64,000 nucleotides of DNA, taken from contig CAJQRD010000040.1 of NCBI GenBank assembly GCA_905480605.1, positions 1 to 64,000 of the forward strand, read 5' to 3'. The stretch is from an uncultured Saprospiraceae bacterium. GTDB taxonomy: Bacteria; Bacteroidota; Bacteroidia; Chitinophagales; Saprospiraceae. Positions within the stretch are counted from its first letter, which is position 1. Every line of letters begins with the position of its first letter. The position numbers were made by a program, and so were the translations under genes. The notes beneath the pieces are model-generated. The model worked only from the letters and a program-made list of their open reading frames with translations. It had not been told where the DNA came from and made no database searches. Positions 1-64,000 of this stretch are shown here, in pieces.

Positions 1-1139
1 CTAGGATTTGTCACTGAGGTAACACCATTTGACCATACAAACTCATATGGAGCTGTGCCTCCTTCTGCTCTTGCAATTGCTGTTCCGTCATTACCTGCTG
101 CAGTTACATCCATAGAACTTAAGTTTATAATAAGTTGATCTGGTTCTTCAATCTCTAATTCAACGATATTTTCACAAGAATTTTCATCTGTAACTGTTAC
201 AAAGTAAACTCCAGACCCAAGTTCTTCTTGTACGCAACCTTCTCCAATTGAACCTCCCCAATCACAAACAAATGACCCCGTACCTCCAAAAATATCTAAC
301 TCAGCCATACCATCTTCTTCACCAAAACAAGAAATATCTATAACCTCAGGTTCTATTTCTATTTCATCTGGCTCTGGAATTGATACCATACCTACCATTT
401 GAGTTCCAGTATCGTCGGTAACTGTCACCGAATGGCTGCCCCCAGATAAATTCATGGCCACTGCAGTATCATCTCCATTGTCCCAAGCATAATCATATGG
501 GGAAGTACCACCAGATACCATCGCTTGCGCTGATCCATTCTCTAATCCGTTGCATGTTACTTCTACTATATTTATAAAATTGATTTCAATAGGATCAATA
601 ACTTCTATCGTTGTTACAAATTCATTAATAAGCAAATTATCCCCTCCAGACCCACTGCCATTTCCAAGCATTGAGACCATATAAAAGGTAACATCATCAT
701 TAATAGCAGGTGCTTCCCAATCTGCTGTCCAACTTAAACTTGAACCTCCACCAAAGTTTTGTGCAGGTTGATGGCCAAAATAAGTACGTCCGCTCCCTGT
801 TCGAAATGAACTGTTCCCATCATTGTTAGTCCATGTTCCAGCTTGAGTATCGCTGTTATTTCTTAATGCAACAATTTGAAATCCTCCTCTAACAGGCGAC
901 CCTCCAGTAACTTCAACATCAACCGTTACATTATAAACTTGACCAGGTATCGCATCTGATGGTACACCACTTAAAGATACTTCACCACTAAAACCACCAC
1001 CGCCGCCACCGTGGCAATCGGTACATAATCCATCTCCAGGGGCCCCAGTTCTACCTGTGGGATGTTCTGTTGAAAATGAGATAAATAGAATAGTGGCAGC
1101 AAAAACTGCGAAAAAGTGTCGTGTAGATTTAAACTTCAT
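1..1139 (-). CDS. Secreted surface protein with CxxCH motif and SprB-type repeats (3' end cut by window edge)
   Basis: Read by hand on the minus strand from the ATG at 1139; open to the window edge, so the C-terminus is missing (about 379 codons visible). A signal peptide is followed by a CTDCH motif (a haem c-like CxxCH) about 37 residues in and a glycine run. Then comes a beta-sandwich region of the Reelin-like/choice-of-anchor V kind (about residues 50-190), then at least three repeats with the SprB pattern (GG(T/S)xPYxYxW near residues 220, 260-280 and 350). SprB repeats are typical of large Bacteroidota adhesins exported by type IX secretion. I infer an exported cell-surface or adhesive protein with a T9SS sorting domain beyond the edge. 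The single CxxCH need not bind haem. It is divergent from the peptidase gene at 1440. Confidence 0.8.
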   Translation of the reverse strand, partial: MKFKSTRHFFAVFAATILFISFSTEHPTGRTGAPGDGLCTDCHGGGGGGFSGEVSLSGVPSDAIPGQVYNVTVDVEVTGGSPVRGGFQIVALRNNSDTQAGTWTNNDGNSSFRTGSGRTYFGHQPAQNFGGGSSLSWTADWEAPAINDDVTFYMVSMLGNGSGSGGDNLLINEFVTTIEVIDPIEINFINIVEVTCNGLENGSAQAMVSGGTSPYDYAWDNGDDTAVAMNLSGGSHSVTVTDDTGTQMVGMVSIPEPDEIEIEPEVIDISCFGEEDGMAELDIFGGTGSFVCDWGGSIGEGCVQEELGSGVYFVTVTDENSCENIVELEIEEPDQLIINLSSMDVTAAGNDGTAIARAEGGTAPYEFVWSNGVTSVTNP

Positions 1140-1439
1140 ACTTTAATTATTTTTTATATCCTTAAACATAACAATATTTAAACGTCTCATATACAAGACT
1201 TGTCAACTTATCTATTAAATAATACATATATTAATTAATTGACGACTGAATTTTATTTTTCATTATAAATTCCCGTCCTTATCAGTTGAATTATGTATAA
1301 CCAATGACATAATATAACCGACCATCTGTTCACCTTTTAATTTGATCATTTCAATTAAGACACTTAGTAATCATATTTTAATGATATTTGCGACTGTTAA
1401 TTAGAATTGAACTATTTCATTAACCAATATACTTAAAAA
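1140..1439. other. AT-rich divergent intergenic region
   Basis: Three hundred bases between divergent genes. I see no ORF, RNA gene or clear hairpin. GATATTTG at 1383-1390 is one base off the Bacteroidota -7 element TAnnTTTG and could serve the peptidase gene, but no TTG lies at the expected -33 distance. On the minus strand TATGTTTA, about 30 bases before the other start, is also a one-base mismatch. Confidence 0.4.
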
Positions 1440-3614
1440 ATGAATTTTTCTAAATTTCTCCTGCTAACTATAATTATGAGTTTATCAATGACGATAAATT
1501 CCCAATCAACAATTACCATAGATGAAATATGGAAAGACTATAAATATATTCCAAATAGAGTTCCTGGTTTTAATTTTATGAAGGATGGGCGTCATTATAC
1601 GAGATTAGAAAACAATACAATTGTAAAGTATGATTTGACAACTGGAGAAAAAGTTGAAGACTTAGTGTCAGGAGATAACATGGATAAAACTTCAGGCTTT
1701 TCAGGAAAAATTGGAAGTTATGAATTTAATGAGGATGAAAGTTTGATTGTAATTAAATCTGAATCAGAACCAATATACAGAAGATCATCAAAGGCATACT
1801 TTCATATTTATAATAGAAAAGAAAATTCATTACAAGCTGTAAATGAAGATGATAAAATATCATATGCTACCTTATCACCGGATGCAAACAAGATAGCATA
1901 TGTTTGGAAAAATGATATTTACTATATGAATATAGAAGATGGTATTACTCTTCCTGTAACATCAGACGGAAAAATGAACCATATTATAAACGGATCCGCA
2001 GATTGGGTATATGAGGAAGAGTTTTCTTTTGCAAAAGCATTTTTCTGGGGACCTGATAGCAAGCAAATTGCTTATCAAAAATTTGATGAAACCGAAGTCC
2101 CAGAATTTACTTTGACTAACTATAGGAATAAGCTTTATCCAGAATATGTCACATTCAAGTATCCAAAAGTTGGAGAGAAAAATGCTATTGTAAGTGCGCA
2201 TATTTATCACTTAGACAATGAAAAAACAATCAACGTTTCAATAAATGATTCTAAGGAATTTTATTTACCAAGGTTGCATTGGACTCAAGATAATAATAAA
2301 CTGTTTATTTATAAAATGAATAGACACCAGAATCAATTAGACATATTAGCAGCTGATTCAAAGACAGGAGATGTAGATGTCATTTTGACAGAAAAGAATG
2401 AATATTATATTGATATAACTGATGATATTCGTTTCCTTAAAAATGGTAAAGAATTTATTTGGTCGAGTGAGAAGAGTGGTTTCAATCACTTGTATCTTCA
2501 TAAAATTAATGGTGAAGAAATTAGACCGCTCACTCAAGGTGACTTTGATGTTACATCTTTTTATGGATATGATGAAGAATCCAAGTCGTTATATTATCAA
2601 GCCGCTGAAAATAGTCCATTAGAAAGACAGATTTATAAGGTTAATATCAAGGGAAATAAAAAGAAGACCATTGCAAGTTCAAAAGGAACAAACGATGCTC
2701 AATTCAGCAGTACATTTGAATATTACATCAATACTTATAGTAATATTAATACACCGGCTACTTATACTGTTTTTAATAACAAGCATAAAATGGTGAGAGC
2801 GATTGAAGATAATAACAGTCTCCAAAAAATTCAAAATGAAGAGAAAGTGGAAACCATGGAATTCTTTGACTTCACAACCAGCGAAGGTACATCACTCAAT
2901 GGTTGGATGTTAAAACCAGCAAACTTTGACGAAAATGGTCAATATCCGGTATTTATGTATTTGTACGGTGGTCCTGGTAGTCAGCAAGTCACAGATAGTT
3001 GGAAAGGACAAAACTATTGGTGGTTTCAAATGCTAGCGCAACAAGGTTATGTTGTTGCCTGTGTTGACAACAGAGGAACAGGAGGAAGAGGTGAAAAATT
3101 TAAAAAAATGACATACCTTCAATTAGGACATTACGAAACAATTGACCAAATTGAATCTGCTAAGTATTTAGGAGCATTAAAATATATTGACAAATCTAGA
3201 ATAGGTATCTTTGGATGGAGTTATGGAGGTTATATGTCTTCTCTATGTTTGCTTAAAGGTAATGACGTTTTCAAATCAGCAATTGCAGTTGCGCCAGTTA
3301 CAAATTGGAGATGGTATGATTCTGTTTATACAGAAAGATACATGAGAACGGAGAAAGAGAATCCAGATGGATATGCTAAAAACTCACCAGTTAATTTTGC
3401 TTATAAGTTAAAAGGCAACTATCTTTTAATTCATGGAATGGGTGATGATAATGTTCATTTTCAAAACAGTGTAGAAATGGCTAACGCTTTGATAGCAGCC
3501 AACAAGCAGTTTGATACTTATTATTATCCGAATAGACATCATGGTATTTCTGGTGGTGGTGCAAGGTTGCACCTCTATAACAAAATGACCAATTTCCTAA
3601 TGGAAAAATTATAA
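1440..3614 (+). CDS. Dipeptidyl peptidase IV family serine peptidase (S9B)
   Basis: A 724-residue exported prolyl dipeptidyl aminopeptidase, cleaving X-Pro dipeptides from peptide N-termini in the periplasm. Signal peptide about 1-22; N-terminal beta-propeller domain with the DWVYEEEF segment (the double-Glu motif that binds the substrate amino terminus); C-terminal alpha/beta-hydrolase domain. The catalytic triad is visible as Ser594 in GWSYGG, Asp669 in GDDNVHF and His701 in RHHG. Length matches the family (about 700-750). The stop is three bases before smpB, so the two are probably co-transcribed, an arrangement without an obvious functional link. Family call is firm; the exact substrate is not known. 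Confidence 0.95.
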   Translation: MNFSKFLLLTIIMSLSMTINSQSTITIDEIWKDYKYIPNRVPGFNFMKDGRHYTRLENNTIVKYDLTTGEKVEDLVSGDNMDKTSGFSGKIGSYEFNEDESLIVIKSESEPIYRRSSKAYFHIYNRKENSLQAVNEDDKISYATLSPDANKIAYVWKNDIYYMNIEDGITLPVTSDGKMNHIINGSADWVYEEEFSFAKAFFWGPDSKQIAYQKFDETEVPEFTLTNYRNKLYPEYVTFKYPKVGEKNAIVSAHIYHLDNEKTINVSINDSKEFYLPRLHWTQDNNKLFIYKMNRHQNQLDILAADSKTGDVDVILTEKNEYYIDITDDIRFLKNGKEFIWSSEKSGFNHLYLHKINGEEIRPLTQGDFDVTSFYGYDEESKSLYYQAAENSPLERQIYKVNIKGNKKKTIASSKGTNDAQFSSTFEYYINTYSNINTPATYTVFNNKHKMVRAIEDNNSLQKIQNEEKVETMEFFDFTTSEGTSLNGWMLKPANFDENGQYPVFMYLYGGPGSQQVTDSWKGQNYWWFQMLAQQGYVVACVDNRGTGGRGEKFKKMTYLQLGHYETIDQIESAKYLGALKYIDKSRIGIFGWSYGGYMSSLCLLKGNDVFKSAIAVAPVTNWRWYDSVYTERYMRTEKENPDGYAKNSPVNFAYKLKGNYLLIHGMGDDNVHFQNSVEMANALIAANKQFDTYYYPNRHHGISGGGARLHLYNKMTNFLMEKL

Positions 3615-3617
3615 TCA

Positions 3618-4070
3618 TTGGAAAAGACGAAAGAAATAGTAAATAGAAAATCGAAATTCGAATATACTTTTTTACAAGGGTTCGAAGCGGGTATTATGCT
3701 GAAAGGTACTGAAGTCAAATCTTTACGAGCTGGCAACGCCAACTTGAGTGATGCTTATTGTCATTTTGTAAATGGAGAACTTTTTATTAAAAGCCTTTTT
3801 ATTGCTGAGTATGACTTTGGCAACCTCAACAATCACGAAACAAGAAGAGACCGAAAATTACTATTAAGAAAAACAGAACTCAAAAAAATTGAACGTCGTG
3901 TTACTGAAAAAGGAATGAGTGTCGTGCCTTATAAAATATACTTCTCTGAAAGAGGTTTTGCCAAAGTTCAAGTGTTTCTTGCCCAAGGTAAAAAGTCATT
4001 TGACAAACGTACAAGCATTAAGGAAAAGGACATGAAACGTGATATGGATAGAATTAAAAAGTTAACCTAA
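3618..4070 (+). CDS. smpB: SsrA-binding protein SmpB
   Basis: 150 residues, the usual SmpB length. It binds tmRNA and delivers it to stalled ribosomes in trans-translation. Diagnostic stretches are NRKSKFEYTFLQGFEAGI, LKGTEVKSLR, DAYCHF, and the basic C-terminal tail with GKKSFDKRTSIKEKD. The start is a TTG at 3618; the first in-frame ATG lies inside the conserved OB-fold (the M of GIMLKGTE) and would delete family residues, so TTG is the only sensible start. It follows the DPP-IV stop by three bases. No tmRNA gene was seen in this window. Confidence 0.95.
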   Translation: MEKTKEIVNRKSKFEYTFLQGFEAGIMLKGTEVKSLRAGNANLSDAYCHFVNGELFIKSLFIAEYDFGNLNNHETRRDRKLLLRKTELKKIERRVTEKGMSVVPYKIYFSERGFAKVQVFLAQGKKSFDKRTSIKEKDMKRDMDRIKKLT

Positions 4071-4375
4071 CTTTTTAAAATGATTTCAATACTTCAATGA
4101 TCTGATGAATTCAATGAATACCAAGGAACTTATATTTCGCAATTTTTTTATAAACAAAAAAATGAGCTTTGATGTTTATTCTGATCCTTTATCGAATTGA
4201 TACATGACGTTTTATTTGAATTACTAAAGCAAATGTTTTCAAATAGAAAATTTCATTTCATTTTGAAACAATCAGTAACCAAAATAAATTAGTACTGATT
4301 TCCAAAACAACAGGATACATTTCATAAATCGTTAAGAAAAATTTCTTTCAACATTTATAAGATTAAAAACACTAC
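4071..4375. other. Intergenic region between convergent genes
   Basis: AT-rich, no ORF, RNA gene or strong hairpin seen. It runs into a copy of the dispersed intergenic repeat at 4376-4440. A loosely similar 'catgacgtttt...aattact' at about 4203-4225 might be a decayed left module of that repeat, but I cannot support it. Confidence 0.4.
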
Positions 4376-4440
4376 ACTTATTGAATCATTTATCTACGTT
4401 ATAAACTACGGTAAACAAAGTTGTTGACATTAATGCATTA
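4376..4440 (+). repeat. Dispersed intergenic repeat, right module (copy A)
   Basis: A 65-base stretch built as ATTGAAxCATT, TACGTT, AACTxCGGTAAACAAAG, TTGTTGACATT, GCATTA. The same order and spacing recurs at 48155-48218, 58696-58759 and 63899-63961. It sits in the gap after smpB, just beyond the 3' end of the minus-strand gene that ends at 4453. Only the right module is recognisable here. Confidence 0.7.
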
Positions 4441-4452
4441 AGTTCATTGTTC

Positions 4453-5970
4453 CTACTTAAGCAACATCTTTACTCCCACAATAAAACCAAATTTATTGAT
4501 CTTGTCATTATTAGGTCCTATGTGCTTATTGACAACATTCATGTGGTACTCGCTAGAAAAGTAAACTGATAAATTAGATGTAATATTTCTTTCCAGGCCT
4601 AATCCTATGTTGGCTCTTACAAACAAATTATCATTAATACTCCCACCTTGAAACAAACCTTTAGAGAAATTATGATCTTCTTCAAAAGGTGCATCTGAGT
4701 GCTCAGTTAACGGAGGACTGCCTGGTTGGGCTGGTACTCCTCCCAAGTATTGGTTGTTTGAAGTGTATTCACTATTCACCACGAACTCAGAAGTAAAACC
4801 AGTCTTTCCAAAGATTGACCAATCAACATTTTGAAGAAAGTGATACTTCACTTGTAAAGGAATACCTACAAAGTTATTTTCTATGTTTGTCAATGAGTAT
4901 TTATACCATCCATTGAAGTTGCCATATTGTTGAGTGAAGTCCCAAGGCTTACTATAAGTACTTGTGGTTAATCCAGTTTCTAATTCCCATCTTCCAAGTA
5001 ACCTAGAGTATAAAGCTCCAAAAGTAAATCCAAACATTTCTGTTTTTCTTGATGTGGTATTATACGCTAAATCGTCAGGTGTAAATATCAAATTGTTATC
5101 AAAAGAAGTAATGATATGTATCCAAGAAGTATTTGCTTGTAAAGGCGCAACTTCTATATTATTTGCAATGGATGGCGTAGCCCTTTGATAATTTATAGAT
5201 GTAGGCTCAGTAGCATTTATTGATATCAAGTTTTCTAAGAAGGCATTTTCAAACAAAGTTGTTTCATTCTCACTTAGAACAGGTGGAAACAAAGGTGTGG
5301 AATTATTATTTATATTACTTGCTACGTCCATACTATTACCTGAATTATTATCATAACTATCAACACTAATTCCCTTGTTATAAGCATTTACATCAGAGCT
5401 CTGTGATATATTTTTACTTGTCACCAATAAGCTTCTAGTTATTTCATTACTTGCAGGAACGTTACTAGCCGAAACAGAATTCGCATTTCTAGCAATTGTT
5501 TTTTCCAGGTTATTTACTGAATTATTTGTGTTGTCTTTGGATATATTATCTTGAATATCAATCAAACTTTTTTGGAGTGTACTCTTATCAGTAGGAGAAT
5601 TAACTTTATTGTTATTCAAATCAGCCAAAGGTTCATTTGGAGTCAATATTGCTTTATGATCTAAATTAGAATAAGAAACGAAAAGAATTAAAAATAAAGC
5701 TGCCAATTCCAATGACTTTAAACCATTGATTTTATTTTTCAAGTTAGCCAAGTAATTTATTCTAGCTTTTAGTAACGTCCAGTGATTAGCATTGTATTCA
5801 ACTCTATGTTTAGAAATAGAATTGCGTACATTCTTATCGAAGTACATATCTGCTTCAACAAGATCCTCTGCCTTTTTTTTCTCTAAAAATTGATTCCACT
5901 TGGGAGTTGAATCAGATTTAAGATCTGACAGTTTACTTCTGACAATGTCATCAAATCTATTATCTTTCAT
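4453..5970 (-). CDS. Sigma-factor partner: inner-membrane helix plus C-terminal outer-membrane-barrel-like domain
   Basis: 505 residues. The first ~85 are charged and probably cytoplasmic, followed by one hydrophobic segment (about 86-104, LELAALFLILFVSYSNL), a long Asn/Ser-rich linker (about 105-285), and a C-terminal region of alternating aromatic/polar strands (FGFTFGALYSRLLGRWELETG, YHFLQNVDWSIFGKTG, and ending FGFIVGVKMLLK) like Bacteroidota outer-membrane beta-barrel proteins. Its start overlaps the 3' end of the sigma-factor gene by 11 bases, so translation is probably coupled. By position it is the likely anti-sigma factor or sensor of that sigma. No ASD/zinc motif is seen. Function inferred from context only. 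Confidence 0.7.
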   Translation of the reverse strand: MKDNRFDDIVRSKLSDLKSDSTPKWNQFLEKKKAEDLVEADMYFDKNVRNSISKHRVEYNANHWTLLKARINYLANLKNKINGLKSLELAALFLILFVSYSNLDHKAILTPNEPLADLNNNKVNSPTDKSTLQKSLIDIQDNISKDNTNNSVNNLEKTIARNANSVSASNVPASNEITRSLLVTSKNISQSSDVNAYNKGISVDSYDNNSGNSMDVASNINNNSTPLFPPVLSENETTLFENAFLENLISINATEPTSINYQRATPSIANNIEVAPLQANTSWIHIITSFDNNLIFTPDDLAYNTTSRKTEMFGFTFGALYSRLLGRWELETGLTTSTYSKPWDFTQQYGNFNGWYKYSLTNIENNFVGIPLQVKYHFLQNVDWSIFGKTGFTSEFVVNSEYTSNNQYLGGVPAQPGSPPLTEHSDAPFEEDHNFSKGLFQGGSINDNLFVRANIGLGLERNITSNLSVYFSSEYHMNVVNKHIGPNNDKINKFGFIVGVKMLLK

Positions 5971-6523
5971 ACAATATACCTTTGGCCTGTAAAATGTTTT
6001 TTAATTTATTTCGTGCCTTTACAAGATTAGACCTAGATGTACTTTCTGAAATATTCAATTGATTCGCTACTTCTCTATGGGAATAACCCTCTACCACGTA
6101 AAGATTAAAAACTGATCTATAGGCTGGAGATAATTCCTGCAAAGCTGAAATAATTTCACTTGCAGCCATATCGCTTACAGCATCTGGACCAACAACTTTT
6201 AAAGATCTGGCATTATCAATATTTTCCACGCGTCTTCTTGCGCGTTTTCGATAAAAGTCAATTGCTGTATTGACCATAATCCTTTTGATCCAAGCTGTCA
6301 AAGATGTTCCGATTGTATACTTACTAATATGTCGGAAAACTTTAATAAAACCTTCGTGTAAAATATCCAAAGCTTCATCCTCGTCACGAGAATAGCGCAG
6401 ACAAAGAGGGTACATTTGGGAATAATGATCCTCATAAAGTTTCTTTTGCGCCCATTCTTCATTGTTAATGCAAGCACAAATAAAATCTTTTTCGCTTTGT
6501 TGGATAGTCAAAGTTATTTCCAT
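5960..6523 (-). CDS. ECF-type RNA polymerase sigma-70 factor
   Basis: 187 residues, usual for ECF sigma factors. Region 2 is at about 23-85 (YPLCLRYSRDEDEALDILHEGFIKVF, followed by TAWIKRIMVNTAIDFYRK), and region 4 at about 128-178 (LSPAYRSVFNLYVVEGYSHREVA, then a helix-turn-helix LNISESTSRSNLVKARNKL). No extra C-terminal domain. The downstream membrane/barrel gene overlaps by 11 bases and is its probable regulator. CAATTTTG on the minus strand near 6640 is one base off the -7 consensus. Target genes are unknown. Confidence 0.93.
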   Translation of the reverse strand: MEITLTIQQSEKDFICACINNEEWAQKKLYEDHYSQMYPLCLRYSRDEDEALDILHEGFIKVFRHISKYTIGTSLTAWIKRIMVNTAIDFYRKRARRRVENIDNARSLKVVGPDAVSDMAASEIISALQELSPAYRSVFNLYVVEGYSHREVANQLNISESTSRSNLVKARNKLKNILQAKGILYER

Positions 6524-6710
6524 GGGGGCGAATATAAAGCACTCATATAGGTGTATAAACTAATTTGCATTTACATAACGATAGTTTAACCTAAGATGCT
6601 GCCGATTATTAAATATTAATTAACAGGAGTGACTATTTGCAAAATTGACGTAGATAGGGACTAATTCAGTTTAAAGATAAGTAAAATCTTTTATAAAATA
6701 GATATCTCCT

Positions 6711-6718
6711 TATATTTG
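6711..6718 (+). promoter_or_regulatory. Possible -7 promoter element of parC
   Basis: TATATTTG matches the Bacteroidota housekeeping -7 consensus TAnnTTTG exactly, about 100 bases before the parC start. No TTG is found 19-21 bases upstream, so only half of the promoter is visible. Confidence 0.4.
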
Positions 6719-6817
6719 CATCTAAATCAAGCACATAGATATAAGTATCATTTATAATATGGTGGCTTATAACTGCAAATTGCTTGATTGTCAATTAGAT
6801 AGACGCACAAATACAGA

Positions 6818-9382
6818 ATGAGTAAAGTAACAGAAATAGATTTAGAAGAGGGTGGATTGATATCACTGGAAGGCATGTATAAGGAGTATTTCCTTGATTA
6901 TGCTTCATATGTAATCTTAGAACGTGCCGTTCCGAACGTAGAAGATGGATTAAAACCCGTTCAAAGAAGGATTCTTCACAGCATGAAGAAAATTGATGAT
7001 GGTCGTTTTCATAAAGTAGCCAATGTAATTGGTCAAACAATGCAATACCACCCACATGGTGACGCTGCCATTGGTGGTGCTCTGGTTAATTTGGGTCAAA
7101 AAGACCTTTTAATTGAAACTCAAGGAAACTGGGGTGATTATAGGACTGGAGATTCCGCAGCTGCTCCACGATATATAGAAGCAAGGTTGACAAAATTTGC
7201 CTTGGAAGTTGCATTCAATGCACAGACTACAGATTGGCAAGTTTCGTATGATGGTCGTAACAAGGAACCGATTACACTCCCTATGAAATTTCCTATGGTC
7301 CTGGCACAAGGTGTTGAAGGTATTGCTGTAGGTTTATCGACAAAGATTATGCCTCATAATTTCGTTGAACTGGTCAAGGCATCCATTAGAATATTAGAAG
7401 ACAAAAAAATAAAACTTGTTCCAGATTTTCCTACTGGAGGATTTATAGATCCAAGAGAATACAACAATGGACAAAGAGGTGGCAAAGTGAAAATTAGAGC
7501 CAAGATTGAACAACGTTCTAAAAACACGTTGGCCATTACAGAATTGCCTTATGGTGTTACTACAAATTCACTTATTGACAGTATTCTAAAAGCGAATGAC
7601 AAAGGTAAGATCCAAATAAAAAAGGTAATTGACAATACTGCTGCTGATGTAGAAATCATATTAGAATTACCAATAGGCGTTTCTCCAGATGTTTCATTAG
7701 ATGCATTGTATGCATTTACAAATTGTGAGGTTTCGATTTCTCCCAATGCTGTAGTTATTATTGACAATAAACCGGTTTTTACTAGTGTTGAAGATCTGCT
7801 TATAACAAGCACAGAAAATACAAAGGATTTACTGCGTCAAGAACTCGAAATTAAAAAGCACGAATTAGAAGAAAAATGGCATGGTGTAAGCTTAGAGAAA
7901 ATTTTCATTGAGAATCGTGTTTACCGTGACATTGAAGAGGCAGAATCATTTGAAGAAGTCATTAAAATTATTGACAAGGGCTTAAGAAAGTATGTTGCGA
8001 CACCAAGTGACAAAGCTCAAAAAGGAGAAAATCGTCTTAAGTTAAATAGAGAAATAACACATGAGGATATTGTTAAGCTTACTGAGATCAAAATCAAGAA
8101 GATTTCAAAGTATAATAAATTTAAAACTGATGAATTGCTAAAAGCTATAGAAGATGAACTTAAGCAGGTGAAGTTTGATTTAAAGCACTTGACAGAATTT
8201 GCTATAGCTTACTTTAAGAACTTACTTACCAAGTATGGTAAAGACAAGACAAGGCGTACGATCATAACAGAATTTGATACCATTAAGGTTACAAGAGTGG
8301 CTGCTAAGAATGCCAAACTGTATGCCGATCGTAAAGAAGGATTTATTGGGACAAGCCTTAAAAAGGAAGAGTTTATTGGCGAATGTTCTGACATCGACAA
8401 TGTTATTGCTTTTACAAAAGCAGGGACAATGAAGGTTGTAAAGATTGGCGATAAAATATTTATGGGTAAAAATATTTTATATACCAACGTATGGAAAAAA
8501 GGCGATGATAGGACGACCTATAATATGATTTATATCGACGCCAAAACTGGTCGCGCAATGGCCAAGAGGTTTAACGTAATATCTATAACTCGGGATAAAG
8601 ATTATGATCTTACGACAGGACACAAAAGCAATAAATGCATATATTTTGAAGCGCACCCTAATGGTGAAACTGAGTTGGTACAAATTCAATTGACTGCGGG
8701 ATGTAAGGCTAAGAAAAAAGTTTTCGAATTTGATTTTGCTGATATTGAAATTAAAGGTCGAGGATCTAAAGGTAATATCGTCACAAAATATCCAGTTAGA
8801 AAAGTACTTCAACTTGAAGTAGGTAACTCTTCTTTGGGCGCACAGAAAATTTGGATTGATGAAGTGAGCGGTAGATTAAACAAAGATGATCGTGGAAAGT
8901 ATTTGGGCGAATTTGACACAGGTGACATCATATTAGCTGTATATAAAAATGGAACGTATCAAACAACGGAATTGAATTTTGATAAAAGATTTGATGCTCA
9001 AAATTTAGTAGAGATAGTTCAAATGTATGAAAATACTATTATTAATTGTGTTTATTTTGAAGGACATAAAGGCTGGACAATGATCAAGCGATTTGTTCCT
9101 GAAATAAAAACAAGTGACGAAGCTATTTCATTCATTTCTGACCATAAAGATTCTAAGCTTTACTTGGCTACAACTTCATCAAATCCAACAGTAAATTATA
9201 CATATAAAAAGGACAAAGAACTTCATGAGTTCGAATTGGAATTGGCAGGATATATGGACGTAAAAGGTATGAAAGCAATTGGTAATAAATTAGGTGAGTT
9301 TAAGATATTAAAAATCAAAGAATTAGCTACTGAGGAAAAATCAAATTTGAATCCTGGAGATACTCTTGAGTTGGATTTTTAA
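6818..9382 (+). CDS. parC: DNA topoisomerase IV subunit A (gyrase/topo IV A family)
   Basis: 854 residues. Type IIA topoisomerase A subunit: it makes and reseals the double-strand break that decatenates daughter chromosomes. The N-terminal breakage-reunion domain has YEE-like SYVILERAVPNVEDGLKPVQRRIL, HPHGDAAI, and AAAPRYIEARL with the DNA-linking Tyr119. A coiled-coil segment follows at about 340-460, then a beta-propeller-like C-terminal domain without an obvious GyrA-box (QRRGGKG), which favours ParC over GyrA. Bacteroidota parC is usually next to parE; no parE is adjacent here. The nearest neighbours are a divergent sigma factor and, downstream, a GNAT remnant. Confidence 0.88.
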   Translation: MSKVTEIDLEEGGLISLEGMYKEYFLDYASYVILERAVPNVEDGLKPVQRRILHSMKKIDDGRFHKVANVIGQTMQYHPHGDAAIGGALVNLGQKDLLIETQGNWGDYRTGDSAAAPRYIEARLTKFALEVAFNAQTTDWQVSYDGRNKEPITLPMKFPMVLAQGVEGIAVGLSTKIMPHNFVELVKASIRILEDKKIKLVPDFPTGGFIDPREYNNGQRGGKVKIRAKIEQRSKNTLAITELPYGVTTNSLIDSILKANDKGKIQIKKVIDNTAADVEIILELPIGVSPDVSLDALYAFTNCEVSISPNAVVIIDNKPVFTSVEDLLITSTENTKDLLRQELEIKKHELEEKWHGVSLEKIFIENRVYRDIEEAESFEEVIKIIDKGLRKYVATPSDKAQKGENRLKLNREITHEDIVKLTEIKIKKISKYNKFKTDELLKAIEDELKQVKFDLKHLTEFAIAYFKNLLTKYGKDKTRRTIITEFDTIKVTRVAAKNAKLYADRKEGFIGTSLKKEEFIGECSDIDNVIAFTKAGTMKVVKIGDKIFMGKNILYTNVWKKGDDRTTYNMIYIDAKTGRAMAKRFNVISITRDKDYDLTTGHKSNKCIYFEAHPNGETELVQIQLTAGCKAKKKVFEFDFADIEIKGRGSKGNIVTKYPVRKVLQLEVGNSSLGAQKIWIDEVSGRLNKDDRGKYLGEFDTGDIILAVYKNGTYQTTELNFDKRFDAQNLVEIVQMYENTIINCVYFEGHKGWTMIKRFVPEIKTSDEAISFISDHKDSKLYLATTSSNPTVNYTYKKDKELHEFELELAGYMDVKGMKAIGNKLGEFKILKIKELATEEKSNLNPGDTLELDF

Positions 9383-9612
9383 ATTTGTCTGGGCGAGGGT
9401 TTGAAGGCCTACGCTAAGAGATTTAAGCAATGCGAATGGTCGCTGACCTTCGCCAGGAAGTTCACGTTGAACAATTGTGTTTTGTCATTGATACTTTAGT
9501 TTTGTATCCTTTTTTATCAAAGTCACCTAATGCTAAACAACTGCCCTAATACTCTTTTGATCTCCGTTCTTTGCTATTGTCACATTTTTCCTGCAACATT
9601 TCTACATCCACA

Positions 9613-9769
9613 TTAAGTCAAAAATAAGTAGGCCTCTTCTTCATGCCTCTTAATGCCTTCTGCATACTGATGACCACAACCTATGATATCTTCGTCCTGG
9701 GCTACAATAAGTTTCATTGATAAATATCGGTCCATTACCAGAAGTCACTTCGAAAGGATGCGCATGGCT
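9613..9769 (-). pseudogene. Remnant of a GNAT-family acetyltransferase
   Basis: Reading the minus strand across two frames gives an in-order fragment of a GNAT acetyltransferase. Frame one (9769 to about 9698) reads SHAHPFEVTSGNGPIFINET then YCSP; frame two (about 9714 to 9616) reads KLIVAQDEDIIGCGHQYA then HEEEAYLFL and a stop. The junction fits a short deletion with frameshift, and stops bound both ends (TAG at 9770-9772, TAA at 9613-9615). The N-terminal part and the acetyl-CoA loop are not recognisable. The rest of the 390-base gap (9383-9612) holds nothing I can identify. The pattern match to the family is from memory, not a search. Confidence 0.6.
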
Positions 9770-9774
9770 CTAAA

Positions 9775-10665
9775 TTACCTATCCAAACTCTTAGCATAAT
9801 CATATCCTTCCTGCCACCATTGGCTCATTTGATTCTTATCAAAATAAAAAGAATGCTCGGTCAATAGATAAGGTGTAAACATAAAATTAACTTTAACATC
9901 CTTGTTGTAAATACTTTCTAAGTGGCCAATCAAAACATCATTATAAGCAATTTGCTTTTGTGTAAAAAGCATCATTTTTATAAGTAAGTCGAATGCATTA
10001 CTGACTTGAATGGTTTTCTTTGGACTTCGTTTTGGATTTAAAACAATAACATCAATTTCAGTAGCCCCTAAATCAATAGCTTCTTCAATTGGGAGATAGT
10101 TTCCAAAACCACCGTCTGCATAACTGTATCCATTTTTTTCTACCAAGCTCATAAAAGGAACAAAACTACAAGAAGCCCACATCCAATCCAGATAATCTTG
10201 ATATTCACAATCCTTGACATATTTGTGTTCGACTACGGTTCTTGAAATATTAGATACAGCAGTAATAACTTTTTTTGGTGATTTTTTTACGAGGTCAAAA
10301 TCTTCCTTTGTAAAAGATTTCTCAATGGTGTCTCTCAATGCCCTATGACTTCCAAATGTCTTTTCCTTTTTGAAAAACATTTTTAGTGTGTTGGCGTGAT
10401 TAATAGAGACCTTGTTAATTGAGCCATCCTTATGTTTTTTTATTATAAATGGACACACTGTGTAAATATCTTCTTGGCAAACATTTGTATATGTATGTTT
10501 GATCTTATCAACGCGACCAATAGACAAATGAGGAATCAATAAACTTCCTGTAGATGATCCAACAAAAACATCGTATTCCTTTTTTTGAACATTTATAAGA
10601 TATTCAGAGACACCTCCGGCAAATGCTCCTTTACAACCTCCTCCTGATATTACTAATGCCTTCAT
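9775..10665 (-). CDS. Patatin-like phospholipase
   Basis: 296 residues. A lipid acyl hydrolase with a Ser-Asp dyad. Visible are the oxyanion-hole loop GGGCKGAF (residues 8-15), the nucleophile elbow GSSTG with Ser38, and Asp184 in DGGFGNYLP. There is no signal peptide, so it is probably cytoplasmic or peripheral to the membrane. It is divergent from the TPR gene at 10820, with about 150 bases between them. The substrate is not known. The 3' end abuts the GNAT remnant. Confidence 0.92.
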   Translation of the reverse strand: MKALVISGGGCKGAFAGGVSEYLINVQKKEYDVFVGSSTGSLLIPHLSIGRVDKIKHTYTNVCQEDIYTVCPFIIKKHKDGSINKVSINHANTLKMFFKKEKTFGSHRALRDTIEKSFTKEDFDLVKKSPKKVITAVSNISRTVVEHKYVKDCEYQDYLDWMWASCSFVPFMSLVEKNGYSYADGGFGNYLPIEEAIDLGATEIDVIVLNPKRSPKKTIQVSNAFDLLIKMMLFTQKQIAYNDVLIGHLESIYNKDVKVNFMFTPYLLTEHSFYFDKNQMSQWWQEGYDYAKSLDR

Positions 10666-10790
10666 TATGTATTTCTATAAAAAATGCCAATTAATTGTAC
10701 AATAGTCCGAAAACAGTTATTATTTTCAAAGAAAAACAAAGTATTATTAAATAGTTAAGGTTGCAATGTATTCAATTTGATAATATGAAC

Positions 10791-10798
10791 TACTTTTG
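10791..10798 (+). promoter_or_regulatory. -7 promoter element overlapping the alternative start of the TPR gene
   Basis: TACTTTTG is an exact match to TAnnTTTG. It contains the TTG (10796) that a simple ORF call would take as start, so transcription should begin near 10805 and translation at the ATG at 10820. No good -33 TTG is at standard spacing. Confidence 0.45.
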
Positions 10799-10819
10799 AA
10801 TTCAACAAAGTTGGATATA

Positions 10820-13117
10820 ATGTCAGATAATCAAAATAAATCATTTTTTGCAAATCTATGGGAAAGAAGAGTCCCTCAGTTCGTTGCTACTTATGTTGGT
10901 ATTTGTTGGGGTATACTTCAGTTCATTATTTTTGCAACTACCAGATATGGTCTCAATAATGACTTCATTGACCGCTTCCTAATTTTTGCAATGATTTTAA
11001 TTCCTGCAGTTGGTGTCTTTATCTACAATCATGGCGCACCTGGCAAAGACGTTTGGAAGAAATACGAAAAGATTCTAATCCCAATAAATTTCATACTTGC
11101 CTTAGTATTTGCTGGGCTTTATGGGGGAGGTAGTGAAATGAACGCATCACCAACTGAAGTAACTGTAACGATGGAAACTGGTGATACAATTGTTAGAATG
11201 ATTCCAGCAATGGAACAAACAAAGTCTTTTGCGGTTTTTCCTTTTCTAAATAAAAGTGAAAAGGATGACGAGTATTGGAAAAAAATGGCAATACCAACAT
11301 TAATTAAAACAGACTTGGAACAAGACGTTAGATTCTTTTGTCTAAGCCCTGGCAGTTTTGAATACAGTTTGGAATCCAATAATCATTCGACAGATGACAA
11401 TGACATTCCCTTATCTACTTACATAGAAATAGCAAAAGAAAACGTTGTAGATTTTTTCATTTGTGGAGAGTATACCAATGGAATTTGTAATGTAAAAGTT
11501 TACGAGGCAAAAACAGGAGAAATATTTTGGGAGAAAGCATTTGAGAAAAACTCGATTTTCGAAATTGCGGATATCTTAAACAAAGAGTTAAGTAACAACT
11601 TGTATTTAGAAAGCAATAAAGATCATAATTCTTTTACAGACTTACCTGCCTCTAATTTGATATCAGACAAAGAAGAAGTTTTTAAATTAATCTATGCTAA
11701 AAGAGTTGATCACTCGGTTGATGGTGGTAAAGCAATGTTGAATACATTCAGGAAAGCAAATTTAATAGATCCGAAAAGCGCCTCACTAAAGTCAAACTTG
11801 GCCACAGCATACATGTTAAATTCGAAAGTTGACTCTTCAAAATTATCAATATCAGAAGCCTTGGACTTTGCTGAAAATTTACCAGAAAGACAAAAATTTA
11901 AAATTAGAAACCAATATTATCAGTATAATGATCAAAGAGATAAAGTTATTCCTTTGATGGAAAGTTGGAAGAAATTATATCCTAGAGATTTTTATCCCTA
12001 CAATCAATTGCTAGATTTTTACACGACTGTTCAAAATACAAAAAAAGCAAAAGCTGTGGGTATTGACGCTCTAAACAATGGTCACGGATCAAGAGTTTTG
12101 AAAAGATTGGCTGGCATTTGTATAGGCCGTAAAGAATTTGATGAAGCTGAAAAGTATATAGATGAATACTATGCACTATTTCCTGATAAAAAACGAGCAG
12201 AGGACAAACAACTTGCAGATATTTACTTAAAAAAAGGTGAATTTGAAAAAGCAAGAGAATGGTATGAATCTATTTCATTGTTGAACCCTAACTATCATGA
12301 TCTTTCTGTTAAACTTTCAAATGTTTACAATTATACAGGACAATTTGAAAAAGCTGAAAAGAATTTAGATCAAGCTTTAAGTCAATGTAAACTATCTCAG
12401 GATAGTGCAGCTGTTTATTTGCAAAAAATAATGGTTTATAGCAAAACTGGTCAGGTTGAAAAATTCAATGAAGCTGCATTAGCTCATTACAACCTATTAT
12501 CTCCAGGTCTTAATAAAACAACTGCAATATTTACACACCTGCAATTGTCATCCGTTTATGCTTATATGGGCCAAGAACAAAGGATTTATGAGATAAGTGA
12601 TGATATAAAAACAATGGCTCCTCATTTATATGAAATTTTTAATTGTGTAACAGATTTTTTAGTTAGCATGGTTACCCAAGATAAGGAAAAATTTGAGCAT
12701 GGCACTTCTCCAGATTGTAGGCCTATACTTACTCAAACCTCTCCCGTTATGGACTACTTAGTCAAAGGTATTGAAAGTAAATTTGAAAAAAAGTATAGTG
12801 AATCAATTAGAATGTTTGAAACTTACATTGATACCACTGAATCGAATAGAGACAATTTTGGTGGTTGGATTGCAGAATTACATCGATTGAATGGTGACAA
12901 CAAAGAAGCCATTCGCTATTGTATTGAAAGCCTAGCTTTGAATCCGTACGAAGGTACATTCCTCTTAGAATTATCGAAGGCTTATATTGCTGATGGTCAA
13001 ACTAAAAAGGCAAAAGAAGCATATACTATACTAAAAACAAAAGTTTGGAATAAAGCTGAACCAAAATACTTCTATTATGATGAACTCATGAAACTTGGAG
13101 AAAACCTAGCTGATTAA
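10820..13117 (+). CDS. Membrane-anchored TPR protein with TolB-like N-terminal domain
   Basis: 765 residues from the ATG at 10820. An in-frame TTG eight codons earlier lies inside a -7 element and is rejected. The N-terminal ~110 residues carry three hydrophobic helices (VPQFVATYVGICWGILQFII, FLIFAMILIPAVGVFIYNH, ILIPINFILALVFAGLYGG). Next is an alpha/beta domain (about 125-260: SFAVFPFLNKS, DFFICGEYTNG, YEAKTGEIFWE) resembling the TolB/FlgO-like fold found in cyclase-linked TPR proteins. The remainder is helical TPR repeats (for example EFDEAEKYIDEYYALFPD, EFEKAREWYESISLLNPN, QFEKAEKNLDQALS). It is a likely scaffold; no catalytic domain is visible. The next gene starts one base after its stop. 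Confidence 0.75.
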   Translation: MSDNQNKSFFANLWERRVPQFVATYVGICWGILQFIIFATTRYGLNNDFIDRFLIFAMILIPAVGVFIYNHGAPGKDVWKKYEKILIPINFILALVFAGLYGGGSEMNASPTEVTVTMETGDTIVRMIPAMEQTKSFAVFPFLNKSEKDDEYWKKMAIPTLIKTDLEQDVRFFCLSPGSFEYSLESNNHSTDDNDIPLSTYIEIAKENVVDFFICGEYTNGICNVKVYEAKTGEIFWEKAFEKNSIFEIADILNKELSNNLYLESNKDHNSFTDLPASNLISDKEEVFKLIYAKRVDHSVDGGKAMLNTFRKANLIDPKSASLKSNLATAYMLNSKVDSSKLSISEALDFAENLPERQKFKIRNQYYQYNDQRDKVIPLMESWKKLYPRDFYPYNQLLDFYTTVQNTKKAKAVGIDALNNGHGSRVLKRLAGICIGRKEFDEAEKYIDEYYALFPDKKRAEDKQLADIYLKKGEFEKAREWYESISLLNPNYHDLSVKLSNVYNYTGQFEKAEKNLDQALSQCKLSQDSAAVYLQKIMVYSKTGQVEKFNEAALAHYNLLSPGLNKTTAIFTHLQLSSVYAYMGQEQRIYEISDDIKTMAPHLYEIFNCVTDFLVSMVTQDKEKFEHGTSPDCRPILTQTSPVMDYLVKGIESKFEKKYSESIRMFETYIDTTESNRDNFGGWIAELHRLNGDNKEAIRYCIESLALNPYEGTFLLELSKAYIADGQTKKAKEAYTILKTKVWNKAEPKYFYYDELMKLGENLAD

Positions 13118-13585
13118 ATGAAAGAAAAGAAAGATCACCAGTTTATAAAAAAACCTATTTACCCTGGAGGCAACAAAGCTTTCAGAGAGTTTATATATGG
13201 TAATTTAAAATACCCAAAAGAAGCCATAGAAAACAAAACGGAAGGCATTGTTTTATGTAAATATGAAATTGACTATAAAGGGAACGTCTCAAAAGTAAAA
13301 GTCAAAAAGGGCATAGGACATGGTTGTGATCAAGAAGCTGTTAGAATCCTAAAAATGCTCAAATGGGAAATACCAAAAGAGCCTAGGAAACTTAGAGTGT
13401 CATTTAACAAAGAGACTAAGATAAAATTCACCTTACCAAAGGTTGCTGAAAAGAAAAAGGCAACTCCGGAATCCAAACCTAAGGTCAATAGTATTCAATA
13501 CACTATTACTAAAAAGAATATAACTGTAAAAGAGCCTAACGAGAAAAAAAGGTCTACGACATATACTTATACAATTAAGTTATAA
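13118..13585 (+). CDS. TonB C-terminal-domain protein without membrane anchor
   Basis: 155 residues. The first ~105 match a TonB C-terminal domain (YPGGNKAFREFI, NLKYPKEAIENKTEGIV, YEIDYKGNVSKVKVKKGIGHGCDQEAVRIL). Classical TonB has an N-terminal membrane helix and Pro-rich spacer; both are absent, and no signal peptide is seen. The tail is Lys-rich and ends in a Thr/Tyr repeat (TTYTYTIKL). The start follows the TPR gene's stop immediately, so the two are one transcript and probably act together. In Bacteroidota such stand-alone domains occur in signalling proteins; energy transduction is unlikely without an anchor. Confidence 0.75.
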   Translation: MKEKKDHQFIKKPIYPGGNKAFREFIYGNLKYPKEAIENKTEGIVLCKYEIDYKGNVSKVKVKKGIGHGCDQEAVRILKMLKWEIPKEPRKLRVSFNKETKIKFTLPKVAEKKKATPESKPKVNSIQYTITKKNITVKEPNEKKRSTTYTYTIKL

Positions 13586-13679
13586 TTTTTTTTATAAAAC
13601 TATAACATTATATAAAAGCACGATAGAAAAAAGATTAATTTTCACTATTGACTAAATTGACAATAATCTACAGAAAAAT

Positions 13680-13932
13680 CTATCACTCTTTAATTTATCA
13701 CAAAGGGCTTTCATTTCATCTTTTCATTTCCATCGATTATTTAAGCTATACACCCAAGAGGCTTTAAATTATTACGTCAAAAGGCTTAAGTCCGAACGTG
13801 CTGCATATCCTATTGATAAAGGATAAAAGACTAAGCGCTGTTGAGATAAGTCACAAACTAGGTTTTTCAAGCAATTCTTAGTTCACAAAATCTTTCAAAA
13901 ATCACTATAATTAAAGTCCTTCTGATTTTAGA
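13680..13932 (+). pseudogene. Decayed helix-turn-helix half of an AraC-family regulator
   Basis: In the apparent gap before the ORF at 13933, frame one (13680-13808) reads LFNLSQRAFISSFHFHRLFK, then YVKRLKSERAAY. After one surplus base at 13809, frame two (13810 on) reads LLIKDKRLSAVEISHKLGFS, then SSNS*FTKSFKNHYN*SPSDF and runs in frame into MYYNNEISK at 13933. This is the bipartite AraC HTH in the right order and spacing, broken by one frameshift and by TAG (13879-13881) and TAA (13912-13914). The first helices before 13680 are not readable. It is therefore an inactivated regulator, not empty DNA. Confidence 0.8.
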
Positions 13933-14514
13933 ATGTATTATAATAATGAAATCAGTAAGATCAGACAAATCAAAAGCAATATAGGACAACTGCTAAAGCC
14001 ATTTCATGATTATATTTGTGAAATGGAAAACAATAAAAATTGGATCTTAACGCAAGGAAGTATTTCTATTAAAAATTCTGCGGAAAAGCATCTAGCCACA
14101 ATTTATCATATTGGGGACAAAGGCATTGAAGAAAAATTTGGCCAATTAATCCAATGGGCCAATAAGAAGAGATTAACCAATAATTCTAATTTCAAAATGG
14201 GCACGATTTATTATGATAGTTACAAAATGACATCAGCCGATAAAGTGAGAAAGAATGCTTTCTTTTTATTGGAATCACCTGTAAAAAAGGATAACACTAT
14301 TATCCCAAAATCAATACCTTCTGGAAAGTTTATAATTGCTAATATTGAACTATCAGTCGAGGAATTTTCAAAAGCGTGGAGGGGATTGTTTAATTGGATG
14401 AATGAAAATGGATTTTCGAAAAGAGATGCCCCAGCATTTGAAATATATCACAATAACTTCAATGATCATCCTGAAAAAAAATGTTTGGTAGACCTCTTTA
14501 TCCCAATAATGTAA
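13933..14514 (+). CDS. GyrI-like effector-binding domain: surviving part of a broken AraC regulator
   Basis: 193 open codons. The C-terminal half matches the GyrI/AraC effector-binding fold (SGKFIIANIELSVEEFSKAW, then FEIYHNN and CLVDLFIPIM at the end). The N-terminal part continues the linker normally found after an AraC HTH. Because the HTH encoded just upstream (13680-13932) has two stops and a frameshift, the ATG at 13933 is probably not an evolved start. The fragment may be untranslated, or could persist as a stand-alone ligand-binding protein of SbmC type. It lies upstream of an outer-membrane protein gene that it may once have regulated. Confidence 0.6.
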   Translation: MYYNNEISKIRQIKSNIGQLLKPFHDYICEMENNKNWILTQGSISIKNSAEKHLATIYHIGDKGIEEKFGQLIQWANKKRLTNNSNFKMGTIYYDSYKMTSADKVRKNAFFLLESPVKKDNTIIPKSIPSGKFIIANIELSVEEFSKAWRGLFNWMNENGFSKRDAPAFEIYHNNFNDHPEKKCLVDLFIPIM

Positions 14515-14663
14515 TATACCTATCAGAACATCTAAAACATTATTGAATCTTTTATGTTCATCTAATTCAGGCAGCTTTTATAGAAAAACTCTATATGACT
14601 ATCTAAAAATTGCCAGACAAAATTATATAATGACCGATATTTATGTTTCAACTAACTAATACA

Positions 14664-17123
14664 ATGAAAAAACTACTTACATTTTCCATTTTTGTAATTT
14701 TTCTAGGATCCCTTAATGCGCAATTCCCTGGATTTGGTGGTAAAAAAGGGTCGAAAATAAAAGGTAAAATAACAGGCCAAATTGTGGACTCTCTAACCAA
14801 TGAAAATATTGGGTTTGCAACAGTTGTATTGTCTAAGGCCGGTAAAACAAAAGAAATAAATGGTGTCCTAACAGAGGACGATGGAAAGTTTAAAATTACA
14901 GAAGTTAAAACAGGTAAATATGATGTCATCATATCATTCTTAGGATACAATGATAAAAGAATTTCTGATGTTGAGTTAACACCTAAAAATCCAGATTATG
15001 ATTTTGGAAAAATTCAATTAACATCTACAGATTACCTTTTAGATGCTGTTGAAATAAAAGAAAAGAGATCACTTTTCGAATCTAAGGTTGATCGCATCGT
15101 TTTTAATGCAGAAGATGACTCTTCCATTGCTGGTGGTGACGCAACTGAGGTCTTAAGAAAGGTTCCTAACTTATCTGTTGATCTTGATGGTAATGTGTCC
15201 ATAAGGGGTTCTCAAAATGTTAGAATACTTATCAACGGTAAACCATCGGGTATGTTTTCCAGCAATGTAGCAGAAGCACTAAAAATGTTTCCAGCAGATC
15301 AAATTAAGAAGGTTGAAGTAATTACTTCTCCCGGAGCAAAATATGATGGTGAAGGGAGTGCTGGAATCATCAATATTGTAACAAAAAAAGAAAACATTGA
15401 AGGAATTGCTGGCTCAGTCAATGCCTCAGCAGGAAACAGACAAAACAGTTTGTTCGCAAACCTTAATGTTGGAAAAGGTAGGTTTGGGTTTACAACGAGC
15501 GGTTCTATGTTTTACTCAATACCTGCTGACGCAAACAATTTCTTTCTACGCACTGACTTGAGCATGGCTGACACCTCGTATTATTATAGCGGGATAACAA
15601 ATACTGCGAGACTTGGATTTAATGGCTCAGTTAGTGCCTTCTACGATTTTAATGCCTACAATGCTTTAAATTCATCGTTGACTCTGAGAGGCTTTGGATT
15701 TGACAGAGATGGTGCCAATAGTGGTCTTTTAGGAGGAAACTCCTTTCAAAGAACAACCTTCGGAAATACCTTGACAAGTGGCTATGACTGGAATACAGAT
15801 TTTACCAAAAAATTTGAAGGAAATGACAAACAGGAATTAAGTTTTGCTATACAAGTTTCTGCAAACATTCAAAACCAGAACAATGAAGTTATAGATTTAG
15901 GCTCTATTTCTAGAAATGAAATTATAGAAAATGATGGTGACAATCTTGAACTCACGGGCCAAGTAGATTATGTTCACCCCATAGGAAAATCTAATAAAAT
16001 AGAAATCGGAACAAAGGCAGTTATAAGGAATATAGATAGTGACTCCAAATTTCAACCATTTATTGACAATGCCTATGTCATTGATCTTAGTAGATCTAAC
16101 ATATTTCTTTATGATCAAGACGTTTATGCTGGTTATGCATCTTATAATTTCTTTTGGAAAAAATTAAATTTTGTCACAGGGTTGAGGTATGAAAGAACGG
16201 AGATAGGTGGAGCAGGCGCAGAAGACGCCCAAAACTTTACAAACAGTTATGAAAACTTTCTTCCAAATTTTGCGGTTTCAAAAACACTGAAAGGATTTAA
16301 GACTTTAAAGTTTAATTTCAGCAGAAGAATACAAAGACCAAGTCTTCAATTTATCAATCCATTTAGAAATACAACCGACCTTGGAAATATTACAGTTGGT
16401 AATCCTATAATTGAACCCGAGCTTACGAATCAGTATGAAATTGGGTACAACAGTAACCTACTGGGTTTTACTTTTTTCAGTACATTCTATTATAAAAAGA
16501 CAACGGCTATAATTGAACAAATCACAATTTCAGATCAAAACCTATCTGTAAATACTTTTAATAATGTAGGAGAGAATAATTCTTTTGGAGTTAACTTATT
16601 TACCACAAAAAGTATTGGTCAATTCACGATTAGAGGCGGTGGTGATGTTTATACCTATAACGCTACAGGGATGATCCAAGGACAAGAAGTTTCTAACAGT
16701 GCCTTGTCTTATAGGTTGTTTACCAATGGAGAGTTTGCTTTCAGTGGAACATTAAAAGCTGACTTTTTTGGATTCTTTCAAGCGCCTAGTTTTACGCTTC
16801 AAGGAGAAAACCCTAGTTTTTCAATTTTTGGAATTGGTTTTAGAAAGGATTTCAAAAATGCAAGTTTAGGAATTCGAATCATAGAACCATTCGCTGAATT
16901 TAAAAGTTTTGATTCTGATATTACCGGTAATGACTTTAGGCAAACATCAAGTTTTCAAATTCCGTTCAGATCTATTGGTATAAATTTCAGATACAAGTTT
17001 GGGAAAGTCGATTTCAAGGAGAGAAGATCAAAAATCAAAAACTCTGATCAGAAACAAGGAGAAGGACAAAGTGGAGGACAGCAAGGAGGTGGCGGATCTG
17101 GTGGTATGGGAGGTAATGGTTAG
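14664..17123 (+). CDS. Outer-membrane beta-barrel family protein (TonB-dependent receptor type)
   Basis: 819 residues from the ATG at 14664, which begins a good signal peptide (MKKLLTFSIFVIFLGSLNAQ); an ATG seven codons earlier is less likely. After cleavage comes a carboxypeptidase-regulatory-like domain (about 35-125: GQIVDSLTNENIGFATVVL, GKYDVIISFLGY), a plug-like segment (about 135-225: VDRIVFNAEDD, LRKVPNLSVDLDGNVSIRGS, VEVITSPGAKYDGEGSAGII), and a long beta-barrel. This is the outer-membrane protein beta-barrel family found in many Bacteroidota, not linked to SusD here. The tail is Gly/Gln-rich (GGQQGGGGSGGMGGNG). Its substrate is unknown. Confidence 0.88.
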   Translation: MKKLLTFSIFVIFLGSLNAQFPGFGGKKGSKIKGKITGQIVDSLTNENIGFATVVLSKAGKTKEINGVLTEDDGKFKITEVKTGKYDVIISFLGYNDKRISDVELTPKNPDYDFGKIQLTSTDYLLDAVEIKEKRSLFESKVDRIVFNAEDDSSIAGGDATEVLRKVPNLSVDLDGNVSIRGSQNVRILINGKPSGMFSSNVAEALKMFPADQIKKVEVITSPGAKYDGEGSAGIINIVTKKENIEGIAGSVNASAGNRQNSLFANLNVGKGRFGFTTSGSMFYSIPADANNFFLRTDLSMADTSYYYSGITNTARLGFNGSVSAFYDFNAYNALNSSLTLRGFGFDRDGANSGLLGGNSFQRTTFGNTLTSGYDWNTDFTKKFEGNDKQELSFAIQVSANIQNQNNEVIDLGSISRNEIIENDGDNLELTGQVDYVHPIGKSNKIEIGTKAVIRNIDSDSKFQPFIDNAYVIDLSRSNIFLYDQDVYAGYASYNFFWKKLNFVTGLRYERTEIGGAGAEDAQNFTNSYENFLPNFAVSKTLKGFKTLKFNFSRRIQRPSLQFINPFRNTTDLGNITVGNPIIEPELTNQYEIGYNSNLLGFTFFSTFYYKKTTAIIEQITISDQNLSVNTFNNVGENNSFGVNLFTTKSIGQFTIRGGGDVYTYNATGMIQGQEVSNSALSYRLFTNGEFAFSGTLKADFFGFFQAPSFTLQGENPSFSIFGIGFRKDFKNASLGIRIIEPFAEFKSFDSDITGNDFRQTSSFQIPFRSIGINFRYKFGKVDFKERRSKIKNSDQKQGEGQSGGQQGGGGSGGMGGNG

Positions 17124-17127
17124 AACT

Positions 17128-17245
17128 GGGTGCAGCTTTGTTTAACGGGTCGCTTCGCTCTACGGCGGCTTGAATAAACGGACGCTTTGATTTACGGTCG
17201 CTTTGATTTACGGGCGTTTCGCTCTACGGGCGCTTTGATTTGCGA
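17128..17245 (+). repeat. Degenerate 16-17-bp tandem repeat, GC-rich
   Basis: About seven units of the form GGGCGCTTTGATTTAC, with a second variant GGGCGTTTCGCTCTAC interleaved, starting four bases after the stop of the barrel gene. It is clearly more GC-rich than the flanks. Unit edges are approximate. No coding frame or known element is recognised. Confidence 0.75.
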
Positions 17246-17285
17246 TTAAAATACGATTTGGGTTAGTTATCAATTTTAAACATAC

Positions 17286-17313
17286 AAAAGGGCCGTATCT
17301 TACGATACAGCCC
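17286..17313 (-). terminator. Rho-independent terminator of rpsU
   Basis: GGGCCGTATC (17290-17299), loop TTAC, GATACAGCCC (17304-17313): ten-base stem with one mismatch. On the minus strand it is followed by TTTT, 46 bases past the rpsU stop. Confidence 0.75.
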
Positions 17314-17358
17314 AATTATTATTTAAATATACTTTTTCCGTGGTTGTGTGATAGTTTC

Positions 17359-17541
17359 CTATCCGTACATTTTAGCTCTGTACTCAGCATTCAAAACCGT
17401 CTCTCTTCTAACAACAGATGGCTTCGTAAAGTTTTTACGTCGACGCAATTCTTTCAATAAACGCGTTTTCTTAAATTTTCTCTTATATCTTTTTAGAGCT
17501 CTATCAATAGATTCGTCTCCTTTTACGTTGATTATTAGCAT
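17359..17541 (-). CDS. rpsU: 30S ribosomal protein S21
   Basis: 60 residues, highly basic: MLIINVKGDESIDRALKRYK, then RRRKNFTKPSVVRR and the C-terminal YRAKMYG. Component of the small ribosomal subunit near the mRNA 3' exit side. Length fits Bacteroidota S21 (about 60-65). A clear promoter lies upstream and a terminator downstream, so it forms a single-gene transcript. It is divergent from cutC. Confidence 0.95.
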   Translation of the reverse strand: MLIINVKGDESIDRALKRYKRKFKKTRLLKELRRRKNFTKPSVVRRETVLNAEYRAKMYG

Positions 17542-17574
17542 GTTTACTTTCTAATTTGTTTTTAAATGCGGCTG

Positions 17575-17605
17575 CAAATATAGATTTATTTACCTTTAAT
17601 TGCAA
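17575..17605 (-). promoter_or_regulatory. rpsU promoter (Bacteroidota -33/-7 type)
   Basis: On the minus strand: TTG (17605-17603), 20 bases, TATATTTG (17582-17575). Both boxes match the Bacteroidota consensus exactly, predicting a leader of about 27 bases before the start at 17541. Confidence 0.75.
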
Positions 17606-17650
17606 TATCTATTCAATTTGTTGAAAACTATTTTCGTTAAAAAATGCTAA

Positions 17651-18277
17651 ATGATTGAATTTTTAAAAGAATCCTGTGTAGAAAGCCTTTCTGAAGCTAT
17701 TTCAGCAGAAAAAAACGGAGCAAACTTGATAGAATTGTGTGCCGAACTTAATGAAGATGGCCTTACGCCTTCGGCCAATCTTATTAAAGATGTGCAATCA
17801 AGCATCAAGATACCAATTAAGGTTATGATAAGACCTCGAAAAGGTGATTTTGAGTATTTGTCCAAGGATATCAAAGATATTCAAAAAGATATTAGAATAG
17901 CTCTTGAACTAGGTGTAGAAGAAATCGTATTCGGGGCGACTAAAAACAATGATCTTGATATAGATTTGATTAAAAATGTTGCCATTTGGGCGAAAAAAAT
18001 GAAAATAACCATTCATAAAGCGATTGACACTGTAAGTAATCCTTTGGAAGATATAGAAAAGTTGAAAGCTATAACCAATGTGACCTCAATATTGACTTCA
18101 GGGCAAAGCAAAACGGCCTTTGAAGGATTGGAAATGTTGAAATTTATGAAAGAAGTATGTGGTGATGATATAAACCTTATTCCTGCAGGGAAAGTCACTG
18201 AAAGCAATGTTGAAAACCTTCATCAAATTTTGCAACTAAAACATTATCACGGACGTAAAATAGTTACTCTTGATTAG
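17651..18277 (+). CDS. cutC: CutC-family protein (copper homeostasis)
   Basis: 208 residues forming a TIM-barrel CutC protein. Family landmarks: ESCVESLSEAISAEKNGA with LIELCAEL, IPIKVMIRPRKGDFEY, GVEEIVFGATKN, ITIHKAIDTV, and SILTSGQSKTAFEG. CutC was first tied to copper tolerance in E. coli but its biochemical activity is unsettled, so the role is stated with caution. It is slightly shorter than enterobacterial CutC (about 245), ending soon after the last barrel strand. Cytoplasmic. Divergent from rpsU. Confidence 0.9.
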   Translation: MIEFLKESCVESLSEAISAEKNGANLIELCAELNEDGLTPSANLIKDVQSSIKIPIKVMIRPRKGDFEYLSKDIKDIQKDIRIALELGVEEIVFGATKNNDLDIDLIKNVAIWAKKMKITIHKAIDTVSNPLEDIEKLKAITNVTSILTSGQSKTAFEGLEMLKFMKEVCGDDINLIPAGKVTESNVENLHQILQLKHYHGRKIVTLD

Positions 18278-18279
18278 AG

Positions 18280-18301
18280 ATCACACTTAAAAGAGTGTGA
18301 T
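18280..18301. terminator. Hairpin just after cutC
   Basis: ATCACACT, six-base loop, AGTGTGAT: perfect eight-base stem three bases after the cutC stop. There is no T-run behind it, so it may only stabilise the mRNA end. Confidence 0.4.
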
Positions 18302-18309
18302 GATAAATG

Positions 18310-18343
18310 AAAAAAGACCAATTATATAAATATAATCGGTCTT
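18310..18343. terminator. Hairpin between cutC and the ABC ATPase gene
   Basis: AAGACCAATTATA (18314-18326) pairs with TATAATCGGTCTT (18331-18343) with one mismatch and a four-base loop. An A-run precedes it, giving a T-run on the minus strand. Confidence 0.5.
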
Positions 18344-18639
18344 CGAGATTGAGTAATTAAAATCTTCCAGTTTTTGGATGATTTAAATCCTATTAGACTG
18401 CTAATATATAAGAATATTTCTTTGCTAGATAGTATGTTATGTTTAATTTTTTCCACATAAAAGAAATGATAAACTCCTTAAGCTTTGAGCATATATTATA
18501 AAATAAAAAATGTAGTTTAATGGCAAAAAGTTGCCGTTTATCAATTATTATGGTTTTTTTAGGTAATTACATTGATTTTTTAGCAAGATGGTGATATTAG
18601 AGAGAATATTATATAGCAAGCCGAATTAGAAAATTCATT

Positions 18640-19242
18640 TTATAGCCCTAGGTGGTCATTACAAAATTGGAAATCATCGGGATCATTTGATGCTACAATT
18701 ACTGTTTTAGTTTGAGCGTAATCAGCTATAATATCATACATCCATTGCTTTTTGATATCATCCAAAAACGAACTAGGTTCATCCAGAATCAATAACGGTG
18801 CTTGAGCAATAATTCCTAGGCCCAAGTACAATCTTTGCTTCATTCCCGAAGAAAAATTCTTTATTGATTGGTTTCTTTGCTTTTTAAGATCAACCAAATC
18901 TAAAAATTCATTAACATCGGTAATTTGTAGAGGTTTAAATTTCCCAAAATGCTCAAAAAACTCTATTGAAGTTAGTTCTTCATCAAGTTCTGAATAAGCA
19001 GCAACAATAGATAAGTATTTGTAAATATTATTTCGAAGAATAGGCTTGTTTTGAAAGTGGTATTTGATCGATCCTTTTGAAGGAGATAGATAGCCCGACA
19101 AAATTTGAATTAAAGTAGATTTTCCAGTTCCGTTAAGACCCGTTATAGACAATTTACTACCTGACTTAATGGTTTTGGAAAGATCTTTTATGACCCAACC
19201 CGATTCATATCTTTTTGAAATATTATCGAGTATAATTTCCAT
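18640..19242 (-). CDS. Single-domain ABC transporter ATPase in the lpx operon
   Basis: 200 residues, one nucleotide-binding domain: Walker A GLNGTGKST (35-43), signature FSSGMKQRL (about 130-138), Walker B LLILDEP (150-156). The switch (H-loop) position reads VASNDPDDF, with Asn186 where most ABC ATPases have His. No permease gene is adjacent. The start shares one base with the lpxA stop (TAATG), so it is translationally coupled to lipid A synthesis genes. A role with a distant permease, or in envelope lipid handling, is inference only. It is too short to be MsbA and lacks LptB-specific features I know. Confidence 0.85.
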   Translation of the reverse strand: MEIILDNISKRYESGWVIKDLSKTIKSGSKLSITGLNGTGKSTLIQILSGYLSPSKGSIKYHFQNKPILRNNIYKYLSIVAAYSELDEELTSIEFFEHFGKFKPLQITDVNEFLDLVDLKKQRNQSIKNFSSGMKQRLYLGLGIIAQAPLLILDEPSSFLDDIKKQWMYDIIADYAQTKTVIVASNDPDDFQFCNDHLGL

Positions 19243-20039
19243 TACTCAGCATCGATTATACTTTGAAACCCGCGCATTAATCCTTTTTCAGAATTTCCAA
19301 TAAACTCTAAAATTTGATCTCGTTCAGGACATGAATCAAAATTTGTATTTATATAATCAATCGCTTTGGAAATCGACCAGCCTTTTACAAATAAGATTCT
19401 ATATATGTCCTGGATTCTATTTATTGCCTCTAATGTAAAACCCCGTCGTTCAAGTCCAATTCGATTGACACCAACATAAGACAATGGTTCTCGTGCAGCT
19501 TTTACATATGGTGGTACATTTTTACGTACCAAACTACCGCCTGTGATATATGAATGACTGCCGATATTAACAAATTGCTGGATTGCTGTCATTCCACCAA
19601 TACCAACATGCTCTCCAATTATGACATGACCTGCCAAGTTAACGGCATTGGCAATGATACAATTTTTTTTAACGTGGCAATCATGTGCTACATGAACGTA
19701 TGCCATAAGCAAGGTATTGGACTCGACTACCGTCTTTCCATAAGCTTTAGTGCCTTTATTTATAGTACAACACTCTCTAATCATCACATTATCTCCTATC
19801 TCAACAAAAGTATCTTCTCCAGCATATTTAAGATCTTGTGGGTCAGCTCCTATAACTGCGCCTGGAAATATTTTACAATTCTTTCCAATAGTTACATTGC
19901 TGTAGATTACAACATTGGACCCTATCCATGTTCCTTCTCCAATTTTTACGTTCCTGCCGATTGAAGCAAAGGAATCTATTTTTACATTTTCAGCGATTGT
20001 TGCTGACTCATGGATGTGCGTTAATGGAAATCTTGACAT
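19242..20039 (-). CDS. lpxA: Acyl-ACP--UDP-N-acetylglucosamine O-acyltransferase
   Basis: 265 residues. First step of lipid A synthesis: transfers a 3-hydroxyacyl chain from ACP to the 3-OH of UDP-GlcNAc in the cytoplasm. A left-handed beta-helix of hexapeptide repeats fills about 1-190 (VKIGEGTWIGSNVVIYSNV and so on), then a helical C-terminal domain (about 195-265). The catalytic base is His119 in HVAHD. It follows lpxC/fabZ directly and shares a base with the next gene downstream. Confidence 0.96.
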   Translation of the reverse strand: MSRFPLTHIHESATIAENVKIDSFASIGRNVKIGEGTWIGSNVVIYSNVTIGKNCKIFPGAVIGADPQDLKYAGEDTFVEIGDNVMIRECCTINKGTKAYGKTVVESNTLLMAYVHVAHDCHVKKNCIIANAVNLAGHVIIGEHVGIGGMTAIQQFVNIGSHSYITGGSLVRKNVPPYVKAAREPLSYVGVNRIGLERRGFTLEAINRIQDIYRILFVKGWSISKAIDYINTNFDSCPERDQILEFIGNSEKGLMRGFQSIIDAE

Positions 20040-21433
20040 TAAGTTCTTTTAATAATCTGTGCGGTAAGTTCACCTTCAGAGACGATAGAATCTCCAACAT
20101 ACGCTATACCCTGCATGTGGACAATTCCTCTACGAATAGGAGATAAAAGCTCCATTTTTAATACAATAGTGTCACCTGGTCTTACAATTTTTTTGAATTT
20201 AACACTGTCCATTTTCAAAAAGTAAGTGTCCCAATTCTCAGGGTCATCTACCTGTGACAATGCCAATATACCGCCTGTTTGTGCCAATGCCTCCATTTGA
20301 AGAACACCTGGAAAAACTGGATTACCGGGGAAGTGCCCTTGAAAGAAACCTTCATTTCCTGTTACATTTTTCAAACCTACTACTTTCTCTTTACTAAGCT
20401 CCACGATTTTGTCAACCAATAAAAATGGATATCTATGTGGTAATAATTTCTTTATCGACTCATGATCATATAAAGGTTCTTTATTATAATCAATGACAGG
20501 CTTGCCTCTTAATTTCTTAACTTTTTGAAATTCATCACGAAGGAATTTTGCAAAAGCAACATTACCTGTGTGACCTGGTCTCTTTGCAATAATCCTACCT
20601 CTAATAGGCTTTCTTAATAAGTATAAATCACCAAGTAGATCCAATAGCTTGTGTCTAGCAGGCTCATTTGGGAACTGTAACTTCAAACCATTTAAAATAC
20701 CATTGTCAACAAGCACATCTTCTTGAACATTAAATTTACTAGCCAACGCTTTTATTCTTTCTTGAGAATAATCTTCATGACCAAATACTATAGCATTGTC
20801 AACTCGACCTCCTTTTATAACACCTTGATTGAACAGTTCTTCCAATTCATTTACAAATACAAAAGTCCTAGATGGTGCAATTTCTGTTGAGTAATCAATA
20901 CTATCATTATAAATGGCAACTTGTCTTCCTACTTTTGAACTGTACTCAATAATTGAAGTAATCTCAGAGCTTTCATCTGGACCAATTGGCAGGTATGTAT
21001 ATTCAGAGCCGCTTTTGGGATCAATAAAATTAAAAGTTTGTTGCAATTCAATAACTTCTTGATCATCATCCAGGTCAACCACTCCAGCTTCAGTTATTGC
21101 AGTTACAAAAGCTTGTGCGCTACCATCCAAAATTGGAATTTCTGGACCAGATAACTCAACCAATACGTTATCAATATTAAAACCTCTAAGAGCTGACAAT
21201 AAATGTTCTATTGTATGCACAAAAATGTCACCTTTCTTAATTGTAGTACTTCGATATGTTGAATCTACATTTGAAATTGATACAGGAATTTCAGGCGCAT
21301 TTTCAAGATCAATTCTTTTGAAAATAATGCCTTTTCCTACTTCTGCTGGTTTGCACTCTAATTTTACAAACTCTCCTGTATGTAAACCAATTCCTTCAAG
21401 TCTAAAGCTGGTTGCTATTGTTTTTTGCCTCAT
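20039..21433 (-). CDS. lpxC/fabZ: Fused LpxC deacetylase / FabZ dehydratase
   Basis: 464 residues, two enzymes in one chain, a known Bacteroidota arrangement. Residues 1-305 are LpxC, the zinc deacetylase committing UDP-3-O-acyl-GlcNAc to lipid A: Glu76-His77 in HTIEHLLSAL, His261 and Asp265 in HKLLDLLGD, His288 in GHTGN. Residues about 320-464 are FabZ, the beta-hydroxyacyl-ACP dehydratase: HRYPFLLVDK, then His367 in GHFPGNP and Glu381 in QMEALAQTGG, 14 residues apart as in FabZ. The fusion ties fatty-acid elongation to lipid A supply. Between lpxD and lpxA. Confidence 0.97.
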   Translation of the reverse strand: MRQKTIATSFRLEGIGLHTGEFVKLECKPAEVGKGIIFKRIDLENAPEIPVSISNVDSTYRSTTIKKGDIFVHTIEHLLSALRGFNIDNVLVELSGPEIPILDGSAQAFVTAITEAGVVDLDDDQEVIELQQTFNFIDPKSGSEYTYLPIGPDESSEITSIIEYSSKVGRQVAIYNDSIDYSTEIAPSRTFVFVNELEELFNQGVIKGGRVDNAIVFGHEDYSQERIKALASKFNVQEDVLVDNGILNGLKLQFPNEPARHKLLDLLGDLYLLRKPIRGRIIAKRPGHTGNVAFAKFLRDEFQKVKKLRGKPVIDYNKEPLYDHESIKKLLPHRYPFLLVDKIVELSKEKVVGLKNVTGNEGFFQGHFPGNPVFPGVLQMEALAQTGGILALSQVDDPENWDTYFLKMDSVKFKKIVRPGDTIVLKMELLSPIRRGIVHMQGIAYVGDSIVSEGELTAQIIKRT

Positions 21434-21438
21434 ATTAT

Positions 21439-22476
21439 CTAGCTAGGACCTTTAAGATCCTTTATCGTTTTTTCCAATTCCCTGATTCGAGATTCAAGGT
21501 CGGGTAAATTCTTGTATATAGCAAAGGATTTTAGATAATTATTATACTCAATTGCTGGTGTGCCATACCACTTAGTGCCTTCTTTCTTAACGGTTTTGGT
21601 CATCCCACTTTGTCCTTGTATCAAGGTTTTGTCAGCAATACTTATATGTCCAACAATAGCAGTTTGTCCCCCAACTTGGCAATTGGCTCCCAATTTTGTA
21701 CTGCCAGCAATGCCAGCTTGTGCCGCCATCACTGTATTCTTACCTATTTCAACGTTATGAGCAACCTGTATTAAGTTATCTAGTTTTACACCATCCCTTA
21801 TAACAGTTGATCCCATTGTTGCCCTATCGATTACTGTATTTGATCCGATTTCGACATCATCTCCGATTACAACATTTCCGATTTGAGGTATTTTTTTAAA
21901 GCTTCCATCCTTCAATGGTGCAAAGCCAAAGCCATCAGAACCAATTATCGCATTGGCATGAATGATACAATTATCCCCAATTAAGCAATCTTTATAAATC
22001 TTGACACCTGGGTAAATGATACAGTTTTTTCCAATTCTAACATTTTCACCAATATAGGCATGGCTTATTAATTGAGTACCCTCTCCTATTTTTACTTTAT
22101 TTGCAACAACACAAAATGGCCCAATTGTACAATTGTCATGAACAAAAGAACTTTTTGATATTGAAGCAAAATCAGAAACTTCATATTCTGATTTTAAGCT
22201 ATTTCCAAAAATATTTAGCATATCCGCCAAGGAGGCGTAAATGTTGTCGACTGCAATGGTTGGCACATCAAAATCTATGTTCTGCCATTCTTTAGAAACC
22301 AAAATTGCTGAAGCATTTGTGCTTTTTGCTTTATTTAGATATTTATCGTTGGATAAAAATGTGATATGACCTTCTTGAGCCGATTCTAAACCAGAAGCAC
22401 CTTTGATAACAATATTACCATTTCCATTGACCTTACCGCCAATTTGCTCTGCAATCTTTTCAACTGTTATTGTCAT
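21439..22476 (-). CDS. lpxD: UDP-3-O-acylglucosamine N-acyltransferase
   Basis: 345 residues. Third step of lipid A synthesis, adding the N-linked hydroxyacyl chain. N-terminal uridine-binding domain (about 1-100), left-handed beta-helix (about 105-300) with the conserved LDNLIQVAHNVEIG (catalytic His of the HN motif), and a C-terminal helix (YLKSFAIYKNLPDLESRIRE). First gene of the lpxD-lpxC/fabZ-lpxA-ABC ATPase operon; five bases separate it from lpxC/fabZ. Divergent from hemC across 379 bases. Confidence 0.96.
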   Translation of the reverse strand: MTITVEKIAEQIGGKVNGNGNIVIKGASGLESAQEGHITFLSNDKYLNKAKSTNASAILVSKEWQNIDFDVPTIAVDNIYASLADMLNIFGNSLKSEYEVSDFASISKSSFVHDNCTIGPFCVVANKVKIGEGTQLISHAYIGENVRIGKNCIIYPGVKIYKDCLIGDNCIIHANAIIGSDGFGFAPLKDGSFKKIPQIGNVVIGDDVEIGSNTVIDRATMGSTVIRDGVKLDNLIQVAHNVEIGKNTVMAAQAGIAGSTKLGANCQVGGQTAIVGHISIADKTLIQGQSGMTKTVKKEGTKWYGTPAIEYNNYLKSFAIYKNLPDLESRIRELEKTIKDLKGPS

Positions 22477-22855
22477 AAGGTATAAATATTAACTCGAAGT
22501 ATAATTTAATGTAAAAGTGTTAATTCCATCTCACATCGCATAATTAATAATGCAATTTCTATACCACCATAATTAATATTGCTTAGACGTACGTCATACA
22601 ATTTAATTATTAACAAATGTCGGTATTAAAACGTATCCGTGGCTCAATTTATTTAATTAAACAATGTCGTTGTTGACATTTACCTCAACAATTCAGCTGA
22701 TTTAAGCAAATATATGCAATCCTGTCTTTATTCTTGGAATATGAAAGTACAACTTTAGTCCTTTTGTTACATCAAGCAAATAATCAAGTTATGAATGCAG
22801 TAAATCATTTGATTATTAACTCAATTTGAACCACTTTTGCAGAAAATGAATACGT
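22477..22855. other. Divergent lpxD/hemC intergenic region
   Basis: AT-rich, no ORF or RNA gene seen. It contains the hemC promoter at its right end. A short 'gttgttgacatt' at 22669-22680 resembles the core of the dispersed repeat, but the rest of that element is not recognisable. Confidence 0.45.
22808..22839 (+). promoter_or_regulatory. hemC promoter (-33/-7 type)
   Basis: TTTG (22808-22811), 20 bases, CACTTTTG (22832-22839; one mismatch to TAnnTTTG). Predicted transcription start near 22846, leaving only about ten leader bases before the TTG start codon. Confidence 0.6.
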
Positions 22856-23758
22856 TTGTATAACAAGAAAATAATTATAGGAACAAGAGGTAGTAAATTG
22901 GCACTTTGGCAAGCTTATAATCTGCAAGATAAACTATCATCCATTGGACAAGAATCAGAATTATTGATCATCAAAACCAAAGGTGACAAAATTCAAGATT
23001 TATCATTCGATAAGATAGAAGGCAAAGGTTTTTTCACCAAAGAGATTGAAGATGCTCTTTTGGATAGAAGTATTGACATTGCTGTACATTCGTTGAAGGA
23101 TTTACCTACTAACCATCCTGAAGGACTCGTTATTGCGGCTTTATCAGAAAGAGAAGACTGTTCAGATTTACTAATAATAAATCAGGATGCATTGAATGTA
23201 GATGAGGTTCTTTCATTGAAAAAAAATGCAGTTGTTGGCACATCATCTGTACGAAGGAAATCTCAAATATTATCTCTAGCACCTCAAGTTACCGTCAAGG
23301 ATTTGAGAGGAAACGTACCAACCCGAATCGCCAAATTGGCTGATGGAAATTATGATGCTATAATTTTAGCAAGCGCAGGTATCAATAGATTAGAAATAGA
23401 TTTATCGGAATTTAAAACTATAAGATTAAATCCAGTAGAATTTGTACCTGCTCCTGCGCAAGGAGTCATTGCATATCAGGTCAATGAAAAAGATCCTGAA
23501 CTTAGAAAACTGCTGATTAAGATTCATCAAAAACAGGTCTCAAAAGCAACAAACATCGAAAGGAAGGTATTAAACCTCATGGAAGGTGGATGTCAAATGC
23601 CTTTAGGAGTTTATTGCAAAATTGATAAATCGGGATACTACCATGTTTATGCTTCACTAAGTACTCATCCTAATGAGGAATTGAAACGTGTCAATATCTC
23701 AAGAAACACAAATCAAAATTTAGCTGAAGATATCGTTCAGCAATTAAAAAACAATTGA
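22856..23758 (+). CDS. hemC: Hydroxymethylbilane synthase (porphobilinogen deaminase)
   Basis: 300 residues. Polymerises four porphobilinogens into hydroxymethylbilane in haem synthesis. Visible: IIIGTRGSKLALWQA, HSLKDLP, GTSSVRRKSQIL, DLRGNVPTRI, PAPAQGVIA, and the dipyrromethane-cofactor Cys246 in EGGCQMPLG. The start is TTG at 22856: the nearby ATG at 22846 is in another frame and stops after five codons. First gene of hemC-exonuclease-like-hemD; 12 bases separate it from the next gene. Confidence 0.95.
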   Translation: MYNKKIIIGTRGSKLALWQAYNLQDKLSSIGQESELLIIKTKGDKIQDLSFDKIEGKGFFTKEIEDALLDRSIDIAVHSLKDLPTNHPEGLVIAALSEREDCSDLLIINQDALNVDEVLSLKKNAVVGTSSVRRKSQILSLAPQVTVKDLRGNVPTRIAKLADGNYDAIILASAGINRLEIDLSEFKTIRLNPVEFVPAPAQGVIAYQVNEKDPELRKLLIKIHQKQVSKATNIERKVLNLMEGGCQMPLGVYCKIDKSGYYHVYASLSTHPNEELKRVNISRNTNQNLAEDIVQQLKNN

Positions 23759-23770
23759 ACTCAATAGTGT

Positions 23771-24367
23771 ATGTATTTAATATTCGATGCTTCTGGAATA
23801 GATAAACCTAAAAGTTGGAAAGCCCCATTTTCAGATACATTTGCATGGCCGAGAATGATACACCTTTCATGGATAATTCTTGATAAAGAATTAAAACCTA
23901 TAAATGATTACGATCATATAATTATCCCTGAAGGCTTCAGTTTCAATAGCGACATTGCCAAAAGGTGTCACATTGATCAAGAAGATATAGACACCAAAGG
24001 TGCACCATTAGATAAGGTCTTAGAAGCATTTGACAAAAGTCTTCAAGATGTTCAGTTTATACTTGCACACAATCTTAATTTTAGTGAGAATGTTGTTGCA
24101 GCAGAGTTTTTAAGACGAGGTATTAGTCATTCTCTTTTTAGAAAAGAAAGTTTTTGCTTAATGCAAGAAAGTACATTTTATTGTAAACTTCCAGGCAAAG
24201 GTGGTGGTTACAAATGGCCAACTTTAAGTGAATTGCACAGCATCATATTTAATAAAGCATATTCGCCACCTAACAATGCAAGAGCAGATGTTATTGCGGC
24301 AACACGATGTTTTAAAGCCTTAATGATGGGCCGACAATTGGAAGACTTATTTGATGAGGAGGACTAG
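23771..24367 (+). CDS. DEDDh exonuclease-like protein with degenerate active site
   Basis: 198 residues, similar along its length to a Bacteroidota 3'-5' exonuclease family (RNase T/DnaQ fold): KSWKAPFSD, WPRMIHLSWIILD, IIPEGFSF, AHNLNFSENVVAAEFLR, GYKWPTLSELH. Key acids are changed. Motif I reads FDASG, keeping Asp6 but having Ser8 in place of Glu. Motif II has Ser105 where the family has Asp (HNxxFD). Motif III has Asn168 in place of His, with Asp173 kept. It is probably not a nuclease; an RNA- or protein-binding role is possible. Lies between hemC and hemD, 12 and 44 bases away. Confidence 0.8.
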   Translation: MYLIFDASGIDKPKSWKAPFSDTFAWPRMIHLSWIILDKELKPINDYDHIIIPEGFSFNSDIAKRCHIDQEDIDTKGAPLDKVLEAFDKSLQDVQFILAHNLNFSENVVAAEFLRRGISHSLFRKESFCLMQESTFYCKLPGKGGGYKWPTLSELHSIIFNKAYSPPNNARADVIAATRCFKALMMGRQLEDLFDEED

Positions 24368-24411
24368 TTTTTATCCGAAGAACCTGGTTTGCTTTGAAGT
24401 GATTTAAAACT

Positions 24412-25077
24412 ATGAATTTATTTATCTCTCGAAAATTATCACAAGACTCATTATTTCATTCGTTTGTAAATGAAGGAATAGAGATATATGATGAGAGCTT
24501 AATAGATTTCACAGCCATTCCATTTACAAAACCCAAAACAGATTGGATATTTTTCTACAGTAAAAAAGGCATTGATTATTATTTTGAAAATCTTGATTTT
24601 GATCCCTCTCAAAGTTATGCTGTATTGGGGTCAGCAACAGCTTCTTATTTTAATATAAAAACAAATCATTCCGCAGATTTTATTGGAAACAACAATGCAG
24701 AACAAATCGCTGAGAAGCTGAAGAAAACTATAGATGGCGATTCGATCACATTTATAAAAGCAATAAACTCCATTGAAAGTGTAGAAAATCATCTGCAAGA
24801 ATCGTACAAAAGTCAGGCTTTAGCTATTTATAACAATTGCATAAAAAACGTTGAAGCCATCAAGTCAATGAGAATTCCATCATGCGATATAGTAGTTTTG
24901 ACAAGCCCAATGAATGCCAGAGCTTGGTTTGACTACAAATCTTATGCAAATGAAAAAGTCATAGCAATTGGAAAAACCACTGCCTTTGAAATAAAGTCAA
25001 TAATAAACAAAGACGTTCCTTATTGTAAGCATCCCTCAGAAAGTGCATTATTCCAATTGGTAAAAGATAATCTATAA
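24412..25077 (+). CDS. hemD: Uroporphyrinogen-III synthase
   Basis: 221 residues. Cyclises hydroxymethylbilane to uroporphyrinogen III. HemD sequences are weakly conserved; support comes from the length, the repeated alpha/beta pattern (DWIFFYSKKGIDYYFENL, YAVLGSATASYF, CDIVVLTSPMNARAWFDY, KVIAIGKTTAFEI, CKHPSESALFQLV) and the hemC operon. The SPMNA and IGKTTA segments are the usual HemD landmarks. Last gene of the operon. Confidence 0.88.
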   Translation: MNLFISRKLSQDSLFHSFVNEGIEIYDESLIDFTAIPFTKPKTDWIFFYSKKGIDYYFENLDFDPSQSYAVLGSATASYFNIKTNHSADFIGNNNAEQIAEKLKKTIDGDSITFIKAINSIESVENHLQESYKSQALAIYNNCIKNVEAIKSMRIPSCDIVVLTSPMNARAWFDYKSYANEKVIAIGKTTAFEIKSIINKDVPYCKHPSESALFQLVKDNL

Positions 25078-25080
25078 TAA

Positions 25081-25107
25081 GGCATTCTAATCAGAATTAG
25101 AAATGCC
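25081..25107. terminator. Hairpin between hemD and adk ends
   Basis: GGCATTCTAAT pairs with ATTAGAAATGCC with one bulged base and a short loop, between convergent genes. No strong T-run on either side. Confidence 0.45.
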
Positions 25108-25124
25108 ATTAGAAAGTTCCCCCT

Positions 25125-25691
25125 TTAACTTAAAGCATCATAAATACGGTTAAAAATCTCTGGCAAATCCCCTAATCCGTTTACTTTTTTAGAAATACCA
25201 ACTTTATCGTAAAAATCATAAACAGGGCTTGTTTTTTCATTGTATTGATCTATGCGCTGTCTGATTGTTTTTTCATCACTGTCATCAACTCTACCCGAAG
25301 TTTTACCTCTTTCAAGAATTCGCCTTATGATTTCTTCATCATCAACATCAAGTGCAATAAGATGGGTTACTTTGGTTCCTCTAGAATCTAACATTTTATC
25401 TAAAGCCTCAGCTTGAGCTATTGTACGTGGAAATCCATCAAGAATATATCCATTGGGATTTTTACTCGTATTCAGTTTATTTTCAAGCATTCCAATTGTC
25501 ACTTCATCGGGCACCAAATTCCCTTTATCCATAAAAGCCTTAGCTTTCATACCCAGAGGTGTATTGTTGCCTATTTCATATCGAAATAAGTCGCCTGTTG
25601 AAATATGTGTTAAGTCAAATTTCTCGACTATTGTTTTAGCTTGCGTCCCTTTTCCTGACCCCGGAGGTCCAAATAAAATTAAATTAATCAT
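25125..25691 (-). CDS. adk: Adenylate kinase
   Basis: 188 residues, short form without the zinc-finger LID. Catalyses AMP + ATP to 2 ADP. P-loop GPPGSGKGTQ at 8-17, HISTGDLFR, DGFPRTIAQAEAL, and the short LID LERGKTSGRVDDSDE. Cytoplasmic housekeeping enzyme. It is convergent with hemD. Confidence 0.96.
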   Translation of the reverse strand: MINLILFGPPGSGKGTQAKTIVEKFDLTHISTGDLFRYEIGNNTPLGMKAKAFMDKGNLVPDEVTIGMLENKLNTSKNPNGYILDGFPRTIAQAEALDKMLDSRGTKVTHLIALDVDDEEIIRRILERGKTSGRVDDSDEKTIRQRIDQYNEKTSPVYDFYDKVGISKKVNGLGDLPEIFNRIYDALS

Positions 25692-25784
25692 TTATAGTAA
25701 AATCCTTTTCGCCTATTGTAATGAATTTGTTTAACAAATGCAATAATTGGCAATTTATAATTGAAAATGCTTCGAAATGGTGGG

Positions 25785-26240
25785 TTATATCACTCTCTTA
25801 ATCGTAGAAACCTTATTTCTCCAATACGTAGAGCGTTTTACATCCTCTAATATAACACCTTTCGAAGTAGTGGAGTGAATAACCCAAGTAGACTTTTTGT
25901 CTATTTTATAAATAATTCCGACATGATTTACTTTTCCAGATCTCTTAAAGAAAATTAGATCTCCTGGTAAAGCATCTTTGGATTTAATAGTTTTTCCTTG
26001 TTTGACTTGAGACCTTGAAGAAGCTCCTAGTTTAATATTTAATGCCTTATTAAATACATATTGTGTAAATCCTGAGCAATCAAATCCTTTAGGTGTTTTA
26101 CCACCATATTTATATTTGGTATTGACCAATGATTTGGCAGTTTTAGCAATTGCCATCCTTTTGGACGTTTTGGGACTGATTGAAGAATCAACAGTCGGGG
26201 TGGACATCAGAATTACAAAAGACAATAAAATTTGCAGCAT
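25785..26240 (-). CDS. NlpC/P60 family cell-wall peptidase (C40)
   Basis: 151 residues. Signal peptide about 1-18, then one NlpC/P60 domain. The catalytic triad is visible: Cys55 in FDCSGF, His106 in VNHVGI, His122 in VIHSTTSKG. Such enzymes cut gamma-D-Glu-diamino-acid bonds in peptidoglycan stem peptides. No SH3 or LysM targeting domain is present. A terminator lies upstream, separating it from rplY. Confidence 0.93.
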   Translation of the reverse strand: MLQILLSFVILMSTPTVDSSISPKTSKRMAIAKTAKSLVNTKYKYGGKTPKGFDCSGFTQYVFNKALNIKLGASSRSQVKQGKTIKSKDALPGDLIFFKRSGKVNHVGIIYKIDKKSTWVIHSTTSKGVILEDVKRSTYWRNKVSTIKRVI

Positions 26241-26317
26241 TTTTGAGTGTTGAATGTTAAACTAAACGTTTAATTAACGTTTTTTAGTTGGTTTTAGTTT
26301 AGTTAGTTAATATGCAT

Positions 26318-26354
26318 TAAAAAAGCCCGGCAATTATTCATTGCTGGGCTTTAT
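26318..26354 (-). terminator. Terminator after rplY
   Basis: AAAGCCCGGCAAT (26322-26334) pairs with ATTGCTGGGCTTT (26340-26352), with one G-T wobble and a five-base loop. Followed by a T-run on the minus strand, 34 bases past the rplY stop. Confidence 0.85.
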
Positions 26355-26387
26355 ATATAACAAATATTATTCCTTTTTAATATGTCT

Positions 26388-26996
26388 TTATTCTGCAGGT
26401 GCTTCTTCTTCAGTAGCATCTACTCTACCAGCGTCACCTGCGGCGGCACTCTTAAGAGCTCTTGGAACTTCAACAATAGCAACGGGAATATTCTCGTTAG
26501 CCATTATCTCGATATTTTCATTTTTTTCAATATCCTTAACTTTTACAGATGATCCAAGTTCTAAATTAGAGATATCAATAAACAATTCGTTTATCATATT
26601 CTTAGGATCAACTTTAACTTTCACTTTTCTCATAGATTGTAAAAGTTTTCCACCGCCTTTAACGCCGGGAGAAACACCTTTGAATCTTACAGGGATATCA
26701 ACTTTCAATTTTCTACCATCTTCAATAGCTAAGAAATCGATATGTTGAATCTCATCAGTTACCGGATGATATTGAACACTCTTCACAATTGATTTTATTG
26801 ATTTGCCATCAATATCCAAATTAGCAATTTTGAATTCAGGTGTATATATTAATCCTTTAACTTCATTTAAAGTCGTAGAAAAGTTTTCATTTATATCTCC
26901 ACCATACAAAACAGCAGGGATTTTACCTTCTTTTCTAATTGATGCTGCTTTTAAATTAGCATCTCTTTTTTCGCATTTAACCGATACAGTTTCCAT
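26388..26996 (-). CDS. rplY: 50S ribosomal protein L25 / general stress protein Ctc
   Basis: 202 residues, long (Ctc) form: N-terminal 5S-rRNA-binding L25 domain (about 1-92: REGKIPAVLYGGD, VQYHPVTDEIQHIDFL) and C-terminal TL5-like beta domain (about 95-185: VPVRFKGVSPGVKGGGKLLQ), with an acidic Ala/Glu tail (DATEEEAPAE). Binds 5S rRNA in the large subunit. It has its own promoter next to the prs 3' end, with a short leader containing the palindrome TGAGCAGTTGCTCA. Confidence 0.95.
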   Translation of the reverse strand: METVSVKCEKRDANLKAASIRKEGKIPAVLYGGDINENFSTTLNEVKGLIYTPEFKIANLDIDGKSIKSIVKSVQYHPVTDEIQHIDFLAIEDGRKLKVDIPVRFKGVSPGVKGGGKLLQSMRKVKVKVDPKNMINELFIDISNLELGSSVKVKDIEKNENIEIMANENIPVAIVEVPRALKSAAAGDAGRVDATEEEAPAE

Positions 26997-27052
26997 CTCA
27001 GTGTATTTTTTACTATTAACGTTGAGCAGTTGCTCATTTTCTAAAAGGAGTG

Positions 27053-27082
27053 CAAAGATAGATAATATTTACTTATCTACAA
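27053..27082 (-). promoter_or_regulatory. rplY promoter (-33/-7 type)
   Basis: On the minus strand: TTG (27082-27080), 19 bases, TATCTTTG (27060-27053); both boxes match consensus. Transcription should start near 27046, giving about 50 bases of leader. The promoter directly abuts the prs stop. Confidence 0.75.
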
Positions 27083-27084
27083 TG

Positions 27085-28017
27085 TTATTTTTCAACAAAA
27101 AGAGCTGAAATTGACTTAAATTCATGTGTATTTCGTATTGCTTTGCTAAAAAGTTTAGCGCAAGACAAAACTTTTATCTTTTTTGACTTCTGTTTTAACG
27201 GAATTGTATCCGTAACATAAAGAGCCTCAAGTACCGAATTATCAATATTTTCGTACGCATTTCCGGATAATACAGGATGAGTTGCCAAAGCCTTTACACT
27301 ATTTGCACCTTTATCCAATATCGCCTGAGCCGCTTTACAAAGAGTACCCGCTGTATCAACCAGATCATCAACCAAAATCACATCTGCCCCTTTTACTTCT
27401 CCAATTACGGTCATACTTTCCACCTTATTCGCCACTTTTCTTACTTTATCACAAATTACAAGGTCTCTTTGAAAGTATTTAGCGAAGCTTCTTGCTCTTT
27501 TCACACCACCAACATCTGGAGATGCAAAAATCACATTTGACATATCTTGTTCAGCCAAAAAAGGCATAAAAATAGCCTCACCTTTTAAGTGATCAACGGG
27601 AATATCAAAAAATCCTTGAATTTGATCAGCATGTAAGTCCATGGTCACAATTCGGTCTGCACCAGCAGCTTCTAGTACATTGGCAATCATTTTTGCTGAA
27701 ATCGGAACCCTGGGTTTGTCTTTACGATCTTGCCGTGCATAGCCAAAATAAGGAATTACAGCTGTAATATAACCAGCAGATGCTCTTTTGGCAGAGTCGA
27801 TCATCAAGAGCAATTCCATCAAATTGTCAGAAGGCGCTGTAGTAGATTGGATAAAAAATACATAAGATCCACGGACTGACTCCTGAATTACAGTCTGCAT
27901 TTCTCCATCACTAAATTTATTGACTTTCAGATCACCTAGAGGCTCTCCATAATAATCAGCAATTTTCGAAGCCAACACACCAGTGTTTGTGCCAGCAAAG
28001 AGTTTAACATCAACCAT
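27085..28017 (-). CDS. prs: Ribose-phosphate pyrophosphokinase
   Basis: 310 residues. Makes PRPP from ribose 5-phosphate and ATP for nucleotide, His and Trp synthesis. Landmarks: FSDGEMQ, YFGYARQDRK, DLHADQIQGFF, and the PRPP loop VDDLVDTAGTL. Length is typical (about 310-315). Transcribed ahead of rplY but with a separate rplY promoter. Cytoplasmic. Confidence 0.97.
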   Translation of the reverse strand: MVDVKLFAGTNTGVLASKIADYYGEPLGDLKVNKFSDGEMQTVIQESVRGSYVFFIQSTTAPSDNLMELLLMIDSAKRASAGYITAVIPYFGYARQDRKDKPRVPISAKMIANVLEAAGADRIVTMDLHADQIQGFFDIPVDHLKGEAIFMPFLAEQDMSNVIFASPDVGGVKRARSFAKYFQRDLVICDKVRKVANKVESMTVIGEVKGADVILVDDLVDTAGTLCKAAQAILDKGANSVKALATHPVLSGNAYENIDNSVLEALYVTDTIPLKQKSKKIKVLSCAKLFSKAIRNTHEFKSISALFVEK

Positions 28018-28153
28018 TTTGTTACTAGATTAATTTGACGCGAAAATACAGAAAGTGAATATAATTAGTAACAAATTGTATCAACACATTGTTAATAACC
28101 TATTAAACCAATAAACTATCAAAAATACTAATCAAACAACTGTCGCTTGGATA

Positions 28154-29005
28154 TTGCTTTTCTTTTTAAGTTTAATCTGGGGAAGTTCTTTTATACTAAT
28201 CAAAAAGGCACTGATCAGTTTTGAGCCATTGCAAGTAGGAACAGCACGAATTGCGATTTCATTCATAGCTTTTATTCCACTACTTATAACTCAATGGAGT
28301 AGTATTCCAAGAAACAAATGGCTTCCCTTAATAGTAGTAGGATTTTGCGGTAGTGCCTTACCTGCCATTCTATATGCTATTGGTCAAACGCATATTCCAA
28401 GTGGCATTGCTGGAGTCCTTAACAGTATGACACCTATTTTCACCCTATTACTGGCACTTGTGATTTTCAAACAAAAATTTAGAAATAAACAAATACTGGG
28501 TATTGTTCTTGGTTTCAGTGGGACTGTTGTATTATTCTTTATTAAAGAAGATGGCAACGAGGTTTTTGCCTACTTCTACGCCTTTCTTATTATTCTAGCC
28601 ACAATTTTTTATGGCATAAGTGCAAATACTGTAAAAACATATTTAACTGATTTAAAACCTTTGGTAATAAGTGTGGTTTCGTTTTCAATTATTGGCCCAC
28701 TAGCTCTGTGTTATCTGTTAACTACAGATTTTATTCAAACCATTGGAAGTCATCCTCAAGGCATACAATCATTTTCAGCATTAATTGTTCTTTCTCTAAT
28801 TGGAACATTTGCAGCTAACATTTTATTTTTCAAACTCATACAAATTACCGATGCTGTATTCTCGACTTCAGTCAGTTTTCTAATTCCATTTGTGGCTTTA
28901 TTTTGGGGGTTTATTGATGGGGAGCCGCTTGGTTTATTCCATGTTTTGGCGTTGGTTTTGATACTGGGAGGGATATTTTTGATTCGGAAGAAAGAGAAAC
29001 GATAG
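28154..29005 (+). CDS. EamA/DMT-family transporter
   Basis: 283 residues with about ten hydrophobic helices in two EamA repeats (LSLIWGSSFILIKKALISF; FGISANTVK-like YGISANTVKTYL in the second). Members export metabolites or drugs; the substrate cannot be told. The only standard in-frame start is TTG at 28154, yet the frame stays open upstream and encodes family-like residues (NQTTVAWILLFF) back to a stop at 28112, with no ATG, GTG or TTG. Either TTG is used or a base change removed the old start. Confidence 0.85.
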   Translation: MLFFLSLIWGSSFILIKKALISFEPLQVGTARIAISFIAFIPLLITQWSSIPRNKWLPLIVVGFCGSALPAILYAIGQTHIPSGIAGVLNSMTPIFTLLLALVIFKQKFRNKQILGIVLGFSGTVVLFFIKEDGNEVFAYFYAFLIILATIFYGISANTVKTYLTDLKPLVISVVSFSIIGPLALCYLLTTDFIQTIGSHPQGIQSFSALIVLSLIGTFAANILFFKLIQITDAVFSTSVSFLIPFVALFWGFIDGEPLGLFHVLALVLILGGIFLIRKKEKR

Positions 29006-29060
29006 TTTCAATACTAATCAGGATTAAAAATTACCTTTTTGTGGAATCAAAAAACTTAAA

Positions 29061-29129
29061 GTCAAGATTAGATTACAAGTTAAATTACAAGACTAGATTA
29101 CAAGATTAGATTACAAGATTAGATTAGAG
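29061..29129 (+). repeat. 13-bp tandem repeat ATTAGATTACAAG
   Basis: About five imperfect units of ATTAGATTACAAG, the last running over the stop codon of the minus-strand serine hydrolase gene (29124-29126). Confidence 0.7.
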
Positions 29130-30272
29130 GCCATACAATATCTCCAAAAAAGCTTCCAGTTTATTTGGCTCTAACCACCTTGTCACAATGACCAAATCTT
29201 TTTCTTGATCAATTACTATATAATTACCTCCGAATCCTGCCGCATAAAATATCTTTTCACTAAATTTTTCCATGTGACGATCACCGGGTTTGTTTAACCA
29301 CCACATATAGCCATAGTTGGAATTGGCTAAAGACGGTTGAGTAGCTTTTTTGATCCAAGAAGAATCTAACAATTGAGTGCCTTCCCATTCTCCATTATTA
29401 AGGAAAAGCAAACCAAATCTTGCTTGATCTTTTGTGCTTATAAACATACCTCCACCTGAATGTCCTCCACCGCTAACTGATTGCATTTGTACGCCATCAA
29501 CATTTACCCAACTGTTATCATATCCGTACCACCGCCATGTTGTACTCGCGCCAATCGGATCTAATATTTTTTCTTTTATTACCATTGGCAAAGGCTTGCG
29601 CCAAACTTGTAACAATGAATAAGCAAGTAAATTAACGCGGACATCATTGTATTCAAAAACTGATCCTGGTTCATTAAACTCACGCATTTTCCAATCGTCA
29701 ATACCACCTTCCTTTGGAGGCCTGTCTGCCCAATCATAACCTCCCCATAATTGACCAGACCAATCTGAAGATTGCGTTAACAAATGATACCATGTTATTT
29801 TCGAATTGTGGCTGCCGCCAAAATAGCCATCCCAAATATGTTGACCAACTGGATCGTTGATGTCTTTAATAAGATTATTTTGAAGAGCCAATCCAGCCAC
29901 GGTTGAAAGATAACTCTTTGTCACGCTAAAGGTCATATCCACTTTCTCAATATCCCCCCATGAAGCAATCAAATAACCTTTATGTAAAATCATACCTGCT
30001 GGGCCACCTCTTTTTTTTGTAGGTCCTAATATTTTGTGGAAAGGTTCATATTCAAAGCCCTTTAGGATGGCTTGTCTCAAATCTTTGGATCCAGAATATT
30101 CATTATCATTCACAAACTGAATGGCTTTGTCAATATTATTTTGATCCCACCCTATTTCTGAGGCTTGCTTTTGAGTCCAATCTGCATTTTGCTTTGGGAA
30201 ATAATATTGGGCTTGAACTGAAAAAGATAAGAAGAGAAAAATGATAAAAGAAGAGATTATTGATGTGTTCAT
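29124..30272 (-). CDS. Secreted serine hydrolase, class C beta-lactamase fold
   Basis: 382 residues. Signal peptide about 1-21 (ending VQAQ). Beta-lactamase/penicillin-binding fold with the SxxK nucleophile motif S116-V-T-K119, a Tyr motif in FEYNDVR, and the HSGGGM segment in place of the third (KTG-like) motif. Members include esterases and D-aminopeptidases; a true beta-lactamase is not implied. Periplasmic. Its start is about 220 bases from the PadR gene, separated by an inverted-repeat pair. Confidence 0.88.
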   Translation of the reverse strand: MNTSIISSFIIFLFLSFSVQAQYYFPKQNADWTQKQASEIGWDQNNIDKAIQFVNDNEYSGSKDLRQAILKGFEYEPFHKILGPTKKRGGPAGMILHKGYLIASWGDIEKVDMTFSVTKSYLSTVAGLALQNNLIKDINDPVGQHIWDGYFGGSHNSKITWYHLLTQSSDWSGQLWGGYDWADRPPKEGGIDDWKMREFNEPGSVFEYNDVRVNLLAYSLLQVWRKPLPMVIKEKILDPIGASTTWRWYGYDNSWVNVDGVQMQSVSGGGHSGGGMFISTKDQARFGLLFLNNGEWEGTQLLDSSWIKKATQPSLANSNYGYMWWLNKPGDRHMEKFSEKIFYAAGFGGNYIVIDQEKDLVIVTRWLEPNKLEAFLEILYGL

Positions 30273-30295
30273 GAATTAAATATACAAAATAAGTT

Positions 30296-30330
30296 ACAAG
30301 AGCCCCGCTCTGACAGAGCGGAGCTCTTGT
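30296..30330. repeat. Hairpin repeat GCTCTGACAGAGC, copy 1
   Basis: ACAAGAGCCCCGCTCT, loop GAC, AGAGCGGAGCTCTTGT: a 16-base stem with one mismatch. The inner part recurs inverted at 30378-30402 and in a diverged form at 44142-44192. No T-run follows, so a terminator role is uncertain. Confidence 0.75.
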
Positions 30331-30377
30331 AATCAAGAACTTCCTCACTCTACATAAACTACTCTTTTTCAACATTT

Positions 30378-30402
30378 TGAGAGCTCCGCTCTGTCAGAGC
30401 TT
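30378..30402. repeat. Hairpin repeat GCTCTGACAGAGC, copy 2 (inverted)
   Basis: GAGAGCTCCGCTCTGTCAGA and following bases are the reverse complement of the core of copy 1, about 50 bases away. The two copies could pair with each other as well as fold singly. Confidence 0.7.
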
Positions 30403-30449
30403 ATCTCTGCCAAAACAAAATTTCATATAACTTACTTAACAATCTTATG

Positions 30450-30479
30450 CATAAAAACTTGATGCATAAGGTTTTTATG
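30450..30479. promoter_or_regulatory. 30-bp palindrome, probable PadR operator
   Basis: Arms CATAAAAAC and GTTTTTATG, 13 of 15 base pairs matching across the centre. It covers the -33 TTG and stops two bases before the -7 box of the PadR promoter. PadR regulators commonly bind such palindromes in their own promoters, so autorepression is a fair inference. Confidence 0.65.
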
Positions 30480-30489
30480 TATATATTTG
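30459..30489 (+). promoter_or_regulatory. Promoter of the PadR array operon
   Basis: TTG (30459-30461), 20 bases, TATATTTG (30482-30489); exact consensus. Transcription would begin about 5-8 bases on, at or next to the ATG at 30495, giving a nearly leaderless mRNA. Confidence 0.7.
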
Positions 30490-30494
30490 AAACT

Positions 30495-30830
30495 ATGAAT
30501 GCAAAACTATTTAGAGGAAGCCTAGATACTATTATTATCAAATTGCTATCAGATCAAAATGAAATGTATGGTTATGAAATCACACAAAGGGTCAAAGAAC
30601 TGACTTCGGGTGAATTTAAAATAACCGAAGGTGCTCTATACCCAGCTTTACATCGATTAGAAGCCAAAGGACTTTTAGAAACATCCAGTCGAAGCATAGG
30701 CAACAGGATCAGAAAATACTATCGGCTCACCGAAAGTGGTGAAACTGAAGTGAGTTCAATTCTTTTTGAGATGGACCAATTTATTCAAACCATGCAATTG
30801 TTGATGAATCCAAAACTAGCCAAATCATGA
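30495..30830 (+). CDS. PadR-family transcriptional regulator
   Basis: 111 residues from the ATG at 30495 (MNAKLFRGSLDTIIIKLLSD), the usual PadR N-terminus. An upstream in-frame ATG at 30447 would put 16 odd residues in front and lies before the promoter boxes, so it is rejected. Winged helix: EMYGYEITQRVKEL, then FKITEGALYPALHRLEAKGL, and the wing RIRKYYRLTESG. The C-terminal helix is the dimerisation arm. The stop overlaps the next start as ATGA. It heads an operon of HAAS-like membrane proteins, a partnership well known for PadR proteins in Firmicutes. Confidence 0.93.
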   Translation: MNAKLFRGSLDTIIIKLLSDQNEMYGYEITQRVKELTSGEFKITEGALYPALHRLEAKGLLETSSRSIGNRIRKYYRLTESGETEVSSILFEMDQFIQTMQLLMNPKLAKS

Positions 30831-31528
30831 ACAACAACCAAGCTCAACTGGATTCAAGTGAAATTCAATTTCTCATGGATTATACTGAGAAGCATAATAT
30901 TGTATACAAAGATGTACAACTTGAGCTTGTAGATCATTTGGCATCTGCTGTTGAAGATATTAGGTCTGAAGACAAAGAGATAACTTTCAACAGAGCACTT
31001 TACGACTATACAGGAACACTTCCTGTAGATTTCTACTATCGCTTTATTGAAAACAAATCAAAAATATTGACAAGCTTTTGGAGAAGAAAATTTGGAAAAT
31101 ATATTCTTAGATTTTTCACTATTCCTAGGTGTTTTGTAACCATTTTAATATTTCTACTCTACTACAGATTATTTTTCATTTTATCGAGTGACCATTACTT
31201 AATGCTTTATGCCATTTCGTTAATAGCAATGCTTTTTTCAATTTTCAAATACCAAAATTACAAACTGAGAAATATAACAAATTATCTCGTTATAGAGACC
31301 TACCGAAATGGCTCATCTCTATTTTTTATCATGTTTTTTTGGATACCTAGTTTTTTTGTTGGCCAAATTTATCAGCATAGTTTAGAAAACAAAACTGGAG
31401 TAATTCTTTATTCTGCAGGCGCTACCGCAATGATAATTTATACATATGCTAGCAGCATTGTTTTCCCAAAAATGCTACAGGATGATTTGAATAAAAAATA
31501 TGCTCACTTAAACATATCATTGGCTTAG
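30827..31528 (+). CDS. HAAS-like membrane protein, array copy 1
   Basis: 233 residues. Soluble helical N-terminal domain (about 1-95) with the array motif YKDVQLELVDHLASAVED at 27-44, then about four membrane helices (100-119, 123-140, 163-182, 190-213) and a short basic tail after FPKMLQDDL. The motif resembles the ExxxHL(x)3-4E helix of HAAS/permease-prefix domains linked to PadR regulators; that link is inference. The start overlaps the padR stop by four bases. Between 85 and 100 residues a second shared segment reads FWRRKFGKYILRFFTIP. Function unknown. Confidence 0.8.
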   Translation: MNNNQAQLDSSEIQFLMDYTEKHNIVYKDVQLELVDHLASAVEDIRSEDKEITFNRALYDYTGTLPVDFYYRFIENKSKILTSFWRRKFGKYILRFFTIPRCFVTILIFLLYYRLFFILSSDHYLMLYAISLIAMLFSIFKYQNYKLRNITNYLVIETYRNGSSLFFIMFFWIPSFFVGQIYQHSLENKTGVILYSAGATAMIIYTYASSIVFPKMLQDDLNKKYAHLNISLA

Positions 31529-31529
31529 C

Positions 31530-32237
31530 ATGAAGAACAAATCAAAAGTACAACTAACAGACAAGCAAGTCAAAGAACTATTTGACTACACAGATCGCAT
31601 GCATATTAAATATAAAGATGTACAATACGAAATTGTAGATCACATTGCCTCTGGAGTTGAAGACACATTGGCTGCTAATAATAAACTGACTTTTAATAAA
31701 GCTTTATATAATTATGCTGGAACTTTACCAATGCGTTTTTTCAATGATTTGATAGAAGAAAAAGAAAAGGCATTAACTCAATTTTGGAATAGAAAATTCG
31801 GAAAGTACTTATTAGGTTTTTTAAATATCCCAAGAATAATTGCATCTGGTCTATTGTACTTTATTTCTTACAACTTAATACCATTTCTAAATTTTGGTGT
31901 GTTCACTACTTTGGTTTTATTCATAATATTTACACTCATAGAATTTGTTGGGTTTCCGGGAGACAAATTAATAGCCGATTTAGATACAGACTATTTGGTA
32001 ATAAAAACATACAACAAAACTATTTTATCATTAGCATTTGGATTCTTTGGAATGAATTTTTACCTAATAGTCTTAGAATTTGATCTATTAATGAGTCAAT
32101 CGTGGGGACTTGCAGTAATCGCTTTTGCAGTAACATCAATTACCTTGTTTTCCTACTCTGTAAGATATGTTTTTCCAAAAATGTTAAAAGCAGAAATTGA
32201 AACAAAATATGCACACCATAATATAAATTTGGCATGA
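31530..32237 (+). CDS. HAAS-like membrane protein, array copy 2
   Basis: 235 residues, closest to copy 1 throughout: YKDVQYEIVDHIASGVED at 28-45, FNKALYNYAGTLPMRFF, FWNRKFGKYLLGFLNIP, and a near-identical end (VFPKMLKAEIETKYAHHNINLA against VFPKMLQDDLNKKYAHLNISLA, compared in short pieces). About four membrane helices. One base separates it from copy 1. The pair looks like a recent tandem duplication. Confidence 0.8.
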   Translation: MKNKSKVQLTDKQVKELFDYTDRMHIKYKDVQYEIVDHIASGVEDTLAANNKLTFNKALYNYAGTLPMRFFNDLIEEKEKALTQFWNRKFGKYLLGFLNIPRIIASGLLYFISYNLIPFLNFGVFTTLVLFIIFTLIEFVGFPGDKLIADLDTDYLVIKTYNKTILSLAFGFFGMNFYLIVLEFDLLMSQSWGLAVIAFAVTSITLFSYSVRYVFPKMLKAEIETKYAHHNINLA

Positions 32238-32926
32238 GCAAGAATTTAACAGCAAATGAAGTTAATGGCTTATACTACTATTTGCAAGCCCATGGCATTC
32301 CATATAAAGATATCCAAAATGAGGTAGTTGATCATTTAGCGACAGGAATAGAAGAAACAACTTTAAAAAATGAAACTGATAGTTTTTCAAAGCAATTGTA
32401 TGATTATATAGATACACTTCCCAATAATTTTTTCAAGGATTTCCTAATCCAAAAAAGAAAAGTGTTGACAAAATTGTGGTGGACCAGATTCAAAGAAGGG
32501 TTTACATTCAATGTAATAATTGTATCTATAATTCTATCTACTGTTATTCATTTATTCATTGAAAACTTAATAGCGAACGGCTTTTTTGTTTATAACTTTT
32601 TTGCTTTTTTAACCCTCCAGATCATTATACAAAGTTTCACCTTTTACTTTGCATATAAAAAAAGTAAAAAAGTAAACGCAGAAAAATATTTATCAATAAT
32701 GCATTACACTTCTGTTACTTCGATAATTTTTTCGATTGTAGTTAATAGTGCCTTAATTTTGATATATATTACATATTCAAAATCACTGAATGCATCTTTT
32801 AGTATTATAACATTGTCCTTATTACTATCTAGCATTTATATCATTGCATTCCATTTCCCCAAAAAACTTGAATCTGACCTCAAAGATATTATTCCTCAAA
32901 TCCAAAAATTGAGCATATTAAAGTAA
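32234..32926 (+). CDS. HAAS-like membrane protein, array copy 3
   Basis: 230 residues. The N-terminal domain keeps YKDIQNEVVDHLATGIEE (24-41) and LYDYIDTLPNNFF, but the membrane half has diverged: about four helices (93-112, 118-140, 160-180, 189-207) with few residues shared with copies 1-2. It ends FPKKLESDLKDIIPQ, keeping the FPxxL end motif. The start overlaps the copy 2 stop as ATGA. The pattern (conserved soluble domain, drifting membrane part) suggests the soluble part binds a common partner. Confidence 0.78.
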   Translation: MSKNLTANEVNGLYYYLQAHGIPYKDIQNEVVDHLATGIEETTLKNETDSFSKQLYDYIDTLPNNFFKDFLIQKRKVLTKLWWTRFKEGFTFNVIIVSIILSTVIHLFIENLIANGFFVYNFFAFLTLQIIIQSFTFYFAYKKSKKVNAEKYLSIMHYTSVTSIIFSIVVNSALILIYITYSKSLNASFSIITLSLLLSSIYIIAFHFPKKLESDLKDIIPQIQKLSILK

Positions 32927-32997
32927 ATGAATTATCAAATGAAGAGGTAAAAAAACTGTTTGCTTTTGTCAGAAGTAAATATGTTTATTTCATAGAT

Positions 32998-33594
32998 GTG
33001 CAGCACGAATTGGTTGATCATTTGGCTTGTGATATTGAAGAACTACAAGTCAAAGATGAGAATAATAGTTTTGAAAAAGCATACGCTAAATATCCTATTA
33101 CTGGATTTACCAATCTGAAAGACGCTAAGGTCAAAGCAATGAACAAATACTGGGGACGGATCTATTGGCAGTACATTAAGGAGTATTTTACGCTTCCCAA
33201 AGTTTTAATTTCAATTATGCTATTTTGGTCTTATTTCAAATTATTCTCACTTTTTGAAGGCAGAGCTGCGATACCATTTTTCATTTTTGGATTTGTTATT
33301 TCGATTTACAATTCTATTTGGTTACACAAAAAATTTAAGACAAAAGAAAACAACAAATACCTTGTGATAAATTCTTTCATTGGCCTTTTTGGAGGGATTT
33401 ATTTTATACCAATTATGATTGGATCAAATTTTGGCAATGGACTTGCCATGGCAAACTATAGCCTTAATGCCATTGTAGGCTTAACAATTGTCGCCACATA
33501 TATGACACTAATTTCACATGCTTCTTTTTACTATTTTCCAAATAGACTAGAATCAGAATTGAAAAATAAATATCCTTATATCCAATTTCAATAA
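32998..33594 (+). CDS. HAAS-like membrane protein, array copy 4 (start disrupted)
   Basis: From a GTG at 32998 the ORF gives 198 residues beginning inside the array motif (VQHELVDHLACDIEEL). Homology continues upstream in the same frame as LSNEEVKKLFAFVRSKYVYF (32932 onward) but no ATG, GTG or TTG exists before the TGA at 32875. The ATG at 32927, just where a start is expected, is out of frame by one base and stops after seven codons. A one-base loss near 32930 would explain this. Four membrane helices follow, and it ends FPNRLESELKNKYP. It is either a recent pseudogene or read from GTG or a rare start. Confidence 0.65.
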   Translation: MQHELVDHLACDIEELQVKDENNSFEKAYAKYPITGFTNLKDAKVKAMNKYWGRIYWQYIKEYFTLPKVLISIMLFWSYFKLFSLFEGRAAIPFFIFGFVISIYNSIWLHKKFKTKENNKYLVINSFIGLFGGIYFIPIMIGSNFGNGLAMANYSLNAIVGLTIVATYMTLISHASFYYFPNRLESELKNKYPYIQFQ

Positions 33595-33596
33595 CA

Positions 33597-34118
33597 ATGA
33601 AATATTTAAAATTTTACCTGAAATTATTTCTATCATTTGGTATACCCTTCAGTATAATATTGGGTATCGCCAAATATATAGAAACCGTTGCCTTTAATTG
33701 GCAATACATGTTATTCATGGGTATTGGATTTGGCTTACTCATGTCATTATTTTTAGGTACTTTTCACATAACTATGGTCGAAGATGAATTGAAAAAAGGA
33801 AACTATACTGTGTTGAATTTACATAGTCAAAATAAAATCATAGAATGCCATTTGTCCATTGAAGAAATCTATGAACTGCTAAAAGAAAAATATGATTTCA
33901 AGCATATCATCTTAAATAAAAATGAAAATATAATCAAAGCAAAAATTGGTATGTCCATGCAATCGTGGGGTGAAAAAATGGGTATCAGCAAATTGGCTAA
34001 CTCTCAGACAGAATATCAAATCAAAAGCACTCCTTTACTATTTTCAACCTTGGTGGACTTTGGCAAAAACATTAAGAATATCAATCAAGTTATTGAAATT
34101 ATACAGGATGGAAAGTAG
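33597..34118 (+). CDS. Membrane protein of unknown family inside the PadR array
   Basis: 173 residues, unrelated to the array paralogues: two membrane helices near the N-terminus (about 8-26 and 36-58: LSFGIPFSIILGIAKYI; YMLFMGIGFGLLMSLFLG), then a soluble alpha/beta domain (ECHLSIEEIYELLKEKYDFK, ILNKNENIIKAKIGMSMQSW). It lacks the VDHLA motif. Two bases separate it from copy 4, and its 3' end overlaps the start of copy 5 by 11 bases, so it is an integral part of the operon. I do not recognise the family. Confidence 0.7.
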   Translation: MKYLKFYLKLFLSFGIPFSIILGIAKYIETVAFNWQYMLFMGIGFGLLMSLFLGTFHITMVEDELKKGNYTVLNLHSQNKIIECHLSIEEIYELLKEKYDFKHIILNKNENIIKAKIGMSMQSWGEKMGISKLANSQTEYQIKSTPLLFSTLVDFGKNIKNINQVIEIIQDGK

Positions 34119-34823
34119 GATCCTAACTCAAATTAAAATCCGAAAAATCTATCAATTTGTACAACAAAATGGAGTGCCTTACATTGATTTACAACATGAA
34201 CTTGTTGACCATATTGCAGGTGGCATTGAAGCAACATGGACCGTGGATAAAACCAAGACATTTAATCAATGTTTATACGAGAAGTATGATAAATTTAAAT
34301 TTGAAAACGAAAAAAATATCCTGTATCAAACTTCGATAAAATCCTAAAGGAAAGAACTAAAGCACTTGAAAAGTATTGGACTAATAATGTTATTAAGTAT
34401 CTAAAAGAATTCTTTAGACTGCCGCTTATTATAATTACACTTTTACTTTTTGGAGGCATCATACTGGCATTTCAAAATGGGGAAGCAAAACTATTAGGAG
34501 CTTTATTAGCCTTTTCAGTATTATTCATATTATTATTGTCTGGTATTTTTTATTTCAAGTATAAAAAAGAATTCAACGAATATCTCGCTATCAGATCATT
34601 TGTTATGTTTTACTTTAATATACTCTTTATGACTCCTTATTCCTTGATGGCTATAATTCAACCATTTACAAGTCAAGAATTCATAATAAACAATACACCA
34701 GTACATTTAATTTTAAGCGCCTTACTAAGCTTTTGGATAATCATTGTCATTGGGTCAGTTACAACATTTCCCACCATCTTAAAAAGGGATGTTATGAAGC
34801 AGTTGAACATTAGACTTGCTTAA
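34108..34823 (+). pseudogene. HAAS-like membrane protein, array copy 5, frameshifted at an A7 run
   Basis: Starts at the ATG at 34108 (MESRILTQIKIRKIYQFVQQ) with YIDLQHELVDHIAGGIEA and stops at 34347. In the -1 frame, homology resumes at 34317 (YPVSNFDKILKERTKALEKY) and runs to 34823 through about four membrane helices to FPTILKRDVMKQLNIRLA. Joined, it is about 238 residues, the length of the intact copies. The shift lies on seven A (34310-34316), readable as A AAA AAT in zero frame, a classic -1 slippery heptamer. It may be a decayed gene, a homopolymer sequencing error, or programmed -1 frameshifting; I cannot decide from sequence. Confidence 0.7.
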
Positions 34824-34847
34824 CGTAACAACGAATAAGAAGTTAGA

Positions 34848-35366
34848 CTAAACGTTATACCACTTTTTATACTCGACATAATGCTTTGAAGTACCTTCTA
34901 TATAAATCTGAGCCGTAACTTCATCAATCGCTTTTAGTTTTTTTGCAGGTACTCCAGCATAAATGTATCCAGACTCTATCTTCATTCCGGATGTTACCAA
35001 AGCACCAGCCGCAATTATTGTATTAGAAGGAATAATGACATCATCTAAAATGATTGCGCCCATTCCTATCAGTACGTTAGGCTCAATATGGCAACCATGA
35101 ATAATGGCTCTATGGCCCACACTTACATTGTCACCTAGTACAGTGTCTCCCCTACCCACTGTACCGTGCACCATTGAACCATCTTGGATATTTACATTGT
35201 TGCCTATAATGATTTTATTACAGTCACCTCTAATGACAGTCTGAAACCAAATGGAACATTCTTTACCAATGACAACATCACCTGTTACCGTAGCGTTATC
35301 TGCAACCCATGAAGTATCATCTATATGCGGAGTGATTCCTTTTACTGTAATAATATTTCTAATCAC
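34848..35366 (-). CDS. Gamma-class carbonic anhydrase-family protein
   Basis: 172 residues. Left-handed beta-helix of hexapeptide repeats with the gamma-CA zinc ligands His67 (MVHGTV), His85 (VGHRAI) and His90 (IHGCHI). Close to the YrdA/PaaY group, some of which hydrate CO2 only weakly. Cytoplasmic. The start overlaps the TraB-family stop by four bases; it is the last gene of rlmB-traB-gammaCA. Confidence 0.92.
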   Translation of the reverse strand: MIRNIITVKGITPHIDDTSWVADNATVTGDVVIGKECSIWFQTVIRGDCNKIIIGNNVNIQDGSMVHGTVGRGDTVLGDNVSVGHRAIIHGCHIEPNVLIGMGAIILDDVIIPSNTIIAAGALVTSGMKIESGYIYAGVPAKKLKAIDEVTAQIYIEGTSKHYVEYKKWYNV

Positions 35367-36322
35367 TTATCTGTTTTTTGACTAAGAGGTGTCAATTTAT
35401 ATCCAGATTCTTTAAGTAGGTGAATGACACCATCTTTTCCACCTAAATGACCTGCTCCAACAGCAAAAAAAGTAGAGGCCTCAGCCATTTTATCTGACAT
35501 TACTGGAATCCAGTTTTTATTTCTTTGATAAAGTAAAATATCTTCATATCCTTGTATTCCAGCTTCTTCTTCGCTCATACTAGATACCATTTTGTTGATA
35601 TCTTGAGATGTATACATGGCGATCATTTCTTTAAACATATCATTTTCAGCATCTGAGGATCTGATAGTTTCTAATAACATATCTGCTTGAGCCTGATATG
35701 GAATAGAATCAAAAACACTAATTTGAAATTCTAAAGTTTCTAAACCATCTACATCTTTATTACTGTCTTGGCACAATTCATACAATTCCATTTCGTAAGA
35801 TTTGACATCCGAGTCTCCTCCTAATCCCGCACCGAATTCAACATCCCCACTTGCAAAAACAGTCAAGAACATAGGCTTTATTTTTTCCAAGAAAAACATT
35901 GGAATGCCCATATCTTTAAAATGATCTTTAACAAATCTATAATCTTCTTCAGAGTAAAAATCAGCCAATGTTTGATTGTCTTTCATAAATGCTTTTGTGA
36001 TCATTCCCATTTGTGCAGAGACATCAAACATATCATCTAGATCAACTTCGAATGCAGCTTTTTCTGAATCATCAAGAGCTGCCAATGTTCCTTTGGGCCA
36101 ATAGAAGTTTTCCTTTTTAATCATATGAATTGTCCCAAAAAGATAGGATGACTTTGTCAAACCATTTCCTTCAATTTTCCAAAGCAATGCATCTTCTAGA
36201 TCGTAATTTACAACTTCTTCTTTTAAAGACGCAGACTGATCATCAAGTGACTTCTGAGTTGATTTACAAGAAAAAACGAAAACCAATAAGGTTAGAAAAA
36301 ATAGATTCTTATGTAATCTCAT
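35363..36322 (-). CDS. TraB/GumN-family lipoprotein
   Basis: 319 residues. Lipoprotein signal with Cys19 (FVFSCKSTQ). The TraB/GumN domain (PF01963 type) shows LWKIEGNGLTKSSYLFGTIH with the GTIH motif near residue 63, the paired-Glu-like segment near FEVDLD, and a C-terminal FFAVGAGHLGGKDGVIHLL. Members may be Tiki-like metalloproteases, but activity is unproven in bacteria. Envelope-located. Eight bases separate it from rlmB upstream. Confidence 0.9.
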   Translation of the reverse strand: MRLHKNLFFLTLLVFVFSCKSTQKSLDDQSASLKEEVVNYDLEDALLWKIEGNGLTKSSYLFGTIHMIKKENFYWPKGTLAALDDSEKAAFEVDLDDMFDVSAQMGMITKAFMKDNQTLADFYSEEDYRFVKDHFKDMGIPMFFLEKIKPMFLTVFASGDVEFGAGLGGDSDVKSYEMELYELCQDSNKDVDGLETLEFQISVFDSIPYQAQADMLLETIRSSDAENDMFKEMIAMYTSQDINKMVSSMSEEEAGIQGYEDILLYQRNKNWIPVMSDKMAEASTFFAVGAGHLGGKDGVIHLLKESGYKLTPLSQKTDK

Positions 36323-36330
36323 TTATAATT

Positions 36331-37068
36331 TTATTTATTTCTTTTAGAATATATTTTTGCCATTAAAAGCGCGCCAGCCACGGATACATTTAGTGACTCA
36401 ACTCTGCCTGATCCTTCAATACGAATAATGGCATCGGACATTTGAACAATCTCTTTTGACGGCCCCTTACCTTCTGAACCCAAAACCAATGCAATAGGTT
36501 CTTCAAAGTTGATTTTTTCAGACGTGTCTTCTCCTAAGTCTGCAGTTAATATCTGCAAACCAAAGTTTTTCATTAAAGCCAATGCCTGGGTAAGACTCGC
36601 TTCTTTACAAATAGGAATATCTTTAATAGCACCAGCTGAAGACTTATAAGCAAAACTGTTAATCATCGCCGTGCGTTTGAGTGAAACAACAATAGCATCC
36701 ATATCAAACCAAACAGCAGATCGTGCCAGTGCACCAATATTTCGCACATCTTCAATACCATCCAACACTAAAATTGTAGGTACTTTCCCTGCTTCATACA
36801 AATGAGGTATAATATCCTCTATGGACCAGTATTTTACCAATGACAATTGAGCTACCAATCCTTGATGATTGGCATTTGGTGCTAAAGTTGACAGTTTTTG
36901 CCTCGGAACATATTGCAATGGAATGTTATGTTCTTTTGATAATTTTCTAATTTCTTTTTCGACTTCACCCCTGAGACCATTGTCAATCCATATTTTTTCA
37001 ATGGTATTGTTATCATCAATGGCATCCAAGATCGGTTTTCGGCCTATTATTAAAGTGTCTTTTTCCAT
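36331..37068 (-). CDS. rlmB: 23S rRNA (guanosine-2'-O-)-methyltransferase, TrmH/SpoU family
   Basis: 245 residues. N-terminal substrate-binding domain (about 1-75, IIGRKPILDAIDDN) and a SPOUT knot with three SpoU motifs: DVRNIGALARSAVWF, IALVLGSEGKGPS, and RVESLNVSVAGALLMAKIY. Methylates a 2'-OH in 23S rRNA (G2251 in E. coli) using SAM. First gene of the rlmB-traB-gammaCA operon. Confidence 0.93.
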   Translation of the reverse strand: MEKDTLIIGRKPILDAIDDNNTIEKIWIDNGLRGEVEKEIRKLSKEHNIPLQYVPRQKLSTLAPNANHQGLVAQLSLVKYWSIEDIIPHLYEAGKVPTILVLDGIEDVRNIGALARSAVWFDMDAIVVSLKRTAMINSFAYKSSAGAIKDIPICKEASLTQALALMKNFGLQILTADLGEDTSEKINFEEPIALVLGSEGKGPSKEIVQMSDAIIRIEGSGRVESLNVSVAGALLMAKIYSKRNK

Positions 37069-37352
37069 AAAAGGGCTAAAACTAAGTATTGTTTAAGAAT
37101 ATTGCTAAAAATCAAGGCTATTTGCCTGCTTTAAGCGCCTAAAGTTCAAATGATATGCGATTTAATCATATTTAAATCGAATAATATTTATAGAAATTAG
37201 ACAATTGGAATTAATAGTTTAGTAAACAACTAGAATCCACGACCTATTAAAAACCCATTTTAATTGTGTAAAGTGTCTTTTAAACATACAATTCAAAACA
37301 TTCTAAGTTTATATATTGTTTTATATTCACGCTAATTAAAAAATCAGACACT

Positions 37353-40300
37353 ATGAAGTTAATAAAGGCATTTTTTATGCTATCCATTTTGATTCCGTCT
37401 TTTATGTTTGCTCAAACAACTAAAAGAACAGTTGGAGACCAATTCTTAATAAAAAACCATGAAAAATTAGAGCTATCTGATTCTGATCTTGGCAATTTGG
37501 TAATTTCAGATATGTACGCCACCAAACATAATGGTGTGACGCATATTTATTATCAGCAAACTAGAAAAGGTATACCCGTGTACAACGCTCTTTTAAATTT
37601 AAACATTACAAAAGAGGATAAAATGTTGTTTCACGCCAACACTTTTGTCAAGGATTTAGATAAAAAAATCAATACATCTAGAGCAATTGTTACAGCAGAT
37701 TTCGCTGTAATGTCATTGGCCAGTAAAATTGGAGTAACCAGTAATGAAAGTCTAAATATCACAAAATCAAACAAAGGAGAAATTACATACTCTGAAACTT
37801 CTTATTCTAAAGGTGAGATCATTGTAAAACAAATGTACTATGCCTTGAATGACAATGATGTTAGGTTGGTTTGGGATGTAACACTAGATGAAAAAAACAG
37901 TCCAAATATATGGAGTAGCAGAATCGATGCTGTTACGGGTAATATAATTAGTCATAAAAACATGACAATTTTTTGCAGACATGAAGATGGTGCATTTCAC
38001 AATCATGATGCTTCTTGCAGAGCAGAAAACATTAAGCACAACCACAACGTTAAAGAAGAAAAAAGTGTAGTTGCCATGTTAGCAGGTGATACGTATAGAG
38101 TCTATGCTTTCCCAGCTGAAAGCCCAATACATGGGAGTCATGATTTGGTTACAGATCCACATTTTCCTGGTGCCTCACCTTTTGGCTGGCATGATATTGA
38201 TGGTGTTGAAGGACCAGAGTATGTAATTACCAGAGGTAACAATGTACACGCATTTCAAAATGAAGATGCATCAGGTTTTTCTAAAGGTGATGAACCAAGC
38301 GGAGTGCCTACAGATCCAAATTCTACTTCATTAAATTTTGATTTTCCTCACAATTTAGATGCTGAACCAGAAGTAAGTATTGAGGCTGATGCTGTAAATT
38401 TATTCTATGCAAATAATTTCATGCATGACTTTTCTTATCTAGTAGGCTTTGATGAAGCAGCCGGAAATTATCAATTTAATAATTTCGGAAATGCTGGTCA
38501 AGGTAATGATTATGTCAACGCATATGCTTTAGATGGCACATTATTAGGTACATCTTTAACAGCAGTAAATAATGCATATTTTGGACCTAGAGCCGATGGT
38601 TCAAGTGGAACAATGGGTATGTACCGATGGAACCTTCCAGCTGCGGGACTATTTTCTCTTACATCTCCAGTTGAACTTGAAGGCTCACTTCCAAATGGAA
38701 CCGCAGCTAATGGCTGGGGGTTCGACGAGACTTACAATAGTTTTGATATCACAGCTGAACTGGTTCAAGCATTTGACAATTCAGTTCAAGCAGCCAATAA
38801 TGTTTGCAATGATGTAGTAAATGCATCAGAAGTAAATGGTAAAATTGCAATGATTTATAGAGGCCTTTGTGAATTTGGAGTAAAAGCACTAAATGTACAA
38901 GAAGCAGGTGCTGTTGCTGCTATAATTTGTAATGTGCCAGGCGCTGGAAATGACCCCACAAGTGACGGAAATACACCAATGGGAATGGCCGGTGGTACTC
39001 AAGGTCTTAATGTAACTATTCCTACTTTTTCATTAGGCTTTGCTGATTGTAACAGAATCGTAGCATCTTTAAATCAAGGGGTATCTGTTGTAGGAACAAT
39101 TAAGGTAAGAGAATCATCAGGTCCTGCGCAATTTAGTTCTGGGTTTGACAATGGAATTATCGCACATGAATATGCACATGGAATTAGCGGAAGATTAACA
39201 GGTGGTCCTAGTACCGTAGGTTGCCTTAACAATGATGAACAAATGGGCGAAGGATGGTCTGATTTCTTTTCATTGGTAACAACAGTAGAACCAGGTGATA
39301 TGGGCACAGATGCAAGAGGTATAGGAAACTTTGTTGAAGGTAACGACACATCTGGTCCTGGAATTAGACGATCTCCATACTCTACAGATAAGAACATCAA
39401 CAAACAGACAATGAAAGATATCAAAGCAACGACAGCACCTCATCCTCTTGGAGAAGTTTGGGCAAGTTCACTTTGGGATATCTACTGGGCTTATGTAGAT
39501 GTTTATGGCTGGGATGCTGACTGGAGTAATACTGAATCAGGTAATTTTAAAGCAGTGCAATTGGTTATGGATGGTATGAAAATGCAAGGTTGTAATCCTG
39601 GTTTTATTAGAGGACGTGATGCTATTTTAGCTGCAGAGCAAGTCAATACAAATGGCGAAAACCAATGTTTAATATGGGAGGTTTTTGCAGCAAGAGGAAT
39701 GGGTTTTTTCGCTGATGGTGGAGATGAAAATAACAGGAACGACAACATGGAGAATTTTGATCCTCTTCCTGAATGTAGAAAGACGTTGAAGATATATAAA
39801 GACGTCGCTTCAATTATTGAAGTTGATAAACCAATAGAGGTCACACTTACTGTAGCCAATCATAAGGACGAAATGGTAAATGCCACTGTCAGTGATATTA
39901 TTCCTGATGGAATGACTTTTATTGATGGCTCTTCTAGTATGGCAGAAACTGTAATGAATGGTCAGATATTTTTTACGCTTGATAATTTTGCAAGTGGTGC
40001 TAGTACAACTATAACATATTCTATAGCTCACGACAATACTGTCAATTCTAATATCTTGTTTAGCAATCAAGTTGAAACAAGTGCAGAGATTGGTCAGTGG
40101 GAAAGAGAGTTTATTGAAGGTGAAACCGTTATCTTCAGAGCCAATTCAAGTAACATATTTCCTAACTACTCTGGAGACAATGGATGGTTCGTACAGCAAA
40201 CAGATGACAATACTCAAGCAGCAATTCAATTTCAGGATATTCCGGTTTCTGGTGAATTGCCAGTTGTGCGTTTTTGGCACAGAATAAACACTGAATTTAC

Positions 40301-40976
40301 GCGTAATGGTGGATTTGTAGAAATTTCAACGGATGGTATAATTTGGTTAAATGCAAATGACTTATTTATAAGAAATGGTCCAGAGTGCCCAATCCAATTT
40401 ACAACATTTGCAATCCCTGCTTTACAAGGATTTTCTGGTGAAACAGGACCTAATGATTTTGTAGATTCTTATATTGATTTGTCAAGTTATAAAGGGCAAA
40501 ACATATCATTGAAGTTTAGATTTGGAACCAATGATGGTGGAACTGCAAATGATGAGAATTTTGCTACCGATGGCGGTTGGTTTATTGATGACATAGACCT
40601 TATTGACTTGGTAAGCAACGATTCTGAAGCTTGTGTTTCAACTACAGATGATATGGCTTGTACAATTGCGCCGATGATATTTGATCCGCAAATGGTAAGT
40701 AGCACTCAGAACAATACTATTGAAGGTTTGTCTTTAAGTATTTTCCCCAATCCAGCAAACGACTATATAGCTTTAGATATTTTTTCTGAGAAAAACTTTG
40801 CAGCTAAAATAAATATGTGGTCAATGGATGGCAAACAAGTTTTAGCGGAGAATCATATTATCAATGCAAGACAAAACTTTATACAATTAAATTCTTCTGA
40901 TTTATCTCCAGGTTTTTATATCATTCAATTGTTAAGTGAGAATGGATTGGTTAGTCAGAAGGTGATTGTTCAATAA
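37353..40976 (+). CDS. Secreted M36 (fungalysin-type) metallopeptidase with PA insert and T9SS sorting domain
   Basis: 1207 residues. Signal peptide about 1-20; FTP propeptide region (about 45-190); catalytic M36 domain with H605-E-Y-A-H609 and the third zinc ligand Glu633 in GEGWSDF. A PA domain is inserted (about 480-580: KIAMIYRGLCEFGVKALNVQ); then a DUF11-like beta domain (about 815-905), an immune-inhibitor-like beta domain, and a C-terminal T9SS type A sorting domain (SIFPNPANDYIALDI ... SQKVIVQ). It digests proteins outside the cell after export by type IX secretion. A strong terminator follows. It stands alone in its transcript. Confidence 0.95.
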   Translation: MKLIKAFFMLSILIPSFMFAQTTKRTVGDQFLIKNHEKLELSDSDLGNLVISDMYATKHNGVTHIYYQQTRKGIPVYNALLNLNITKEDKMLFHANTFVKDLDKKINTSRAIVTADFAVMSLASKIGVTSNESLNITKSNKGEITYSETSYSKGEIIVKQMYYALNDNDVRLVWDVTLDEKNSPNIWSSRIDAVTGNIISHKNMTIFCRHEDGAFHNHDASCRAENIKHNHNVKEEKSVVAMLAGDTYRVYAFPAESPIHGSHDLVTDPHFPGASPFGWHDIDGVEGPEYVITRGNNVHAFQNEDASGFSKGDEPSGVPTDPNSTSLNFDFPHNLDAEPEVSIEADAVNLFYANNFMHDFSYLVGFDEAAGNYQFNNFGNAGQGNDYVNAYALDGTLLGTSLTAVNNAYFGPRADGSSGTMGMYRWNLPAAGLFSLTSPVELEGSLPNGTAANGWGFDETYNSFDITAELVQAFDNSVQAANNVCNDVVNASEVNGKIAMIYRGLCEFGVKALNVQEAGAVAAIICNVPGAGNDPTSDGNTPMGMAGGTQGLNVTIPTFSLGFADCNRIVASLNQGVSVVGTIKVRESSGPAQFSSGFDNGIIAHEYAHGISGRLTGGPSTVGCLNNDEQMGEGWSDFFSLVTTVEPGDMGTDARGIGNFVEGNDTSGPGIRRSPYSTDKNINKQTMKDIKATTAPHPLGEVWASSLWDIYWAYVDVYGWDADWSNTESGNFKAVQLVMDGMKMQGCNPGFIRGRDAILAAEQVNTNGENQCLIWEVFAARGMGFFADGGDENNRNDNMENFDPLPECRKTLKIYKDVASIIEVDKPIEVTLTVANHKDEMVNATVSDIIPDGMTFIDGSSSMAETVMNGQIFFTLDNFASGASTTITYSIAHDNTVNSNILFSNQVETSAEIGQWEREFIEGETVIFRANSSNIFPNYSGDNGWFVQQTDDNTQAAIQFQDIPVSGELPVVRFWHRINTEFTRNGGFVEISTDGIIWLNANDLFIRNGPECPIQFTTFAIPALQGFSGETGPNDFVDSYIDLSSYKGQNISLKFRFGTNDGGTANDENFATDGGWFIDDIDLIDLVSNDSEACVSTTDDMACTIAPMIFDPQMVSSTQNNTIEGLSLSIFPNPANDYIALDIFSEKNFAAKINMWSMDGKQVLAENHIINARQNFIQLNSSDLSPGFYIIQLLSENGLVSQKVIVQ

Positions 40977-41028
40977 AATAGTTTAAAATATTGCGAGACT
41001 TTAATTATTAAGTCGCGTGGTTATAAAT

Positions 41029-41062
41029 AAAAAGAGAGGTAACAATGTTACCTCTCTTTTTT
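41029..41062. terminator. Strong bidirectional terminator
   Basis: AAAGAGAGGTAAC (41031-41043), loop AAT, GTTACCTCTCTTT (41047-41059): perfect 13-base stem ending in six T on the plus strand and with an A-run before it. Shared by the convergent M36 peptidase and coiled-coil genes. Confidence 0.9.
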
Positions 41063-41118
41063 GTTTTCAGCGACTTTAGTCACCTATTTTATTTCTCATG
41101 ACTTAAGTTCTATGTAAC

Positions 41119-42885
41119 TTATTCTTCTTCAGTTTTACCAATATCTTCTTTAATATCTTCAATTACATCTTCTGCTTTTTCAGTCATTTCTGTAACTGCT
41201 TCTGTAAGTCCATCTACAAAGATTGCTCCCATATCAGCTACCTTTGAAAACATTCCTTCAATTATTGATGCGTCATTACGTTCTGATGTTTCAGTGTTTT
41301 CATTAGAATCATCTTCCATCTTTGATTTGACTTCATCAACTTTCTCAGCAACATCGTCTTTTAATTCAGAAGCCTTTTCTTTCATGTCTTCAACTGTCTC
41401 TGAAATATCGTCTTTTATTTCTGAAGCCTTTTCTTTCATGTCACCAAAAGTCTCAGCAACTTCCTCTTTCACATCCTTTGCCATTTCTTTGACAGCTTCA
41501 ACCTTCTCGTCGATATGAAGCTTTTCCTTAAGCTCATCAACTTTCTCTCCTACTTGATCACCAACAACTTCTGATACTGCTTTTACAGTGTCAACAACAT
41601 TTTCAAACGTCTCTCCAGCAACCGTTGATATAGCACCCAATAAAGATTCTTTCTTAGGTTCTGGTTTTGGTTTTGTTTTCGCTTTTGGTTTTTTATTAAT
41701 CGCTTCTGCTGCTTTAGCTAACTTCTCAGAATCTTGCTCATGCTCTGTATTCTTTTGTGCAATCTCTGAAGCTACTTTTTGCTTCAACTCAGCTTTCTTC
41801 TTTTCAATTTCAGCTTTTTCAGCTCTTTTTGCAGCCTTAGCTTCTTCTTTGGCTTTCATTTTCTCAAGATCAACTTTAGTTGCAAGCATCTCATCAAGTT
41901 TTTCTTGTTTTGACTTGATTCTTTCTTCAATCATTACAATTTTAGCCTGTCGAATTTGCATTTCTAATTGTCCATCGGTGTCGGCAACACGCTTTTTTTG
42001 AAAGTCAATATCTTTTTTATCTCTAGCTATAGATTTTTCCATTTTATCTATTGCAGACATCAAGCCTTGGAATCTTCTATCCAGACGACTCACATGATTG
42101 TTGTTGTCACCTCCGCCTTCTTTTTTACCGTATTTCTTCTCTTTGAGTGTTTTAAAAGAAGCATCAATCTTATTCCATAATTTATTACGGTCGTCTCGTG
42201 TAAACTTTTCATTTTTGAAGTCAGCTTGCATACGCTTTAACTCTTCAAATATAGGATTTAGACCTAGCCCTTTTTCTACTTTTTCATTTAGCTCATCTAA
42301 CTTAGAAGCATATTTGGCATAAGTCTCTTTTGATGACTTTGCCAAGTCAGAATTGGCTTTTGTTCTCAACTCTTTAAGCTTACCAAACAATTCATTTGTT
42401 TGGTCTTTTAGTTTATCTGCTTGATCACGAAAAATATTTCTTTCTCTTGCCTGTTCAGCAACTTTAGACCAGAATGATTTTAGTTCCTCAAATACACCTC
42501 CTTCGAAGTCAACCATTTTTGAAACACGTTCTTTCAAATCTTCCAACTCTGTATGGTACAAATCATACAATTTAGAAGACAAAACAACAAAGTGCCATTC
42601 TGCTTTGGCTCTTGTAATAACATCAGTACGTTGTACTTTAATGGTTTCTGGAAGCAAATCGTCCGTCATACTCAACGGTTTTTCGATTTTCACGAAACCT
42701 TCTGGAAATTCAACTTCTTTTCCTGGACGCCATTCGTCCATTATCGTGTTGAAAAATTCTTCAGTCGCAATTGATTCGTCAAAGGTGTAAATGTTCACCT
42801 TATTTTCTTTAGCCAGTAACTCTAGGGCAACAAGAATTTTCTTATCATTTTCATCTGCTCCCCAAACAACAATCTTCTTTTTCAT
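41119..42885 (-). CDS. Large coiled-coil protein with LEA-like C-terminal repeats
   Basis: 588 residues, no signal peptide or membrane helix. N-terminal ~100 residues look like a compact alpha/beta domain (KKKIVVWGADENDKKILVALEL). Residues about 105-400 are charged coiled coil (LKELRTKANSDLAKSSKETY; KAAKRAEKAEIEKKKAELK), then a Lys/Pro hinge (KKPKAKTKPKPEPKK). About 420-540 holds 11-residue-like repeats of LEA/YtxH character (VEDMKEKASELKDDVAEKVDEV in short units). The tail is acidic. I recognise it as a Bacteroidota protein of unknown function; a structural or stress-protective role is inference only. Confidence 0.7.
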   Translation of the reverse strand: MKKKIVVWGADENDKKILVALELLAKENKVNIYTFDESIATEEFFNTIMDEWRPGKEVEFPEGFVKIEKPLSMTDDLLPETIKVQRTDVITRAKAEWHFVVLSSKLYDLYHTELEDLKERVSKMVDFEGGVFEELKSFWSKVAEQARERNIFRDQADKLKDQTNELFGKLKELRTKANSDLAKSSKETYAKYASKLDELNEKVEKGLGLNPIFEELKRMQADFKNEKFTRDDRNKLWNKIDASFKTLKEKKYGKKEGGGDNNNHVSRLDRRFQGLMSAIDKMEKSIARDKKDIDFQKKRVADTDGQLEMQIRQAKIVMIEERIKSKQEKLDEMLATKVDLEKMKAKEEAKAAKRAEKAEIEKKKAELKQKVASEIAQKNTEHEQDSEKLAKAAEAINKKPKAKTKPKPEPKKESLLGAISTVAGETFENVVDTVKAVSEVVGDQVGEKVDELKEKLHIDEKVEAVKEMAKDVKEEVAETFGDMKEKASEIKDDISETVEDMKEKASELKDDVAEKVDEVKSKMEDDSNENTETSERNDASIIEGMFSKVADMGAIFVDGLTEAVTEMTEKAEDVIEDIKEDIGKTEEE

Positions 42886-42984
42886 TCTGTAATCGTTTTC
42901 TTCTGTATAAACGCTTTTATCAAACGCTTTAACGTTAATTCAGTAATATATTTGTTCATAAAACCCAATTTAGCAATGCTTAAA

Positions 42985-43968
42985 TCAGATTAAAGCTTGT
43001 AAAATTTGTACAGCATTCGTTGCAGCACCTTTTCTCAAATTATCAGCAACTACCCATATATTTAAACCATTTTCTATTGATTCATCTCGCCTTACTCTTC
43101 CGACAAATACCTCATCTTTCTTTCTCGCATACTTAGGCATTGGGTAGATATTGTTCTTTATATCATCCTGCAATATCAGTCCTTTTTGATTCTTTAGCAA
43201 TTTTTTTGCCTCATCAATCTCAAAAGGTTGCTCAAACTCTATATTTATAGACTCAGAATGCCCAGCATGAACAGGAACACGCACTGCTGTTGCAGTTACT
43301 CTCATACTAGGTGCTTTCATTATTTTCCTCGTTTCATGCACCAATTTCATTTCTTCCTTAGTATAATCATTGTCCAAAAAGACATCACAATGAGGCAAGC
43401 AGTTTTCAAAAATAGGATAATGATAAGCCATAGGATATTCTGACTCCGTATCTCCTTTCGCCTCTGTATTATATTGATCAACAGCTTTTGCTCCCGTTCC
43501 ACTAAACGATTGATACGTCGATATTACCAGTCGCTTTATATTATATGCTTCATGCAAAGGCTTTAAAGCCATTACCAATTGTATTGTACTACAATTCGGA
43601 TTTGCTATGATCTTATCCTCTGCTGTCAATTCATGACCGTTCACTTCAGGTACTATCAACTTCTTATCTGGATGCATCCTCCAAGCCGAAGAATTGTCAA
43701 TCACAGTGGTGCCAACTGCTGCAAATTGAGGTGCAAACTCCAAAGAAATACTACCCCCAGCTGAAAACAAAGCAAAATCAGGAGCTTTATCAATCGCACC
43801 TTGCATAGAATGAATCGTATAATCCTTTCCATTTAAAACAACTATTTTGCCTACTGAACGCTCAGATGCTACGGGTATAAACTCATCAATTTTGATTTGT
43901 CTTTCCTCCAAAACTTCAATCATTTCACGGCCAACAAGGCCTGTGGCACCTACTAATGCTAATTTCAT
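42985..43968 (-). CDS. asd: Aspartate-semialdehyde dehydrogenase
   Basis: 327 residues. Reduces aspartyl phosphate to the semialdehyde, the branch point to Lys/diaminopimelate, Thr and Met. NADP-binding GATGLVGREM (8-17), catalytic Cys126 in NPNCSTIQ, phosphate/substrate segment YQSFSGTGAKA, and the acid-base His in VPVHAGHSES. Length is normal. Single-gene transcript, divergent from the lamin-tail gene. Confidence 0.96.
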   Translation of the reverse strand: MKLALVGATGLVGREMIEVLEERQIKIDEFIPVASERSVGKIVVLNGKDYTIHSMQGAIDKAPDFALFSAGGSISLEFAPQFAAVGTTVIDNSSAWRMHPDKKLIVPEVNGHELTAEDKIIANPNCSTIQLVMALKPLHEAYNIKRLVISTYQSFSGTGAKAVDQYNTEAKGDTESEYPMAYHYPIFENCLPHCDVFLDNDYTKEEMKLVHETRKIMKAPSMRVTATAVRVPVHAGHSESINIEFEQPFEIDEAKKLLKNQKGLILQDDIKNNIYPMPKYARKKDEVFVGRVRRDESIENGLNIWVVADNLRKGAATNAVQILQALI

Positions 43969-44141
43969 TTTTTGCTTTTTATCTTATAAATGAGATACCT
44001 ATTATCTTTAATTGTCACATTTATAAGTTAAGAAATGTCCAAGTATCAAAATTGATAAAACTATATCTAATAATCCAGTCTATTCTAGCTATATTTTAAC
44101 TTTTAGACATATTAATTATTATAAATATAACTTGAAGAAGC

Positions 44142-44192
44142 AAAGATCTGACAGAGCTCTTCATCGGCTAGGAGCTTCCTTGTCTGAGCTTT
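44142..44192. repeat. Hairpin repeat GCTCTGACAGAGC, diverged copy 3
   Basis: AAAGATCTGACAGAGCTC and, inverted, AGGAGCTTCCTTGTCTGAGC form an imperfect long hairpin about ten bases before the next start codon. The arm resembles the core of the repeats at 30296 and 30378. Confidence 0.5.
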
Positions 44193-44201
44193 ACTATTTT
44201 A

Positions 44202-46805
44202 ATGAAAAATCTTTATATTAGTTCCATGCATAAAAATCATATATCATTTATCATAATATTGTTGGTGAATTTTCAATTATATGGACAATTCTCTGATAAT
44301 TTTGATCAAGGTAACTTTGATACATGGCAAGGTGATTCCAATAAATTTGAAATTAATAACGACAACCAGCTTCAACTTAACGATACCGAGGCTGGTCAGT
44401 CTGCACTCTATCATAATGTGACATTTACAGACAGTTTGATATGGAATTTTGATATCAAACTTAGATTTTCACCTTCTGGGGGCAACAATGCTAAAGTTCT
44501 TCTTGCTGTTGACAATCCAGACCTATCAAAGGCCAATGGCTATATTCTTAGGTTGGGTCAATCTGGTTCTGATGATGCAATAGATTTGATACAACTTATC
44601 AACGGCACAGAAACACTCATTGCTTCAGGCACTCCTGGTTTTGTAGCATCTTCTTTTTATTTAAATATAAATTTGGTTAAAAACAGTTCAGACGATTGGG
44701 TACTAACGACAACAGATCTTGATGACGGTTCTACTTCGGATCAAATAAATATCAACTTCTCAGATAATATTACATCAGATCAACAATTTTTCGGTTTTGA
44801 ATGTTTGTACACTTCTTCGAATGCAGATAAATTTGCGTTTGATAATATTTCTATAAATAAAATTATAGCAGACAATGAAGCTCCAGAACTAATTGATTTA
44901 GAAGTGATAAATGCACAAAGAATTGAACTGACTTTTAACGAAGATTTAAGTACCAGTTCAGTTTCTCTGAATTCCAATTATAGCATTACAAACAATTCTG
45001 TAAACAGTACTTTGTTTGACTCAATAAACAATGCCAATAAAGTTATTCTGACTTTATCTGATCCGCTAAGGAGTTGTGTGTCATCAAGTATAACAATAAG
45101 CAACATCTCAGATTTAAATGACAATGTGATATCACCTGTTACTCGAGACATTAGCTTTTTTGAAAACCCAACTGTTGGCGATATTTTAATTAACGAACTA
45201 TTGACAAATCCGATCGGCAATGGTGTAGATTATATTGAATTTATAAATGTAAGCAGCAAGTCTATTCAAATGCAAGGATTGATAATTCGCAATGAATCCA
45301 GAAATGATGAAGTGATTATTGAAAATAACTTGATTTTACAACCCAGAGATATCGTTGTTCTTACTGAGGCAGAATTTAATGTAATACTCAATTATGGGCC
45401 ACCTCAAACCGTTAAAATAATTGAACAAAACATACCTGGATTTAACAATGCTGATGGCAATGCATCTCTTATTCTAGAAGAGAACTTCAACCGGACAATC
45501 ATTGACAGTTACGACTACAATGACGATCAATTAGATCCTAATTTGGAAAACACTGATGGTGTAAGCTTTGAACGGATTTCTTGTATTGCATCTACAAATT
45601 CATTTAGCAATTGGTCGTCATCACTTGAAGCTAACAATTTTGGCACACCTGGTTATACCAATTCTATTGCTCTTGAAAATGATGATCAAATAACTGCACG
45701 AATAGTCAACAAGCAAGAAATCGAAGTCAGATTTAAAGATGAATTTGATCCAACTTCCGTTATCGATCTCAGCAATTATAACATACCGAACATTGCCATT
45801 TCAGATGTTATACAAGACGGTTCAAATCCTAAGGTTGTTGTATTATTCTTAGAACAAGAATTGGCAAGTGGTGAAATGTATACTCTAACAGTTAGCAATA
45901 TTGAAAATTCATGTGGTTCTATTCTAGCAGAAGAAGTTTTTAATTTGCGTTTGGTCGAAAATGCTGAGGTAGGCGACTTACTGATCAACGAAATATTATT
46001 CAATCCATACAAGGATCAATTTGATTTTGTAGAGATTGTAAATGTCAGTGAAAAATTTATACGAATAGACAATCTTAATATTTTAAATAGCGATAGTGGT
46101 AATCATGAAAATATTAAATCGAATGTAATTATTGAACCTCAACAAATAATTGCATTTACTGAAAATACTGCTATTGTCAGAGATCAATATTTGCCACCTT
46201 CAGATGCAAATATTATTTTAACGAACATACCATCATTTAACGATGATTCAGGAAATATTACATTGCGAATATCAAATGGTTTAGACTATTTAGATTTGGA
46301 TGTTTTTGATTATTCGGATGATTTTCATTTTGATTTGATAAGAGATACTGAGGGCATTTCACTAGAGCGTATATCACTCATCAGTGATACCAATGATGCA
46401 TCAAACTGGTTTTCATCTGCAGAAGGAAATTTATATGCTACACCAGGATATGAAAATTCATCTCGATTAAATCCAAATACAAGTGAAGGTCAAGTATCAC
46501 TTGCCTATAAAACCTTCTCACCTAATGGGGACAGCGATAAAGATGTGTTGTTTATCAACTACAATTTAAATAAATCTGGGTATGTGGCCAACGTAAAAAT
46601 ATACGACGATCATGGAAGGCCTCAACTTATTTTGGCCAACAACGCAATCTTAGCTACAGAAGGATTTTTAAGATGGGATGGGATAAACGACGAAGGTGGA
46701 TTATCACCAGTTGGCATGTATATTATTCAGTATGAATTTTTCCACCCTGATGGGGATGTTTTTGAGGGCAAAAAAGTTTGTATACTGGCGCAACGGTTAG
46801 AATAA
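44202..46805 (+). CDS. Secreted protein with two lamin-tail domains and FlgD-like C-terminal domain
   Basis: 867 residues. A signal peptide ends near LYGQFSD; a second ATG at 44226 gives a more compact one and may be the real start. Next is a laminin-G-like/jelly-roll region (about 30-220), then alternating Ig-like (SbsA type, ELTFNEDLSTSSV) and lamin-tail domains (GDILINELLTNP with DYIEFINVSS; GDLLINEILFNP with DFVEIVNVSE). The C-terminal Ig domain (FSPNGDSDKDVLFINYNL ... GMYIIQYEFFHPDG) is the one usual for Bacteroidota LTD proteins. Extracellular or surface role; not otherwise defined. Confidence 0.85.
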   Translation: MKNLYISSMHKNHISFIIILLVNFQLYGQFSDNFDQGNFDTWQGDSNKFEINNDNQLQLNDTEAGQSALYHNVTFTDSLIWNFDIKLRFSPSGGNNAKVLLAVDNPDLSKANGYILRLGQSGSDDAIDLIQLINGTETLIASGTPGFVASSFYLNINLVKNSSDDWVLTTTDLDDGSTSDQININFSDNITSDQQFFGFECLYTSSNADKFAFDNISINKIIADNEAPELIDLEVINAQRIELTFNEDLSTSSVSLNSNYSITNNSVNSTLFDSINNANKVILTLSDPLRSCVSSSITISNISDLNDNVISPVTRDISFFENPTVGDILINELLTNPIGNGVDYIEFINVSSKSIQMQGLIIRNESRNDEVIIENNLILQPRDIVVLTEAEFNVILNYGPPQTVKIIEQNIPGFNNADGNASLILEENFNRTIIDSYDYNDDQLDPNLENTDGVSFERISCIASTNSFSNWSSSLEANNFGTPGYTNSIALENDDQITARIVNKQEIEVRFKDEFDPTSVIDLSNYNIPNIAISDVIQDGSNPKVVVLFLEQELASGEMYTLTVSNIENSCGSILAEEVFNLRLVENAEVGDLLINEILFNPYKDQFDFVEIVNVSEKFIRIDNLNILNSDSGNHENIKSNVIIEPQQIIAFTENTAIVRDQYLPPSDANIILTNIPSFNDDSGNITLRISNGLDYLDLDVFDYSDDFHFDLIRDTEGISLERISLISDTNDASNWFSSAEGNLYATPGYENSSRLNPNTSEGQVSLAYKTFSPNGDSDKDVLFINYNLNKSGYVANVKIYDDHGRPQLILANNAILATEGFLRWDGINDEGGLSPVGMYIIQYEFFHPDGDVFEGKKVCILAQRLE

Positions 46806-46960
46806 TCTTAATATTTTAGTTGGAATTTAGGGTTTTGTTTTAATTTCACATTTTTTGGGAGGTGACCTAAGACAGCATTAGTCAAAAAGACATACCATTT
46901 CCTTACTCCAATTCACTTAGAAAGTAAAACGACTGGCAATCATCAATCTAATTTATTTAA

Positions 46961-47422
46961 ATGGAATTAAAATACGAGTGTTTAAAATTTGAAGATATAC
47001 CCAGTCATACACTTTATGAAATACTAAAACTAAGACAAGAAGTATTCATAGTAGAACAAGATTGTCCTTACTTAGATGCAGACGGTAAAGATTATGAAGC
47101 TTATCATGTCATTGTCACAAAACAAAATGAAATTGTAGCTTACACACGTATTTTAAAAAAAGGCATCAGCTATGATGAATACTCAGCAATTGGCAGAGTT
47201 ATAAATAAGAAAAATGTCCGCGGTAAAGGTGTTGGTAAATTATTAATGGAATATTCAATTCAAAAAACTTTTGAACTATATCCACAAGACTCTATTAAAA
47301 TTTCTGCACAGACGTATCTTCATAACTTTTACACTAATCTTGGTTTTCAAAAAGTTGGAGATGGATATCTAGAAGATGACATACCTCATCAAGCAATGAT
47401 TTACAAAACAAATGCTCAATAA
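46961..47422 (+). CDS. ElaA-like GNAT acetyltransferase
   Basis: 153 residues. GNAT fold of the ElaA group: LYEILKLRQEVFIVEQDCPY near the N-terminus (the ElaA hallmark), YTRILKKGI, and the acetyl-CoA loop NVRGKGVGKLLM. The end HNFYTNLGFQKVGDGYLEDD with IPHQAM is also typical. Substrate unknown. The stop codon lies within the mpg gene (11-base overlap), so the pair is one operon. Confidence 0.9.
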   Translation: MELKYECLKFEDIPSHTLYEILKLRQEVFIVEQDCPYLDADGKDYEAYHVIVTKQNEIVAYTRILKKGISYDEYSAIGRVINKKNVRGKGVGKLLMEYSIQKTFELYPQDSIKISAQTYLHNFYTNLGFQKVGDGYLEDDIPHQAMIYKTNAQ

Positions 47423-48002
47423 GATTAAACCAATAAACAGATCTTTATTACTCAAAGAAGATCCAGTATTTCTGGCAAAATGGCTGTTGAATAAATATCT
47501 GATATCTACGGTAAACAACTCTACAATCGTAAGCAAGATAACTGAAACAGAAGCCTACAAAGCGCCTGAAGATAAAGCCAGTCATGCATATAGAAATAAA
47601 CGTACCAAACGAACGAATATTTTTTTCGAAGAAGGTGGCTTGGCATATGTATATCTGTGCTATGGATTACATCAAATGTTTAATGTTGTTACAGGGCCAA
47701 AGGAAGTTCCACATGCTATCTTAATTAGAGCCATTGAACCCATTCAAGGCATTCAATTCATCAAGGAAAGACGTAAAATTAAAGACAATAAAAACTACTG
47801 CAACGGTCCTGGAAAATTATGTCAAGCACTAGGTATCACAAATAATATTAATGGTATTGATATCTGTAATAATAATTCTCCTATTTGGTTGGGTGATAAC
47901 AAACCTGTTGAAGCTCATAAAATATTAGCGAGTCCCAGAGTGGGGATTGATTATGCAGAAGAATGGGTTAATGTTGAGTGGAGGTTTAGGGTTAGGGGTT
48001 AG
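47412..48002 (+). CDS. mpg: DNA-3-methyladenine glycosylase (AAG/MPG family)
   Basis: 196 residues. Removes alkylated or deaminated purines from DNA in base-excision repair. Family landmarks: SKITETEAYKAPEDKASHAY (catalytic Glu in TETEAY), RNIFF-like RTNIFFEEGGLAYVYLCYGL, HQMFNVVT, and NGPGKLCQALGI. Length fits bacterial members. The last codons overlap a TTAGGG-like repeat (GGTTTAGGGTTAGGGG), perhaps a sign of 3'-end change. Confidence 0.94.
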   Translation: MLNKIKPINRSLLLKEDPVFLAKWLLNKYLISTVNNSTIVSKITETEAYKAPEDKASHAYRNKRTKRTNIFFEEGGLAYVYLCYGLHQMFNVVTGPKEVPHAILIRAIEPIQGIQFIKERRKIKDNKNYCNGPGKLCQALGITNNINGIDICNNNSPIWLGDNKPVEAHKILASPRVGIDYAEEWVNVEWRFRVRG

Positions 48003-48017
48003 GGTAAAAAATGGTAT

Positions 48018-48095
48018 CCAGAGGTCAGCGTCAGAGATTTGTGGTTAAAGCCAGAAATAAGGAGCCAGAGGTCAGAGTTTGAGATTTGTGGTTAA
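48018..48095 (+). repeat. 31-bp direct repeat pair after mpg
   Basis: CCAGAGGTCAG...AGATTTGTGGTTAA occurs at 48018-48048 and 48065-48095 with three differences. It is followed at once by a copy of the dispersed intergenic element and preceded by GGGTTAGGGG repeats. Confidence 0.75.
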
Positions 48096-48096
48096 G

Positions 48097-48218
48097 TTCA
48101 ACTACGTTTTTTAAAACTTCTGTGAATGGAAACTATGGATTAAGCATTAAAAAAAACATTGAAGCAATTCCCTTCTTAAAAAGCTTTGGTGAACAAAGTT
48201 GATGGCATTGAAGCATGA
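48097..48218 (+). repeat. Dispersed intergenic repeat, copy C (both modules)
   Basis: Left module CAACTACGTTTTTTAAAACT, then TCTGTGAATGGAAACTATGG and ATTAAGCATT (48098-48150); right module AACATTGAAGCAATTCCCTT then GGTGAACAAAGTTGATGGCA and TTGAAGCATG (48155-48218). Both align to copies D and E in the same order. It fills the mpg/T9SS-remnant gap; I see nothing else in 48219-48356. Confidence 0.75.
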
Positions 48219-48356
48219 GAGCATTATTGAAAATGTTGACAAAAAAAAGATCACATCCACCATTGGACATGACCTTATAATATAGCTATCTAAACATTTG
48301 AGCTTACGCTCTTTATTTTAATTCACTTTTACAAAACGCTTTGTCTCGTATCTAGA

Positions 48357-48735
48357 TTATAAAATTACTTTTACAATATACGTACCACTTGGTAGATCTG
48401 AAATATTAATATCAGTTCTTGCTTTCCTTGTAAAGTCTAATGTTTCTTTTTGCAACAAGCTTCCCATTCTGTCATAGATAAAAATCAATCCCTGATCTGA
48501 TGCTACAGACTCAAAATCAATAATCAAATAATCTACAGTTGGGTTAGGGAATAAATTGAATGCCAACTTAGAGACGTTAGGTAATGGTGCAAATGTATTT
48601 TCTGCACAAGGGGTCGCAGCATCCTGAGGTCCGTCAGAAGAAGTATTACCTGCCACGTCATAATCATAAACCAGACCCGTTGCTAATGGTGCATTGAAAT
48701 CACCTGTTGAACAAATGCATTTTGTAACGCATCAA
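48357..48735 (-). pseudogene. C-terminal remnant of a T9SS-exported protein
   Basis: Minus-strand frame open from a TGA near 48735 to 48357, encoding CVTKCICSTGDFNAPLATG, then LVYDYDVAGN and a clear T9SS type A sorting domain (LAFNLFPNPTVDYLIIDFE ... DLPSGTYIVKVIL). The only start is an internal GTG at 48656 (99 residues), with no signal peptide, so the product could not be exported. It is the 3' end of a lost surface-protein gene, joined out of frame to a sigma-factor remnant upstream. Confidence 0.7.
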
Positions 48736-48868
48736 GTGCATCTTTTCGCTTTTTAATATATCGCAAGCAAATCATAAACCATTTCGATTTATACAAATCA
48801 TACATCTTTCGTTGAGCGATTGGCACACCGTTTTTGCATTGTACGATAAGTAATTCCTCTCCAATCAT
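48683..48868 (-). pseudogene. N-terminal remnant of an ECF sigma factor
   Basis: 61 residues. MIGEELLIVQCKNGVPIAQR, KMYDLYKSKWFMICLRYIKK and DALDALQNAFVQ follow the ECF sigma region 2.1-2.2 pattern, then the frame ends QVISMHH. Regions 3-4 are absent. Between about 48700 and 48735 the sequence passes into the T9SS remnant in another frame, so a deletion seems to have joined the start of a sigma gene to the end of a surface-protein gene. Confidence 0.7.
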
Positions 48869-49122
48869 AGATAGTTATAAATAAGAATATGTTCTCGTTA
48901 TGGTTGAAGGTTACGATTGGTTGCCTGTATATATATTTTTTTCTTCTCAAATAGTTATTAGAAAGACATTAAATATCCGCTTCAATACGTGTTTTACAGC
49001 ATAAAATGCACATTTATAATAAAATACCCCTTATAATAATGTTAAGTTCGTTCAAAATTGAATTTTTTACTTACCTCTAAACGTTGTAGATTGGGAGTTT
49101 AATCTGAAAACATTAAACTAAA

Positions 49123-49539
49123 ATGGATTCAAACAAATCAATTGCTATACTCACAGCTAGACTCTTATTGGGATTTATATTCTTGATGCAAGGGTTTGGC
49201 AAAGTCTTTAAAATAGGCGTTGGTAATGTTTATAATAGCTTTTTTAAAGAAACGTATCAAGACATACTCCCTGAGTTTATCACCATAGGTACAGCATATT
49301 ATACTTCATTCATTGAATTGATTGCAGGCCTTATGCTTGTTATAGGTTATAAGAAAAATATAGCTTACATTTTATTGGCATCTGTTTTGGTCATAGTAAC
49401 CTTTGGTCATGGTTTAGCTGAACCAATTTGGGACTTATCACATGTTATGTACAGGGGAATACTTTTGATATTCTTATTGATGATGCCAGCTACATTGGAT
49501 AAATTCAGTTTAGACTATCAATTGGCTTTAAAAAAGTAA
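49123..49539 (+). CDS. DoxX-family membrane protein
   Basis: 138 residues, four membrane helices (about 8-26, 56-74, 80-97, 106-124). DoxX landmarks: ARLLLGFIFLMQGFGKVF at the start and SFIELIAGLMLVIGY. Family members are linked to redox or quinone-related membrane functions, but the role is not defined. Twenty bases before the Plug gene, so they are probably co-transcribed. Confidence 0.88.
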   Translation: MDSNKSIAILTARLLLGFIFLMQGFGKVFKIGVGNVYNSFFKETYQDILPEFITIGTAYYTSFIELIAGLMLVIGYKKNIAYILLASVLVIVTFGHGLAEPIWDLSHVMYRGILLIFLLMMPATLDKFSLDYQLALKK

Positions 49540-49559
49540 AAAAATAATTAAATACTTCT

Positions 49560-50876
49560 ATGTTAAAAAAAGTTGTAGCAAATCAGATGTCGAAAGTTAT
49601 TCTAACACTTATAAATGTTGTCATATTCTCTTTCGTTGTAAATGGCCAAAATCTTATTTATGACAACGCAGTCTATGTTGACTATATTAAGACAGTGAAG
49701 ATGCATAGTGCCGGAAATTCTCCAGGCAGCAGATTATCATTCCCTACGGTAAATTTAAACTCTAAAGCTGATGGCATACTAAAACTAAAATTTGATGATA
49801 TAGAAGGTGGGTTCAAAGAATATACTTACCGTATCATTCACTGCGACAAAGATTGGTATCCATCAGACCTTCAAGAAATTGAATATATGGAAGGGTTCAA
49901 TGATGAAGAAATAGAAAATTATGAATTTTCAACAAATGGATATTCTGAATATACCAATTACAATCTGTATTTGCCAAATGACAATATCAGATGGACCATA
50001 TCAGGAAACTATCTTTTGGTGATTACCGATAGAGAAATGAATGTGCCTGTTGTAACCAGAAGGTTCATTGTCAATGAAGATGCGATAAATATCAATAGTC
50101 AAATGATCAAACCACGTGATGTGTCAAATATTAATTCTCACCACGAGTTCAAATTAACGATAAGCTATCAAAATTTTGATATCGATCAACCTAGATTAGA
50201 GTTGTATACAACGATGCTTCAAAATGACAATTGGAATTCTGCGAAATCAAATCTAACAGCGACATACGAAAGAGGGGAATCAATAATTTTAGATCAATAC
50301 GATTATATTTCTTTTCCAGCAATAAAGGAATTTAGAAGTTTTGATATTCGGCCATTAGCTTATACCACAGAATTTGTAACCAGTATTGATCAGACAGAAA
50401 CTGAAACAACAGTTCTATTGGATTTAAACAAACTATATACTCATGGCAGCCCTATCAGTGAAGTTGATGCCAATGGCTATTTTATTATTGACAACGATAG
50501 ATACCGAGACCCAGAGGTTTCGAGTGAATACTGTAAGGTAATTTTTAACCTGGAACACTACAGAGAATTTGAAGATGAATTATACATCATTGGTGCATTT
50601 TCAGATTGGCAAGCCAAAGAAGAATATAGGTTGGATTATGATTCTGGTAGAAACTTGTATTTGGGTTCAGCATATTTCAAACAAGGGTATTACAATTATA
50701 TGTTTGCTCTCAAAGACAAAGAAACTGGCATTGTAAGCATGGATGCCGCTGAAGGCAGTTGGTTTGAAACGGAGAATGACTATCTTATTATTGTTTATTA
50801 TAGAGAATTTGGTGGTTTGTATGATCGCATTTTGGCTGTTCAAAAATTCAATTCAAATGCACCTAATAGAAGATAA
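49560..50876 (+). CDS. Type IX secretion system Plug protein (DUF5103 family)
   Basis: 438 residues. Signal peptide about 1-30 (ending FVVNGQN). The body matches DUF5103: GGFKEYTYRIIHCDKDWYPS, then EIEYMEGFNDEEIENYEFS, YTNYNLYLPNDN and SGNYLLVI; later FDIRPLAY and the C-terminal AEGSWFETENDY with IIVYYREFGG. In Flavobacterium the family member Plug closes the SprA translocon on its periplasmic side. This agrees with the T9SS cargo elsewhere in the window. A SprA gene is not in the window. Confidence 0.88.
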   Translation: MLKKVVANQMSKVILTLINVVIFSFVVNGQNLIYDNAVYVDYIKTVKMHSAGNSPGSRLSFPTVNLNSKADGILKLKFDDIEGGFKEYTYRIIHCDKDWYPSDLQEIEYMEGFNDEEIENYEFSTNGYSEYTNYNLYLPNDNIRWTISGNYLLVITDREMNVPVVTRRFIVNEDAININSQMIKPRDVSNINSHHEFKLTISYQNFDIDQPRLELYTTMLQNDNWNSAKSNLTATYERGESIILDQYDYISFPAIKEFRSFDIRPLAYTTEFVTSIDQTETETTVLLDLNKLYTHGSPISEVDANGYFIIDNDRYRDPEVSSEYCKVIFNLEHYREFEDELYIIGAFSDWQAKEEYRLDYDSGRNLYLGSAYFKQGYYNYMFALKDKETGIVSMDAAEGSWFETENDYLIIVYYREFGGLYDRILAVQKFNSNAPNRR

Positions 50877-51049
50877 TATCCAGCGCATTGTATTCGACAG
50901 ACATAGTTTAGAGTTATCCGGTGACTGTAATCTAATCTCCTCAATCGCTAGTAATAATTTTCTTTGAGTCTTCCTCTTCCCAACAACATAGAAATATTCT
51001 AAAACTCTGTACAATTAATAAATGGCTTTAAGACCTTCCCTTTAGACAT

Positions 51050-51078
51050 AAAAAAAAGAGGATGAAAACCATCCTCTT
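51050..51078 (-). terminator. Terminator between convergent genes
   Basis: AAGAGGATG (51056-51064), loop AAAAC, CATCCTCTT (51070-51078); perfect nine-base stem followed by a T-run on the minus strand. Confidence 0.65.
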
Positions 51079-51160
51079 CAAATCAGAAACACTTTGAAGT
51101 CTTACTTTTTTCAGTTATTCAAGACCCTAAGAATTTATTTTTAATCGTTGATCTTAAAGT

Positions 51161-51190
51161 TCGGCCCGACAAACTATTTTGTCAGGCCGA
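51161..51190. terminator. Hairpin right after the small secreted protein gene
   Basis: TCGGCCCGACAAA pairs with TTTGTCAGGCCGA, one mismatch, loop CTAT. It lies 23 bases past the minus-strand stop at 51213 and is unusually GC-rich for the region. No T-run. Confidence 0.5.
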
Positions 51191-51212
51191 CTTAACCAAC
51201 TAAATACAAATC

Positions 51213-51548
51213 TTATTCGAAAGTTACTGGGATAGTATATTTTTTGAAAAATTCTAAATTCCCAGATTCAATCGTTTTATAATTTAATTTTGCTTTTATT
51301 GTTTCATCAAGAGACTTTTCTGAAGTAGTCAACACAATCATTTCTGCTCTTTCATTGATCATAAAGTCAATCATTACAGTTTTGGATGAAGTTGTATAGT
51401 CATCAAGGTCCAATGTTTCTAAATTTTTCTGTAAGACTTTACTAATTGATTTCAAGCTTTTCTCAACCGGAGAATGTGCAGCTAAAGAACTGAAAGAAAA
51501 CAAACCGACTAATAATAACGAGAAGATTAAAGATTTTTGAATTTTCAT
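51213..51548 (-). CDS. Small exported protein of unknown function
   Basis: 111 residues. Signal peptide about 1-23 (LIFSLLLVGLFSFSSLAA). The mature part (KTVMIDFMINERAEMIVLTT, LDETIKAKLNY, KYTIPVTFE) has the rhythm of a TonB-C-like alpha/beta unit seen in small Bacteroidota periplasmic proteins. No catalytic motif. Two hairpins lie downstream. A monocistronic gene; function unknown. Confidence 0.7.
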   Translation of the reverse strand: MKIQKSLIFSLLLVGLFSFSSLAAHSPVEKSLKSISKVLQKNLETLDLDDYTTSSKTVMIDFMINERAEMIVLTTSEKSLDETIKAKLNYKTIESGNLEFFKKYTIPVTFE

Positions 51549-51819
51549 GATAATTATGTTTTAATTTTTTGTGATTAATGTAATTTCGAATGTATACCAA
51601 AGTAACGACGAAAGATGTTTGAGAGTTACACTGAAAAGATTAATCAAGCAAAATAACCGTCGAACGTAGTAATATATCTGACAAAAAGTACACACAACTA
51701 CAAATCACTGATTTACAGTAAATTAAGAATGTAAAAAGCATTTTAACTAATGTAAAACTTGCTTGACTAGCCTTTAATTATTACTTAACAATTGATCAAC
51801 GGTATGGGTATATACCAAG

Positions 51820-52620
51820 TTACTTCAAGGGTAGCCATGCTTTTTGATTGGGCATATTTTGTATCACTGTTATTCCAGAATCAAGAAATTCATACTTGAC
51901 ATCAGTTAAGAAAAGACCTTGAGGATAAGCTGGTTTTGAGTGCGTATCAAATTGTCCATTTATCCACAATTCAAATTCATGTAAACTTATCTTTCCATTG
52001 CCAATCATAAATAATCTTGACATCATTATCCTGATCATGCCTCTTAAAAATCTATCTGCAGAAATTTCTACACGGTAGTGAGTTCTTGCTTTATTTGTGT
52101 AAAAACGGATATAGTTAATACTGCAAGTCGTTGTTCTGTGTTTTTCAGGTTGTTTACACAAAAATTTAAAATCTTTCATCTTGGATAAGATCGCTGCAGC
52201 TGCGATCATAATATCAATATCCAACTTGCAATCGATAAAAGTGCTGATCTCAGCATCAAATGGATTGGAATTTAAATGGAAGTAATAATTGTAGATCCGT
52301 TCATATGCATCAAATCTCGTGTTTTGTGAATCCTCTACTTCATATTGTTTGATGGCAACAATATCATTAGGAAGAACCCTATTGAGACGTTCACAAAAAT
52401 CAAAATCAAGGCTTTTTTTTAAATCTAAACTAAAATAAAAAGTACTGGCATGAACACCAGCATCTGTGCGTCCGCAACCAGAAATGTAGCAATCGTACTT
52501 TAACATAATTACAAGCGCCTCCTCAACTATTTGCTGAACTGTTAGAGGAATAGAAGCAGCTTGTCTTTGCCAACCTCTATAGCTTGTACCTTTATAAGAA
52601 AGATGAACAAATATTCTCAC
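51820..52620 (-). CDS. truA: tRNA pseudouridine(38-40) synthase
   Basis: 266 residues. Converts U38-U40 of tRNA anticodon stems to pseudouridine. Catalytic Asp53 in GCGRTDAGVHA, N-terminal YKGTSYRGWQRQ, and DRFLRGMIRIMMSRL with the late FLTDVKYEF. Typical length. Single gene on the minus strand. Confidence 0.95.
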   Translation of the reverse strand: MRIFVHLSYKGTSYRGWQRQAASIPLTVQQIVEEALVIMLKYDCYISGCGRTDAGVHASTFYFSLDLKKSLDFDFCERLNRVLPNDIVAIKQYEVEDSQNTRFDAYERIYNYYFHLNSNPFDAEISTFIDCKLDIDIMIAAAAILSKMKDFKFLCKQPEKHRTTTCSINYIRFYTNKARTHYRVEISADRFLRGMIRIMMSRLFMIGNGKISLHEFELWINGQFDTHSKPAYPQGLFLTDVKYEFLDSGITVIQNMPNQKAWLPLK

Positions 52621-52772
52621 TAATTATTTTGTTTCAAAAGTATTAAATAAAAAGGAAGGCTTAATATAAAATTTAGCGCACTTTCATTATTGAGTCTCTG
52701 AAAGGGAGTAAATTTCTTCTTTGTAAAGATCAATGAATTAAGGACGTTTGAATATTCCAAACTATTTTGATC

Positions 52773-52828
52773 TGCAAGAGAGGGGTCTCTTGCAGAGAGG
52801 GGTCTCTGGCAGGGAGGGGTCCCTTGGG
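52773..52828 (+). repeat. 17-bp G-rich tandem repeat
   Basis: Three units of TGCAGAGAGGGGTCTCT (first TGCAAGAGAGGGGTCTCT, last GGCAGGGAGGGGTCCCT), each with a near-palindromic GAGAGGGGTCTC core. Located between truA and the permease gene, about 40 bases past the permease stop. The rest of this 246-base gap shows nothing. Confidence 0.75.
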
Positions 52829-52866
52829 TTATATAAAAATCAAAAATCTTAATAAGTCAATTAAAT

Positions 52867-55404
52867 TTATGCAACTTCTTTTCTCAAAACTTCCAACGGT
52901 GATTTTCTGATTACATCTCTTGTGTTAAACAGACCTATAAAAACAGTTAACCCTGTTATAAATAAGAAAACAAGGAAGATAGGCATCCACTGAATATCAA
53001 ATTGAAGTTCCAATTGATATTTGGCAATTAAGAAACTTCCAGAAACCGCAATTATAATTCCAGTCAATGCTGATATTGCTCCAAGAATAAAATATTCAGT
53101 GGCATTAATTTTCAAAATCTGAAATTTATTGGCACCAAGGGTTCTGAGCAATACACTTTCTTTGATCCGTTGATACTTGCTTAAGAGCAACGAACTTATT
53201 AAGACTATTAAGCCTGTTAAAATACTGAAACCGGCCATAAATTTAATTACATACGAAATCTTAGAGAGAATATCATTTAATGTGGATAAAATAGACCCTA
53301 GATCTACAGCTGTTACGTTAGGGAAAGTTTTGACCACTTCCCTTCTGTATTGTGCCATTACAGTATTATTCGGCGTCTTGGTGACCAGCACATGAAATTG
53401 CGGTGCATTTTCTAAAACACCCGTTGGAAACAAAATAAAAAACCTTGTACGCATGGATTTAAACTCAATTTCGCGTAGACTTCCAATATATGTCGTAATC
53501 AACGCCCCTTGGATATTCCAAACAACTTCATCTCCCATATCAACATCCAAAGCTTCAGCAAAACCTTGATCCATCGATATAAAAATAGAATCATTTTGGT
53601 CTATATGTGGTATCAATTTCCCTTCAAGAAGTTTTTCATCGCTTTCTAAAGTATCGCGATAGGTTACGCGTGCTTCTCTATTGATTGCCCAACGGCTAGC
53701 TGTCCTTGTGGTATCTGCCATCCACTCACTTCTGGCTCTACCCTTCCAGCCCGCAATCCGCATAGTAACAATTGGCACTTGTTGCGTTACAGGCATATCA
53801 TAGGATTCTGTGATTTTAGCCAACTCATCTGTTTGATTGGTTTCAATTCCATACAATATCATATTGGGTTGACTTCCTGCATCCATTGATGCTACGTTAT
53901 TTAAAAGTAAACCTTGAATTATAAAAAGTATAGTTAGAATTGAAGTCCCTAAACCAATAGACACTATTAATGTTTTTGTTTGATTGTTAGGTCGATACAA
54001 ATTAGATAATCCTTGTCTGAAAACAAAACTCCAAGAACGAGGGAAGGTCTTTTTTATAAGCCACATTATAAAAGTAGCCGCTCCATAAAGAAATAGAAAA
54101 GCAAAAAACAAACCTACTGTAAAAATAAAAGCAGATAAAAAGCTTTCGGTTAATAATCTTAAGAACAGAATCATTGAAACTCCAATAGCAGCATATACCA
54201 CATATTTCAAAGGGTCATGGGACTTAATATCATTGTCAAAAGATGCCCTTAATGTTCGCAATGGACTTATATTTCTTACTGCCAATAAAGGAACAATTGA
54301 AAACAAACTGGTTATCACAGATCCAATAGCAATACCTTCAATTATAGCTCTTGGAGAAACAGCTAAATTTACCTCATACGGTAGAATGTCTTTGAGAATT
54401 AATGGCAATACAATTTGAATCAAACTACCCAAAGCCGCTCCAATAAGCACACTTATAAATCCAAGTACAGAAATTTGTAAAAAGTAAATCCAGAACGACT
54501 CACTTCCTTTCAAACCCAAACACCTAAAAACTGCAATCGAAGGAATCTTTGATTTGATATAAATAAATACACTACTCGCTACACCAATACAACCTAAGAT
54601 AAGTGAAACAAGTGCAACCAAATTTAAAAAATTATTTAACGAAGAGAAGGCATTATCTAAGCGTCTTGTTTGATCTTCAATTGTTGTCGTTCTAAAACTT
54701 TCATCTCTAAATTGCTTGCGCCTAGAGTCCAAATTTTCCCATTCTTCTGTATCAAAATCCTCAGGCAATTTATAATAATAAGCATACTCTACAAGACTTC
54801 CTGGTTTGATTAAGTTTGTCTCATCAATAATATTGCTAGGAATATAAACCACTGGCGCAAAACCAGATCCTAAACTGATTGAGCCAAAAGCTCCATCAAC
54901 TTTTCCACTGATTAAAAACATCTTTTCGCCTAATTTTATAGAATCTCCAACACTTAAATCTTGTTCAAGCATCAAACCCACATCAACCAAAGCTGTTCCG
55001 TTATTTTGATATTCATAGACAGCAGTAGCAGGATTAGATTTTATCTCTCCATAAAATGGAAAATTGCCTTCAACAGCTTTTATTCTTACAAACTGCGTCT
55101 CAGAAGTACTAGGAATATACGCCATTGAAAACATCTCCTGTTCAATCGCTTGCTCACCTGGAAGTGAATCAACAATTTGAGTTAGGGATGCATTTAGAGC
55201 TTTATTCCCTGAAATTTTTAAATCAGCACCAAGTAAGGATTTCGATTGATTGCCAATGTCATTTACAAGATTATAATTAAATGAATTGATGGCGACCAAG
55301 GCGGTAATGCCCAATATTATAGATGACATAAACATAAAGAGTCTCCCCCGATTACGTCTGCTATCTCTTAAAGCTGTTTTTGCTAAAAATGAAAACCGAC
55401 TCAT
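52867..55404 (-). CDS. FtsX-like ABC permease (YbbP type)
   Basis: 845 residues. Ten membrane helices in the YbbP layout: one N-terminal helix (about 23-43), a large periplasmic domain, three-helix FtsX block (about 255-385), two central helices, a second periplasmic domain, and a last three-helix FtsX block (about 715-840, ending NTRDVIRKSPLEVLRKE). Partner of the ATPase whose stop overlaps its start by four bases. In E. coli YbbAP works with TesA on lipid or hydrophobic substrates; the tesA-like gene is divergent here too. Family MacB/LolE-like overall, but the ten-helix form favours YbbP. Confidence 0.88.
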   Translation of the reverse strand: MSRFSFLAKTALRDSRRNRGRLFMFMSSIILGITALVAINSFNYNLVNDIGNQSKSLLGADLKISGNKALNASLTQIVDSLPGEQAIEQEMFSMAYIPSTSETQFVRIKAVEGNFPFYGEIKSNPATAVYEYQNNGTALVDVGLMLEQDLSVGDSIKLGEKMFLISGKVDGAFGSISLGSGFAPVVYIPSNIIDETNLIKPGSLVEYAYYYKLPEDFDTEEWENLDSRRKQFRDESFRTTTIEDQTRRLDNAFSSLNNFLNLVALVSLILGCIGVASSVFIYIKSKIPSIAVFRCLGLKGSESFWIYFLQISVLGFISVLIGAALGSLIQIVLPLILKDILPYEVNLAVSPRAIIEGIAIGSVITSLFSIVPLLAVRNISPLRTLRASFDNDIKSHDPLKYVVYAAIGVSMILFLRLLTESFLSAFIFTVGLFFAFLFLYGAATFIMWLIKKTFPRSWSFVFRQGLSNLYRPNNQTKTLIVSIGLGTSILTILFIIQGLLLNNVASMDAGSQPNMILYGIETNQTDELAKITESYDMPVTQQVPIVTMRIAGWKGRARSEWMADTTRTASRWAINREARVTYRDTLESDEKLLEGKLIPHIDQNDSIFISMDQGFAEALDVDMGDEVVWNIQGALITTYIGSLREIEFKSMRTRFFILFPTGVLENAPQFHVLVTKTPNNTVMAQYRREVVKTFPNVTAVDLGSILSTLNDILSKISYVIKFMAGFSILTGLIVLISSLLLSKYQRIKESVLLRTLGANKFQILKINATEYFILGAISALTGIIIAVSGSFLIAKYQLELQFDIQWMPIFLVFLFITGLTVFIGLFNTRDVIRKSPLEVLRKEVA

Positions 55405-56087
55405 ACTTCAGTCGAATTATCTGAAATAATTTGTCCACCTTTTAATTTGATGATACGGTTTGTTTTTTTAGCCAACTCGAGATCATGTGTCACCATTACA
55501 AGAGTCGTCCTGTGCTCTTTGTTTAAGTCAAAAAGCAATGCCTCAACTTTACCGCCAGTGGTATCGTCTAAGTTACCTGTAGGCTCATCGGCAAATAAAA
55601 TTTTTGGTGTATTGCTAAATGCTCTCGCAATTGATACTCTTTGTTGTTCTCCCCCCGAAAGTTGATTTGGGTAATGTGTCATTCGGTCTCCCAAACCTAC
55701 ACGTTGCAATAAGTCTTGCGCAATAGCTTTAGCACCAGAATGGCCTTGTAATTCAAGAGGAATCATTACATTTTCTAAAGCAGTCAAGGTTGGTATTAAT
55801 TGAAAATTTTGGAAAATAAACCCGACTTCTTTATTTCGTATCGTGGAGCGTTCATCTTCAGATAAATTATTTATTTGATTGCCACATAGAGTAATTGTCC
55901 CATCTGTAGGATTATCCAATCCAGCACATAAGCCTAGCAATGTCGTTTTTCCACTACCAGAAGGACCAACAATCGATACAATTTCACCTTCAGTAATTTT
56001 AAAATTTATATCTCTTAACACTTGAAGATCTCGATCACCGCTTTTGTATGTCTTACCAACGTTTTCTATATTGAGAATGTCTTGCAT
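55401..56087 (-). CDS. ABC transporter ATPase (YbbA/LolD type)
   Basis: 228 residues from the ATG at 56087 (MQDILNIENVGKTYKSGDRD). A longer ORF start at 56150 would overlap the divergent esterase gene and adds an unrelated tail, so it is rejected. Walker A GPSGSGKTT, signature LSGGEQQRVSIARA, Walker B ILFADEPTGNLD, switch His in MVTHDLELA. It powers the FtsX-type permease encoded next (ATGA overlap). The YbbA identity rests on the neighbours. Confidence 0.9.
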   Translation of the reverse strand: MQDILNIENVGKTYKSGDRDLQVLRDINFKITEGEIVSIVGPSGSGKTTLLGLCAGLDNPTDGTITLCGNQINNLSEDERSTIRNKEVGFIFQNFQLIPTLTALENVMIPLELQGHSGAKAIAQDLLQRVGLGDRMTHYPNQLSGGEQQRVSIARAFSNTPKILFADEPTGNLDDTTGGKVEALLFDLNKEHRTTLVMVTHDLELAKKTNRIIKLKGGQIISDNSTEV

Positions 56088-56132
56088 TGAATATTTGACT
56101 TTATGTGTACTTTTGAATAAAAGAATTCTAAG

Positions 56133-56843
56133 ATGATGATAATAAAACAATTTAGAGGATATAAATTTTACTCAGTAATGATGATATTATGTCTTCTGGT
56201 TTTATCATGTAAAGATAAACAGCAAGAAGTAAAAGAAGTTGTGCCAGAGCAAAGCAATCAGACAAAAGAAGCTATAAAATCTACTGAAAGCTCAAAAAAG
56301 ACCATTTTATGTTTCGGCAACAGTTTAACAGCTGGATATGGACTTGATGAAAAAGAAGCTTGGCCATCATTGCTAAACGAAAGGTTGGATTCATTAGACT
56401 TAGATTACAAAGCCGTAAATGCTGGAATTAGTGGTGAAACTAGTTCTGGTGGACTCAATAGGATTGATTGGGTGCTTAATCAAAAAGTAGATGTTTTCAT
56501 ATTGGAACTAGGCGCGAACGATATGTTACGAGGCTTAGATATAACTGTCACAGAAGTTAATCTGCGCAAACTCCTTAAGAAAGTTCATGCGAAATATCCG
56601 GGTATTCCCATTATAATAGCTGGGTTATTGGCTCCTCCAAACATGGGAGCTGTATATGAAAAGCAATTTAAAGGAATTTATTCTAAATTGGCAAAAGAGT
56701 TTAACGGTCTATTAATTCCATTTTTTCTCGAAAATGTGGCAGGTATAGAAAGTTTAAACCTTCCTGATCAGAAGCATCCTAATAAAGAAGGTCAGAAAGT
56801 TGTTTTGGAAAACATTTGGAAGCAACTTAAAAAAGTTCTTTAG
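56133..56843 (+). CDS. TesA-like SGNH esterase lipoprotein
   Basis: 236 residues. Lipoprotein signal with Cys26 (LLVLSCKDK); several Met codons near the start leave the exact initiation open. SGNH motifs: FGNSLTAG with Ser64, block II NAGISGET, block III ELGAND with Asn129, and Asp212/His215 in DQKHPNKEG. An arylesterase/lysophospholipase/thioesterase-like enzyme anchored in the envelope. Divergent from the YbbA-like ATPase as in E. coli. Two bases separate it from the next gene. Confidence 0.9.
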   Translation: MMIIKQFRGYKFYSVMMILCLLVLSCKDKQQEVKEVVPEQSNQTKEAIKSTESSKKTILCFGNSLTAGYGLDEKEAWPSLLNERLDSLDLDYKAVNAGISGETSSGGLNRIDWVLNQKVDVFILELGANDMLRGLDITVTEVNLRKLLKKVHAKYPGIPIIIAGLLAPPNMGAVYEKQFKGIYSKLAKEFNGLLIPFFLENVAGIESLNLPDQKHPNKEGQKVVLENIWKQLKKVL

Positions 56844-56845
56844 AT

Positions 56846-57736
56846 TTGAAACTGTCAAAAGAACTGATATGGTTAAACCTTGGTGTATTGTTTATGAGTA
56901 CATCAGGTATTTTTGGAAGACAAATCCAAATCCAACCAGAATTAGCGATTTTTTATAGGTGTCTTTTTGCTGCTATCATTCTATTCGTATTTATAAAATT
57001 CAATAAATTAAATTACAAAACAATTCAGAAAGGCCACCTAAAGTATATCATATTGGGAGGCTTATTGTTGGCTGTTCACTGGGTAACATATTTTTATTCT
57101 TTATCGTTACACAGTATTGCCATTGCCATTTTAACATTGCATACATTTCCTGTGATGACAACCATTTTAGAACCTATCTTGCTGAAGACTCCTTTTCGAT
57201 TGTATCACATGGGTTTGGCCTTGCTTGTCATAGCTGGAATATGGGTGATCCTACCAAGCCTGGACTTAGGAGACGAGTTGGTTATGGCAACAGTTTTCGG
57301 AGTATTTTCAGCATTAACATATGCCTTAAGAAATATATGGACAAGAAAAATGATGTCTCATTACAACGGGTCAGTCATGATGTTTTTTCAACTATCGTGT
57401 TGCTGTCTTGTACTAATACCATTCCCCTTTGTCTTCGAAGCTAGCCCTACTCAAATGGATTGGACTTTATTGGCATGTTTGGCTTTGCTTACTACGGTTC
57501 TGGGGCATACAATGATTGTTACGTCTCTTAAACATTTTTCTGCAGTTACAGTTAGTTTGATAAGTTGTATAATTCCAATATATGGGATACTTTGGGGTGT
57601 GCTTTTTATAGATGAGATACCAAATAGTCGGACACTTTTAGGAGGGAGTTTAATATTAATTAGTTTTTTCGCAGAAAGTTTTCTTTCGAAAAAAAAATCT
57701 ACATCAAATAAATTAAATGGCGAATTCAAAAATTAG
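56846..57736 (+). CDS. EamA/DMT-family transporter
   Basis: 296 residues, about ten membrane helices in two EamA repeats (LNLGVLFMSTSGIFGRQI; FSALTYALRNIWTRK). TTG start at 56846 (MKLSKELIW), two bases after the esterase stop. Substrate unknown. It overlaps the following substrate-binding-like gene by 20 bases, so all three are likely one transcript. Ends in a Lys/Ser-rich cytoplasmic tail. Confidence 0.88.
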   Translation: MKLSKELIWLNLGVLFMSTSGIFGRQIQIQPELAIFYRCLFAAIILFVFIKFNKLNYKTIQKGHLKYIILGGLLLAVHWVTYFYSLSLHSIAIAILTLHTFPVMTTILEPILLKTPFRLYHMGLALLVIAGIWVILPSLDLGDELVMATVFGVFSALTYALRNIWTRKMMSHYNGSVMMFFQLSCCCLVLIPFPFVFEASPTQMDWTLLACLALLTTVLGHTMIVTSLKHFSAVTVSLISCIIPIYGILWGVLFIDEIPNSRTLLGGSLILISFFAESFLSKKKSTSNKLNGEFKN

Positions 57737-58583
57737 AATAGGTGGCGTACCAGAGCATTTTAACCTACCTGTTCATTTGGCCATAGAAGAAGGTAAGTTT
57801 AAAGAAAAAAAAGTAGATGTAGAATGGACAACTTTTTCAGGAGGTACAGGTCAAATGACAAAGGCATTAAGAAATGATGAAGTTGATCTTTGCATATTAT
57901 TGACAGAAGGTATAATAGCTGATATTGTCAAGGGTAATAAAAGCAAATTGGTAAGTGTTTACGTAACCACTCCATTGTGCTGGGGAATACATACTGGAAA
58001 AAACAATAGTCTATCATCATATGAAGATATTTACTCAAAAACCTATGCAATCAGTAGGTTTGGCTCAGGATCACATTTGATGGCAATTGTAGATGCTAAC
58101 AGCAAAGGATTTGAGATACAAGATGATCAGTTTAATGTGATTAAAAATCTTGATGGTGCATTGGATTCGCTTTCCGAAGAAACATCAGATGTTTTTTATT
58201 GGGAAAAATTTACAACCAAACCCTATGTTGACAACAATCAATTAAAGCGTATTGGAGAATACTTGACCCCCTGGCCATGCTTTGTGATAGCAGCAACGGA
58301 TAAGATAATTGAGGAGCAACCTGAGAATGTAATTAGGGTGTTGAGAACTATTCATGATGCCAGTGATAACTTCATGAGATCTGAAGATGCAATAAAAATG
58401 GTATCAAAGAGGTATTCTCAAAAAGTAGAAGATGTAACGAGGTGGTTTCATTCTACAGAATGGGCGATACATGGTTGGGTCAGTAATAAAATGATTGGCA
58501 GTATAATCTATCACTTGAAATTGGCAGGAATAATTGATGAGAAAGCTGAAATTCCAGAGATTATATGGAGAAGGGAGCCATGA
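57717..58583 (+). CDS. Substrate-binding-protein-like protein without signal peptide
   Basis: 288 residues with the NMT1/THI5-like type II periplasmic-binding fold: IRIGGVPEHFNLPVHLAIEE, TFSGGTGQMTKALRNDEVDL, ILLTEGIIADIVKG, AISRFGSGSHLMAIV, FYWEKFTTKPYVD, TPWPCFVIAA. There is no signal peptide or lipobox; the first residues already belong to strand one. The whole family as I recall it in Bacteroidota starts this way, so it is probably cytoplasmic: a pyrimidine/thiamine-precursor enzyme or ligand sensor rather than an ABC component. Overlaps the DMT gene by 20 bases. Confidence 0.8.
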   Translation: MANSKIRIGGVPEHFNLPVHLAIEEGKFKEKKVDVEWTTFSGGTGQMTKALRNDEVDLCILLTEGIIADIVKGNKSKLVSVYVTTPLCWGIHTGKNNSLSSYEDIYSKTYAISRFGSGSHLMAIVDANSKGFEIQDDQFNVIKNLDGALDSLSEETSDVFYWEKFTTKPYVDNNQLKRIGEYLTPWPCFVIAATDKIIEEQPENVIRVLRTIHDASDNFMRSEDAIKMVSKRYSQKVEDVTRWFHSTEWAIHGWVSNKMIGSIIYHLKLAGIIDEKAEIPEIIWRREP

Positions 58584-58608
58584 CTAATGACTAATGCTTA
58601 GTGATTAA

Positions 58609-58760
58609 GTACACCTACGTTTTTTCAAAACTTCTGTTAATGAAATTTATGAATTAAACAAATATTTGCTAAGCCAACTAACAATACTTTTCTTTAACAT
58701 TGAAGCATTAGCCTACGTTAGTAACTTCTGTAAACAAAGTTATTGGCATTGACGCATTAG
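58609..58760 (+). repeat. Dispersed intergenic repeat, copy D (both modules)
   Basis: Left module ACACCTACGTTTTTTCAAAA then CTTCTGTTAATGAAATTTAT (58611-58660); right module AACATTGAAGCATTAGCCTA, CGTTAGTAACTTCTGTAAAC, AAAGTTATTGGCATTGACGC (58696-58759). The right module repeats part of the left one (CTACGTT...AACTTCTGT). It starts right behind a short TAATGACTAATG tract after the preceding stop. Confidence 0.8.
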
Positions 58761-58771
58761 ACCTATAAAAC

Positions 58772-58806
58772 AAAAAAAGCCACTTGAAAAATCAAGCGGC
58801 TTTTTT
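58772..58806. terminator. Bidirectional terminator
   Basis: GCCACTTGA (58779-58787), loop AAAA, TCAAGCGGC (58792-58800), one mismatch, flanked by seven A and six T. Serves the convergent genes on both sides. Confidence 0.85.
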
Positions 58807-58823
58807 GATTTCGAAGAAAAAAA

Positions 58824-59846
58824 TTACTTCTTCTTTCTTGCAGTTGTCTTCTTTGCTGCTTTTTTAGGAGCTGCTTTTTTAGCTACAGTTTTCTTCGCTG
58901 TTGCTTTTTTTGCAGATGCCTTTTTAGGAGCAGCTTTCTTAGCTTCAGTCTTCTTTGCTGTTACTTTTTTTGCAGTCGCCTTTTTAGGAGCAGCTTTCTT
59001 AGCTACAGCTTTCTTAGGTGCAGCCTTTTTAGCTACAGTCTTCTTTGCTGTTACTTTTTTTGCAGTCGCCTTTTTAGGAGCAGCTTTTTTAGGTGCAGCT
59101 TTTTTAGCTACAGTCTTCTTTGCTGTTACTTTTTTTGCAGTTGCTTTCTTAGGAGCAGCTTTTTTTGCAGTTGCTTTCTTAGCAGTTGCTTTTTTGGCTG
59201 TTGTCTTTTTTGCAGCAGCCTTCTTTTTAGTATCCGATTTCATTTTATTACTATTTGCTATAAATCCAGGGACTTTTACGTGTCCCCAATTCTCTCCACT
59301 TTCAATTCGGTTAATTTGAGTATGACTCACATCAAATTTAGCCGCGATTTTGCTTTTAGGCATTTTGCCTTTCACCAAATGCTCTTTGATTTTAATAACC
59401 TTAGCTTCGGTTAATTTTGGTTTTCCTCCTTTTCTATGAGGCTTAAAGCCAAACTTAACAGCTCGTGCTCTAATATATTCTTTCCACTCTTCATCTTTTA
59501 CCCAAACTATATTATCTGAACTGTTATTCAATCTATTCAAATCTTTATGAATAAATTTTGTTGCGTTTTTGTCTTTAGGCTTTTTGGCCCAATACTTTGC
59601 AACTTGCATATGAACATATAGTCCATAACTACCACCTTCAAGCTTAATGCTTGATTTGAGGTATTGTTTTTTGTCTGGAGTTGGACTTAGATGGTGCTCT
59701 GAGCCATCTATTTTACTTTTAGATTTAATACGTCCTTTATTGGAGACATAGTATTCCATTTTTAAAGTTGGACGAGGTGTTTCAATTTTTTTCCAACGTT
59801 CACCGGGTAGGTTACTTAGCTTTTTTTGACGCGTTACGTTTGACAT
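58824..59846 (-). CDS. NUMOD4/HNH-like DNA-binding protein fused to a histone H1-like tail
   Basis: 340 residues. Residues about 10-60 match a NUMOD4-like motif ([20 protein letters not shown]). About 70-125 match a small HNH-like unit ([28 protein letters not shown]), and about 140-190 form a helix-turn-helix ([20 protein letters not shown], then NWGHV). From about 205 to the end it is a run of AKK(A/T) and AAPKK repeats like bacterial H1/HU-tail proteins. I infer a nucleoid-associated or regulatory DNA-binding protein; whether the HNH part cuts DNA is doubtful. Eleven bases after hscB, in the rseP operon. Confidence 0.8.
58845..59235 (-). repeat. Coding tandem repeats of the AKK/APKK tail
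   Basis: Imperfect nucleotide repeats encoding KKxxAKK units. A longer block ([21 protein letters not shown]) occurs three times, suggesting growth by slippage or unequal exchange. Confidence 0.8.
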
Positions 59847-59857
59847 CGAATGTAGAT

Positions 59858-60370
59858 TTAATTATCAAAATTATTTTCGATTCTATTGAGATATTTTCGC
59901 TTAAGATAATAATCTTTAATCAATTCTAATTGTTTATTATTAAGATTATTAAAATCAAAGTTATTAATAAACTCGGTAACATTCTCAAGAATTCTATTTT
60001 CTAATAAATTTATCTGGGAAACAATGCTAGTTTTTGCCTCATCAGAGGGATTCATTTTAAAATCGAAAATGTTTTCATTTATGTCCATCATTTCCATCAA
60101 AAATATTTGAGGAACTGATTCATTACCTTCTTCAAATTTAATGCCAGTCAACTCTAGCGTATACTTTATACGCAACATATCATCTTTCAACGTTTTGAAT
60201 GCTTCATTTATAATTGAAGATTTATCCAAAGCTGACATTTGTTCTTCCTGATCAACAAGCGTAAAATTGTCAGGATGATTTTCGCGATTTAAAGCGTAAT
60301 ATTTTTTTCTCAGTTTGTTTTTATCAATTGAAAAACTTACTGGCAAATCAAATAAATCAAAATAATTCAA
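59858..60370 (-). CDS. hscB: HscB-like J-domain co-chaperone
   Basis: 170 residues. N-terminal J-like domain with the HPD motif at 32-34 (ENHPDNF) and [18 protein letters not shown]-terminal three-helix HscB domain ([35 protein letters not shown]-like end). HscB brings the Fe-S scaffold IscU to the Hsp70 HscA. No other isc gene is nearby. It sits ten bases after rseP. Confidence 0.88.
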
Positions 60371-60380
60371 TCTACAGAAT

Positions 60381-61763
60381 TTAAATGTTACGCATTATAT
60401 CTAATCCCAATGCATAGACCATAAGAATTATTAGAATTCCAAAACCTATCAAAGTCGCTACCTCCATCACTCTATCAGATACCTTAATACCTGTGATGCT
60501 TTCAAATAGCAAAAACACAACATACCCTCCATCTAGTGCTGGTATTGGTAATAAATTTAAAAATCCTAAAAGAATTGATAAACTTGCTGTCATTGCCCAA
60601 AATCTTCTCCAGTCCCATTCTGTTCCAAACATTTTTCCTATGCTTATAAAACTACCAAGACTTTCGCTCGCTTTTATTTTCCCACTAAACATTTGACCGA
60701 ACGCTTTTACTTGGTCTGTAAGAAAACCCCAAGACATTGAGAATCCTTTAGGCACTGCCTCACCAAAAGTGTATTTTTGGGTATCATATTCATAGTACTC
60801 AGAAGCATCATTTACGCCAAAGCCGATGCGTCTTCTTGTTTTACCTTCTTTTCCCATTAATCTTTTCACCAAACCTACCTTTCCTGGAAACATCGTATTG
60901 TAAGAAAGATCTAAAGTATCGTTGCTTCTCTTTATAGTAAACGTCAATTTCTCCTCTTCTGCATTTATAACGTTTGAAGCAAATTGATTGTAATATGGTG
61001 TGGGAATATTATTGACTGCGATTATTTGATCTCCCATTTTCAACCCTGCCTCCTTTGCTTTCGCTGGAGACTCATCAGGAAATTCATTTACAACAGCTGG
61101 GTATTTCAAATAAAACAACTGAACATCTCTATTGTCATACTTTGTTAACTCAGTAATAAATTTAGGGTCAATAGAAATCGTTTGTTCTTGTCCACCTCTA
61201 CTTACTTTTAAAGATTGGGCATTATTGATAATAATTTCTTTTGTTACCACGCCAGAACTAAACTTAGTTATTGCTTTATCGCCAATAGAAATAAGTTTAT
61301 CATCATTTCTTAATCCAAGATCGTAACCCATTTCACTTACAGATAGTCCTTCAGTTACTTTATCGTTAGAAATGAATTTATCACCCCAAACCCAAGCAAC
61401 AACTGCAAACAATATAATACCTAAAATAAAATTTACAGTAACACCCCCAAGCATAATAATCAATCTCTGCCAAGCCGGCTTAGATCTGAACTCATATGGT
61501 TTAGGTTCTTCAGACATTTGCTCCTTGTCGAAACTCTCATCAATCATTCCTGATATCTTGACATATCCACCAAGTGGTAGCCATCCAATCCCATATTCAG
61601 TTTCCCCTTTTTGGTATTTAAAAAGAGAAAAACCAGGGTTGAAAAAAAGGTAAAATTTTTCGACTCTAGTTTTAAACCATTTTGCCGCACCGAAGTGCCC
61701 TAGCTCATGAAGAACGACAAGAATCGAAAGACTTAATAATAATTGTGAAACAGTTATCAACAT
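60381..61763 (-). CDS. rseP: RIP metalloprotease RseP (site-2 protease)
   Basis: 460 residues. Intramembrane zinc protease that cuts membrane-bound regulators such as anti-sigma factors. H19-E20-xx-H23 in the first membrane helix (VLHELGHF), Asp411 in LDGG in the third, and PDZ domains between (about 130-300; KAKEAGLKMGDQIIAVN). Four membrane segments, last at about 435-455. In Bacteroidota the usual neighbour is dxr; here hscB and the H1-like gene follow instead. It could act on the membrane-anchored sigma partner at 4453-5970, as inference. Confidence 0.95.
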   Translation of the reverse strand: MLITVSQLLLSLSILVVLHELGHFGAAKWFKTRVEKFYLFFNPGFSLFKYQKGETEYGIGWLPLGGYVKISGMIDESFDKEQMSEEPKPYEFRSKPAWQRLIIMLGGVTVNFILGIILFAVVAWVWGDKFISNDKVTEGLSVSEMGYDLGLRNDDKLISIGDKAITKFSSGVVTKEIIINNAQSLKVSRGGQEQTISIDPKFITELTKYDNRDVQLFYLKYPAVVNEFPDESPAKAKEAGLKMGDQIIAVNNIPTPYYNQFASNVINAEEEKLTFTIKRSNDTLDLSYNTMFPGKVGLVKRLMGKEGKTRRRIGFGVNDASEYYEYDTQKYTFGEAVPKGFSMSWGFLTDQVKAFGQMFSGKIKASESLGSFISIGKMFGTEWDWRRFWAMTASLSILLGFLNLLPIPALDGGYVVFLLFESITGIKVSDRVMEVATLIGFGILIILMVYALGLDIMRNI

Positions 61764-61978
61764 AAATTTTGCTTTTCAAATTTTAGTTGCTATTTTATAT
61801 AACTCCTAAAAAAGCGCAAAAGTAATAATTTTAAAACTAATATGCACCTTTTGAAAAATTGTTAAGTTATTTATGCCTTTTTTATAAAATAAATAACTAT
61901 CAAAATTATCAGTTTAGACATCAAAAAATCAAATTGTTACTTCTTAAAAAAGAATAAAATTTAATCATAACTTTACGT

Positions 61979-62665
61979 ATGATTTTATTTTTCGTTTCCG
62001 ACATTTCAACCTCAAAATGTACTCTTGAAGAAGACGAATTTCAGCATTGCTGCAAGGTTCTTCGAAACAAGGTTGATGACACTGTTTTTATCACTGATGG
62101 ACAGGGCGTTTTTGCCCAAGCGCGTATAGTAAAAGTGAACAAAAGAAATGCAGATTTAGAGGTTCTTTCAAAAGAAACCAAAACAGCTTCTTCATTTATA
62201 AAAGTATTGTGTGTTGCACCTCCTAAGAACAGAAGTAGATGGGAGTGGTTGCTTGAAAAATCAGTAGAGATAGGCGTTGATGTAATCATACCCATGACAA
62301 CAGGGAATTCCGAGCGTGTAAAATTGAACATTGAACGCAGTCAAAAAATAATGCGATCCGCAGCTCTGCAGTCCAAAAGAATCATCCATCCGAGCATATC
62401 TGAGATAACAAGTTTTGATAAAATAATTTCAAATTCGGAATACTCAAATTACCTCAAATTAATTGCTCATTTTAAGGAAGAAAATGAACATATTATACAA
62501 GTTTCCAAGGAAGGTAAAAACAAAATAATTTTAGTGGGCCCTGAAGGAGACTTTAGACCTGAAGAAATTGAAAAAGCATTGACAGAAAACTTCAAACTTG
62601 TCAATATTTCTCAGAATAGATTGCGAACAGAAACTGCCGCTTTGGTATGTGTAAATTTTTTATAA
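61979..62665 (+). CDS. rsmE: 16S rRNA (uracil-1498-N3)-methyltransferase
   Basis: 228 residues. N-terminal PUA-like domain (EDEFQHCCKVLRNKVDDTVF, DGQGVFAQARI) and C-terminal SPOUT knot (KNRSRWEWLLEKSVEIGVD, SERVKLNIERSQKIMRSAAL, ILVGPEGDFRPEEI, LRTETAALV). Methylates U1498 in 16S rRNA. Divergent from rseP across about 215 bases. Confidence 0.95.
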   Translation: MILFFVSDISTSKCTLEEDEFQHCCKVLRNKVDDTVFITDGQGVFAQARIVKVNKRNADLEVLSKETKTASSFIKVLCVAPPKNRSRWEWLLEKSVEIGVDVIIPMTTGNSERVKLNIERSQKIMRSAALQSKRIIHPSISEITSFDKIISNSEYSNYLKLIAHFKEENEHIIQVSKEGKNKIILVGPEGDFRPEEIEKALTENFKLVNISQNRLRTETAALVCVNFL

Positions 62666-62749
62666 AAAAAATTCTGAAGTCTTCTAAAAAAGATAAAAAT
62701 CAACTTTTTTCATGAGAAATAGAATTGATTTTTTCTAATTAAAAAAAAA

Positions 62750-63100
62750 TTAAGACCGCGGATTTTTATACATATCATCATTATCTTCATCAGGTCTTTG
62801 GATCAAACATTTAAAATCCTTTTCAATTAAAAGATTAAGACCTTCTATAGTTGTTTCTGATATACTTACTTCTTCATCTTTCTTCCAATTTAATACCAAT
62901 GCTTGATCAACTATAACTTCAATAGTATTATCTATGAAAGTAGCGTTTGTAGTATGATTTTTTTCAGTTCTAATCTTATAAATCAATATCCTATCAATGA
63001 TACGACATTCATCACTTACTTTCCCTTGCTCTATTAGTTGATTAACCTCAACTTTAGTCAGCCTCAACCGAATAGAACTTCCTTTAATCCTTATTTTCAT
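62750..63100 (-). CDS. Conserved Bacteroidota small protein of unknown function
   Basis: 116 residues, starting MKIRIKGSSIRLRLTKVEVN. The opening (MKIRIKG-SIR-RLTK-EV) is one I recall from a widespread Bacteroidota family numbered as a DUF; I am not sure of the number. Predicted mostly beta with an acidic tail (DEDNDDMYKN). No signal peptide, membrane helix or catalytic motif. It stands alone between rsmE and the TfoX gene. Confidence 0.7.
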   Translation of the reverse strand: MKIRIKGSSIRLRLTKVEVNQLIEQGKVSDECRIIDRILIYKIRTEKNHTTNATFIDNTIEVIVDQALVLNWKKDEEVSISETTIEGLNLLIEKDFKCLIQRPDEDNDDMYKNPRS

Positions 63101-63353
63101 AACCTCTTTTATATGCTCAGAACGAAGATAACGTATATAATCTTCCTTTCAAGTCTTTTTGAAGTTATTACATGTCATTTAATGGATAAAAAATTCAATA
63201 AATATCCTTTTGAATTTTGAAAACAATGGCATTAACAACATTGTAAATGGTACTGTATATAAATTCCAATTGGAATGAAAAGAAAAGGTGAAAGTTGAGA
63301 TATTTTTGACTCTAAATAGCTCAAACTTTATTTCATTATTCCTAAGCGGATTC

Positions 63354-63734
63354 CTATTTTCCTAAATCAATCTTCTTTTTCCTCTTAGCGCTCATTTTAG
63401 CAATTGGATTAAAGTCCAAGCACAATTGTAACCAATAATACAATTCATCATCAGAATCGAAAGCATCGGGTGTTACAAAGACATATCCTCGCATGGGTCT
63501 GCCCGCAAAATCCATTGGGTGGCATCCTGATTTGCTAATATTGTCATCATGAGCTGTCTCCCCTATTCTTGCCATCAGCAAATCCGTTTCTTTTTTCTTA
63601 TCAAAATGGATTCCACATGCCATTTTATCATTGACCATAAAACACAAACCGCCCATCATCTTTTTAGCGAAGTAGTTTGCTTTTTTCTCATCGAAAAATC
63701 TTGATATGCGCTCTGCTAGGTATTCGTCGTACAT
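63354..63734 (-). CDS. TfoX/Sxy N-terminal-domain protein
   Basis: 126 residues. TfoX N-terminal domain: KKMMGGLCFMVNDKMACGIH, DLLMARIGE, MRGYVFVTPDAF, and the C-terminal WLQLCLDFNPIAKMS. The family takes its name from the competence regulator TfoX, but short stand-alone forms like this are of unknown function and do not imply competence. A copy of the dispersed repeat lies 45 bases upstream of the start. Confidence 0.88.
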   Translation of the reverse strand: MYDEYLAERISRFFDEKKANYFAKKMMGGLCFMVNDKMACGIHFDKKKETDLLMARIGETAHDDNISKSGCHPMDFAGRPMRGYVFVTPDAFDSDDELYYWLQLCLDFNPIAKMSAKRKKKIDLGK

Positions 63735-63778
63735 CTTTTTTATAATTAATGATTAATAGGTAATGATTAATAATTATG

Positions 63779-63961
63779 GTTCACCTTCGTTTCCTTGGCA
63801 AAACTTCTGTGAATAAAATTAAGGATTATGGCATCAGATATTACTATCAATCTCTAATACACTCTATTTATTACATTATTAAGATTGAAGCACTGCTGAC
63901 ATTGAACCATTTACCAACGTATTAAACTTCGGTAAACACGGTTGTTGACATTGAAGCATTG
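63779..63961 (+). repeat. Dispersed intergenic repeat, copy E (longest)
   Basis: Left module GTTCACCTTCGTTTCCTTGG, CAAAACTTCTGTGAATAAAA (63779-63830); a spacer of about 65 bases; right module GACATTGAACCATTTACCAA, CGTATTAAACTTCGGTAAAC, ACGGTTGTTGACATTGAAGC (63899-63959). It is preceded by a TAATGATTAATAGG tract, as copy D is. Confidence 0.8.
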
Positions 63962-64000
63962 TCAATTCAAAACTCTGGATCTACCTGAACCTTAATTGTC

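Follow-up and report, generated by a model that had tools for sequence, protein, structure and literature searches.

The window, i.e., the whole stretch of 64,000 nucleotides analyzed here, stems from a 125-contig draft genome. On its plus strand it carries a padR gene followed by four consecutive paralogues (g1 to g4), an unrelated gene of 173 aa (orfX) and a frame-broken fifth copy (g5), as listed in Table 1. The preliminary description had counted five consecutive genes, which holds for the first four; the fifth copy is broken and lies behind the inserted gene. That a PadR regulator heads the array is borne out, since its product matches Pfam PF03551 with E 3.1e-23 and 82 bits (gathering cut-off 27) and the paralogues lie downstream on the same strand. 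Its start was placed at an ATG at 30447, which is found inside the operator-like sites, and the conserved PadR start gives the revised N-terminus MNAKLFRGSL. The junctions are as tight as described: there are 4-nt overlaps between padR and g1 and between g2 and g3, and g1 and g2 are 1 nt apart.

Table 1. Genes and predicted regulatory sites of the array locus (positions in the window).
Feature	Position	Strand	Description
operator-like site 3	30432..30452	.	weakest, 21-bp palindrome variant; 10.8 bits, third best of the window
operator-like site 2	30447..30467	.	14.5 bits, second best of the window; 15-bp offset to site 1 as well as to site 3
operator-like site 1, ATGCATAAGGTTTTTATGTAT	30462..30482	.	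23.4 bits, best of the 64-kb window
TATATTTG, possible Bacteroidota-type -7 promoter box	30482..30489	+	sequence reading
padR	30495..30830	+	111-aa PadR-type winged-helix regulator; Pfam PadR, start by comparison with relatives
g1	30827..31528	+	233-aa paralogue, N-domain and membrane part
g2	31530..32237	+	235-aa paralogue; AlphaFold2 model pLDDT 90.3, pTM 0.85
g3	32234..32926	+	230-aa paralogue
g4	32927..33594	+	~221-aa paralogue; open frame from ~32929
orfX	33597..34118	+	~2 membrane helices; non-paralogous insert in the array
g5	34108..34823	+	broken paralogue; N-part 34108-34347, C-part to 34823 in another frame

A search of the same genome with g2 returned six matches, all at the array locus, among them g1 (E 1.6e-44), g3 (1.5e-21), g4 (9e-17) and the two parts of g5 (N-part 3.4e-7, C-part 0.41; the latter is matched by a profile with E 4.7e-20). 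The common motif reported for the paralogues is present, and all five copies show FPxxL near the C-terminus (FPKML in g1 and g2, FPKKL in g3, FPNRL in g4, FPTIL in g5). None of g1-g5 matched a Pfam or NCBIfam family, and we found no literature on the family among open-licence PMC papers. Two of the five copies are disrupted, which counts against the signalling reading developed below. For g4, coding similarity begins at ~32929 with no ATG, GTG or TTG in its own frame before 32998, and the ATG at 32927 is shifted by one base relative to this frame; for g5, the reading frame switches at a run of seven A (A7, 34310-34316). The non-paralogous orfX has relatives in 17 other genomes among 150 searched, which in G088, G099, G105 and G177 lie on contigs other than that of the array.

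All paralogues begin with a domain of 80-90 aa (N-domain). Within the window, its identity ranges from 0.29 to 0.53 compared to 0.19-0.28 for the membrane part and is the higher value in 6/6 pairs (g4 entered from 32998 only). Over all 4560 pairs of family members, the N-domain is more conserved than the membrane part in 97%. The idea that the soluble domain is kept and the membrane part free to vary is thus well founded, and in relatives the membrane part is even replaced (see below). In the AlphaFold2 model of g2, the N-domain is joined to about four long helices packed into a bundle, in agreement with the membrane helices predicted earlier. The N-domain helices span residues 11-22/23, 29-49 and 55-63, and a fourth runs towards the membrane. 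That is, the core of three consecutive helices known from HAAS domains is present, a feature that is not specific. Comparison of the full-length fold with the PDB gave nothing significant (best rows: long helical bundles). The N-domain alone had no significant Foldseek match among solved folds including 2O3L of the HAAS superfamily (VIA Z at most 4.7), and its profile reached at best E 0.1 against PDB sequences. This lack of a matching solved fold likewise counts against the signalling reading.

Next, we studied the gene neighbourhood in relatives. PadR adjoins a gene of the N-domain family in 62/65 evaluable mapped loci, a value that holds for mapped loci only, i.e., for the stronger and some of the weak matches; 16 weak match places (e.g., G185:C509, G139, G203, G183, G145, G184, G376, G665) were left out and weak matches outside the class (G588, G417) were treated as noise. 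A second set of 78 loci shares 18 with the first. Among the 60 further loci, PadR is directly upstream in 55 (55/58 evaluable), 2 are cut by contig ends, and in 3 PadR is located ~200-620 nt upstream. The recurrent linkage expected by the preliminary description is therefore found in both non-overlapping sets, and on this neighbourhood evidence PadR and the N-domain are a heritable pair. Three loci (L132, L152, L153) hold the family without PadR, which again counts against a role coupled to the regulator.

The number of tandem copies per mapped locus ranges from 1 to 5, with up to 6 in the second set; the counts are minimum values for loci at contig ends and for those in which the profile misses divergent copies (L156). 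Carriers of an array include cultivable, non-pathogenic bacteria such as Winogradskyella, Draconibacterium orientale and Membranihabitans maritimus. Single-copy loci make up 33/67, where the total results from 68 mapped loci minus L134 (a fragment with no PadR and, in the first profile, no family ORF). One relative (L131) also contains a broken copy. In the family tree, lineage-separate duplications are observed for (G005_1,2), (G010_1,2) and (G265_1,2), as well as for (G002_1,3), starred, and for g1-g3 of the window (90/97). Judged by this tree, tandem duplication took place independently in several lineages, which agrees with the earlier notion of multiplied members.

We then asked which domain family the N-domain belongs to. 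The preliminary description had likened it to HAAS/DUF1700. Neither HAAS (PF22564) nor DUF1700 matches any window copy up to E 10, neither is among the best 25 matched families in a scan of 96 members, and a PF22564 search of the window's genome gave nothing at E 0.01. The hhalign comparison with 14 PF22564-type domains (Bacteroidota domains only; 5/14 source genomes above the family cut-off) yields a probability below 1 and a score of 12.8, within the range of shuffled controls. The GxP motif of HAAS helix 3 occurs in 14/14 PF22564-type domains vs. 4/119 slices of our domain, none of them from the window, where the respective position reads GTLP in g1 and g2 and DTLP in g3. Based on these scans and the profile comparison with Bacteroidota domains, the assignment to PF22564 or DUF1700 is thus rejected.

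The comparison with permease-prefix profiles, also proposed at the outset, had the opposite outcome: the N-domain matches permease prefix domain 1. Here, hhalign scores 29.8 (E 1.2e-5), while none of 100 column shuffles exceeds 15.7, and three versions of the broad profile match NF038403 with E 4.3e-6 to 1.9e-5 (probability 77-87). The genus-level domain profile alone reaches 16.4, barely above the shuffles and not significant, so that the homology rests on the wide family. NCBIfam perm_prefix_1 is found in 10/96 members at E up to 0.1 (best 8.9e-5) and in no window copy up to E 10; the best member among the matches listed has 21.1 bits, below the curated NF038403 cut-off of 30. No MacB/FtsX match is found for the window copies, i.e., their N-domain does not precede an ABC permease. 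According to these profile comparisons, the N-domain and permease prefix domain 1 are homologous. The latter probably belongs to the broader "HAAS superfamily" of PMC11237479, so that the HAAS analogy would hold one step further out.

In relatives, the N-domain is also found on other envelope modules. Behind PadR it is fused to M23 peptidases (M23 E to 2.6e-36), at L308-L310 to MacB_PCD and FtsX/ADOP permeases, and elsewhere to GldL_N plus GldM_1st, i.e., GldL/GldM-like parts, or to a TonB-like segment. Furthermore, 13/15 Flavobacteriaceae-type loci have an ABC permease and an ATPase next to the array in the same orientation (counted by motif; Pfam check for L139 only). Judging from the domain architectures, the rest of the partner protein can be swapped for various membrane and envelope modules.

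The PadR tree follows the partner type. PadRs of arrays and of M23 loci share one branch (100/100), separate from the permease-prefix and PspC/HAAS types, and 3 label changes for 4 groups are the minimum possible. The array group alone reaches only 67/98, and neither the M23 nor the permease-prefix group forms a single clade, which counts against the signalling reading. In trees and profiles, two M23 labels were assigned manually, namely L162 by reading (M23 part truncated at a contig end) and L166 by motif only.

Upstream of padR, we identified an operator-like palindrome. The window carries three overlapping 21-bp sites before padR, spaced in 15-bp steps. The strongest (site 1) is the sole exact match of the pattern genome-wide, where the pattern was drawn up with this site in view. 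The Bacteroidota -7 box has the consensus TAnnTTTG, and among 54 aligned upstream regions this motif lies at a distance of 18 nt from the start of the operator in 12 cases and of 20 nt in 2. The 21-bp operator model has a likelihood of 664 compared to 25-46 in 12 Markov nulls. A reversed-sequence null (309 vs. 285 for the real data in a width-20 model) was discarded because a reversed palindrome is still palindromic; the Markov nulls were used at width 21.

Taking the null's 99% score (3.0 bits) as threshold, 55/60 training regions carry the operator. The remaining five (L120, L123, L129, L130, L154) count against the proposed regulation. Within held-out upstream regions, 56/57 exceed 3.0 bits and 53 exceed 15 bits, with L230 as the only miss. 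This set excludes three regions (two of L209, one of L170) whose loci were already part of the training set; all three were misses (56/60 before), so that 56/57 looks better than the unfiltered value. Their training counterparts are a miss (L123 for L209) and a hit (L115 for L170). For loci with other or divergent partners, 12/12 score above 3.0 bits and 9 above 10 bits (lowest 3.7 and 4.0). A similar operator is found at 8/15 permease-prefix PadRs and at 0/8 PspC/HAAS-type PadRs. The palindrome suggests autoregulation of the array operon, and the predicted repression would be local to it since the genome has no second exact site.

A PadR operon on contig C22 of the same genome (L051) provides an internal comparison. 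There, too, the protein encoded behind PadR has a helical domain at its N-terminus, and we take it to be of the "PspC" type; the locus was assigned by reading similarity to L042-L049, and its partner has no PF22564 match at E 0.01. In contrast to the array, its PadR falls into a separate clade (100/100), and the operator is shared by none of the eight such loci. A further comparison is the permease prefix system of ADOP permeases. There, 15/21 loci with 1500-nt flanks have a PadR gene immediately upstream in the same orientation, and both the domain homology and the operator similarity given above apply, as do the family members with ADOP/MacB-FtsX parts. In the window, by contrast, the domain is attached to a membrane part of four helices that lacks an FtsX match, and the PadRs form a separate branch.

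The HAAS-PadR dyad (HAAS: HTH-associated alpha-helical signalling domain) was proposed in 2024 as an alternative to two-component systems, and its superfamily lists FtsX/MacB fusions (PMC11237479). Membrane proteins of the dyad also start with a small helical domain and are encoded next to a standalone PadR-like wHTH, and the partners include multi-TM and FtsX/MacB proteins as observed here. In contrast, the window family lacks a PF22564 match and rarely shows GxP, and the HAAS examples considered from PMC11237479, the main text of which does not contain "M23", are without tandem arrays and without M23, GldL/GldM-like or TonB-like fusions. In Listeria, loss of the PadR LltR raises expression of a DUF1700 membrane-protein gene ~118-fold (PMC6624303). 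There, too, a PadR represses its own operon with an adjoining multi-spanning membrane protein (Lmo0600); the differences are the DUF1700 domain (no match in window copies), the single membrane partner and the phylum.

Taken together, we consider it reasonably probable that the array is a PadR-controlled signalling operon, in which PadR represses the operon, the N-domain reports the envelope state, and the copies are independently multiplied sensors or effectors. In this model, a PadR dimer would bind the palindromes and repress its own operon. The N-domain would be located in the cytoplasm, since the fused M23, MacB periplasmic core and GldM parts act across the membrane. The membrane part may sense an envelope condition, upon which the N-domain would contact PadR and change or sequester it, which in turn would reset array expression. 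Multiplied membrane partners could thereby provide several inputs or effectors under one regulator and operator. We infer the contact between N-domain and PadR, the signal and its direction.

A rather unlikely alternative, still the strongest one, is that PadR itself is the sensor, as LmrR-type PadRs bind ligands, and that the array proteins are merely its repressed targets with envelope-protective or membrane-active function. The N-domain would then serve assembly or activity of its own protein, with no PadR contact. The M23, ADOP, GldL/GldM-like and TonB-like parts indeed resemble effectors as much as sensors, the ABC permease and ATPase beside most Flavobacteriaceae-type arrays (the motif count above) fit, and the de-repressed Lmo0600 of Listeria acts as a harmful effector (PMC6624303). 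However, this leaves unexplained why one cytoplasmic domain is found on unrelated modules exactly where PadR adjoins and why the N-domain is the best-conserved part.

An array of fast-diverging tandem membrane proteins for interbacterial immunity or toxin neutralization could account for tandem copies, lineage-specific duplication and the variable membrane part, but we deem it very improbable: PADLOC finds nothing at E 0.1 in g1-g4 and orfX (PadR gave only weak wHTH matches), PadR and operator are constant, single-copy loci are common, and M23, ADOP and GldL/GldM fusions do not fit. Equally little credence is given to a functionless array, i.e., decaying pseudogenes or draft mis-assembly, which the disrupted g4 and g5, the 125 contigs and the broken copy of L131 would suggest, given that g1-g3 are intact with tight junctions, arrays of 2-6 copies occur in many genomes, and operators are conserved.

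Going beyond the signalling operon, it is possible, if somewhat doubtful, that arrays are many-to-one hubs (one PadR with a tandem operator, 2-6 diverged sensors) and that the family is an undescribed, Bacteroidia-wide means to plug any envelope machine into PadR control. If so, it would be a modular stand-in for two-component systems, serving ABC exporters, M23 peptidases, a GldL/GldM-like motor and TonB-like proteins.

Given the pairing, the usual DNA switch across Bacteroidota and the several envelope machines involved, the N-domain family seems to be a widely distributed and so far undescribed branch of a signalling system that was named only recently. A family without Pfam or NCBIfam match thereby gains a testable role. 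The idea that a small N-terminal domain of the HAAS/permease-prefix kind signals to PadR has so far come mainly from gene neighbourhood; the operator, PadR branches that track the partner, domain swaps and a copy series from 1 to 6 make it testable in cultivable Bacteroidota. Finally, the family connects PadR control with M23 peptidases and with proteins resembling GldL/GldM, a link of possible relevance to how gliding bacteria maintain their envelope.

The PadR gene at the head of the array (Pfam PadR, 82 bits) had been assigned a start at 30447, which lies inside the putative operator; comparison with relatives places it at 30495. The preliminary description listed five consecutive paralogues (here g1-g5), i.e., membrane proteins with a common N-terminal domain (N-domain), which we find to span 80-90 aa. 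This holds for padR followed by g1-g4 in a row, but an unrelated 173-aa ORF precedes g5, which itself is broken by a frame switch at an A7 run. For g4, similarity to relatives begins upstream of 32998, yet the first standard in-frame start codon is not found before that position. In this draft genome of 125 contigs, the defects of g4 and g5 may be either assembly errors or genuine lesions. Queried with g2, the same genome yields no array copies outside the locus. Relatives of the 173-aa ORF occur in 17 other genomes (150 of the family searched); none is encoded in the mapped array loci.

Features of the array locus and its upstream region
Feature	Coordinates	Strand	Description
Hydrolase-like gene (presumed)	29124-30272		between EamA gene and padR
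Inverted repeat	30294-30332		19-nt arms, 95%, 1 nt apart; between hydrolase-like gene and padR
Inverted repeat	30307-30400		21-nt arms, 100%, 52 nt apart; between hydrolase-like gene and padR
TATATTTG string	30482-30489		downstream of putative operator
g1	30827-31528	same as padR	paralogue
g2	31530-32237	same as padR	paralogue
g3	32234-32926	same as padR	paralogue
g4	ends 33594	same as padR	paralogue
173-aa ORF	33597-34118		non-paralogue, two helices, inserted between g4 and g5
g5	34108-34823		fifth copy, split over two frames

The genus mate G002 carries an array with three copies at the same site. Judging from the translations, this site presumably lies between the genes for EamA, Prs and RplY and a second group coding for gamma carbonic anhydrase, a TraB-like protein and RlmB. 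The gene preceding the window's array, whose 382-aa product we take by reading to be a secreted serine-hydrolase/beta-lactamase-like protein, is absent from the equivalent site in G002. The two inverted repeats are strong and possibly a terminator pair or a small mobile repeat.

The window copies show no meaningful Pfam or NCBIfam match. With g2 alone as query, matches are found in 8/60 genomes (own genome counted), while a 17-row profile yields 45/248 genomes of the family and 32/395 of the phylum, and a 39-row N-domain profile 37/395 of the phylum. Each phylum search gave one weak match outside the class, the rest being inside it. The recurrent PadR linkage expected for relatives was borne out in two sets of loci. 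The first comprises 68 mapped loci (the window plus seven plus sixty). The initial profile detects the family in 67 of them, and 65 are evaluable, since contig ends cut the upstream side of L035 and L037. Here, PadR is encoded on the same strand at most 100 nt upstream in 56 loci, is found at L138, L140, L131 and L156 when hidden ORFs as well as one pseudogene and one divergent copy are taken into account, and lies directly downstream in L120 and L123. That is, 62/65 loci are linked, with no PadR at L132, L152 and L153. In a second collection of 78 loci, PadR is directly upstream in 70, downstream in one and about 200-620 nt upstream in three, with four cut by contig ends. Excluding the 18 loci shared with the first set, 55/60 have PadR directly upstream (two cut, three further off). 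One to five copies per locus are observed in 33, 19, 8, 5 and 2 loci of the first set (67 loci), and one to six in 27, 21, 16, 10, 3 and 1 of the second (78 loci).

The preliminary description also proposed HAAS-type similarity of the N-domain, which we could not confirm. Comparing 119 domain slices with 14 PF22564-type (HAAS) domains gives a score of 12.8, inside the shuffle range, and the HAAS GxP motif is present in 14/14 PF22564-type domains, 4/119 slices and 1/16 permease-prefix domains. Against these 16 permease-prefix domains (NF038403, N-terminus of PadR-linked ADOP permeases), the slices score 29.8 (E 1.2e-5; maximum of 100 column shuffles 15.7). As the genus-level subset alone reaches only 16.4, it is the broad family that carries this link. 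Permease-prefix and PF22564-type domains score 17.9 against each other (probability 6). With an E-value limit of 0.1, the NCBIfam model of permease prefix domain 1 matches 10/96 members (best E 8.9e-5), and among the matches listed the alignments cover the stretch around the EL.DH motif (model positions 13-55). Sequence comparison thus points to permease prefix domain 1 as the nearest relative of the N-domain. AlphaFold2 predicts for g2 three short helices, a long fourth and then membrane helices (pLDDT 90.3, pTM 0.85; N-domain alone 88.9 and 0.72); fold searches with the full-length model and the domain alone returned nothing informative.

The N-domain is also found on other partners. In genomes of the window's family, a single membrane helix links it to an M23 peptidase, with PadR upstream. 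Such fusions were assigned by profile or motif in L133, L135, L163, L164, L165 and L167 (at least five with Pfam/NCBIfam support) and by reading in L162 and L166; the Pfam M23 model matches 5/96 members (best E 2.6e-36). It further precedes MacB_PCD and FtsX in ADOP-family proteins of about 900 aa (L308-L310, PadR upstream), GldL_N and GldM_1st in a PadR-linked 416-aa protein (L311:4110-5360; 2.9e-6 and 8.7e-13), and a short GldL-like hairpin (L313; 6.3e-5, slightly below cut-off). GldL and GldM belong to the type IX secretion/gliding motor. In L314 and L316, it is joined to a segment LDDI(I/V)FEFRNKAYGAYDLR, whose likeness is present in the adjoining TonB gene. A same-strand PadR lies directly upstream in 12/12 loci fetched for other or divergent partners. 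In 13/15 Flavobacteriaceae-type loci (among L138-L150 and L160; not L136 and L137), the array has two same-strand neighbours, a permease of DUF5687 type and an ABC ATPase (identified by motif; L139 Pfam-checked). Separately, three permease-prefix proteins (L247, L256, L259; G342 contig C1, ~1408600-1414100), each about 870-890 aa long, are encoded in tandem on one strand with PadR beside the first only, which is the same many-to-one layout as in the arrays.

Upstream of padR lies the putative operator, a 21-bp palindrome (ATACCTAAGnnnCTTAGGTAT with variants). A model trained on 60 upstream regions (99% null score 3.0 bits) reaches a likelihood of 664 vs. 25-46 in 12 Markov nulls. Scores above 3.0 bits are found in 55/60 training regions, 56/57 held-out regions and 12/12 loci with other or divergent partners (only 9 above 10 bits), as well as in 8/15 permease-prefix and 0/8 PspC/HAAS-type PadR upstream regions; 173-nt slices drawn at random from the same loci give 75/3238, true sites included. 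Two or three sites above 8 bits occur in 38/60 regions, with spacings that cluster at 15 bp (20 cases) and at 28-30 bp (16 cases). The three best sites of the 64-kb window are those before padR, in 15-bp steps. The array PadR most probably controls no operon other than its own, because the exact pattern, written with the window's best site in view, is found genome-wide at this locus only and two-mismatch matches (11 and 12) do not outnumber those of the reversed control (20 and 13). In the PadR tree, array and M23 PadRs share one branch (100/100), apart from permease-prefix and PspC/HAAS-type PadRs. The Pfam model finds two PadR genes in the window genome; the second (contig C22, L051), whose partner we take by reading to be of PspC/HAAS type, differs from the array PadR in belonging to a separate clade without the shared operator.

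Of 4560 pairs among 96 members, 97% show higher conservation in the N-domain than in the remainder of the protein (mean identity 0.29 vs. 0.15). In a tree of 65 members, with many open forks and several long branches, g1-g3 group together (90/97) and g4 groups with the genus mate G006 (98/93). Copies within G005, G010 and G265 pair up, as do two of G002's (starred nodes). Since copies group within genomes, multiplication took place independently in several lineages. Matching copies are also kept across species (G165/G236, G197/G105, G613/G419); therefore, some duplications are older.

M23, MacB and GldM modules have an established topology and work across the membrane. Because they are fused to it, the N-domain would be located in the cytoplasm, together with PadR. 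We found no papers describing the array system in the open-licence literature searched. For HAAS domains, transfer of membrane signals to PadR has been proposed (PMC11237479). A DUF1700 operon was shown to go up strongly when its PadR is missing (PMC6624303). By analogy, we infer HAAS-PadR-like signalling at the array. The N-domain would transduce a membrane signal to PadR, which would hold the operon down. The system would thus work like HAAS-PadR, but by the tested features it falls outside PF22564 HAAS.
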